Source: Sulfurovum sp. (lineage in GTDB: Bacteria > Campylobacterota > Campylobacteria > Campylobacterales > Sulfurovaceae). From it: a stretch of 35,834 nt of DNA. The translations under genes were made by a program, and so were the position numbers. Every line of letters begins with the position of its first letter. The stretch's first letter is position 1. This document shows, one piece after another, positions 1 through 35,834 of this stretch. The stretch spans positions 21,747 to 57,580 of the forward strand of contig JALUBF010000039.1 of NCBI GenBank assembly GCA_027045015.1, read 5' to 3'. The notes beneath the pieces were generated by a model, which made no database searches, had not been told where the DNA came from, and saw only the letters and a program-made list of their open reading frames with translations.

Positions 1-1
1 A

Positions 2-76
2 TGGGGTATCGCCAAGCGGTAAGGCACTAGTTTTTGGTACTGGTATTCGGGGGTTCGAATCCCTCTACCCCATCCA
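2..76 (+). tRNA. tRNA-Gln (anticodon TTG)
   Basis: A complete cloverleaf can be folded. The acceptor stem TGGGGTA pairs with TACCCCA, the D stem is GCC/GGC, the anticodon stem CTAGT pairs with ACTGG around loop TTTTGGT (anticodon TTG), and the T arm contains GTTCGAAT. CCA is encoded at 74-76. The first acceptor pair is T-A, the pair bacterial GatCAB amidotransferases recognise on tRNA-Gln; this fits the indirect Glu-tRNA-Gln route of this phylum (family knowledge). The discriminator is T, not the G of E. coli. Its promoter lies outside the window. Confidence 0.96.
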
Positions 77-109
77 TTTTGATTTAAGTTTAAATATATT
101 TATTTAAGC

Positions 110-115
110 TATAAT
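110..115 (+). promoter_or_regulatory. -10 box for initiator tRNA-Met
   Basis: A perfect TATAAT, in the context AAGCTATAATCTC, lies 37 bases before the tRNA, after an A/T-rich stretch. Campylobacterota sigma-70 promoters usually have a strong -10 and no conserved -35, which matches. The same AGCTATAATC context recurs before aspS. Confidence 0.7.
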
Positions 116-152
116 CTCATTCCAATAACTTTTATAGTTATAAAATTCCTGT

Positions 153-229
<77 letters not shown>

Positions 230-320
230 ATTCATAGATAAATTTTCCTATTCATTCAACTATCATTTATATTCATTTTATTATAAACATTAATTATTTA
301 ACCCTTAAACAACATTTAGC

Positions 321-326
321 TATAAT
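321..326 (+). promoter_or_regulatory. -10 box for aspS
   Basis: A perfect TATAAT in the context TTTAGCTATAATCGCA lies 30 bases before the aspS start, in an A/T-rich region without a clear -35. The ribosome binding site AGAGGA is at 343-348, eight bases before the ATG. The promoter probably serves aspS and perhaps adk. Confidence 0.7.
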
Positions 327-356
327 CGCAACCATATTATATAGAGGAACGCATAT

Positions 357-2126
357 ATGAGAACACACTATTGTGCAAAAGTAAACGAAACACATATTGG
401 TCAAGAAGTTACCGTAGCAGGTTGGGTAGCTAGTCGTAGAGACCATGGAGGGTTAATATTTATTGACCTTAGAGATAAAGATGAAGTTATTCAACTTGTT
501 TGTGACCCAGCAGATAATGCAGAAGCTCATAAACTTGCTGAAGATATAAGAGACCAGTTTGTACTTATAGCTACAGGTACTATGAGAGCTAGAGGGGAAG
601 GACTTGAAAATCCTAAACTAAAAACTGGTAAAGTAGAGATGGTTGTAGATAAACTTATTATTGAAAATCGTTCAAAACCTATGCCATTTGATTTAAATGA
701 TGATAAGGTTAATGAAGAGATTAAATTAAAACATCGCTACCTAGAGCTTCGTACTCAAAAATCATACGATATTTTTAAACTTCGTTCAAAAGCAACTATA
801 GCAGCACGTAATACACTTGATGAGTTAGATTTTCTTGAAGTAGAAACTCCTATTATTACCAAATCAACTCCTGAAGGTGCTAGAGATTATCTTGTGCCAA
901 GTCGTGTACACAATGGTGAGTTTTATGCTCTTCCTCAATCTCCACAACTTTTTAAACAACTTTTAATGGTAGGTGGTTTTGACCGTTACTTCCAAATAGC
1001 AAAATGTTTCCGTGATGAAGACTTAAGAGCAGATAGACAACCAGAGTTTACACAGATAGATGTTGAGATGTCTTTTTGTAATCAAGAAGATGTTATCCAA
1101 GTAGCTGAAAAACTAATTCACAATATCTTTGATAAATGTGGATTTAACATTCCTACAAAATTTACTCGTATGACATATACTGATGCTATGGAGAAATATG
1201 GTTCAGATAAACCAGATATGCGTTATGACCTAGCTATGGTAGATGTCATAGATATATTTGCTCGTTGTGACAATGAGATATTTTCAAATATTGCAAAAGA
1301 TAGTAAACATAATCGTATTAAAGCACTTAAAGTTCCAAAAGGTGATGAGATATTCTCTAAACGTCAGATGAAAGGTTTTGAAGAGTATGTACGTAAATTT
1401 GGAGCATCAGGTCTAGGGTACTTCCAAATGAAAGAAGATGGTCTAAAAGGTCCTCTAACTAAGTTCTTTACCGATGAAGACATTGAAGCGATTATCGAAA
1501 GATGTGAACTTGAAGTTGGTGATGCTGTATTCTTTGGAGCTGGAGATAAAAAACTTGTACTTGACTATATGGGACGTTTCCGTATCTATCTTGCTGAGAT
1601 TATGAATATAATTCCTGATGATGTATTTGAATTCTTATGGGTTATGGACTTCCCTATGTTTGAAGTAGAAGATGGTAAAACAAAAGCTATGCACCACGCA
1701 TTCACAATGCCTGCACTTGATGAAAATGGAGATATATCTTATGATGATATAGAAGATTTAAAATCAGTAGCTTACGATATTGTACTTAATGGTACAGAGC
1801 TTGGTGGTGGGTCTATCCGTATTCATAAAGAAAATCTACAAAAAGAGATCTTTAAACTTATGGGTATCTCAGAAGAGGAAGCTCAAGAAAAATTTGGATT
1901 CTTACTTGAAGCATTTAAATATGGTGCGCCACCACATGGTGGATTTGCCTTAGGTCTTGATAGACTTATTATGCTTATGACTGGAGCAGATAGCATTAGA
2001 GAGGTTATAGCCTTCCCTAAAACACAAAAAGCACAATGTCTTCTTACATCTGCACCAAGTCCAGTAGAAGATGAACAACTCAAAGAGCTAAGTCTTAGAA
2101 TAAGAAAACAAGCACCAACAACATAA
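357..2126 (+). CDS. aspS: Aspartyl-tRNA synthetase
   Basis: Class II synthetase that charges tRNA with aspartate in the cytoplasm. At 589 residues it has the usual bacterial length. The N-terminal OB-fold anticodon-binding domain (about 1-105) contains [13 protein letters not shown]. The class II core includes [14 protein letters not shown] (motif 2) and GLDR at 533-536 (motif 3), and the bacterial-type GAD insertion lies between them. Many Campylobacterota lack AsnRS and use a non-discriminating AspRS that also makes Asp-tRNA-Asn for GatCAB; that is family knowledge and is not shown here. The ATG at 357 follows AGAGGA. adk lies 79 bases downstream on the same strand, with a hairpin between them. 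Confidence 0.97.
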
Positions 2127-2148
2127 ATTCTATATAAGCAAATAAAAA

Positions 2149-2169
2149 ATGGTCGATTATATCGACCAT
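2149..2169. terminator. Perfect 9-bp hairpin between aspS and adk
   Basis: ATGGTCGAT and ATCGACCAT form a perfect 9-bp stem around a 3-base loop, 22 bases after the aspS stop. On the plus strand no T-run follows. On the minus strand the stem is followed by TTTTTTATTTG, a good intrinsic-terminator tail. It may stop antisense transcription coming leftward through adk, or partly attenuate or stabilise the aspS-adk mRNA. The direction of action is inferred. Confidence 0.55.
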
Positions 2170-2205
2170 ACAAATTAAAGATATTTATAAACAAGGAAAA
2201 ACAAA

Positions 2206-2796
2206 ATGAAAAAACTATTTTTAATCATTGGAGCCCCTGGTTCAGGAAAAACAACAGATGCTAGTATCATTGCTGAAAAAAATGAAAACATCGTTCACTA
2301 CTCTACAGGAGATATGTTACGTGAAGAGGTAGCTTCTGATTCAAAGTTAGGTAAAGAGATAGAGTCTTACATCTCAAAAGGTACACTTGTACCACTAGAA
2401 ATCATTGTAAATACTATAGTTTCTGCTATAAACAATGCTCCTGTTGACAATGTATTGATAGATGGCTATCCAAGATCAACAGAACAGATGACTGCATTTG
2501 ATGAACTTGTAAGCAAAGAAGATAACATTGAACTAGCTTCTGTAATAGAAGTAAGAGTCTCTGAAGAGGTAGCACGTCAACGAATATTGGGTCGTAGAGC
2601 AGAAGCAGCTCCAGGTGAAGAGCGTTCAGATGACAGTGAAGAGGTATTTAACGATAGAATGAAAATCTATACTGATCCATTAGCTGATATACAAGCATTT
2701 TATACAGAAAAAAATCTTTTAGAAGTTATAGATGGAGCAAGAACTCTTGAAGAAGTTGTAAAAGATATGGAGAGTTTTGTAAAATCTAAAATATAA
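2206..2796 (+). CDS. adk: Adenylate kinase
   Basis: Interconverts ATP + AMP and 2 ADP in the cytoplasm. The protein has 196 residues. The P-loop GAPGSGKT is at residues 9-16, followed by the NMP-binding region with STGDMLREE and the DGYPRS signature. The LID (LGRRAEAAPGEERSDD) is short and has no zinc cysteines, so this is a short-type kinase. The ATG at 2206 follows AAGGA at 2193-2197. Adk follows AspS in related genomes, as I recall. The gene ends against a symmetrical hairpin shared with the convergent envC-like gene. Confidence 0.96.
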   Translation: MKKLFLIIGAPGSGKTTDASIIAEKNENIVHYSTGDMLREEVASDSKLGKEIESYISKGTLVPLEIIVNTIVSAINNAPVDNVLIDGYPRSTEQMTAFDELVSKEDNIELASVIEVRVSEEVARQRILGRRAEAAPGEERSDDSEEVFNDRMKIYTDPLADIQAFYTEKNLLEVIDGARTLEEVVKDMESFVKSKI

Positions 2797-2800
2797 TATT

Positions 2801-2828
2801 TTATTAGCATATATCTATATGCTAATAA
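2801..2828. terminator. Bidirectional terminator-like hairpin, adk / envC-like
   Basis: TTATTAGCATATA and TATATGCTAATAA form a perfect 13-bp inverted repeat with only TC between them, so the real loop is larger. It begins 4 bases after the adk stop and overlaps the stop codon of the convergent envC-like gene (2815-2817). The T-tracts are weak on both sides (TTTCAATGG on plus, AATATTATATTTTAG on minus). Its position between converging genes supports a shared terminator. Confidence 0.6.
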
Positions 2829-4185
2829 GTTTCAATGGATTAATATGTTTAGAGTTTTTTGTTGCTTGAAAGATAAGTTTTCTATTGATTTTTCCTATAA
2901 CATATCCTCTTTTTATCTTACTACCTACATGAATAGTAGGTGCTATTTTAGAAAGACCTGCATATACTGTGTGCATTCTATGATTATGTGCAACTACTAC
3001 TACTTTTCCAAGCATAGAACTTTTACCTGCAAAGACTACTTTACCATTAAGTACATTTTTTACTTTTGCATCACGAGTAGATGATTGAAGAGTAACAGAT
3101 TCGTTAAAAATCTTTATTTTATAAATAGGGTCTACATATGTACCAAAATACTTTATAACTTTAGGATTAACTATGGGGGAAATAGTCTTTATTCCATTAT
3201 ACGCATACACTTGTGGTTTCTTATATGATGAATTTACTTGTTTGACCTTATCACTTTTTTTATATACTTGTTGTATTTCTTTCTCTGCTTCTATAGAAGC
3301 TAATTTAGCTTTTTTCTTTTCTTTCTCAGTCGTAGCTAATCTTAATGCTTCTTGAGCTTTTATAGCTTTCGCATTTGCTAATGCTTTAGCTTTTCTGATA
3401 CGTCTTTGTCTTACTTGTTCTAAACGAATAGCCTCTTTTTTAGCATCTGCAATTCGTTTAGCTTTATTAACTTCTTGTTTACGCAAAATATTTAATTTTG
3501 CAAGTGTTGTACGTAAATAATTTTGTTTATCTACAATTCTTTCTAATTTAGCTCTATATTTATCTTCATCTGATGCTAATCTTTTACGTAAGATCTCTTT
3601 TTGTCTTTTTTTTGCCATATAAGACTTACGTTTTTTAACTATATTTGCTATTTCAGCTTTAGTTTTATTGCGTAAAATCTCTTTCTTTTTTTTCTTTTTA
3701 TTAAGATTAGAAATCTCATATTTTAAACTATGTAATAATTTTTTATTATATTTCTTATATTCACTATATATTTCTTGAGCTATAACAGACTTTTGAGTCA
3801 CTTGATGAGAATGTTTCATAGCAAAAATAACAGAAAATTGTTCAGATAAAAGAGATATAAATCTTTTACGTTTTTTATCTAAATTATTATTCATATTTAA
3901 AAAATCTAAATTAGATTTTTTAAGTTCTGATTTAAGTTCTTTATACTTTTTTTCTCTATTTAATTTAGTAAGGTCTAATTTATCAATTTTATTTTCAAGA
4001 GATAAAATCTCTTGTTGTGTAGATTTAATATCCGAAGCAATTCTATCTAAACGTCTACTTGCATTTTTTTTATCTATATCTGTTTTAGATAAATTTTTTT
4101 TTGAATGTTCTATCTTTACTACAGTTGATGATGATGAATATAATATACCTATAAAAAAGATAGATAGCAATAAAAAGAATTTCAC
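2815..4185 (-). CDS. EnvC-like coiled-coil protein with degenerate M23 (LytM) domain
   Basis: Predicted periplasmic activator of peptidoglycan hydrolysis controlled by FtsEX. Of its 456 residues, about 1-20 are a signal peptide (FFLLLSIFFIGILYSS), about 25-300 are a Lys/Glu-rich coiled coil, and about 335-456 are a LytM-fold domain. Catalytic zinc ligands seem lost: the usual HxGxD position reads NESVTLQSS, and the usual YAHLS is YAGLS. EnvC-type proteins lose metal ligands and act by recruiting amidases or hydrolases (family knowledge). The start is GTG, overlapping the ftsX stop in GTGA, so it is translationally coupled. The ftsE-ftsX-envC order supports the role. Which hydrolase it activates is not visible. 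Confidence 0.82.
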   Translation of the reverse strand: MKFFLLLSIFFIGILYSSSSTVVKIEHSKKNLSKTDIDKKNASRRLDRIASDIKSTQQEILSLENKIDKLDLTKLNREKKYKELKSELKKSNLDFLNMNNNLDKKRKRFISLLSEQFSVIFAMKHSHQVTQKSVIAQEIYSEYKKYNKKLLHSLKYEISNLNKKKKKKEILRNKTKAEIANIVKKRKSYMAKKRQKEILRKRLASDEDKYRAKLERIVDKQNYLRTTLAKLNILRKQEVNKAKRIADAKKEAIRLEQVRQRRIRKAKALANAKAIKAQEALRLATTEKEKKKAKLASIEAEKEIQQVYKKSDKVKQVNSSYKKPQVYAYNGIKTISPIVNPKVIKYFGTYVDPIYKIKIFNESVTLQSSTRDAKVKNVLNGKVVFAGKSSMLGKVVVVAHNHRMHTVYAGLSKIAPTIHVGSKIKRGYVIGKINRKLIFQATKNSKHINPLKLISI

Positions 4186-4997
4186 TCATCTGCTCCATGA
4201 TTTAAAAAAACTACAGTATATACTGAAATAATTACAATAATTAATGAAGATACAAGTAAAATACCTATATCTGTCATCCTAAAAAGAGTATCTTGATTTT
4301 TTCTAATCATATCTATACCACTACTTACAGCCCAATAAAACTTAAGATAAAAAAAGATACTAGATACTAAAATAGTAGATGCAATAGCATCAAAAAAAGC
4401 TACTTTAAATAAAATACCTGAACGCAACATCAAGGGAGCGCCAAATATCTCCATAACTCTCATACGCTCTTTATGTGCATACTTCCATATCTCCATCTGC
4501 TTAATGATAAGAAATATACTTATTGTTGCCATAAAAATTATAAATACATTCAATATAAATTTAATAAACATAAACAATCTGTAATTTGACTTGTATGAAG
4601 ATCCAAATGTTTCTACTCTCTTTATATTTGCGTTTGATTTAAGATCTTGCTTTATACTATCTAATTGTGAACTATTTAAATATGAATCTAGTTTTAGATT
4701 ATAAAAGTATGGTAATTCATCTAATATCTCTTTAGTATCATCTTTATTTATACCTTTAGCAACATCAGATACAATACTTTCTCTTTCTATCTCTTTACTT
4801 GAGTAAATATGATTATTGAGATTTTTAAAAATTTTTAACTCTAATGGTTTTTTAGCAACAACTAACATACTATAATCATCTATTAAATTCTTCTGATATG
4901 TATTGGTACTACGACTAAATACTAAATATGATTCAATCCCCAATAAAATAGCCATTAGAGGTAGGATAAACATAAGATGGTTTTTAATGAACTTCAT
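4182..4997 (-). CDS. ftsX: FtsX, permease-like subunit of FtsEX
   Basis: Inner-membrane partner of the FtsE ATPase; it passes cytosolic ATPase state to periplasmic hydrolase activators at the septum. The protein has 271 residues from this start. An N-terminal membrane segment (HLMFILPLMAILLGIESYLVF) precedes a periplasmic domain of about 110 residues, then three hydrophobic segments in the classic 1+3 arrangement. A longer reading begins at TTG 5015, but the ATG at 4997 follows AAGGG by five bases and is preferred. The start overlaps ftsE by 14 bases and the stop overlaps envC by 4, indicating tight coupling. Confidence 0.88.
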   Translation of the reverse strand: MKFIKNHLMFILPLMAILLGIESYLVFSRSTNTYQKNLIDDYSMLVVAKKPLELKIFKNLNNHIYSSKEIERESIVSDVAKGINKDDTKEILDELPYFYNLKLDSYLNSSQLDSIKQDLKSNANIKRVETFGSSYKSNYRLFMFIKFILNVFIIFMATISIFLIIKQMEIWKYAHKERMRVMEIFGAPLMLRSGILFKVAFFDAIASTILVSSIFFYLKFYWAVSSGIDMIRKNQDTLFRMTDIGILLVSSLIIVIISVYTVVFLNHGADE

Positions 4998-5658
4998 ATA
5001 CACCCTTATTTTCAATTATAAAATGTCTATATGGTAACGTAAATACTGTAGGAATTTTATGAGTTACAACTAATACTGTTGTATCTAACTGTTGACAACT
5101 ATTTTCCATCAAATCCCATATAACATTTGATGAATAATCATCTAGGTTCCCTGTTGGTTCATCTGCCAATATAAGTACAGGATTTTTAGCCATTGCTCTT
5201 GCTACACCAACACGCTGTTGCTCTCCACCAGAGAGTTCCAATGGAAATTTATCTCCATATTTAGAAAGTTTTACATGTTTTAAAAGACGTTTAGCCTGTG
5301 TCTCTTGTATCTCAGGAGAATAACCAGCTATCATAAGTGGTAAAACTACATTTTTAGCTACAGTCCACTCATTTATAAGCTTATAATCTTGAAATATTAT
5401 ACCCATATGAGTACGTAACTCTTGTAATTTTCCATTACTTATATTACATAAATCTAAACCACCAACTATAAGATTACCCCTATTTGCTTTTAACTCTCCA
5501 TACAAAGATTTCAAAAGTGTAGATTTACCAGAACCACTAGGTCCTGTAATAAAAACAAAATCACCCTTTTTAATGTTGAAATTTGCATTTCTAATAATCT
5601 CTTTCTCACCATTATCATAAGAAAGTGTCAGATTGGACGCATTTATTACAGTTGACAT
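4984..5658 (-). CDS. ftsE: FtsE, ATPase subunit of FtsEX
   Basis: ABC-type ATPase that pairs with FtsX. It has 224 residues, normal for FtsE. Walker [10 protein letters not shown] is at 39-47, the Q-loop FQDYKL near 89-94, the ABC signature LSGGEQ at 142-147, Walker B LILADE at 162-167, and the switch histidine in VVTHK near the C-terminus. LolD and MacB-type ATPases share this architecture; the adjoining FtsX and EnvC-like genes decide in favour of FtsE. The ATG at 5658 follows AGGAT. The gene starts three bases after the trmB stop. Confidence 0.93.
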
Positions 5659-5661
5659 ACT

Positions 5662-6840
5662 TTAATCCTTTTTCAAGATAAACTGCTCTATCAATAATTT
5701 ATGAGCTAAATTATTAACTGTTGTTTTTACTGGATTAGATACAAAATATCTACAACCATTACTATCTAACAATATATATTTATGTTCTGGTCTATCAAAA
5801 CTTCCAAAAGCACACTTTATCAATAAAGATGTATCAGAAATCTTAAAGATACGTTCAAAATGAACAAAATAATCATCAAAAACTAATGCCTGTTTAGATA
5901 AACAATTCTCTATTCCCTGAATATATTTTACTTTATTAAAATTAAAATCTATAATATTATCTTTCTTAGAAGATATTTCTGTAGATTTAACATAAACATC
6001 ATATATATCTTTTTCTTGTTTAAGCCATCTTGCTTCATATTTGGAAGTTACCCCAAGAGCCTCATTTTTACGTACTTCAACTTCAGTTTTTTCTACACTA
6101 AAAAATGTCTCTAAGGAGTACCAAAAGTAGTTATTACTATCTGTTCTTAACTCTAAACGTCCACCTTTATCTAAAACTCTCATAGATTCAGACAAGAAAC
6201 TTTTACTAATAACTCTTCTTTGAGGTTTTTTATCCCATGGAACAGGAAAATGTACAAAAATCTGACTACAAAGGTTAGATGGTAACATCTCTAAAAATAG
6301 TCTAGCATCATAGTTTACTACCCAGATATTCTCTATAGCTTGAAGCTCTATCTGTTTAAGTACTTGCTGTGCTGATGGTGTATGTATCTCCAATCCTATA
6401 AAAAGAGTATCTGGATTTTTATTGGCTTGATACAAAAGATGTCTTCCCGAACCAAATCCAACCTCAACAGAAACTTTATCTTTAGGATATTTTATATCTT
6501 CAAAATCTTCTATCTTCTTAAAATATGCTGATGATAATGCTGGTTTAGTATTGGATAGTGCTATATTTGAAGATAATACCTCAAGAGACAACTCTTTACT
6601 TACAATATCTAATGCCTCTTTTAATATATTTACTTTTAATGGACGTGTAACTTTATCGTATTTAAGAAGATAAGCCCCATCAGATTGTTTTAATTGAAGA
6701 AGGAACTCTTCATTTTTATGTTCAATACCAATAACTATATCCAATCTATCAGATGTAGCAAAAAAAGTCATTATGCTACTATCTTCAATCTTACTTTTTA
6801 TGGTTGAAGTATCAAATGGTTTAACTTTTAAATGTGGCAT
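5662..6840 (-). CDS. trmB: tRNA (guanine-N7-)-methyltransferase, long epsilonproteobacterial form
   Basis: Makes m7G46 in the tRNA variable loop using S-adenosylmethionine. The methyltransferase core is central: SAM motif VEVGFGSGRHLL near residues 125-136, then FIGLEIHTP and the TrmB signature VHFPVPWDKKPQRR. The protein has 392 residues; classical TrmB is about 240. The extra N- and C-terminal arms match what I know of the Campylobacterota form. It sits between rluD-like and ftsE with gaps of 12 and 3 bases. Linkage to ftsEX is a recurrent arrangement in this phylum and need not mean shared function. Confidence 0.92.
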   Translation of the reverse strand: MPHLKVKPFDTSTIKSKIEDSSIMTFFATSDRLDIVIGIEHKNEEFLLQLKQSDGAYLLKYDKVTRPLKVNILKEALDIVSKELSLEVLSSNIALSNTKPALSSAYFKKIEDFEDIKYPKDKVSVEVGFGSGRHLLYQANKNPDTLFIGLEIHTPSAQQVLKQIELQAIENIWVVNYDARLFLEMLPSNLCSQIFVHFPVPWDKKPQRRVISKSFLSESMRVLDKGGRLELRTDSNNYFWYSLETFFSVEKTEVEVRKNEALGVTSKYEARWLKQEKDIYDVYVKSTEISSKKDNIIDFNFNKVKYIQGIENCLSKQALVFDDYFVHFERIFKISDTSLLIKCAFGSFDRPEHKYILLDSNGCRYFVSNPVKTTVNNLAHKLLIEQFILKKD

Positions 6841-6852
6841 ATTTCCTGCTTT

Positions 6853-7806
6853 TTATAAATATAGTGTTCCAATTTTTTTAGGATTAATTTTTGTAGAGAC
6901 TAACTCTTCATCAAAATATTTTGTTATGTACTTCTTCATATCATCAAAAAGTGGGGCAACAAACTCCATCTTTTTACCAGTTTCAGGGTGAACTAAGTAG
7001 AGTAGATACGCATGTAGATTGACTCTTTGTATTTTATCTCTTTTGCTCTTAAAACCATATAAATCATCACCCAATATATGTCGTCCCAAACTAGCTAAAT
7101 GAACACGTATCTGATGAGTGCGTCCTGTAAATAGCTTGGCAGATATAAGTTCTACACCATGAGATGTTTGAGCTATTTTTACAAAAGCTGTTTTAGCAGA
7201 TTTACCATGAGGTACTACATCCATTTTTAATCTGTTATTAGGATTACGCCCTATAGGTTTATCTACAAAAGTATCCTCTTTTAATGGACAGTCAATTAAA
7301 GCTAAGTAGTATCTTCCCATACTCTTATCTTGTAGTTGCAAACTCAGTTTTTCATGTGCTTCATTGGTTTTAGCTACAACCAATGCTCCTGTAGTCTCTT
7401 TATCTATACGATGAACAATCCCATGACGCTCTTCTCCACTTATGGTAGATAGAGATATACCTTTATGTATAAGCCAATCTACAAGTGTAGGCTCTTTTAC
7501 AGAAGGTGCTGGGTGAACTACAAGACCTGATGGTTTATTGACTACAAGTAAGTAGTCATCTTCATATAGTATCTCAACATCAAAGTCTATAGGAGGAGCT
7601 ATACGCTTAGTAGCCTCTTTAAACTCATATACTATCTCATCACCATCTACTACCTTAAAACTTGTCTTAGTTACAACTTTTCCATTTACACAGACTAGTC
7701 CATCTTTTACAAGCTTCTCAACTTGATTGCGACTAACATCTAATCTTTTAGCTAAAATCTTATCTATTCTACCAGATACTTCAACTCTTAATTGTTCACT
7801 ACTCAC
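6853..7806 (-). CDS. RluA/RluD-family 23S rRNA pseudouridine synthase
   Basis: Isomerises specific uridines of structured RNA to pseudouridine. An S4 RNA-binding domain occupies about residues 1-65 (RIDKILAKRLDVSRNQVEKL). The catalytic RluA-family domain follows with HRIDKETTG, in which D135 is the catalytic aspartate, and later GRTHQIRVHLASLGRHILGD. At 317 residues with an S4 domain it resembles RluD, which modifies helix 69; target assignment from sequence alone is uncertain, since RluC-type paralogues look similar. The start is GTG at 7806, overlapping the ttcA stop by one base. Confidence 0.9.
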   Translation of the reverse strand: MSSEQLRVEVSGRIDKILAKRLDVSRNQVEKLVKDGLVCVNGKVVTKTSFKVVDGDEIVYEFKEATKRIAPPIDFDVEILYEDDYLLVVNKPSGLVVHPAPSVKEPTLVDWLIHKGISLSTISGEERHGIVHRIDKETTGALVVAKTNEAHEKLSLQLQDKSMGRYYLALIDCPLKEDTFVDKPIGRNPNNRLKMDVVPHGKSAKTAFVKIAQTSHGVELISAKLFTGRTHQIRVHLASLGRHILGDDLYGFKSKRDKIQRVNLHAYLLYLVHPETGKKMEFVAPLFDDMKKYITKYFDEELVSTKINPKKIGTLYL

Positions 7807-8633
7807 TATTTAGCACTCATATCTATGTCATCTCTATCCCAACGAGTAGGGTCTAAAAATGTATCATCATGTATATGTTTAAAAGATGCTTTAAACATCT
7901 TAAAAGCATCTTTATTTTTCTCTTCTATTGTAGCAAGCCAAGCTTTTGTACTAGCTCTAGCATGTGGCATCTTGACATCTTTCATCATAGCTGGACACGC
8001 TTCATCTCCAATAACCTGCAAGTTATTATCTAGTGCAAAATCACGTAATTGACGCTCACGTACCTGTATGAGTGGACGTATAAGGTGTACACCCCTACTT
8101 GTTTTGTATATGGGTGCTAAAGCTCTTATACTACCATTGTAAAACATATTCATAAAAAAGCTCTCTACGGTATCATCAAAATGGTGACCAAGAGCTATTT
8201 TATTAAAGCCATACTCTTGAGCAAAAGTATATAATGCTCCACGTCTCATACGAGAGAAGTAGCTACAAAATGAAGAGTTTTCACGTATAGTATCTTGTGA
8301 AACATCAAATATATTAGTATCATAAACTGTATGTTTTATCTCATACTCTTCACAATGTTTGCTAAGAAACTCATAGTGTTCATCAGGCATACCATACTTA
8401 ACAGTACAAGCTTCAAATTCAAAAGAGAATGGAGCATGACGTTGTATATGTTTCATAGCATGTATGAGAGCTAAAGAGTCCTTACCCCCACTAAGACCTA
8501 CAAGTATCTTATCGCCCTCACCTATAAGCTTAAACTCTGCATTGGTTTTACCTATAACTTTTAAGAGCTTTTTACTCATAGGAATAGTTTTAGCACTACT
8601 ACGTTTTTCTCTATTATTATCTTGTGCTATCAC
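7806..8633 (-). CDS. ttcA: TtcA-family PP-loop tRNA thiolation enzyme, one cluster cysteine replaced
   Basis: TtcA thiolates C32 of tRNA using ATP and a [4Fe-4S] cluster. The PP-loop SGGKDS is at 48-53, and GHHFDDTVE near 149-157 is typical. E. coli TtcA holds its cluster with three cysteines, two of them in a CxxC before RMRRG. Here that motif reads C123-S-Y-F126, so the second cysteine is phenylalanine; a later cysteine, C213 in EACPAMM, could match the third. The codon is TTC and the frame is open throughout, so this is no simple frameshift. The start is taken as GTG at 8633, coupled to mtnN; an internal ATG at 8579 lacks a ribosome site. Confidence 0.85.
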   Translation of the reverse strand: MIAQDNNREKRSSAKTIPMSKKLLKVIGKTNAEFKLIGEGDKILVGLSGGKDSLALIHAMKHIQRHAPFSFEFEACTVKYGMPDEHYEFLSKHCEEYEIKHTVYDTNIFDVSQDTIRENSSFCSYFSRMRRGALYTFAQEYGFNKIALGHHFDDTVESFFMNMFYNGSIRALAPIYKTSRGVHLIRPLIQVRERQLRDFALDNNLQVIGDEACPAMMKDVKMPHARASTKAWLATIEEKNKDAFKMFKASFKHIHDDTFLDPTRWDRDDIDMSAK

Positions 8634-8635
8634 TA

Positions 8636-9337
8636 CTACTTCTTACTTCTCATAGCATCTACCATCGATAATATAAAATCAGCAGATACCTGTGCTGAAG
8701 ATTCTAAAAACTCATCAAAATTAAATCCTGCGTCCATATCGGCACTATCACTAATGGCACGTAATATAAAAAATGGTACATTTAAAGTAGAACATACTAC
8801 AGCTACTGAAGCTCCTTCCATCTCTAAAGCATCAGCTTTAAACTCACTGCCTATCCAATCTTTTCGTTCAGAATTTGCTATAAACTGGTCACCTGTAGCT
8901 ATGATACCCTCTTTAAGAGTCAATCCCTTTAAAGAGGCTATATCTTTAGCTATATTTCTAAGATTTACATCTGTAGAGATACATACTTCACCCTCTGGTA
9001 CATAACCATAAGGGTGTCCAAAAGCAGTTATATCCAAATCGTGTTGACATAAACCATCTGCTATTATCAAATCACCTATTTTCAGCTCTTTACTAATAGC
9101 TCCTGCTACACCAGAAAATAGAAGTTTATCACAACCAAATTTTTCTATGAGCATAGTAGCTGTAAGAGTTGCAAAAACTTTACCTATCTTAGAGTATGCT
9201 ACAACAACCATCTGACCATTATAACTACCTTCATAGTAAGTATTGTCAGCATAAGTCATAGTTTGTATATTGTCCAATTTAGAGATAATAGGTTCTATCT
9301 CTTCAGGCATTGCACCCATAATTGCGATTTTAGACAT
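8636..9337 (-). CDS. mtnN: Aminofutalosine / 5'-methylthioadenosine / S-adenosylhomocysteine nucleosidase
   Basis: Cleaves adenine from methylthioadenosine and adenosylhomocysteine. In Campylobacterota the same enzyme also hydrolyses 6-amino-6-deoxyfutalosine in menaquinone synthesis (family knowledge). The protein has 233 residues and starts IAIMGAMPEE, with E12 at the position of the known N-terminal glutamate. LFSGVAGA, the purine/ribose-site MEGASVA and the catalytic SDSAD are all present. It overlaps fabD by one base (TAATG), and ttcA begins two bases beyond it. No other futalosine-pathway genes are in the window. Confidence 0.94.
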   Translation of the reverse strand: MSKIAIMGAMPEEIEPIISKLDNIQTMTYADNTYYEGSYNGQMVVVAYSKIGKVFATLTATMLIEKFGCDKLLFSGVAGAISKELKIGDLIIADGLCQHDLDITAFGHPYGYVPEGEVCISTDVNLRNIAKDIASLKGLTLKEGIIATGDQFIANSERKDWIGSEFKADALEMEGASVAVVCSTLNVPFFILRAISDSADMDAGFNFDEFLESSAQVSADFILSMVDAMRSKK

Positions 9338-10275
9338 TAAAGTTCACCAATAGCAGATATTGTTGCTTCAAGTGAAGCCATATCACTTATGTTAAAATGT
9401 GGTTTCTTTGTAGCTTTACGATTGAGTCCTTTAAGGACATTTCCATTACCAAACTCTATATAACAATCTACCTCATCATCTATATTTGCCATAGATTGTT
9501 TATATAGTACAGGCTTAACAAGCTGTTGTGGTAGCAAATCTAATGCTTCCTCTTTTGTACTGTATGCTTTTGCTGTTACATTAGAGATAACTGGTGCTAT
9601 AAAAGTATCTTTTAACATATCTTTTAGTTTAGCCTCAAGTGGAGCAGATGCAGATTCAAGAAGTGGACAATGAGATGCTACAGACATATCTAGTAACATT
9701 GCTCTTTTTGCACCTGCCTCTTTTACCATAGGAGCAAGTAGTTCTAAATCTTTTTTAATTCCTGCTATTACTATCTGTCCATCAGCATTGTAATTTACTG
9801 CCCATACTTGAAGTCCTGCCTCTCTTTGTGTAGCACACAACTCTTCTACTGCCTCATCGCTAAGTCCTAAAGAGACCATCATTCCTACCTCTTGCTTAGA
9901 ACAAGCATCAGCCATAAGTTTACCTCTAAGATTTACAAGTTCAACAGCATCTATAGCATATAATGCTCCACTAGCTACAAGTGCAGTAAACTCTCCTAAA
10001 GAGTGTCCCATAGTAAGTATCGGAGTTATATTTGTAGCATCGGTAAAGAGTTTATGTGCCATAGCTCCAACAAGCAAGATAGCTGGTTGAGTAAATTCAG
10101 TTTGACCAAGATTGTCATTATCTTCAAAAAGAAGATTTTTAAAATCTATCCCTGTTCTTTTACTAGCATCATCAAGCATCTGCTTTGCTATATCTGAATT
10201 GTTAAAAAAATCTTCACCCATTCCTTTAGATTGAGAACCTTGACCTGAAAATAAAAATGCACATCTGATTGACAT
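9337..10275 (-). CDS. fabD: Malonyl-CoA:ACP transacylase
   Basis: Transfers malonyl from CoA to acyl carrier protein to feed fatty-acid elongation. It has 312 residues. The N-terminal motif GQGSQ is at 11-15, the nucleophile is S92 in GHSLGE, and the second catalytic residue is the His of SVASHCPLL near 201. The ATG at 10275 follows AGGA. It is the first gene of the eight-gene minus-strand operon running to envC. The region upstream (10276-10393) holds its promoter, which I cannot place with confidence, and a hairpin. Confidence 0.95.
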   Translation of the reverse strand: MSIRCAFLFSGQGSQSKGMGEDFFNNSDIAKQMLDDASKRTGIDFKNLLFEDNDNLGQTEFTQPAILLVGAMAHKLFTDATNITPILTMGHSLGEFTALVASGALYAIDAVELVNLRGKLMADACSKQEVGMMVSLGLSDEAVEELCATQREAGLQVWAVNYNADGQIVIAGIKKDLELLAPMVKEAGAKRAMLLDMSVASHCPLLESASAPLEAKLKDMLKDTFIAPVISNVTAKAYSTKEEALDLLPQQLVKPVLYKQSMANIDDEVDCYIEFGNGNVLKGLNRKATKKPHFNISDMASLEATISAIGEL

Positions 10276-10354
10276 TATCGTCCTTTTGTAGTATGAAATA
10301 TATATAACATTTTATCTAAAGGAGATTAAATTGAAGATTTTTAATAGAGAAAGG

Positions 10355-10382
10355 ATTATGCCTAAATAAATTTAGGCATAAT
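10355..10382. terminator. Hairpin downstream of slyD
   Basis: ATTATGCCTAAA and TTTAGGCATAAT form a perfect 12-bp stem around loop TAAA, 11 bases beyond the slyD stop. On the minus strand CCTTTCTC follows, a poor T-tract; on the plus strand TTTAAG follows. Most likely it terminates slyD and separates it from fabD. Confidence 0.6.
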
Positions 10383-10393
10383 TTTAAGAAAGA

Positions 10394-10900
10394 TTAGTGT
10401 CCACAACCACAAGCACCATCTTCACAGTGTCCACCACCTACTTGACCAGATGCTGCTTCATCTTCTGTTGCTTCTCTTTGACTAAGTACAGTTACAGCAA
10501 ACTCCAAATCTTTACCAGCTAATGGATGATTAAAGTCAACATTTACTTCTTTATCATCAAATGATTTTACTGTTACTTGTACAGTTTGACCATCTTCACC
10601 TTGACCATAAAGAGTCATACCCTCTTTCAAATCTACACCTTCAAACTGTTCAACAGGAATAATTTGCATAGCTTCAGGATTTACTTCACCATAAGCATCT
10701 ACTGCTTTTACAGTAATATCTTTACTTTCACCTTCGTTCATACCAACAAGTGCATTTTCAAGTCCAGGAATAATCTGACCTTTTCCCATAATAAACTCTA
10801 GTGGCTGACCACCTTTGTTAGTGTCTACAACTTCAGTTGTTCCTGCTTCTTTTACTTCGTACTCTATTCCTACTACAGAATTTTGTGCTTCAATTGCCAT
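10394..10900 (-). CDS. slyD: SlyD-type FKBP peptidyl-prolyl isomerase
   Basis: Cytoplasmic prolyl isomerase and chaperone with a metal-binding tail. It has 168 residues. The FKBP domain contains PLEFIMGKGQIIPGLENAL, followed by the insert-in-flap chaperone domain (VDAYGEVNPE to NVDFNHPLAGKDL). The tail GGGHCEDGACGCGH is rich in His and Cys, as in SlyD proteins that carry nickel for hydrogenase or urease maturation; nickel binding is inferred. It has its own probable promoter upstream and a hairpin after it, so it is likely monocistronic. Confidence 0.94.
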   Translation of the reverse strand: MAIEAQNSVVGIEYEVKEAGTTEVVDTNKGGQPLEFIMGKGQIIPGLENALVGMNEGESKDITVKAVDAYGEVNPEAMQIIPVEQFEGVDLKEGMTLYGQGEDGQTVQVTVKSFDDKEVNVDFNHPLAGKDLEFAVTVLSQREATEDEAASGQVGGGHCEDGACGCGH

Positions 10901-10929
10901 AATTTGTTCCTAATATTAAATTTGGTGCT

Positions 10930-10935
10930 ATTTTA
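10930..10935 (-). promoter_or_regulatory. Possible -10 box for slyD
   Basis: TAAAAT on the minus strand, in the context TTAGCTAAAATAGC, lies 29 bases upstream of the slyD ATG. It resembles the AGCTATAAT context of other promoters in the window. No -35 is evident. Confidence 0.45.
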
Positions 10936-10975
10936 GCTAAGCAAACTTTATCTAAAGACATCTTTTAAATATAAA

Positions 10976-12208
10976 TTACCGAACTTCTCCATGACCATAA
11001 ATTTTATATTTGTAAGTAGTAAGTTCACTAACACCCATAGGTCCTCTAGCATGAAGTTTGTTCGTGCTTATACCAACTTCTGCACCAAAACCAAACTCTC
11101 CCCCATCAGTAAACTGTGTAGATGCATTTAGATAAACACACGCTGCATCTACACTATTTAAAAAATGCTCTGCTGTTGTATAATTTTCTGTAATTATCGC
11201 TTCAGAGTGTCCTGAACCATACTTAGATATATGCTCTATTGCCTCCTCTACTCCATCTACAACTTTAACACTCAAGATATTGTCAAGATACTCTGTATCA
11301 TAATCCTCTATAGTGGCAGGATTTACCTCTATAATCTCTTGGGTTTTCAAGCAACCTCTTATCTCTGTATTTTGTGCATCATATGCCTCTTTAATCGTAG
11401 GTAAAATATCTTTAGCTACCGTTGTATCGACAAGAAGTGTCTCCAATGCTCCACATATGCCTGTTCTTCTACACTTAGCATTGACCACAACAGCTAAAGC
11501 CTTATCAAAATCAGCATCTTCATCTATGTAGGTATGGCATAAACCTTTATCGTGTTTGACTACTGGTACTGTAGCATTTGAAGATACATATTTAATGAGA
11601 GCTTCTCCCCCACGAGGAACTATAAGGTCAACATATCTATCTTGTTTAATGAGCTTAGCTACACCCTCACGAGAAGAGTCTGGTAGAAGAGATATAGCTC
11701 CTTTAGGTAGATTATTGGCTTCAAGTACATCTTGAAGTATAGAGGCTATAGCTCTATTTGAGTGTTCTGCCTCTTTACCACCTTTGAGTATGGCAACATT
11801 ACCAGACTTAAAGCATAACGCTCCGACATCTGCTGTTACGTTTGGACGTGATTCATAAATGACTCCTATTACCCCAATAGGTACAGATACCTTTTCTATC
11901 TTAAATCCAGCATCTGCATACCAACCATCTAACACACGTCCTACTGGCTCTTTTAAAGAAGCTATCTCTTCTATGGCGACTGCCATAGCTTCAACTCTTA
12001 TGTCATCTAAAAAAAGTCTATCTTTTAGTGCTAAAGTTAAGTTATTTTCCTCTGCTAATTGCATATCTATAGCATTAGCTTGAAGTATATTGACTTTATT
12101 CTCACGTAATCCCTGTGCCATTGTTTTTAGTACAATATTTTTCTCTCTACTACTAAGAGTACTTAATACTCTACTTGATGCTTTTGATTCTTGTAAAAAT
12201 TTTTCCAT
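10976..12208 (-). CDS. proA: Glutamate-5-semialdehyde dehydrogenase (gamma-glutamyl phosphate reductase)
   Basis: Second step of proline synthesis: NADPH-dependent reduction of gamma-glutamyl phosphate to glutamate semialdehyde. The protein has 410 residues, the normal length. Visible motifs are IGVIYESRPNVTADVGALC, the cofactor segment GNVAILKGGKEA, the catalytic cysteine in CRRTGICGALETLL, and the C-terminal signature FGFGAEVGISTNKLHARGP. The ATG at 12208 follows AGGAT. It is divergent from proC, the last enzyme of the same pathway, so the two are probably co-regulated from the 93-base gap. Confidence 0.96.
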   Translation of the reverse strand: MEKFLQESKASSRVLSTLSSREKNIVLKTMAQGLRENKVNILQANAIDMQLAEENNLTLALKDRLFLDDIRVEAMAVAIEEIASLKEPVGRVLDGWYADAGFKIEKVSVPIGVIGVIYESRPNVTADVGALCFKSGNVAILKGGKEAEHSNRAIASILQDVLEANNLPKGAISLLPDSSREGVAKLIKQDRYVDLIVPRGGEALIKYVSSNATVPVVKHDKGLCHTYIDEDADFDKALAVVVNAKCRRTGICGALETLLVDTTVAKDILPTIKEAYDAQNTEIRGCLKTQEIIEVNPATIEDYDTEYLDNILSVKVVDGVEEAIEHISKYGSGHSEAIITENYTTAEHFLNSVDAACVYLNASTQFTDGGEFGFGAEVGISTNKLHARGPMGVSELTTYKYKIYGHGEVR

Positions 12209-12235
12209 AAAACTATCCTAAAATATTATTGTATT

Positions 12236-12241
12236 ATTATA
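12236..12241 (-). promoter_or_regulatory. -10 box for proA
   Basis: A perfect TATAAT on the minus strand (context GGTTATAATAATAC) lies 27 bases before proA. It is back-to-back with the proC promoter; the two -10 boxes are 25 bases apart, so their RNA polymerase sites overlap and may compete. Confidence 0.65.
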
Positions 12242-12266
12242 ACCATATAAAGGTCAATTTTTGTGT

Positions 12267-12272
12267 TATAAT
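12267..12272 (+). promoter_or_regulatory. -10 box for proC
   Basis: TATAAT in the context TTGTGTTATAATCC, with an upstream TG giving partial extended -10 character, lies 29 bases before the proC ATG. Confidence 0.7.
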
Positions 12273-12301
12273 CCATACAATAAAAATATAAGTGAGTTAT
12301 A

Positions 12302-13060
12302 ATGCAAACAATTACATTTATTGGTAATGGAAATATGGCACTAAGTATTGCCAAAGGTCTTAAAGATAAGTACAAGATAGAAGTTGTTGGAAGAGATATG
12401 AGTAAACTTACTCAATTTGAAAGCTCTTTAGATACAAAAATAGAAAAATATCTCATTAAAGATTTTGATATGCAAGATAAAACAGTACTACTATGTGTCA
12501 AACCTGCAAATGTAGATGAAGTCTCTAAACTTCTTAAAAAAGAGGCTAGACTGCTCATATCTGTACTTGCTGGGACATCTATAGATAGACTAAAAGATGC
12601 TTTCAATGCCAAACAAGTTGTAAGAAGTATGCCTAATTTGGCTGCCTCTGTTGGTGCGTCTATGACTACTATTACTGGTGATATAGAAGCTAAAAATGAA
12701 GCCATAGCTATCTTATCTTCCATAGGTGATACACTATGGTTAGGTAGTGAAAAAGAGATAGATATAGCTACAGCATTAGCTGGTTCTGGACCTGCTTACT
12801 TGGCACTCATAGCTGAAGCACTAGCAGATGGAGCAGTAAAACAAGGTCTAAAAAGAGAAGATGCTATGACTACTATGAGAGGACTATTTGGAGGTTTTGG
12901 AAAACTTATACAAGATATACACCCTGCCCTACTAAAAGATGGAGTAATGAGTCCTGGAGGCACAACAGCTTATGGGTATAGTGCTTTAGAGAGTGGCAAT
13001 GTAAGAGCATCTTTCATAGATGCTATTGAAGAGGCATACAAAAGAGCTAAAGAGCTATAA
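12302..13060 (+). CDS. proC: Pyrroline-5-carboxylate reductase
   Basis: Last step of proline synthesis, NAD(P)H-dependent reduction of pyrroline-5-carboxylate. It has 252 residues, slightly shorter than the usual 260-270. The N-terminal Rossmann motif is FIGNGNMALSIAKGL (family pattern GxGxM), followed by VVRSMPNLAASVGASMT. The C-terminal dimerisation helix region has ALAGSGPAYLALIAEALADG and the signature SPGGTTAYG. The ATG at 12302 follows AAGTGAG. It is divergent from proA and convergent with the small membrane-protein gene at 13115. Confidence 0.95.
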   Translation: MQTITFIGNGNMALSIAKGLKDKYKIEVVGRDMSKLTQFESSLDTKIEKYLIKDFDMQDKTVLLCVKPANVDEVSKLLKKEARLLISVLAGTSIDRLKDAFNAKQVVRSMPNLAASVGASMTTITGDIEAKNEAIAILSSIGDTLWLGSEKEIDIATALAGSGPAYLALIAEALADGAVKQGLKREDAMTTMRGLFGGFGKLIQDIHPALLKDGVMSPGGTTAYGYSALESGNVRASFIDAIEEAYKRAKEL

Positions 13061-13088
13061 AAAGTTTAATTTATAAAAATTATCTCAC

Positions 13089-13123
13089 CTTATTTAGCAC
13101 CTATAATCTAAGTGCTAAATAAG
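13089..13123. terminator. Convergent hairpin between proC and the 49-residue gene
   Basis: CTTATTTAGCAC and GTGCTAAATAAG form a perfect 12-bp stem around an 11-base loop. The right arm covers the stop codon of the minus-strand 49-residue gene (13115-13117). Neither side has a strong T-tract, so intrinsic termination is uncertain, but the site lies exactly where the two transcripts meet. Confidence 0.5.
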
Positions 13124-13264
13124 AAATATCCCCATCATAAAAAGAAAAAATGGTAAAAGTCCAAGAGCATATTTTTTATCTTGTGTTTTTACTGCCTTGT
13201 AGATACTCCAAAAAAATACGATAAGTGTTACAAAGAAAGATACAATTATGAAAATCCCTTGCAT
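13115..13264 (-). CDS. Small two-helix membrane protein, 49 residues, unknown function
   Basis: An ATG at 13264 opens a 49-residue frame ending in TAG at 13115-13117, starting one base after the stop of the 69-residue gene. The product begins MQGIFIIVSFFVTLIVFFW (helix 1), has a basic middle loop (SIYKAVKTQDKKYALG), and ends with a second hydrophobic run, LLPFFLFMMGIFLI. A clean two-helix hairpin with a positively charged turn, packed directly behind two genes in the same direction, argues that it is real. I do not recognise the family. It is short enough for automatic annotation to miss. Confidence 0.65.
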   Translation of the reverse strand: MQGIFIIVSFFVTLIVFFWSIYKAVKTQDKKYALGLLPFFLFMMGIFLI

Positions 13265-13265
13265 C

Positions 13266-13475
13266 TTAACTCTCCATCTCTTCACGCCCTAGTCTATCTA
13301 CCATCTTTATGCTATCTATCGCATTGTTTAAAATTTTTTTTGTAGATGTTAGTGGCTTCATTCTTAAATTTGTCTGCTTTTTATCTAAAGATTCATCTGT
13401 AAGAACCTCCATTACCTCTTTTTCAAGCTCTGATATAATCTCATTAATTTTATCTTCTATATATTTTACATTCAT
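13266..13475 (-). CDS. Small charged helical protein, 69 residues, unknown function
   Basis: The 69-residue protein is rich in Glu and Lys with heptad-like spacing (KYIEDKINEIISELEKEVMEVL), suggesting one or two amphipathic helices and probable oligomerisation. It has no signal peptide, cysteines or recognisable catalytic motif. It begins one base after the mog stop and is followed one base later by the 49-residue membrane gene, so the three are likely one transcript. A link to molybdenum cofactor metabolism is possible from position only. Confidence 0.7.
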   Translation of the reverse strand: MNVKYIEDKINEIISELEKEVMEVLTDESLDKKQTNLRMKPLTSTKKILNNAIDSIKMVDRLGREEMES

Positions 13476-13476
13476 A

Positions 13477-14010
13477 CTATTTTGCCTTTGGTCTAAAGAT
13501 TTTTATAACCTCATCATTGGCTTCCATAAAACTTCCACCTATAAGGTCTATGCAGTATGGTACTGCTGGAAATACTGCATCTAAGCACTCTCGTATGGAC
13601 TTTGGTTTACCTGGTAGATTGATTATAAGTGAACCATTACATATACCTGCTGTTTGACGAGACAATATAGCAGTTGGTACATACTTAAGACTCACTGCTC
13701 TCATCTGTTCACCAAATCCAGGAAGTAACTTTTGACAAACATTTTCAGTAGCTTCCGTAGTTACATCTCTCATAGCTGGTCCTGTACCACCTGTAGTAAC
13801 TATAAGGTCACACTTTTTATCGCGTGAGAGTTCAACTAAAGTTGTCTCTATAAGACTCTGTTCATCAGGGATACATCTATACTCATACTCACATTCATTA
13901 AGTAGATACTCTTTCATTGTATCCATAATAGCAACCCCAGATATATCTTCATAGATACCTTGACTTGCTCTATCACTTGTAGTAATAACACCTATTTTTA
14001 TCTTATCCAT
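13477..14010 (-). CDS. mog: Molybdopterin adenylyltransferase (MogA/MoaB family)
   Basis: Adenylates molybdopterin before molybdate insertion. The protein has 177 residues. The MPT-binding signature TTGGTGPAMRDVTTEA, and later GSLIINLPGKPKSIRECLDAVFP, are diagnostic of the Mog/MoaB/CinA fold; the N-terminal IGVITTSDRASQGIYEDISG fits Mog rather than MoeA. The ATG at 14010 is preceded by AAGGA, and a perfect -10 sits 30 bases upstream. The product would serve molybdo-enzymes such as nitrate or formate dehydrogenases, none of which lies in the window. Confidence 0.93.
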   Translation of the reverse strand: MDKIKIGVITTSDRASQGIYEDISGVAIMDTMKEYLLNECEYEYRCIPDEQSLIETTLVELSRDKKCDLIVTTGGTGPAMRDVTTEATENVCQKLLPGFGEQMRAVSLKYVPTAILSRQTAGICNGSLIINLPGKPKSIRECLDAVFPAVPYCIDLIGGSFMEANDEVIKIFRPKAK

Positions 14011-14039
14011 ACTTTAAATCCTTGGAAATTTATTTAATT

Positions 14040-14045
14040 ATTATA
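14040..14045 (-). promoter_or_regulatory. -10 box for the mog operon
   Basis: TATAAT on the minus strand, in the context TAGATATAATAATT, is 30 bases before mog. The 129-base gap to the divergent cyclase gene is otherwise almost pure A/T and shows no other element I can support. Confidence 0.65.
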
Positions 14046-14104
14046 TCTAAAAATAAAAAAAATTATAAATTAAAATTTATAACAATTCAATAACAAAATT
14101 AAGA

Positions 14105-14110
14105 TATAAT
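14105..14110 (+). promoter_or_regulatory. -10 box for the diguanylate cyclase gene
   Basis: TATAAT in the context TAAGATATAATTATAA lies 29 bases before the ATG at 14140. The ribosome site AAAGGT is at 14127-14132. Confidence 0.65.
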
Positions 14111-14139
14111 TATAAAAAAATTTTGTAAAGGTACTATAT

Positions 14140-15201
14140 ATGTATATAACTGATGATATAATTTCTGATGACTATAAGACTTTAATAAAATTAAAACAAA
14201 AGTTTATTGTTACACTAATTAATCATATTGGTATTTTATTTACATTTACTTTTGCTATAAAATCGTTAATAGAAAACCATACAACATTATCTATATCTCT
14301 ATTTTCAACTACTTTTATATTATCTATAAACTATTTTTTTATATTTAAATCTAAAATTAATTTGGCTTCAAATATTATTGTATATCTATTTTTTACTCTT
14401 TTTATATATCTTGTATATAGTGGTGGAGTAGAGAATAGTGGGATATTATGGGTTTATGCTTTTCCTGCCATTGCTCTTATACTGCATAACCTAAAACAAG
14501 GGATTATTGAAATATTACTATTTATATTGAGTATATTGGCTATATTTATCTTTTCCAATCATATAAATATGATAGCTAACTACTCTTATGAACTAAAATT
14601 ACATCTTATATCCTCTTTATTATTGATCTTCATTCTTACATCAATATATGAATATAGCAATAATGATATGTTTATAAAAATGAACCAATTAAGCAAAAAA
14701 CTTGAAATGACATCTACTATTGATACTCTTACAAATGTATATAATAGACGAGGAATGTATAAATATATAAAAAGAACTATGATGAAGACAAAAGAGACCA
14801 ATAGTAAATTCTCTCTACTTTTACTTGACATTGACCACTTTAAAAAAATAAACGATACTTATGGACATTTAGCTGGAGATCAAGTGCTAAAAGATACTGC
14901 TTTAATCATAAGAAATACCATAAGAAAAGATGACATCATCGCACGTTGGGGTGGAGAGGAGTTTTTAATACTTCTACCAAATACAACTAAAGAGGAGTCA
15001 GTTAATATAGCACAAAAGATTAGAAAAAATATAAAATCAAAACAATATAACTTTTTTAAAGATAAAGTATTTGTAACTGTAAGTATAGGTATATCTGAAG
15101 ATAATGGATCTTGCAAGATAGACAATATAGTAGGTGAAGCTGATAAAAATATGTATATCGCCAAAGAGAGTGGAAGAGATAGAGTCTATCCTAAACTCTA
15201 A
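14140..15201 (+). CDS. Membrane-anchored diguanylate cyclase (GGDEF)
   Basis: Makes the second messenger cyclic di-GMP from two GTP. It has 353 residues. The first about 175 residues hold about six hydrophobic segments with short loops, an uncharacterised membrane sensor. A short helical linker (MFIKMNQLSKKLEMTSTIDTLT) leads into the GGDEF domain. The active-site motif is G271-GEEF, a functional variant, with LLLDIDHFKKINDTYGH upstream. An inhibitory I-site RKDD at 262-265, five residues before GGEEF, indicates product feedback. It is transcribed alone, and its stop codon overlaps that of the convergent SDR gene. The signal sensed is unknown. Confidence 0.92.
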   Translation: MYITDDIISDDYKTLIKLKQKFIVTLINHIGILFTFTFAIKSLIENHTTLSISLFSTTFILSINYFFIFKSKINLASNIIVYLFFTLFIYLVYSGGVENSGILWVYAFPAIALILHNLKQGIIEILLFILSILAIFIFSNHINMIANYSYELKLHLISSLLLIFILTSIYEYSNNDMFIKMNQLSKKLEMTSTIDTLTNVYNRRGMYKYIKRTMMKTKETNSKFSLLLLDIDHFKKINDTYGHLAGDQVLKDTALIIRNTIRKDDIIARWGGEEFLILLPNTTKEESVNIAQKIRKNIKSKQYNFFKDKVFVTVSIGISEDNGSCKIDNIVGEADKNMYIAKESGRDRVYPKL

Positions 15202-16013
15202 CCTATCTTTAGTAGTATCTTATCTAAAGTAGAACTACTAAGCATACGCTTTAAAATTCCTAAGAGATATGTAGCTTTTGTTATGTAGTATCTTGGTTTT
15301 GGCTTTTGACTCAAGATGATTTTATGTACTACTTTAGCTACAGATATAGACTCTTCATTAAAAGGTACTCTTTTATTTTTTCCCTCTAAACTTCTTTTAT
15401 ATCTATCTTTATATATAGAGTTTTCTATATCTACATTATCTTTAAGTTTTTCAATAGCTGTTTTTCTAAAATCTGAGGTAATAGGCCCTGTATTTAGTAA
15501 AGATATATAGATATTTGTATCTTGAAGTTCCAATCTTAGGGTATCTGTTAGACCCTCTATAGCATATTTACTAGCATTATATGCTCCACGACCAAAGAGC
15601 GAGATGAGTCCAAGAACCGAAGAGTGCTGTATAATCTTACCATACCCCTGCTCTCTCATAACAGGTATAATCTGCCTTGTAGACTCATGAAGTCCAAATA
15701 CATTTGTCTCAAACTGCTCACGAAGTATATCTGTTTTTATATCTTCCATAGCTCCTATTTGTCCAAAACCTGCATTGTTAAACCATACATCTATCTTACC
15801 ATCTATCTCTAAAACCCTCTTTATGACATTGGCTATCTGCTCTGGCTTTGTTACATCAAGTTGCATAGCATTTTCAAATCCTAAACCTTTAAGCATCTCA
15901 ACATCTTTACTATCTCTAGCTGTAGGATAGACACTTACAAACTTATCTTTAAGATAGTTAGCTGTTTGCAATCCTATACCTGTAGAACAACCTGTTATTA
16001 CTATATTTGTCAT
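15198..16013 (-). CDS. Short-chain dehydrogenase/reductase
   Basis: Classical SDR of 271 residues. The cofactor motif TGxxxGxG reads TGCSTGIG at 7-14, NNAG is at 79-82, the catalytic serine is in HSSVLG (131-132), and Y145xxxK149 is in YNASK. An Arg near residue 33 after the second strand (TARDS) hints at NADP preference. The C-terminal half has the extended insertion seen in retinol-dehydrogenase-like SDRs; the substrate cannot be told from sequence. The ATG overlaps the bioV stop in ATGA, so it is translated with bioV and is the last gene of the aroB operon. Confidence 0.88.
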   Translation of the reverse strand: MTNIVITGCSTGIGLQTANYLKDKFVSVYPTARDSKDVEMLKGLGFENAMQLDVTKPEQIANVIKRVLEIDGKIDVWFNNAGFGQIGAMEDIKTDILREQFETNVFGLHESTRQIIPVMREQGYGKIIQHSSVLGLISLFGRGAYNASKYAIEGLTDTLRLELQDTNIYISLLNTGPITSDFRKTAIEKLKDNVDIENSIYKDRYKRSLEGKNKRVPFNEESISVAKVVHKIILSQKPKPRYYITKATYLLGILKRMLSSSTLDKILLKIG

Positions 16014-16519
16014 CTCAATATATGTCCACTATTTTTTATGGTGTATGTTATACACTTTTTTGAAAAGAAGTTTTGAGCATCTTTTACATTTATTATCTTA
16101 TCATCTTCACCTAAAAAGACCTCTATCTTTACACCTCTGCTTAAAAGCGTATCTAATTTATCTTTATCCCAAAGATAATTTAAAAGCTCTTCCAATTCAT
16201 CTTTTGTACCAATCTCAACATACTCACTCAAATCAAGACTTGAAGGGTATATTACATTTTTTAAAAACTGCTTTACATAAGCCTCTTTAGAAGAGTCAAA
16301 ATAGATTAATTGAGTACGAATAAAACTAGACTTTTGAGCTTGAAAAAAAGCAGGAGATAGAAGTATAAGTCTATCTATACGATGGATTGCATTGTAAGCA
16401 TATTCAAATGCTTTTTGAGCTCCATATGAAAAACCTACTACCAATGACTCACTGTTGAAAAGATAAGATGAGAAGAGTACCTCCTCATTTTTTAGCGAAA
16501 ATCCATTAAAATATTTCAT
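16010..16519 (-). CDS. bioV: BioV-type pimeloyl-ACP methyl ester esterase
   Basis: In Helicobacter, BioV removes the methyl group from pimeloyl-ACP methyl ester to release the biotin precursor, in place of BioH. This 169-residue protein matches that small alpha/beta hydrolase in length and pattern: opening MKYFNGFSLKNEEVLF, nucleophile S31 in GFSYG, Asp in GEDDK (139-140), and His166 in NSGHILR at the extreme C-terminus. The resemblance is from memory of H. pylori BioV. It overlaps the FtsH-like gene by one base (TAATG) and the SDR gene by four. No other biotin-synthesis gene is nearby, though birA is at the right end. Confidence 0.85.
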   Translation of the reverse strand: MKYFNGFSLKNEEVLFSSYLFNSESLVVGFSYGAQKAFEYAYNAIHRIDRLILLSPAFFQAQKSSFIRTQLIYFDSSKEAYVKQFLKNVIYPSSLDLSEYVEIGTKDELEELLNYLWDKDKLDTLLSRGVKIEVFLGEDDKIINVKDAQNFFSKKCITYTIKNSGHILR

Positions 16520-18198
16520 TAAAATATAGCACGTAGAATATCTCTACACTTCTCTTGAGTTATATTTTCATAAAGTAAAAGATACTTAGATACCTTATCT
16601 AATGCTTCATCTAATGTTTTTAACATACGATTAAGTTCAGAGATAGACTCTTGTAAAATCTCCTCTACCTCATTTGCTGATGGAGTAAAACTATCTGTCA
16701 TAGAGTATTCATTTACTACTTTATATGCTATATCTTTAGCATTTGATATATCCGATACTGCATTTGTAAACTGCTCATTATATCGTACACGTGTAGCAAC
16801 ACTACCTGCAAGTAACACTTTTATCTGCGATAACAATGCCGTTTTAGATAGTATCTCCTGCTCTTGTATATTTAGATGACTATTTACTATACCTATCTTA
16901 TCAAATTCAACATCTAACCATGTAGCTATGACAGCTTTTGCACCTTGGTAGATAGATTGAATCTCTCGCTCTTCATCTGTAAAAGATAAAATCTTGTGTT
17001 TACCAAATATAACTTTCTCTTTTACTGCTTCAAAATCTGAAGTTGTTACAGAAGCTCTTTTGTTACGCATAGCATAAATTGTTGCTTCATTTATAAGTGT
17101 GCTTAACGCTGATGAATTGAAACCAACTGTCATATGTGCTATATCTTCTATATTTACATTATGTGGTTTATATTTTAAATAAAGCTTCAATATCTTTTCT
17201 CTATCTTCTAAATCTGGTAAAGATATATGGATACGCCTATCAAATCTTCCTGCACGAAGAAGTGCATCATCTAACATCTCAATCTTATTGGTTGCACCTA
17301 TTACTATAACTCCTGAAGAGTCTTCAAATCCGTCCATCTCTGTAAGAAGTTGATTTAAGGTTGCTTCACGTTCATCATTTCTAAACTCACCTCTACTCTT
17401 ACCTACAGCATCTATCTCATCTATAAAAACAATACTAGGAGCATTCTGTTTTGCTTTTTGAAACAATTCAGATACACGCTTAGCACCAATACCCACATAA
17501 ATATGTACAAAACTAGCACCACTTTGATAAAAAAATGGCACATTTGCTTCACCTGCAACTGCTTTTGATATAAGAGTTTTACCCACCCCTGGAGGTCCTG
17601 AAAGAAGCACACCTTTTGGAAGACGAATACCTAATTTATGATACTTTTTAGGATTTCTTAAAAAATCTATAATCTCTTCCAACTCCTCTTTAACATCTTT
17701 TATACCTGCAACATCATTAAATGTGATATTAGATATTATTGGTTTTATAGAAGTTGTCTCTACATTGGTATCCATATTATTATTGGCAGACTCAAATTGT
17801 TTCATCTGTATATCTCTATTTTCTTTTAAAAAACGAAATAATAGACCAAGAGTTATAAGTATTATGATAAAAGATAAAAAGTCATAAAAATTACTATTAT
17901 TTTCTACTACATATACTGGGTACTTCTCAAAAAATGCTGTTTTATTGATGGCATTTTTATATATTTTATATCTATTTGTAGCTGTTTTTATATGAATATA
18001 TGGACCATCTAATATAAGTTTTTCTATTTTATTGTTAGTATATAAGATATTTGCTTGTCTATTTGTAATAAGAGTATCTCTATCTCTAAAAAAAGCAAAA
18101 AGCAACAAAGCAGTAAGTAATATAGCTAAGAAAAAGATGATTTTAATATTTTTATTATTGATAAAATCGCTTTTATATCTCTGCTTTGTTTCCAGCAT
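16519..18198 (-). CDS. FtsH-like AAA+ membrane protein lacking the HEXXH protease site
   Basis: The protein has 559 residues from the ATG at 18198, which follows a perfect GGAGG by six bases; a longer GTG reading from 18213 is less likely. Two membrane segments (about 19-37 and 106-123) flank a small periplasmic domain, as in FtsH. The AAA+ module is intact: Walker A GPPGVGKT 201-208, pore loop with Y235-VG, Walker B IVFIDEID 256-263, and arginine-finger region LLRAGRFDRR. The zinc motif HEXXH, expected after the AAA+ lid, reads Y417-QGAK, so both histidines and the glutamate are gone. It is probably an unfoldase or chaperone rather than a protease. I recall a similar second FtsH in Helicobacter beside mtaB. 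Confidence 0.88.
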   Translation of the reverse strand: MLETKQRYKSDFINNKNIKIIFFLAILLTALLLFAFFRDRDTLITNRQANILYTNNKIEKLILDGPYIHIKTATNRYKIYKNAINKTAFFEKYPVYVVENNSNFYDFLSFIIILITLGLLFRFLKENRDIQMKQFESANNNMDTNVETTSIKPIISNITFNDVAGIKDVKEELEEIIDFLRNPKKYHKLGIRLPKGVLLSGPPGVGKTLISKAVAGEANVPFFYQSGASFVHIYVGIGAKRVSELFQKAKQNAPSIVFIDEIDAVGKSRGEFRNDEREATLNQLLTEMDGFEDSSGVIVIGATNKIEMLDDALLRAGRFDRRIHISLPDLEDREKILKLYLKYKPHNVNIEDIAHMTVGFNSSALSTLINEATIYAMRNKRASVTTSDFEAVKEKVIFGKHKILSFTDEEREIQSIYQGAKAVIATWLDVEFDKIGIVNSHLNIQEQEILSKTALLSQIKVLLAGSVATRVRYNEQFTNAVSDISNAKDIAYKVVNEYSMTDSFTPSANEVEEILQESISELNRMLKTLDEALDKVSKYLLLYENITQEKCRDILRAIF

Positions 18199-19420
18199 CA
18201 CTAACCTCCACACTATTTAGATATACCCAATTTGCACTCAAATCTTCATCTGAATGGACAGTAACTCTATTGAAATATTGGTCAAATCCTTGATATACTC
18301 CATTCTTTCCTGTTTCAAGAAGAACTTCAAGATTATCACTATGAGTACGTCTAAAAGCATAATTCTTAGCCTTTATAAGATTTGTAAGCTCATGGTGACG
18401 CTCTTTTGCTATGTTACCACGTATCTCAGGTTTCATAGATATTGAAGCTGTATTGTCACGTTTTGAGTATGAAAAAGCGTGTATATGTGTAAGTGGTAGC
18501 TCTCTTACTCTATCCATAGCTATCTTCCACTCTTTCTCATCTTCTCCAGGGTGACCTACAATAAAATCTGTCCCCAAAGCATACCCTTTTGATGATATCT
18601 TATTAAAGAGTTCCAAATCATCTTTGTAGTTATTGCGTCTATTCATAATCTCCAACATCTTATCACTTGTATGTTGTAGTGCTATGTGTAGTTGTTTAGC
18701 CATCCACGGTTCATTTAGTAGTTCCATAAACTCATCATCTATCTGTATAGGCTCAATACTACCTATACGTATGCGTCTTACTCCACGTATCTGGCTTATC
18801 TTTTTAAGTAGTTTTGCCATAGATGTATTGTGATCACGACCATAAGAACCAACATTTGTACCTGTGAGTATAAACTCTCCAAATCCATTAGATGCTAGTT
18901 TAGTAATTTGATTTAAGATAGTCTCCTCTTTATGCGAACGTGCCAAACCACGAACTTGAGGTATGATACAATAAGAACATGCAAAGTTACACCCCTCTTG
19001 TATCTTAATGAATGCCCTACTTTTGCCTACAAACTCTTCAACTATAGTAGAGTCTATATGTTTAAGGTCACCTATTTGGTAAAATGGCTTATCATTTTTA
19101 AGTATGCTATTTATCTTCTCTTTTTCAGAGTGACCCATCACACCAAATACTTTTTTGTCATTAAAAAGAGATTCTCCTTTAGAGTGAGAACCACAACCAG
19201 CAAGTATAATCTTAGCATCTGGGTTTTTACGTTTCATAGATGATATGTAGTTACGTACAGATGAATCTGCACCATTTGTTACCGTACATGAGTTTACTAC
19301 AATGTAATCTGAATGCAATTCATCATCACTTAACTCATACTCTTTTAGTTTGGAGATCATCACTTGTGTATCAAACTGATTTGTACGACATCCAAAAGTT
19401 TTAAAATATACTTTTTGCAC
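18173..19420 (-). CDS. mtaB: MtaB-type tRNA methylthiotransferase
   Basis: Radical-SAM enzyme that adds a methylthio group to t6A37 of tRNA. It has 415 residues. The N-terminal UPF0004 domain carries the second-cluster cysteines C11 (FGCRTNQFDT), C45 (NSCTVTNGAD) and C76 (AGCGSHS). The radical-SAM motif CNFACSYC places C144, C148 and C151. A TRAM domain is at the C-terminus. The CRTNQFD opening separates MtaB from MiaB and RimO. The start is GTG at 19420, overlapping the mscS stop by one base; its end overlaps the FtsH-like gene by 26 bases. Confidence 0.92.
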   Translation of the reverse strand: MQKVYFKTFGCRTNQFDTQVMISKLKEYELSDDELHSDYIVVNSCTVTNGADSSVRNYISSMKRKNPDAKIILAGCGSHSKGESLFNDKKVFGVMGHSEKEKINSILKNDKPFYQIGDLKHIDSTIVEEFVGKSRAFIKIQEGCNFACSYCIIPQVRGLARSHKEETILNQITKLASNGFGEFILTGTNVGSYGRDHNTSMAKLLKKISQIRGVRRIRIGSIEPIQIDDEFMELLNEPWMAKQLHIALQHTSDKMLEIMNRRNNYKDDLELFNKISSKGYALGTDFIVGHPGEDEKEWKIAMDRVRELPLTHIHAFSYSKRDNTASISMKPEIRGNIAKERHHELTNLIKAKNYAFRRTHSDNLEVLLETGKNGVYQGFDQYFNRVTVHSDEDLSANWVYLNSVEVSDAGNKAEI

Positions 19421-21078
19421 TAAACTATCTCCTCCCCATTGGGTATATCTTCTATATTTTCAACTGGCTTAGGAACATTTTTATCGACATATATAGATTG
19501 TGTAGGAAATGCCAAACTAATGCCCTCTTCAGCTTGTATCTTTTTAATAATCTCAGCAGATATAGTACTTCTAAGTGTCAATGTAGCATAAGCATTAGTA
19601 AGGTACCAAGCTGAAATCTTCATACCATAAGGCTCTATAAATGTTAAGATACGTGGTTCAACATTTGTATTTTTAATATGATATTGACTTCTTAGTTTAT
19701 TGAGCTGTTTTCTTGTAATATCTGTATATCCTTTAGAGTATTTTTTTGTTACCTCTTTAGCTATGGAAGCTGCCTTTTGTATATCTGAATCAAATGTAAT
19801 CATAAAATCAACACCGTCCCAAACAGTCTTAAGTCCAGCATGAGAGTAGTTAGCTATCATATCGGTAAATATAAAGTTATTTGGTATAAATATAATACGC
19901 CCTGCACGTCTATTGTGCATATATGCTGTAAGAGTAACATCTTCGTGCATAGTCATACGAAGCATAGATATATCAACAATATCACCAATATACTCTATGC
20001 CACCTCTTTGAAATTTAACTCTATCACCAACGTGTATAGCTCCACCCATAATGATAGTAATCCACCCCATAAAAGACATAAACCAATCTTTCATAGCAAT
20101 AGCAATACCAGCAGATGCAAAACCAAGAATAGTTACAAGATATGATACATTTTCTATATATGCCAATAAAAGAGTAAAGATAAGAAATGTCATAAATGTT
20201 ATATTGAGTGCTTTGTTGATGGCATAAAAACGATCATTATCTGACATATATCTACGTACTAGATATTTTATTATAAATAATAATATAACAAAAAATAGTA
20301 TAATAGCCAATATATTTACTGTTCTTTCTATCTCTTTTTCTATATCACTCTTTAAATTTAACTCTATCTCATCTATCTTTTTATTATATACATTTTGAGT
20401 TGTTGTAAAGATATCCATAATCGGCATAAATGTTTTTAATTGTTCATCTGTAATTTGTAAATCTTTAGTATATTTAATATTATTTTTTACTATAAAATTT
20501 AATTGTTTCAATATATGTTGCTTTTGTTTTAACTTCTGAACAATATGCTTTAATGAATTGTAACGATTAAGATACTCTTTTCTATCTGAATTTAACTTCT
20601 CTTTATACGATAATGCCCCAATAATAGCAAGAGGATTTGATATGACTGGTACTGAAGCTATTTTAGGAGGAACTAAAAACTTCTTAAATGGGTCATCATC
20701 ATACTCTTTTAAAAGCTGTAATTTTCCCTCAACTGTAGTAATCTTATTTTGAAAATCTTTTAATTTAGCTTTATTCTTTTTCGATAATCTTCTATGCTTT
20801 TTCAGATGAATTATCTCTCCATCTAACAATAATTTTTTCTTTTTTAACTCTTGATAAGTATGGTAATTACTATAGATTTTAGACCAGATATTATTCTTTA
20901 AAAGCTCTTTTTCTATAGCATCTTTCTCTAAAATAAGATTTTGCTCTACACTAGTAACTTGAGTAGAAATAGTTTTAGATTTACTACTATTTGTCTCTAA
21001 TTTTACAGATGTATTACTACTTGTAGCAAATATTTGTATGCTAGATAGTAAATATATGATGAAAACTATCTGCTTCAT
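19420..21078 (-). CDS. Large MscS-family mechanosensitive channel
   Basis: Inner-membrane channel that opens under membrane tension to release solutes. Of its 552 residues, about 1-20 are a signal peptide, about 40-245 a charged coiled-coil periplasmic region, and four or five membrane helices begin near 250. The MscS pore helix and beta domain follow (ILGFASAGIAIAMKDWFMSFMGW, then GGAIHVGDRVKF), with a C-terminal alpha/beta domain. It is larger than MscS itself and resembles the extended channels of Campylobacterota. It overlaps aroB (ATGA) and mtaB (one base), so it is part of the aroB operon. Confidence 0.88.
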   Translation of the reverse strand: MKQIVFIIYLLSSIQIFATSSNTSVKLETNSSKSKTISTQVTSVEQNLILEKDAIEKELLKNNIWSKIYSNYHTYQELKKKKLLLDGEIIHLKKHRRLSKKNKAKLKDFQNKITTVEGKLQLLKEYDDDPFKKFLVPPKIASVPVISNPLAIIGALSYKEKLNSDRKEYLNRYNSLKHIVQKLKQKQHILKQLNFIVKNNIKYTKDLQITDEQLKTFMPIMDIFTTTQNVYNKKIDEIELNLKSDIEKEIERTVNILAIILFFVILLFIIKYLVRRYMSDNDRFYAINKALNITFMTFLIFTLLLAYIENVSYLVTILGFASAGIAIAMKDWFMSFMGWITIIMGGAIHVGDRVKFQRGGIEYIGDIVDISMLRMTMHEDVTLTAYMHNRRAGRIIFIPNNFIFTDMIANYSHAGLKTVWDGVDFMITFDSDIQKAASIAKEVTKKYSKGYTDITRKQLNKLRSQYHIKNTNVEPRILTFIEPYGMKISAWYLTNAYATLTLRSTISAEIIKKIQAEEGISLAFPTQSIYVDKNVPKPVENIEDIPNGEEIV

Positions 21079-22127
21079 ACCTCTTCCTCAAATCTTGCCA
21101 ATACTTTTTTAACAATATTCTCATCAATGTCAGATACTATTTTGTGGTCTCCAACTCCATTAGCCAATATAAACTTAATGCTCCCTCTTGCAGACTTTTT
21201 ATCTAAAAAAAAGTGTTCATAAAAGCTATCTACATCTTCTATAGTATATGTTGTAGGTAAATTAGATTTATCAAGAAGAGCTTTTATCTCGTCTGCTTCA
21301 TCTCTACTCATAAGTCCAAGTTCTATAGATAACTCATTTGCCATAACCATACCAATAGCAACTGCTTCACCATGTAGATATGTTGTATAGTTTGTTTCAT
21401 TCTCTACAACGTGTCCAAAGGTATGTCCATAGTTTAGTACAGCTCGTATCCCTGCCTCTTTCTCATCTTGATTTACAACCCATGCTTTTAGAGATACACT
21501 TTTAGCTATCATCTCTTTTATACTCTCAACTTTTGTAAGATCTGCCCCTTGAAGATAGTTAAAAAACTCTCTATCAAACATAACAGCCATCTTTACCACC
21601 TCAGCAACACCTGCTGAAAACTCACGAGGAGGAAGAGTTTCTAAAAAAGCTGGGTCAATATATACTGCTTTTGGTTGATAAAAAGCACCTATTAGATTTT
21701 TGCCATATTTGTTATTTACACCTGTCTTACCACCTACAGATGCATCTACCTGACTAAGCAGAGTTGTAGGAATTTGGATAAAATCAATACCTCTTTGATA
21801 CAAACTAGCAGTAAAACCTGTCATATCTCCTATTACCCCACCACCAAATGCTATAAGAAGTGATTTTCTATCTAACTTATGATCAAAACACTCATTTAAA
21901 ATATTTTCTACCGTCTCTAATGTCTTATACCCCTCACCATCAGGGATAGTTACTATATGAAGATTTGTTGCAGAGATATTTGCTAAAAGTTTATCGAGAT
22001 GATACCCAGATACTGTAGGATTTGTAACGACTACTACAGACGTATCAAAAGTAAGTTTAGGGAGTCTATCAATAGTAATATCATATGTTATATCTTGCGT
22101 ATGAGCTAATTTTATAGAAACGTTCAT
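21075..22127 (-). CDS. aroB: 3-dehydroquinate synthase
   Basis: Second step of the shikimate pathway, cyclising DAHP to 3-dehydroquinate with NAD and a divalent metal. It has 350 residues. The NAD-binding part contains PDGEGYKTLE and the signature AFGGGVIGDMTGFTAS. Metal and substrate ligands lie in DASVGGKTGVN, the AGVAEVVKMA glutamate, and the histidines of LNYGHTFGHVVE and LHGEAVAIGM. It is the promoter-proximal gene of aroB-mscS-mtaB-ftsH-like-bioV-SDR. The ATG at 22127 follows AAGG. Confidence 0.96.
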   Translation of the reverse strand: MNVSIKLAHTQDITYDITIDRLPKLTFDTSVVVVTNPTVSGYHLDKLLANISATNLHIVTIPDGEGYKTLETVENILNECFDHKLDRKSLLIAFGGGVIGDMTGFTASLYQRGIDFIQIPTTLLSQVDASVGGKTGVNNKYGKNLIGAFYQPKAVYIDPAFLETLPPREFSAGVAEVVKMAVMFDREFFNYLQGADLTKVESIKEMIAKSVSLKAWVVNQDEKEAGIRAVLNYGHTFGHVVENETNYTTYLHGEAVAIGMVMANELSIELGLMSRDEADEIKALLDKSNLPTTYTIEDVDSFYEHFFLDKKSARGSIKFILANGVGDHKIVSDIDENIVKKVLARFEEEV

Positions 22128-22161
22128 AATTAAAACCTTATGTAATATAGTAATAAGCTTT

Positions 22162-22167
22162 ATTTTA
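22162..22167 (-). promoter_or_regulatory. Possible -10 box for the aroB operon
   Basis: TAAAAT on the minus strand in the context TTAGATAAAATAAAG, 34 bases before the aroB ATG. It is an imperfect match in very A/T-rich DNA, so weakly supported. Confidence 0.4.
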
Positions 22168-22262
22168 TCTAATTATTTATTAATAGCAAATGGGATAAGA
22201 AATTTTAACTAATATAGAAAATATATATACATAAATTTAAGTAATATTTTTAATAGAATTGA

Positions 22263-22268
22263 TATAAT
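22263..22268 (+). promoter_or_regulatory. -10 box for the lipoprotein gene pair
   Basis: A perfect TATAAT in the context TTGATATAATTTAG lies 25 bases before the proposed ATA start at 22294 and 14 bases before the AAGGA ribosome site (22283-22287). This spacing fits translation from 22294 and not from the ATG at 22360. Confidence 0.65.
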
Positions 22269-22293
22269 TTAGAAGAACTAAAAAGGATTTCCA

Positions 22294-22722
22294 ATAAAAA
22301 AGTTATTTCATTATTATTCTTTACTAATATTATTATTTTCAATAAATGCATGTACTATTATGCCCAAATTTGATCAATTAGCTTATGATAGAACTGTATC
22401 ATTAAAAGTTGATTCTCTTAACTTAATGGATAAATCAACACAACCATATATAAATTATAAAGATAAAGTAACAAAATTAACTATAAGAATTGAAAAAGCT
22501 TATCAATATGCAAAAGGTAAGCCTAACAATAAAATAATTACAAAACAGTGGTTAATTATAAAAAATCCTAAACGCCATCAAATTGCTGGTTACTTAAAAC
22601 TTTGGAAAGAGCATAAAATAATTTCTAAAAGTTTTATGACAGAGGCAAAAAAAACTATTGCTGAAGGTTTTGACCAAATTATTGGTTTAGAGAGTGGATT
22701 AATCAAAGGTAAAGATAAATAA
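22294..22722 (+). CDS. Uncharacterised lipoprotein, apparent ATA start
   Basis: The frame is open from a TAA at 22279. AAGGA (22283-22287) is followed after six bases by ATA, then codons for KKLFHYYSLLILLFSINA and a Cys at residue 20, a signal peptide with a usable lipobox (INAC). The first ATG, at 22360, has no ribosome site and would remove the whole signal. Hence the 142-residue reading from ATA. The mature part (KFDQLAYDRTVSLKVDSLNL onward) is helical, with a conserved look in LIIKNPKRHQIAGYLKLW and an alpha-helical C-terminus. I recall similar small lipoproteins in other marine bacteria, without a named function. It is paired with the next gene. Confidence 0.7.
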   Translation: MKKLFHYYSLLILLFSINACTIMPKFDQLAYDRTVSLKVDSLNLMDKSTQPYINYKDKVTKLTIRIEKAYQYAKGKPNNKIITKQWLIIKNPKRHQIAGYLKLWKEHKIISKSFMTEAKKTIAEGFDQIIGLESGLIKGKDK

Positions 22723-22736
22723 TAGGAGAAAAGAAA

Positions 22737-23072
22737 ATGTCTGATATAAAAGATTTTGATAAGTTTTTAATACTTTTAAAAGATGCAACAAAAGAGTTAG
22801 CTAAAACTATGCTAAAAGATTATGAGAAAGAAGCTTTGTCCGATACTAAGGTTTTTTTGAAAACATCAAAAGATGATATAGAACGTTGGTCTAAACTTCT
22901 TTCTGAAGGTAAATTGACCAAAGAAGATTATGAATGGTTAATATCAAGTAAAAAAGATGTACTAGAATTAGAACTTTTAAAAAATACTGGTCTAGGAGCT
23001 GTACAGATAGATAAATTTAAAAATGCATTTATACATTTACTCATAAATACTGCTTTAGATGTATTTCTTTAA
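22737..23072 (+). CDS. Uncharacterised 111-residue helical protein, partner of the lipoprotein
   Basis: It starts at ATG 22737 behind AGGAG (22724-22728), 14 bases after the lipoprotein stop, so it is probably co-transcribed. The protein is all-helical by eye, with a charged N-terminal half (DYEKEALSDTKVFLKTSKDD), a central ERWSKLLSEGKLTKEDYEWL, and a hydrophobic amphipathic C-terminal helix (IDKFKNAFIHLLINTALDVF). It has no signal peptide and no catalytic motif. I recall the pair as a recurrent unit elsewhere but know no function. It converges on ldt with only 10 bases between. Confidence 0.75.
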   Translation: MSDIKDFDKFLILLKDATKELAKTMLKDYEKEALSDTKVFLKTSKDDIERWSKLLSEGKLTKEDYEWLISSKKDVLELELLKNTGLGAVQIDKFKNAFIHLLINTALDVFL

Positions 23073-23082
23073 AATAACTAGT

Positions 23083-23634
23083 CTATAAATATATTTTACG
23101 CAGATCATATTCAGCAAATGGCATATATGTATGCCTTGTAACTACTATTTTTGTCTTATATGTAGCCCAATTATAAAGTACTGGAATATCTTTCTTATCA
23201 ACATGTATACAACCATGAGACATCCAATCTACACTACCCTCATGTATAGCATGTCCCCAGCGTGTAAACTTTAACATATAATCCATATTGTCTATGCCTG
23301 ATAAATCTGGAAAATCTTTAGACATATGATAACGCTTTTTTTCTATAATAGGAAAAATTCCAGAAGGACTACTAAACTCTCTAGCCCCTGATGTTATGGG
23401 AGCACTCCACCATACTGTACCATCTCTATCTACAGCATAAAAACGTCCATCACTTCCAGCTTCACGTACAGAAACAACAATAAACGATTTACCTGTTAAA
23501 TTTATAGTTTTATATCTATCTTTATATTTCAATTTAAATATTGTTTTTGAAATAGGAATAGTTTCAGTTCCTTTTACTATAGATTTAGTAAATCCTATAG
23601 AAACTACAAACAATAATAAAAATATAATCTTCAA
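23083..23634 (-). CDS. Secreted L,D-transpeptidase-type (YkuD) protein
   Basis: The 183-residue protein has a signal peptide (IIFLLLFVVSIGFTKS, about 1-17) and a YkuD-like catalytic domain. H131 (AIHEGSVDWM) and S139-HGC142-IH144 give the HxxxxxxxSHGC active site with C142 as nucleophile. The arginine that usually follows as SHGCxR is His144. Such enzymes make or trim 3-3 crosslinks or attach proteins to peptidoglycan; in relatives some act as carboxypeptidases that set cell shape. The start is TTG. It is last in the run from atp through tol-pal-cpoB, 10 bases after cpoB, which suits an envelope role. Confidence 0.85.
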   Translation of the reverse strand: MKIIFLLLFVVSIGFTKSIVKGTETIPISKTIFKLKYKDRYKTINLTGKSFIVVSVREAGSDGRFYAVDRDGTVWWSAPITSGAREFSSPSGIFPIIEKKRYHMSKDFPDLSGIDNMDYMLKFTRWGHAIHEGSVDWMSHGCIHVDKKDIPVLYNWATYKTKIVVTRHTYMPFAEYDLRKIYL

Positions 23635-23644
23635 ATTTAAATAC

Positions 23645-24436
23645 CTATAAATTTTTTATTCTATCTTGTGCTATTTTAGCAGATTTTTTATTGGCATAAT
23701 TTTCTATAATATTTTTATAAAAAATCTTTGCTTGTGATTTTTGATTTGTTTTTTCTAAAGAGATAGCAGTATGAAGAAGTAAAACATCTATATATGATGT
23801 TTTATCATTAATTCCTGCACTTTTTTTATAGTAAAAAATAGCATCTTTGTACTCTTTTGTATAGTAAGATATCTCTCCTAAATAATAATTTGAAGCAGCA
23901 GTTTTATAACCTCTTTCATCGGTAATAATAAACTTCTTTTTTGAATCACTATAATGTTTTTTTACAAAAAGTCTTACACCTTCACTATATATAGAAGATA
24001 TACTTTTAGATTTAGACGATAAAACTCTAGATTTAACACTATCTTTTTTAGTTATAGATTGACAATTCAAAATTTTAGATAATTCAATTTTAGTTACATA
24101 AGTATTATTTATATTATCTATCATCTTTGCAAGTTTTTTAAGTAATATATCATTATTATTAGAGTTATCCATAGTAGAACTTGAAAATGAAGTATTTTTT
24201 TTCATTTTTAACTCATTGATAGAAGTACTTAATCCTTCAATAATTGTTGTTAATCCATCAATTCTTTCATCTTGTTTTGCTATTTTTTGTTTCAAATTAT
24301 TTATAGTATTTGTATCTTGAAGATTACTATTATCTGAGACATCAGTTCCAAAACCATATAGTGAAGATTCTCCATATAAAATATAAGGAGAACTAATAAA
24401 AAAAATAAATACCGAAACTTTAAATCTTTTTAACAT
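23645..24436 (-). CDS. cpoB: CpoB/YbgF-like periplasmic coiled-coil TPR protein
   Basis: Tol-Pal-associated factor that coordinates peptidoglycan synthesis with outer-membrane constriction. The 263-residue reading from the ATG at 24436 begins with a signal peptide (FKVSVFIFFISSPYILYG) and follows AGGAT. A longer reading from 24529 would place 31 extra residues before it and overlap pal. Residues about 45-75 form a coiled coil (NLKQKIAKQDERIDGL). The C-terminal about 110 residues hold TPR-like helices (SNYYLGEISYYTKEYKDAIF). It lies seven bases after pal, the canonical tolB-pal-cpoB order. Confidence 0.88.
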   Translation of the reverse strand: MLKRFKVSVFIFFISSPYILYGESSLYGFGTDVSDNSNLQDTNTINNLKQKIAKQDERIDGLTTIIEGLSTSINELKMKKNTSFSSSTMDNSNNNDILLKKLAKMIDNINNTYVTKIELSKILNCQSITKKDSVKSRVLSSKSKSISSIYSEGVRLFVKKHYSDSKKKFIITDERGYKTAASNYYLGEISYYTKEYKDAIFYYKKSAGINDKTSYIDVLLLHTAISLEKTNQKSQAKIFYKNIIENYANKKSAKIAQDRIKNL

Positions 24437-24443
24437 ATCAATC

Positions 24444-24983
24444 CTATTTAAGTAGATGAATATCAACTCTTCTATTTCTCTCATAACAACTATTAGTAGA
24501 TTCCTTACATACAGGATTACTCTCTCCAAAACTTATAATAATCATCTTAGCAGGAGCTATACTTTGAGATACCATCTCATCTTTAACAGCTTTAGCTCTT
24601 TTTAAACCTAAAGCATAATTATATTCATCTGTACCAAATTCATCACAATTACCCTCTAGCTTTATCTTATGACTACTATCTTTTGCCACTTTAATATTTG
24701 TACTCATATTACTCTGCATATTTGAAGAAATATTATATTTATCAAAAGCAAAATATATTGATCTAAACCCATCACTACTATTATTCATTACATTAGATGA
24801 TAAAATATTATTATTCTTCATATTATTACTATCATCATAATTATGATCATCTATACTTACAGTATCAGGAGATATCTCATTAGCATCTGAGATATTATTA
24901 TTATTATTATTTAGAGCTGGTACTTTATGACTACAACCTACAAATAAAAGAGATAATATTGTTATTAATAATCCATTTTTCAT
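24444..24983 (-). CDS. pal: Pal, peptidoglycan-associated outer-membrane lipoprotein
   Basis: Anchors the outer membrane to peptidoglycan through an OmpA-like domain. The ATG at 24983 is chosen because AAGGA lies seven bases upstream and the signal MKNGLLITILSLLFVGC then has its lipidated Cys at 17; the ATG at 24998 lacks such a site. Residues about 20-75 form an Asn/Asp/Ser-rich linker with a run of six Asn (NNNNNNISDA). The OmpA domain contains YFAFDKYNI, LEGNCDEFGTDEYNYALGLKRA and the C-terminal YERNRRVDI. The order tolB-pal-cpoB is canonical. Confidence 0.93.
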   Translation of the reverse strand: MKNGLLITILSLLFVGCSHKVPALNNNNNNISDANEISPDTVSIDDHNYDDSNNMKNNNILSSNVMNNSSDGFRSIYFAFDKYNISSNMQSNMSTNIKVAKDSSHKIKLEGNCDEFGTDEYNYALGLKRAKAVKDEMVSQSIAPAKMIIISFGESNPVCKESTNSCYERNRRVDIHLLK

Positions 24984-25004
24984 TATTGAATCCTTCATAT
25001 ATAT

Positions 25005-26258
25005 TTACCAATCAATAGATTGTACTTTTTTCCCATAAAAAGGAAAAAGTAAACTTTGATAACTATTTAAATTTGTATATCCTACAGATGTATGACCTGA
25101 ATATTGTTTTAAAAACATTACTACAGAACCATCAGAAGAAAATCTTGGAAATTGATTTGAACCAGTAGTTGTTAAAGGACGTGTATCTAAAGTAGATTCA
25201 GATAAAAGATATATATTAAATTTATTATTTCTAAAAGCATTATTTGTCTCTCTGCTTGAGTATATAATTTTATCCCCATAAGCATCACAAGAACTATTGT
25301 TTCTACCATGATATACCATCTGAGATATACCAGAAGCATTTATAGACTTTTTAAATATATTTGGATAACCTAATCTATTTGATACAAATATTATATGATT
25401 CTCGTCACTAGCATATCGACCATTAACATCTATACCATTAAATCTTGTTATACGTTTTTTACTATGTGTAAGTAAATTAAGTTGATAAATATCAGCTTGA
25501 GCATTTGGTGCCATAGTAAGTAAAAGTTTAGAACCATCGCTACTAACATCTGAACAAACGAGCATTCCTTCAGAACTTATAATCTTTGTTTTAGTACCAG
25601 TATATATATTTAACTTATATAATGTTGGTAATACATTTTTATATGATGTATAATATAAATTATGCTGTTTTCTATCTGCCCATTTTGGAAATAAATTTAA
25701 TCCACCTCTAACTATAATTTTTTTATAATTGAAAGTATAATCAGATAAATATATTTCACTATGTCTTGGAGCTGAATATACAGAATATACAACATATCGA
25801 TTGATCCATGAAATATTCGGATAATTAAGAATATTATTTACTTCTGATACAGATTTGTGTATAAGAAATGGCATTTTAGTTCTATTTAATATAGAATAAG
25901 TTTTACTAAAAATAATATTACCATTAGATACATTTAATAATTTTACTTCTAGTTTACTACTATTATTTTGTGAAAACTTATATTTTAAAACATACTCTTT
26001 ATTTTTTAATTTTGGTAAAATAAAATTATTTGAGATATCACCAATATAGTGTTTTGTATCTACCAAAAAGTGACCCGATATTTTAAAATCAGAAAGAAAA
26101 ATTTTGAATACTTTACTATTTTGAGCCTCTGAACAATCAATTAAAGCTATATGTGTTCGTTGCTCAACATCTTTTTTTATTTTAAGTGTTGCATCAACAG
26201 CAAAAAGCATATTAAATGATAATGTAAATCCAATTAAAAGTAATATTAATTTATGCAT
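25005..26258 (-). CDS. tolB: TolB periplasmic beta-propeller
   Basis: Periplasmic partner of Pal and TolA. Of its 417 residues, about 1-20 are a signal peptide (ILLLIGFTLSFNMLFA), the N-terminal domain is about 25-150, and the rest is a six-bladed WD40-like propeller. The repeats are seen as SEIYLSDY...FPKWADR, DVSSDGSKLLLT, YASDENHIIFVSNRLGYPNIF and FPRFSSDGSVVMF. The gene lies between tolA and pal. The 66-base gap upstream holds no terminator I can support, so it is probably co-transcribed with tolQRA. Confidence 0.93.
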   Translation of the reverse strand: MHKLILLLIGFTLSFNMLFAVDATLKIKKDVEQRTHIALIDCSEAQNSKVFKIFLSDFKISGHFLVDTKHYIGDISNNFILPKLKNKEYVLKYKFSQNNSSKLEVKLLNVSNGNIIFSKTYSILNRTKMPFLIHKSVSEVNNILNYPNISWINRYVVYSVYSAPRHSEIYLSDYTFNYKKIIVRGGLNLFPKWADRKQHNLYYTSYKNVLPTLYKLNIYTGTKTKIISSEGMLVCSDVSSDGSKLLLTMAPNAQADIYQLNLLTHSKKRITRFNGIDVNGRYASDENHIIFVSNRLGYPNIFKKSINASGISQMVYHGRNNSSCDAYGDKIIYSSRETNNAFRNNKFNIYLLSESTLDTRPLTTTGSNQFPRFSSDGSVVMFLKQYSGHTSVGYTNLNSYQSLLFPFYGKKVQSIDW

Positions 26259-26324
26259 ATTATTCCTTCTCTAAACATTAATGAGTATTGTATCAGGGCA
26301 TACTTGAAGTACAGATTAATTGAT

Positions 26325-27062
26325 CTATTCAGTAGCAATAAACTCAACATCTAAAGTATATGATCTACGACCTTTATGTCTCCCAAATCCTATCTTTTGG
26401 AGTTGTTTCAAATAAGATATAAGATTTCTGTTGAACTCTTCATTTACTGAAGCTGTTGTTACTTTAAAGATAAAACTACCATCAACCTCTATTTTAAACC
26501 AAACATTAGCTTTTTCACCTGCATAATTACTTTGAGCTGGCCAACCATTAAGTTTCTCCTCTATTGATGCCAAATAAGAATTTTCTATACCTTTATCAGA
26601 TTTTTTTTGTATCTTTATAGATGATGATACTAATTCACTTGCAGTTATCTTTTTTATTTTATTATTATTAAGTTTTGTTTCTGAAGTAATATTTTTAAAT
26701 AAATCCTTAGGTTTATTTAAATTACTATGTATTTTCTTTTCTATAACTTTTTTAATTTTTTTCTTTATTTGCCTAACAATCTTTTTTCTAATAATCTTTT
26801 TTCTAATAACTTTTTTATGAATCTTTTTTTCTTTTTTTCTCTTAGGATTTATTTTTTGTCTCTTTTTTTCATTATTTATAGTAATTTTTTTTGTTTTGAA
26901 TGTAGCTACTTTTATACGAATAGAATTTTTATTTTTTTTTACATAATGTAATGATTTATTTTTATTAAAACTATTAAAATAAAAAAATAAAAGCCCTATT
27001 AGAGATATATAAATAGTAATTGCTAATATACCAGAAATAACTAACGAATATTTTTTATTCAT
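26325..27062 (-). CDS. tolA: TolA/TonB-like energy-transducing protein
   Basis: Spans the periplasm to carry proton-motive energy from TolQR to TolB-Pal. The 245-residue protein has one N-terminal membrane helix (SLVISGILAITIYISLIGLL), a very Lys-rich linker (about 40-125) with tandem IIRKK units, and a C-terminal TonB/TolA-type domain (LNGWPAQSNYAGEKANVWFK to RRSYTLDVEF). Placed between tolR and tolB it is functionally TolA, though the C-terminal domain is of TonB type, as is common in this phylum. It overlaps tolR by four bases (ATGA). Confidence 0.87.
   Translation of the reverse strand: MNKKYSLVISGILAITIYISLIGLLFFYFNSFNKNKSLHYVKKNKNSIRIKVATFKTKKITINNEKKRQKINPKRKKEKKIHKKVIRKKIIRKKIVRQIKKKIKKVIEKKIHSNLNKPKDLFKNITSETKLNNNKIKKITASELVSSSIKIQKKSDKGIENSYLASIEEKLNGWPAQSNYAGEKANVWFKIEVDGSFIFKVTTASVNEEFNRNLISYLKQLQKIGFGRHKGRRSYTLDVEFIATE
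26778..26822 (-). repeat. 15-bp tandem repeat in the tolA linker
   Basis: On the plus strand, AATCTTTTTTCTAAT occurs twice in direct succession (26778-26792 and 26793-26807), followed by a diverged third copy (26808-26822). Read on the minus strand it encodes repeated I-I/V-R-K-K units. The 15-base unit keeps frame, so copy number can change without breaking tolA. Confidence 0.75.
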
Positions 27063-27445
27063 AATGTAATAAGAGATACCTTTTCAAAACCAGCAGATTT
27101 TACAGATTTTAATATATACATAATATTTTTATATTTTAAATTTTCATCTGCACGTATATAAACATCAGAATTTTTATTATATTTTACAGACATATTCACA
27201 AAATCATCAGCAAAAGTATCCATTTTATAAGTATCTTTTCCCAAATGGATTATTTTATTTTTATCCATACGGATAGTAAGTGTTTTAGGCTTTGTAACTT
27301 TTATACTCTTAGAACCTTGTGGTAAGGTTATCTGCTCTTGAAAAGTAATAGTAGGAGCAGTCACCATAAGTATAGACATCAAAACAAGCATAACATCTAC
27401 TAATGGTGTAATATTTAAATCTGGAGTATCATCCCAAGAGAACAT
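27059..27445 (-). CDS. tolR: TolR/ExbD-family proton-channel subunit
   Basis: The 128-residue protein has a short cytoplasmic N-terminus (MFSWDDTPDLNIT) and one membrane helix, PLVDVMLVLMSILMVTAP, whose Asp is the proton-path residue of the family. The periplasmic domain ends VKSAGFEKVSLIT. TolR and ExbD cannot be told apart from the sequence alone; the following tolA-tolB-pal genes decide for TolR. It starts at ATG immediately after the tolQ stop. Confidence 0.9.
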   Translation of the reverse strand: MFSWDDTPDLNITPLVDVMLVLMSILMVTAPTITFQEQITLPQGSKSIKVTKPKTLTIRMDKNKIIHLGKDTYKMDTFADDFVNMSVKYNKNSDVYIRADENLKYKNIMYILKSVKSAGFEKVSLITL

Positions 27446-28021
27446 TTACTTATCTTTTACTTGAGAAAGTATGACTTCAGATTGAGATGACAATAAAGAT
27501 GATAACTCATAAGCTTTACGTTTTAAAATCAAATGAAATGTATATGCAAATATAGCAACAAATATCCCTCCTGCTGTTGCAACCAATGCTTCAGAGATAG
27601 CAGGGGCAACAACAGATAGAGAAGAACTAGATTGTCCACCAAGCTTAGTAAAGGTTTCCAAAATACCTATAACAGTACCAAAAAGTCCAATGAAAGGAGA
27701 AGTAGAGGCTATGATAGATAACCAAGTAAGTCCTTTAGTTGAAACTCTAATAGCATCAGAAGATGCTGCTTCTAAGATAGCTTTATTTGGTCTATCTACA
27801 CGAGAGAGATAAGTAAAAATAAGTGAATTTTTAATCACTGATTTTGACTTACCTGTATATAATGCTTTAAGTGAAGTTGCTTCTAAAGAAATACGAGATT
27901 TCAATATATAAAATCTATTTAAAAATATCCAAAAAGCACTTATAAAATACGCAGATAATAAAAGCAGTACAAAAATAGTTATTGCACTGCTTTCTTCTAA
28001 ATAAGTAAATAAAGTATCCAA
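27446..28021 (-). CDS. tolQ: TolQ/ExbB-family proton-channel subunit
   Basis: The 191-residue protein has three membrane helices: about 14-34, then two after residue 100 (GLTWLSIIASTSPFIGLFGT and ALVATAGGIFVAIFAYTFHL). These carry the family's conserved small residues (FIGLFGTVIGI, ATAGGI). It forms the proton channel with TolR. The start is TTG at 28021, two bases after the atpC stop, so the Tol-Pal genes are directly continuous with the ATP synthase operon. Confidence 0.92.
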   Translation of the reverse strand: MDTLFTYLEESSAITIFVLLLLSAYFISAFWIFLNRFYILKSRISLEATSLKALYTGKSKSVIKNSLIFTYLSRVDRPNKAILEAASSDAIRVSTKGLTWLSIIASTSPFIGLFGTVIGILETFTKLGGQSSSSLSVVAPAISEALVATAGGIFVAIFAYTFHLILKRKAYELSSLLSSQSEVILSQVKDK

Positions 28022-28023
28022 AA

Positions 28024-28410
28024 TTAGAAAGATTTCCCAATTTGTTCAACTTTGCTTACTGCTGAAGCGATAGCTGTTGCAGAAGATTCAGCTTTTTTCA
28101 ATAACTCTTTTGCTGCTTCTAATGCTTTTGCAAGATCACTATCATTACCAGATAGAGCAACTGCTCCATCTACGATACAAGTAGTCTTCTCTTCATCAAC
28201 TTTTACATAACCAGAGTTAATAGCAACTGCTACTTCACTACCATCTTCTTTATCGATAACAATTACACCTGTATCTAGTAGTGATACTAAAGTTGCATGA
28301 CCTGCTAAAACACCAAACTCACCCTCTGAACCAGGTAAATTTACTTGTTTAACTTCAGAATCAAATATTACACCATTTGGAGTAACTATTTCTAGCTTCA
28401 TAAGTTCCAT
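28024..28410 (-). CDS. atpC: ATP synthase F1 epsilon subunit
   Basis: Central-stalk subunit that couples rotation and can inhibit ATP hydrolysis. It has 128 residues. The N-terminal beta-sandwich contains VTPNGVIFDSEVKQVNLPGS and GEFGVLAGHATLVSLL, the classic signature; two C-terminal helices follow (DLAKALEAAKELLKKAE). It is the last atp gene, 23 bases after atpD, and then tolQ follows at once. Confidence 0.95.
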   Translation of the reverse strand: MELMKLEIVTPNGVIFDSEVKQVNLPGSEGEFGVLAGHATLVSLLDTGVIVIDKEDGSEVAVAINSGYVKVDEEKTTCIVDGAVALSGNDSDLAKALEAAKELLKKAESSATAIASAVSKVEQIGKSF

Positions 28411-28433
28411 ATTAATCCTTTTAAGATTAATGC

Positions 28434-29846
<1,413 letters not shown>

Positions 29847-29853
29847 CTATCTC

Positions 29854-30741
29854 TTATTTCATTGATTCCATACCACTGATAATTTCAATTAATTCAGTAG
29901 TAATAGCTTCTTGTCTTGCTTTGTTATACTTAACATTTAACTCTTTAACCATCTCTTTTGCATTTTTAGTCGCTGCATCCATCGCTTGCATACGTGCTGA
30001 ATGTTCAGCTGCAAGTGAATCGATAAGTGAATAATACATTGTATATTCAACATAACGCTTAACTAATGCATCTAAGAGTGTATCGTCGTCATCTGGCTCA
30101 ACTTCAAGCTCTGATGTTGAAACACTATTAAGTTCCAATTTAGATGTTTCTACTGGTAAAATTTGATCTTCTCTAATCTCTTGAGTAATCATATTTACAT
30201 AACCATTATGAACCAAAATAATCTTATCTGTTGTACCATTAACATATGATTCTGCAACTTCAGATATAAACTCTGAAGCCTCTTTAAAATCTGGTGAAGC
30301 AGAAAGTCCTATAATCTCATCATTAAGTTCAACATGATTAAACTTAAAGAAATCAATTCCTTTTCTACCTACAGCTCTAAGACGTACTTTTACATCTTTT
30401 GATTGATACTCACTAATCAACGCACGAGTACGTTTAATTGTTTGAGAGTTAAAACCACCACAAAGACCTTTGTCAGCAGTAATAAAAATAATATCTACAC
30501 ATTTAGGATTTTGAATATCCTTAAAGTAAATATTATCTATACCATTAGCATTTGACTGTTGCATTTTTTGTGCAATCTCATTTAATAGTTCAGTCAATTT
30601 AGCTGCATAGACTCTAGATCTTTTAGCAAGCTCTTCTGTTCTTTTTAATTTAGCAGAAGAGACAAGCTTCATAGCGTTAGTGGTTTTCTGTGTATTCTTA
30701 ACAGACCCTATCTTACGCTTTATCTCTTTTAAATTAGCCAT
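29854..30741 (-). CDS. atpG: ATP synthase F1 gamma subunit
   Basis: Rotating central-stalk subunit of 295 residues. The N-terminal helix LKEIKRKIGSVKNTQKTTNA and the C-terminal helix HSARMQAMDAATKNAKEM, which pair as the coiled-coil shaft, are both well preserved, as is the central ADKGLCGGFN. The gene starts 12 bases after atpA. Confidence 0.97.
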   Translation of the reverse strand: MANLKEIKRKIGSVKNTQKTTNAMKLVSSAKLKRTEELAKRSRVYAAKLTELLNEIAQKMQQSNANGIDNIYFKDIQNPKCVDIIFITADKGLCGGFNSQTIKRTRALISEYQSKDVKVRLRAVGRKGIDFFKFNHVELNDEIIGLSASPDFKEASEFISEVAESYVNGTTDKIILVHNGYVNMITQEIREDQILPVETSKLELNSVSTSELEVEPDDDDTLLDALVKRYVEYTMYYSLIDSLAAEHSARMQAMDAATKNAKEMVKELNVKYNKARQEAITTELIEIISGMESMK

Positions 30742-30753
30742 TGTAAGCCTTTC

Positions 30754-32268
30754 TTATCCAGCAAATGAAGCTTTAAAATCTTCGATAGCTTTTCTTAATT
30801 CAGCATCTGTATCATCAGAGATTTTTTTCTCATTTCTGATAGCATCAAAAATATTTGTATATTTTGCTTCCATAAATGGCATAAGTTCTTCTTCAAACTT
30901 AGTCACTGAAGATGCAGGAATATCATCAAGATAACCATTTGCACCAGCAAAGATAATTACAACTTGTTTTTCAATAGCAACAGGAGCATAAGGTCCTTGT
31001 TTGAGAACTTCAACCATTCTTGCTCCACGTTCTAATTGACCTCTTGTATACTCATCAAGATCAGATGCAAACTGTGCAAATGCTTGAAGCTCTCTAAATG
31101 AAGCAAGATCAAGTCTCAATGTACCAGAAACTTGTTTAGTTGCTTTAATCTGAGCAGCACCACCAACACGAGAAACTGAAAGTCCAACATTAATAGCAGG
31201 TCTAATACCTGAGTTAAATAGATCTGTTTCTAGGAAAATTTGACCATCAGTAATAGAGATAACATTTGTTGGAATATATGCTGCAACGTCACCTGCTTGT
31301 GTTTCAATAATAGGGAATGCAGTAATAGAACCAGCACCTAAATCATCAGAAAGTTTTGCAGCACGTTCTAGTAATCTTGAGTGTAGATAGAAAACATCTC
31401 CTGGATATGCCTCACGACCTGGAGGACGACGAAGGATAAGTGACATCTCTCTATATGCAACGGCATGTTTAGAAAGGTCATCGTAGAAGATAACTGCATG
31501 TCTTCCATTATCTCTAAAATACTCAGCCATTGTTACACCAGTATAAGGAGCTAGGAACTGTAAAGCCGAAGATTCAGCAGCACCAGCTGTTACAATAATT
31601 GTATATTCCATTGCTCCATGCTCTTCAAGTTTTTTAACTGTAGCAGCAACTGTAGAAGCTTTTTGTCCAATAGCTACATAGATACATACAACATCTTGAC
31701 CTTTTTGGTTAATGATTGTATCAATAGCCAATGTTGTTTTACCTGTTTGTCTATCACCAATAATAAGCTCTCTTTGTCCACGACCAACTGGTACAAGTGC
31801 ATCAATAGCTTTAATACCTGTTTGAAGAGGTTCATGTACTGATTTTCTAGCCATAATTCCAGGTGCTTTCTCTTCAACAAATCTATGTTCAGATGCTTCA
31901 ATAGCACCTTTACCATCTATAGATTCACCTAGTGAGTTAACAACTCTACCCATAAGAGCATCACCTACAGGTATTTTAAGAAGTTCTCCCTCTCTTTTTA
32001 CACTCATACCTTCTTTGATACCTGCACTTGAACCAAGTACAACAACACCAACATTTGCCTCTTCAAGGTTCAATACAAGACCTTTAGCACCATTATCAAA
32101 TTCTACAACTTCACCAGCCATAACATTGTTAAGACCATATACTGTTGTAATACCATCTGCGATACCTACTACTTTTCCTACTTCATTAATGTCAACATTA
32201 ATATTAAAATTTTCAATTCTCTCTTTGATAATTGAAGAAATTTCATCTGCTTGCAATTTATTTGCCAC
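30754..32268 (-). CDS. atpA: ATP synthase F1 alpha subunit
   Basis: Non-catalytic nucleotide-binding subunit, 504 residues. The P-loop is GDRQTGKTT, Walker B lies in [20 protein letters not shown], and the C-terminal region carries the arginine-finger segment [13 protein letters not shown]. It starts 23 bases after atpH. Codon use and motifs are ordinary. Confidence 0.98.
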
Positions 32269-32291
32269 TGCTACTCCTTTACTTTAGATAA

Positions 32292-32819
32292 CTATAGTGA
32301 TTTCTTAATGAAATCGATTAATTGTTCTTTAACTCTCTCTTTAGAGAAGTTTACCTCTATGCCCAAATCATCTACTGATACACCTACTCCTTCTAAATCC
32401 ATCTTCTCTTGAGATAATTTAATTATTGAACCTGTATATTCTTTAAGTGTTTTTTCAAGATTTGATAATGTTCTGTTATCAAGTCTTGATGAACTTTTAA
32501 CTACACCTTCATATCTATTTGCAATACGTTGTTGATCAGAATTAAGCACTTTAGTAATAGCTGGGATTAAATCTAATCTACTATGTTCACCTAATATTTT
32601 AATAAGATTAATAAGTGAACCATCTACTTTTTTACCAAGTGATGAAAGAATCATTTCTGTCTTTTCATTATTTGATATAATTGGAGATGTTAATATTAAC
32701 TTTATATCTATATTATCTATAACTTCAGATAGAGTATTTAAAACTATCAAAATAGGTTTTAAATCTTTTGTTACAGAAGAGAGTGCTTGTGCATATCTTT
32801 TAGCAATTAATTCTTCCAT
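32292..32819 (-). CDS. atpH: ATP synthase F1 delta subunit
   Basis: Links the F1 head to the peripheral stalk. The 175-residue protein has an N-terminal helical domain beginning MEELIAKRYAQALSS, the typical delta/OSCP opening, and a C-terminal domain with SQEKMDLEGVGVSVDDLGIE. It starts at the base immediately after the atpF stop, so the two are likely coupled. Confidence 0.93.
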   Translation of the reverse strand: MEELIAKRYAQALSSVTKDLKPILIVLNTLSEVIDNIDIKLILTSPIISNNEKTEMILSSLGKKVDGSLINLIKILGEHSRLDLIPAITKVLNSDQQRIANRYEGVVKSSSRLDNRTLSNLEKTLKEYTGSIIKLSQEKMDLEGVGVSVDDLGIEVNFSKERVKEQLIDFIKKSL

Positions 32820-33368
32820 CTATGCCACCTTCTTTGAGATAATATCAACAACTTTTGTTTCATTTATCTTAATATCATCTACTGTAATATTTTCATTTAA
32901 AACTTCATCAATAATATCTCTTACTGATTTACGCTCTTCCAAATTTATTTTCTCTTCAAATTGTTTTTCAAGAACTAATAAATCATTTTTATTTGATTCA
33001 ATAATTTTCTCACCAAGAAGTTTAGCTTCAACTTTAGCATCTGATATAATCATTTCTGATTTTTTTTCACTCGCATCAATACGAGCTTCAGCATTTTGTT
33101 TTTCAAGCTTAGCTTCTTTAAGTCTATTTTCTATCTCAGCTAATTGTGATGCTATAGCTTTAGCTCTTTCTCTAAAAAATGATCTTATCGGATTAGCAAG
33201 TAAATAATAAATCAATCCTGCAAATATAATAAAGTTAATTAATCTAGGACAAAAATCATTATCTCTACCTGTTTGCATAAAGTACCGACTTGTTTCACTA
33301 TCTGAATGCCCACCAGCTAAAAGTATAGCAGGTATTATAAGTAGAGACAATAGTATTATTTTTTTCAT
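32820..33368 (-). CDS. atpF: ATP synthase Fo subunit b
   Basis: Peripheral-stalk subunit of 182 residues. The N-terminus looks like a cleavable signal (ILLSLLIIPAILLAGG), then a short periplasmic stretch and a membrane helix (INFIIFAGLIYYLLANPIRSF), then a long charged coiled coil. An N-terminal signal-like helix before the b-subunit anchor matches what I know of this phylum. The periplasmic stretch here has a Cys (DNDFCPRL). It lies 13 bases after atpF'. The Fo subunits a and c are not in this cluster. Confidence 0.93.
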   Translation of the reverse strand: MKKIILLSLLIIPAILLAGGHSDSETSRYFMQTGRDNDFCPRLINFIIFAGLIYYLLANPIRSFFRERAKAIASQLAEIENRLKEAKLEKQNAEARIDASEKKSEMIISDAKVEAKLLGEKIIESNKNDLLVLEKQFEEKINLEERKSVRDIIDEVLNENITVDDIKINETKVVDIISKKVA

Positions 33369-33381
33369 ATTCTTATCTCCA

Positions 33382-33804
33382 TTATATTTTGCTAAACTTA
33401 GCTTTAAGACTCTCTTTGAAAAGAGGTACTTGTGAAATAAGAGAATTTTTAAGGTTCTCTTTGTTAGAGTTAAGCTTTTCTATAAATTGGCTATACTCAA
33501 TATCTAGTTCATTCTGTTTACTTTCAACTCTACTTGCAGCTAATGTTTTTTCATCATTAATTGCGTTCTGTTTTATAGATGCAGCTTCATTCTTAGCATT
33601 GCTAATAATTTCATCTGCCTTTGCATTAAGCTCATCTGTATTACCACTAATACTTTTTGCTGCTTTCAAATCTTTTGCTATAGAAGCGTCTCTATCATCC
33701 ATAAATTTAATTAATGGCTGAAATAGCATATTATTTAAAAGAACAAGAAGTGTTAGAAATAGTGCTAAGACGAACAACATCAATGGTAAATGTATGTCAA
33801 GCAT
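33382..33804 (-). CDS. atpF': ATP synthase Fo subunit b'
   Basis: Second, divergent peripheral-stalk subunit. The 140-residue protein has one N-terminal membrane helix (LPLMLFVLALFLTLLVLLNNMLFQPL) and a coiled coil from about 35 onward. b' pairs with b in Campylobacterota, phototrophs and relatives. It is the first gene of the atp operon. The ATG at 33804 follows a very strong GAGGAG by five bases, and that GAGGAG lies inside one arm of a 10-bp inverted repeat. The region upstream normally holds parB but here carries only a relic. Confidence 0.93.
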   Translation of the reverse strand: MLDIHLPLMLFVLALFLTLLVLLNNMLFQPLIKFMDDRDASIAKDLKAAKSISGNTDELNAKADEIISNAKNEAASIKQNAINDEKTLAASRVESKQNELDIEYSQFIEKLNSNKENLKNSLISQVPLFKESLKAKFSKI

Positions 33805-33807
33805 TAA

Positions 33808-33857
33808 AACTCCTCATGTAATTTCACATTATTTTATCATTTTAGAGATGAGGAGTT
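33808..33857 (-). promoter_or_regulatory. Inverted repeat that could mask the atpF' ribosome site
   Basis: On the minus strand AACTCCTCAT (33857-33848) is followed after 30 bases by its perfect complement ATGAGGAGTT (33817-33808), which contains the atpF' ribosome site GAGGAG. In an RNA read through from parA the CTCCTC arm could pair with and hide the site. A transcript starting inside the 30-base loop would lack the first arm. The repeat is seen directly; the regulatory role is inferred. Confidence 0.55.
33831..33839 (-). promoter_or_regulatory. Extended -10 promoter for the atp operon
   Basis: On the minus strand TGATAAAAT forms an extended -10 (TG, one base, TAAAAT), 26 bases before the atpF' ATG and within the loop of the inverted repeat. 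Transcription would start near 33824, giving a leader of about 20 bases with GAGGAG exposed. There is no clear -35. Confidence 0.5.
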
Positions 33858-33866
33858 GGTTAAAAA

Positions 33867-34057
33867 CTAGTGATTTTTTAAGAATGTTAAGAAGTTTAGG
33901 ATATCTTTTTCATTATAGAAGCTTATTTCAAGACTTTTAGATTTTAATTTATGATTAAAAGGTAATAATCTGTAATATTTATTATGTGGGATCTACTTTT
34001 ATCGTAACATCAGTTTTTCATAAGATTCTTCTAAATCTAAGAATATACCAAAGCCAT
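33867..34057 (-). pseudogene. parB: Relic of parB (chromosome-partitioning protein)
   Basis: In relatives parB lies between parA and atpF' and is about 850 bases; only 191 remain here. Reading leftward, an ATG-GCT start one base after the parA stop hits TAG after six codons. The frame one base back reads GFGIFLDLEESYEKL, matching a ParB N-terminus of the type GLGxILxxxEExYE. The next recognisable part, in another frame, is open from 33992 to the TAG at 33867 and reads SKSLEISFYNEKDILNFLTF followed by LKNH, the typical ParB C-terminal dimerisation end. The whole ParB/Srx nuclease-like and helix-turn-helix core, including GERR, is absent. An internal deletion plus frameshifts explains this. A functional ParB elsewhere in the genome cannot be excluded. 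Confidence 0.85.
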
Positions 34058-34058
34058 T

Positions 34059-34847
34059 TTAGCCTCTTACTATCACAGTTGCCAAATCTCTATAGGCAGT
34101 AGAACCCTTAGAAGTTGATGCATAAGTTGTCACTGGCTTACCAAAGCTTGGACTCTCTGCTATTTTTACATTACGAGGCACTACAATACACTCTTTTGAA
34201 TTTTTTTTCATATAAAAAAGTTTAGATTTAAAATGATGTTTTAAATCAGCCAATACCTGCTTTGATAAATTGTTTTGTCCACTATACATTGTGGGAAGAA
34301 AACCTTTTATTTTAAGCTTAGGATTTATCGTCTTTTTCAATAAAGATACAGTATTTAAAAGTTGTGCCAATCCCTCTAATGCAAAAAATTCACACTGTAT
34401 TGGTATAATAATATAATCAGATGCACTTAATGCATTTATAGTAATAGAACCTAATGCAGGAGGTGAATCTATGATTATAAAATCAAATCTACTAGAAACC
34501 TCTTTTAGTCTATCTTTTAATACTAATTCTCTATTTTTCTTTTTAGGATTATAAAACTCTTTTTCAATACCTACAAGACCAATATTTGATGGAACTAATT
34601 TAAGATTTTTAATATTTGTACTAAGAATAACCTCTGATAACCTTTTATTTCCTATAAGAACATGGTAAATGTTAAATTCATAATCACTTCTTGTAAAACC
34701 TAAACTAGTTGTAGTATTTGATTGTGGATCTATGTCTAAAAGGAGTACTTTTTTACCGATATCTGCCAAAGATGCAGCCAAATTTACAGCAGTTGTTGTC
34801 TTTCCTACACCACCTTTTTGGCTGGCTATACTAATCACTTCACTCAT
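34059..34847 (-). CDS. parA: ParA/Soj chromosome-partitioning ATPase, partner gene lost
   Basis: Deviant Walker-type ATPase that positions chromosome origins with ParB-parS. It has 262 residues, full length. Walker A K11GGVGKTT, LLDIDPQSNTTTSLG (A'), the Walker B region IIIDSPPALGS, and the C-terminal GKPVTTYASTSKGSTAYRDL are all intact. It overlaps birA by four bases (ATGA). Its usual stimulator parB is a relic directly downstream, so ParA either works with a ParB or parS system elsewhere or has another role. No sign of decay is seen in the frame. Confidence 0.94.
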   Translation of the reverse strand: MSEVISIASQKGGVGKTTTAVNLAASLADIGKKVLLLDIDPQSNTTTSLGFTRSDYEFNIYHVLIGNKRLSEVILSTNIKNLKLVPSNIGLVGIEKEFYNPKKKNRELVLKDRLKEVSSRFDFIIIDSPPALGSITINALSASDYIIIPIQCEFFALEGLAQLLNTVSLLKKTINPKLKIKGFLPTMYSGQNNLSKQVLADLKHHFKSKLFYMKKNSKECIVVPRNVKIAESPSFGKPVTTYASTSKGSTAYRDLATVIVRG

Positions 34848-35479
34848 CTTAAGCTATATACCTTTTTATCTTCTATAATCAAAGAACCATCTTTACACAA
34901 TAGTGCATTATCTAGGCTCTTTTTTTCATCTTCAATATGAACTGAGAACTCTCTATTTAACTTAAATTCTACTTCATAATCACTAAAAATCTGCTTCCAA
35001 CTTGGAAATTTTTCAAGTGCTAAAATATATTTATCCAATAACTCTTCTGGTGATATATCACCTTGTAACGAACCATAAGCATTTTTATTTTGTTTTAAAT
35101 TTATCCCTATACCAAAAATTAAAGTATTGTTAACTTTTTTAGTTATGGTTCCACCTAATTTTTTATCTTTTGTATATAAATCATTTGGCCATTTTAACCA
35201 AATATCTTTATCTATGTTAGACAATACATTTTTCATAATAAATGAAAAATATATAGATGATGAAAATAGAGGTAAATCTTTGGGTAAATCATCTAAGCTT
35301 ACAGCAAATGAGGCATAAAAATTTCCCTCTTCTCCTACCCAGCTATTATTGCGACTACCTATACCTGCATTTTGTTCTAAAGTCAAAACAGAAACTGGAG
35401 CTTTTAAAGTACCATCTTTTATAGCCTCTACAAGATAATTTTGAGTTGATGGTAGAGTTTTAAATAATTTTATTTCCAA
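34844..35479 (-). CDS. birA: Biotin--[acetyl-CoA carboxylase] ligase
   Basis: Attaches biotin to the carboxyl-carrier protein. The TTG start at 35479 (MEIKLFKTLPSTQNYL) follows AGAGGT and matches the family's usual opening; a GTG at 35515 would add 12 residues that overlap fmt deeply. The protein then has 211 residues. GIGSRNNSW replaces the usual GRGRxGRxW biotinyl-AMP loop in a recognisable form, followed by LKWPNDLY and KLGGTI. There is no N-terminal helix-turn-helix, so it is a ligase without repressor function. It overlaps fmt by 20 bases and parA by four. Confidence 0.92.
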   Translation of the reverse strand: MEIKLFKTLPSTQNYLVEAIKDGTLKAPVSVLTLEQNAGIGSRNNSWVGEEGNFYASFAVSLDDLPKDLPLFSSSIYFSFIMKNVLSNIDKDIWLKWPNDLYTKDKKLGGTITKKVNNTLIFGIGINLKQNKNAYGSLQGDISPEELLDKYILALEKFPSWKQIFSDYEVEFKLNREFSVHIEDEKKSLDNALLCKDGSLIIEDKKVYSLR

Positions 35480-35834
35480 TTTTAAGACCTCTACCAACAC
35501 AGTATGCCTTAGCACTCATAGCTTTTTTAGATGCTGGTTGAAGTCTATCTATTTTCAATATACCTCTACTACACCCTATAACTACAGAATCATCTTCAAA
35601 TCCAACTATTTCATAAGAGTTATTTTCTTTTGTCTCATTAATTAAGGAGACTCCATCAAACTTTGTACCATTTTTATGAAAAATTCCTGGCCAACCTTCA
35701 AATGCTCTATATTTATTATAGATTACTTTAGCATCATCAAAATCTATCTGACCATCTGACTTTTTTATCTTCTTGCAGAGTGTTGCCATCTCTTCATTTT
35801 GTCTCTTTGGTTCAATATTATCAAAATTTCTTAT
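35460..35834 (-). CDS. fmt: Methionyl-tRNA formyltransferase, C-terminal part (runs off the window)
   Basis: Formylates the methionine on initiator tRNA. The frame is open to the last base of the window, giving 124 C-terminal residues of a protein usually about 305 long. Visible are IRNFDNIEPKRQNEEMATLC and then SDGQIDFDDAKVIYNKYRAF, the start of the C-terminal tRNA-binding domain, with GWPGIF following. An internal ATG at 35789 is not the start. The sequence ends GLKIGNKII and overlaps birA by 20 bases. The N-terminal formyl-donor domain lies outside. Confidence 0.93.
   Translation of the reverse strand: MRNFDNIEPKRQNEEMATLCKKIKKSDGQIDFDDAKVIYNKYRAFEGWPGIFHKNGTKFDGVSLINETKENNSYEIVGFEDDSVVIGCSRGILKIDRLQPASKKAMSAKAYCVGRGLKIGNKII

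What the first reader, a model, noticed from the sequence alone, without database searches (positions are those of the whole stretch)
22294..23072. Uncharacterised lipoprotein plus helical partner as a stand-alone two-gene unit
The pair has its own -10, tight spacing and good ribosome sites, and sits between two operons of opposite direction. One product is a predicted lipoprotein, the other a 111-residue helical protein without a signal. I recall look-alike pairs in distant marine bacteria without any assigned role, so this could be a conserved module of unknown function.
Basis: partly seen in the sequence, partly recalled or inferred. Interest (0 to 1): 0.55.

Follow-up and report, generated by a model that had tools for sequence, protein, structure and literature searches.

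The report
Mobile lipoprotein and helical-hairpin gene pair
Two small neighbouring genes, one for a membrane-anchored lipoprotein and one for a hairpin-shaped helical protein, are inherited together across very different bacteria and in a phage, and although their function is unknown the pattern points to a job at the cell envelope, possibly in conflicts with phages.

Summary
The pair is real: a lipoprotein gene (22294-22722, ATA start, Cys at codon 20) and a 111-residue helical gene (22737-23072), 14 bp apart, both with good ribosome sites. It is a widespread, co-inherited module. In 296 genomes of one phylum (that of a 'Bacteroidetes' record) each half is found in 27 and both, side by side, in 26. 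Similarities of the halves correlate (r 0.78, 0 of 5000 permutations); both evolve under purifying selection. Near the window it is rare: the own genome and 1 of 149 others. Settings include a prophage, tail clusters beside an endolysin, and a SIR2-HerA/type IIG island. PADLOC holds the lipoprotein as 'Csx23, unknown function' (1.2e-13), but it is unlike the studied cA4-binding Csx23: all-helical model, one hydrophobic segment ending in a lipobox, no Cas10 hit in this 86%-complete genome. The partner has no reliable match in Pfam, NCBIfam, PHROGs or PADLOC. My best guess, a phage-exclusion or anti-phage envelope module, is about 30% likely; a control did not show clear enrichment of defence genes nearby.

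The parts
22263..22268 (+). possible -10 element (TATAAT) upstream of the pair
   Evidence: exact match; not above chance in this AT-rich sequence, and not part of any site listed by the promoter scan
22283..22287 (+). ribosome-binding site AAGGA, 6 nt before the ATA start
   Evidence: read from the sequence
22294..22722 (+). lipoprotein gene, 142 aa, ATA start, all-helical bundle after the signal peptide
   Evidence: homologue beside the helical gene in 33 of 35 other loci (in one of them with a gene between); AlphaFold2 mean pLDDT 86.8, six helices, no strand; PADLOC PDLC01072 1.2e-13
22351..22353 (+). lipobox cysteine codon (FSINA|C)
   Evidence: a lipobox-like pattern is found in 31 of 34 lipoproteins, window included, and the other three have a Cys at the same place by eye
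22724..22729 (+). ribosome-binding site AGGAGA, 7 nt before ATG
   Evidence: read from the sequence
22737..23072 (+). 111-aa helical-hairpin gene, no signal peptide, no transmembrane segment by hydropathy, moderately hydrophobic C-terminal tail
   Evidence: AlphaFold2 mean pLDDT 90.2, two long helices 2-56 and 62-110; highest 19-residue Kyte-Doolittle mean 0.96, in the last 19 residues

Best explanation
A mobile two-gene envelope module. SHOWN: the two genes are real, co-inherited, under purifying selection, found in several phyla and in one prophage. One product carries a lipobox and models as a helical bundle; the other models as a helical hairpin without signal peptide and with a moderately hydrophobic C-terminal tail. 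INFERRED: the lipoprotein is exported, acylated and held on the periplasmic side of a membrane, while the hairpin stays inside and lies on the inner membrane through its tail. The pair gives whatever element or host carries it an advantage at the envelope, most likely by blocking entry of, or lysis by, competing phages (superinfection exclusion or anti-phage protection). That would explain its presence in prophage accessory regions and beside defence genes, its patchy transfer, and its survival as a lone chromosomal pair as in this window.
For: Strict pairing and co-inheritance; dN/dS 0.06-0.21 in the comparisons with finite dS. Patchiness: the own genome and 1 of 149 others, yet the lipoprotein of Chitiniphilus (Pseudomonadota) is 67% identical to one from the 'Bacteroidetes'-phylum sample. 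In Chitiniphilus it lies inside a prophage, P2-like by my reading of the gene order, between a regulator-like gene and gene D and convergent with the tail operon; the same stretch is an IMG/VR viral record. Other phage-type settings: tail clusters with an M15 peptidase gene next to the pair (L098, L100, L101) and a region with a weak holin hit and DUF5675 (L095). Defence-type settings: a type IIG enzyme on one side and SIR2-HerA on the other (L081), cas10 2.5 kb downstream (L108), weakly SLATT-like and CHAT genes (L109), phospholipases of PADLOC's 'Effector' models (L093, L094). Two phage proteins, one named lipoprotein, are the best viral fold matches of the window lipoprotein, E 0.014 and 0.074.
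Against: No function was tested. In a matched control, strong PADLOC hits around the pair were not clearly above random regions: at E <= 1e-20 the 96 neighbours gave 38 models, of which the 25 shown trace to one island (SIR2, HerA, type IIG), two patatins and an IetS-like protein; the 95 control proteins gave six models from at most seven proteins, about four if related models hit the same protein. Many loci lie beside ordinary genes, for example before dnaX-ybaB-recR-like genes in four genomes, and the window's flanks are ordinary. The two products are predicted to sit on opposite sides of the inner membrane, so direct contact needs an unseen step. Tblastn against 50,697 phage and 72,556 plasmid records found nothing for the window's or the Chitiniphilus helical protein, nor for the Chitiniphilus lipoprotein in the phages. 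The prophage position, next to gene D, is not the known P2 defence hotspot.
Confidence: 0.3

Rival explanations
1. Envelope-breaching accessory: the pair helps muralytic enzymes and phospholipases open the envelope, as a lysis helper in phages and tail-like particles and as part of a suicide response in cells; the lipoprotein would play a role like an outer-membrane spanin.
For: M15 peptidase gene directly upstream in L094, L098, L100, L101 (one tested by Pfam, the others by BLAST clustering); patatin upstream and an amidase-like gene downstream in L083 and L088, patatin upstream in L023; cell-wall hydrolase gene downstream in L108; patatin downstream in L093, L094; PGAP1-like lipase downstream in L090. 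Profiles made from these enzymes hit 6 of 24 pair regions and 0 of 24 control regions, Fisher 0.022, or 0.11 if related loci count once. A holin is found in the L101 cluster.
Against: The comparison is biased, since the query profiles come from the pair regions. Neither protein has a second transmembrane segment by hydropathy; the partner lacks the N-terminal anchor of an inner-membrane spanin. Most loci, the window included, have no such enzyme beside the pair. L098, L100 and L101 are close relatives, as are L083 and L088, and L093 and L094.
Confidence: 0.25
2. Envelope housekeeping: a chromosomal lipoprotein with a cytosolic partner that supports cell-wall or outer-membrane upkeep and is occasionally picked up by mobile elements.
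For: Many loci are lone chromosomal pairs; four related genomes keep it before dnaX-ybaB-recR-like genes; both genes are under purifying selection. In the window it lies beside an L,D-transpeptidase and the tol-pal-like cluster.
Against: Very patchy: the own genome and 1 of 149 others nearby, 27 of 296 in the richest phylum sampled. The transpeptidase and ybgF are neighbours in 29 of 29 relatives' loci examined, none with the pair within the 1.5 kb flanks, so that company looks like an accident of position.
Confidence: 0.2
3. Toxin and antidote pair: the lipoprotein acts on the envelope and the helical protein restrains it (or the reverse).
For: An intact helical gene occurs alone in G492 (no lipoprotein hit in the genome) and in G689 (none within 20 kb; the rest of that genome was not searched), while the only lipoprotein hit without partner among the 296 genomes is a broken fragment in G1403. 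That is the asymmetry expected if the helical protein is the harmless half.
Against: Three cases only. The halves are predicted in different compartments; no toxin or antitoxin model of Pfam, NCBIfam or PADLOC matches.
Confidence: 0.12
4. Type III CRISPR effector of the studied Csx23 kind, opened by cyclic tetra-adenylate.
For: The PADLOC model named Csx23 matches 7 of 8 lipoproteins scanned, up to 3.2e-49; the best-scoring one lies 2.5 kb upstream of a cas10 gene.
Against: The model is all-helical with no strand, whereas the studied binding domain has a three-stranded sheet (PMC11014256, section read); one N-terminal hydrophobic segment ending in a lipobox instead of two transmembrane helices; no Cas10 hit in the window's genome (86% complete). 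Of ten genomes searched (eight with the pair, two with the helical gene only) four have strong Cas10, three have none and three have only weak hits, best 22.7-29.3 bits, which I take for GGDEF proteins since the E. coli control also rings. No Csx23 entry matches by sequence in the PDB search.
Confidence: 0.03

Closest known systems
PADLOC-DB model PDLC01072 'Csx23' (unknown function)
   Same: The lipoprotein matches over nearly its whole length (E 1.2e-13, window residues 10-135; L040 homologue 3.2e-49 end to end).
   Different: The label implies a CRISPR accessory gene. In the window no cas gene is seen, and among ten genomes searched a strong Cas10 lies on the pair's contig only in G1026. 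The co-inherited helical partner has no PADLOC match (6 of 6 members scanned).
Vibrio cholerae Csx23, cA4-activated membrane effector (Gruschow 2024, PMC11014256; abstract, sections 4, 21, 23 and passages read)
   Same: Similar length, same name as PADLOC's label, membrane-linked.
   Different: Two transmembrane helices plus a cytoplasmic alpha/beta cA4-binding domain, against a lipobox and an all-helical model here. Its sequence was not at hand for direct alignment.
Phage superinfection-exclusion lipoproteins such as Ltp of Streptococcus phage TP-J34 (PMC3952083, start of abstract seen in a search listing)
   Same: Prophage-encoded lipoprotein.
   Different: From a phage of a Gram-positive host; no sequence comparison was made here.
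Two-component spanins (Rz/Rz1), recalled
   Same: A lipoprotein gene beside an endolysin-like gene in phage-like clusters.
   Different: The partner has no N-terminal membrane anchor; neither protein shows a second transmembrane segment.
Accessory defence regions of P2-like phages (Rousset 2022, PMC9122126; passages read)
   Same: Small accessory genes in a P2-like prophage.
   Different: Their hotspot lies between gpA and gpQ; the pair in Chitiniphilus lies next to gene D.

Membership tests
PADLOC Csx23 profile | profile match over most of the length | tested here: met
   1.2e-13, profile 18-135 of 143; no curated cut-off is given by the tool
Studied Csx23 (cA4 effector) | two N-terminal transmembrane helices | tested here: not met
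   one hydrophobic segment ending in a lipobox; after the Cys the highest 19-residue Kyte-Doolittle mean is 0.48
Studied Csx23 (cA4 effector) | C-terminal alpha/beta cA4-binding domain | tested here: not met
   AlphaFold2 model has helices only, mean pLDDT 86.8; three-stranded sheet in the known domain. Absence of Csx23 from the fold lists is not counted
Studied Csx23 (cA4 effector) | linked type III CRISPR system | tested here: not met
   no Cas10 palm hit in G000, which is 86% complete; none of the ORFs listed in the window reads as a cas gene (by eye)
Two-component spanin | outer-membrane lipoprotein subunit | tested here: inconclusive
   lipobox present; which membrane holds it was not determined
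Two-component spanin | partner with N-terminal transmembrane anchor and periplasmic coiled coil | tested here: not met
   no signal or transmembrane segment by hydropathy in P0002
Superinfection-exclusion lipoprotein | prophage-borne lipoprotein | tested here: inconclusive
   true of the Chitiniphilus homologue; no phage gene seen in the window itself (by eye)
Superinfection-exclusion lipoprotein | blocks phage infection | not testable with these tools
   needs phage assays
Toxin-antitoxin pair | one half toxic, the other neutralising | not testable with these tools
   only the weak asymmetry of solitary copies
Pilotin or known immunity protein | match to a curated family | tested here: inconclusive
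   no Pfam or NCBIfam family below E 0.02 for either window protein; absence of a match is not proof

The most novel reading that the evidence does not exclude
A new kind of two-compartment envelope system: a cytosolic amphipathic hairpin that senses attack or damage at the inner membrane and a lipoprotein that acts in the periplasm, shared as one exchangeable cassette between phages (lysis or exclusion) and bacterial defence islands, where it replaces or assists phospholipase and cell-wall-cutting effectors. The PADLOC label 'Csx23' would then cover a CRISPR-independent module unrelated to the studied Csx23.
Probability: 0.2. Interest if true: 0.75.

Novelty: new variant of a known kind. Interest (0 to 1): 0.5.

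Why it matters
It turns a hunch into a defined, testable module: two genes kept together across several phyla with no known function, half of it filed under a defence name that probably misleads. If it is an anti-phage or lysis cassette, a simple cloning and phage-plating experiment would show it, and the two profiles could then be used to find it in many genomes. It also suggests that the Csx23 label in one database may cover proteins that do not share the studied fold.

Tried and rejected
Weak hits in relatives (E about 1e-3 to 1e-2; three of five, one of three, eight of nine; also one at 0.075 in the own genome) were dropped as chance by E-value and frame length or stops; adjacency was not tested. 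Viral contigs was scanned five times and always gave the same single record, identical over 16,324 bases to the Chitiniphilus genome locus. A first correlation of the two halves (r 0.235, 344 of 5000 permutations as high) was wrong because one row (L083) was trimmed to a short domain and the alignment was global; one search corrects it (r 0.780). The dN/dS run was made before that mend, so its helical list lacks the L083 row. The defence-enrichment idea failed a control; only 25 of 38 models are shown for the pair set, and the control proteins are longer in all (47,516 against 32,706 residues). The envelope-enzyme comparison uses profiles taken from the pair regions and is biased. Foldseek gave no match below E 0.001 (lipoprotein, PDB and viral; hairpin, PDB only); VIA Z values up to 11.8 for the bundle are within what helical bundles give by chance, and Csx23 is not in those lists. 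An empty-site test was not possible because aroB is not next to the transpeptidase in any of 29 relatives' loci (37 of 60 genomes had a transpeptidase hit; loci were given for the best 30, own included; flanks 1.5 kb, some cut by contig ends). In one search the script misplaced the Cys in three rows (L086, L087, L097; by my reading of its printout also one Cys early in L095). Gene calling was by longest open frame and is unreliable in GC-rich loci. Shah 2019 and Shmakov 2018, cited sources on predicted accessory genes, are not held, so where PADLOC took the name from was not traced. Four searches of print brought no paper on the pair in their listings: one search listed 12 papers with the word Csx23, of which I read parts of two (PMC11014256, PMC11229360); one search gave 17 papers (10 listed), five (passages of PMC9122126 read), none. 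That does not show that nothing is in print.

Full report
What is there. Between aroB (its start at 22127, - strand) and an L,D-transpeptidase gene (23083-23634, - strand) the window carries two + strand genes. The first, 22294-22722, reads as a 142-residue lipoprotein: charged start, hydrophobic stretch, lipobox with Cys20. Before the Cys the frame offers no ATG, GTG or TTG, only ATA, with AAGGA six bases before the first ATA. The second, 22737-23072, has ATG, AGGAGA seven bases upstream and no signal. A TATAAT lies at 22263-22268, but that hexamer is not commoner in the window than in shuffles (83 against 101), and the promoter scan lists no site that uses it; no terminator-like site was found. 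GC of the pair is 24.8% against 30.8% for the window; 2 of 39 ORFs are poorer in GC than the lipoprotein gene and 9 of 39 than the helical one.

Is it conserved? Of 150 genomes, the own one included, only the own genome and G039 (same genus) have convincing homologues; in G039 both lie side by side (44% and 41% identity). Among 397 genomes of the phylum only the window's own hit is convincing (G039 is not among the matches, so evidently was not drawn). A pattern scan of the 84,980-species genome collection with an alignment of three helical sequences gave five loci: Chitiniphilus shinanonensis, a Sulfurovum MAG (contig of the same length as G039's), a MAG labelled Desulfonema limicola, a Balneolaceae MAG and a Bacteroidetes MAG; the lipoprotein profile hits four of the five. 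Wider profile searches found the helical protein in 2 of 321 genomes of Chitiniphilus's class, 4 of 297 of the phylum of the Desulfonema record and 27 of 296 of the phylum of the Bacteroidetes record, centres included. In the same 296 genomes the lipoprotein profile hits 27; 26 genomes have both. G492 has the helical gene only; G1403 has a broken lipoprotein fragment only, with a recombinase-like ORF in the same 3 kb (that name is my reading). A Fisher test on 26/1/1/268 gives 5e-35, ignoring shared ancestry.

Across 36 loci including the window, 34 have the lipoprotein beside the helical gene (in L109 with one gene between); the exceptions are L106 (G492) and L111 (G689). The helical protein of L111, a weak hit at first (6.1e-8), is 70% identical to that of L104, which has a lipoprotein. 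Similarities of the two proteins across the 34 pairs correlate (r 0.780, no permutation of 5000 as high). dN/dS lies between 0.06 and 0.21 in the listed comparisons over 60% identity with finite dS. The Chitiniphilus lipoprotein is closest to one in the 'Bacteroidetes'-phylum sample (L080, 67% identical, tree support 95/93), which points to transfer between phyla. The window's pair has no well-supported nearest relative.

What the proteins look like. All 34 lipoproteins have a Cys at the lipobox position; 31 fit a regular expression and the other three were judged by eye. The window lipoprotein models as helices only (mean pLDDT 86.8, pTM 0.74; helices 28-45, 52-75, 80-89, 97-107, 112-134 after the signal). 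The helical protein models as a two-helix hairpin, 2-56 and 62-110 (mean pLDDT 90.2, pTM 0.59). Its last 20 or so residues are its most hydrophobic part in most homologues, below the usual transmembrane level of about 1.6 (recalled) in all 36 (window 0.96, highest 1.57; amphipathicity varies). No PDB match passes E 0.001. The best viral fold matches of the lipoprotein are two uncultured phage proteins, one named lipoprotein (E 0.014 and 0.074, TM 0.61-0.72).

Families. Pfam and NCBIfam have no credible match for either window protein (best E 0.028 and 0.03); Pfam has none for the G039 pair. PHROGs gives one weak hit, phrog_15116, E 0.0015, unknown function, to residues 72-102 of the helical protein, and weaker ones. 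PADLOC holds the lipoprotein as PDLC01072 'Csx23', 'Unknown function': window 1.2e-13, L040 3.2e-49, L022 1.2e-24, Chitiniphilus 7.7e-19, L023 7.1e-16, G039 3.4e-11, L039 1.9e-8; the divergent L041 protein does not match. The partner has no PADLOC match in 6 of 6 members scanned.

Is it Csx23? The studied Csx23 has two transmembrane helices and a cytoplasmic domain with a three-stranded sheet that binds cA4 (PMC11014256, abstract, sections 4, 21, 23 and passages read). The window protein has one hydrophobic segment ending in a lipobox and a helical domain. Ten genomes were searched for Cas10, eight with the pair and two with the helical gene only: four have a strong hit (over 110 bits: G490, G974, G1022, G1026), on the pair's contig only in G1026; three have only weak hits (best 22.7-29.3 bits), three none, the window's genome (86% complete) among these. 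I conclude that it is not a member of the studied family, whatever PADLOC's name; I could not align the two sequences directly.

Where it travels. In Chitiniphilus the pair lies inside a prophage, P2-like by my reading of gene order and also held as an IMG/VR viral record: tail protein (phrog_52, 2.8e-149) and tape measure (1.9e-110) on the opposite strand on one side, a regulator-like gene (2.2e-10) and accessory genes on the other. In L098, L100 and L101 it follows an M15 peptidase gene in a tail cluster; M15 was tested in L098, sheath and holin in L101, and the clusters share genes by BLAST. In L095 it lies after a weakly holin-like gene (3.2e-4) and a DUF5675 gene. In L081 it lies between a type IIG restriction enzyme (with a 249-residue unknown between) and SIR2-HerA. 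L083, L088 and L023 have a patatin before it (tested in L083), L083 and L088 an amidase-like gene after it (name by my reading; in L083 one gene lies between); L093 and L094 have another patatin, PADLOC 'Effector, Phospholipase', after it; L090 a PGAP1-like lipase; L108 a cell-wall hydrolase and, 2.5 kb downstream, cas10. L109, a divergent copy, has a weak SLATT-like gene inside the pair and a CHAT protein downstream. Four related loci have dnaX-, ybaB- and recR-like genes after it (names by my reading). Many loci have nothing telling.

Controls. I compared the two nearest genes on each side of the pair in 24 genomes with genes around a point elsewhere on the same contigs, coordinates chosen by hand before looking. 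PADLOC at E <= 1e-20: pair set 96 proteins, 38 models, the 25 shown tracing to SIR2, HerA and type IIG in one island, two patatins and one IetS-like protein; control 95 proteins, six models from at most seven proteins, about four if related models hit the same protein. Counted by locus this is no clear enrichment. Profiles from the envelope enzymes hit 6 of 24 pair regions and 0 of 24 control regions (Fisher 0.022, or 0.11 with relatives merged), but the profiles came from the pair regions. Context therefore suggests, and does not prove, an envelope or conflict role.

The window's own site. The gene ybgF and the transpeptidase are neighbours in 29 of 29 relatives' loci examined, but aroB is not beside them in any and the pair is in none (1.5 kb flanks, some cut by contig ends). 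The pair thus sits at a break in gene order, in line with insertion, without proof.

Verdict. I commit to a phage-exclusion or anti-phage envelope module at 0.30, with envelope breaching at 0.25, housekeeping at 0.20, toxin-antidote at 0.12 and cA4 effector at 0.03.

Noticed in passing
window 22294-22296: The lipoprotein gene has no ATG, GTG or TTG before its lipobox; ATA is the only start that fits the ribosome site. Rare start codon or assembly error.
   Followed up: partly
window 16519-18213 (-): FtsH-like AAA protein (name by my reading) with Walker A GPPGVGKT but no HExxH zinc-protease motif; the expected place reads YQGAK. Looks like a proteolytically dead FtsH paralogue.
   Followed up: partly
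L081 6289-14998: Type IIG restriction enzyme, a 249-aa unknown, the lipoprotein pair, then SIR2 and HerA on one strand: the pair appears built into a defence cluster.
   Followed up: partly
L109 7370-13533: PHP/ATPase-like gene, divergent lipoprotein, weakly SLATT-like membrane protein, divergent helical gene, 143-aa unknown and a TPR-CHAT protein in a row; may be an uncharacterised conflict system.
   Followed up: partly
L138 (G1403), 3 kb: Broken lipoprotein fragment without a helical partner, with a recombinase-like ORF nearby.
   Followed up: partly
window 22127-23083: Gene-order break between the aroB block and the conserved ybgF-transpeptidase block; the 29 relatives' loci examined do not share this junction.
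   Followed up: partly
L089 10883-14464: Downstream of the pair, a possible ATPase, an unknown and a DNA-methyltransferase-like gene in a row (names by eye); a candidate restriction or defence cluster.
   Followed up: no
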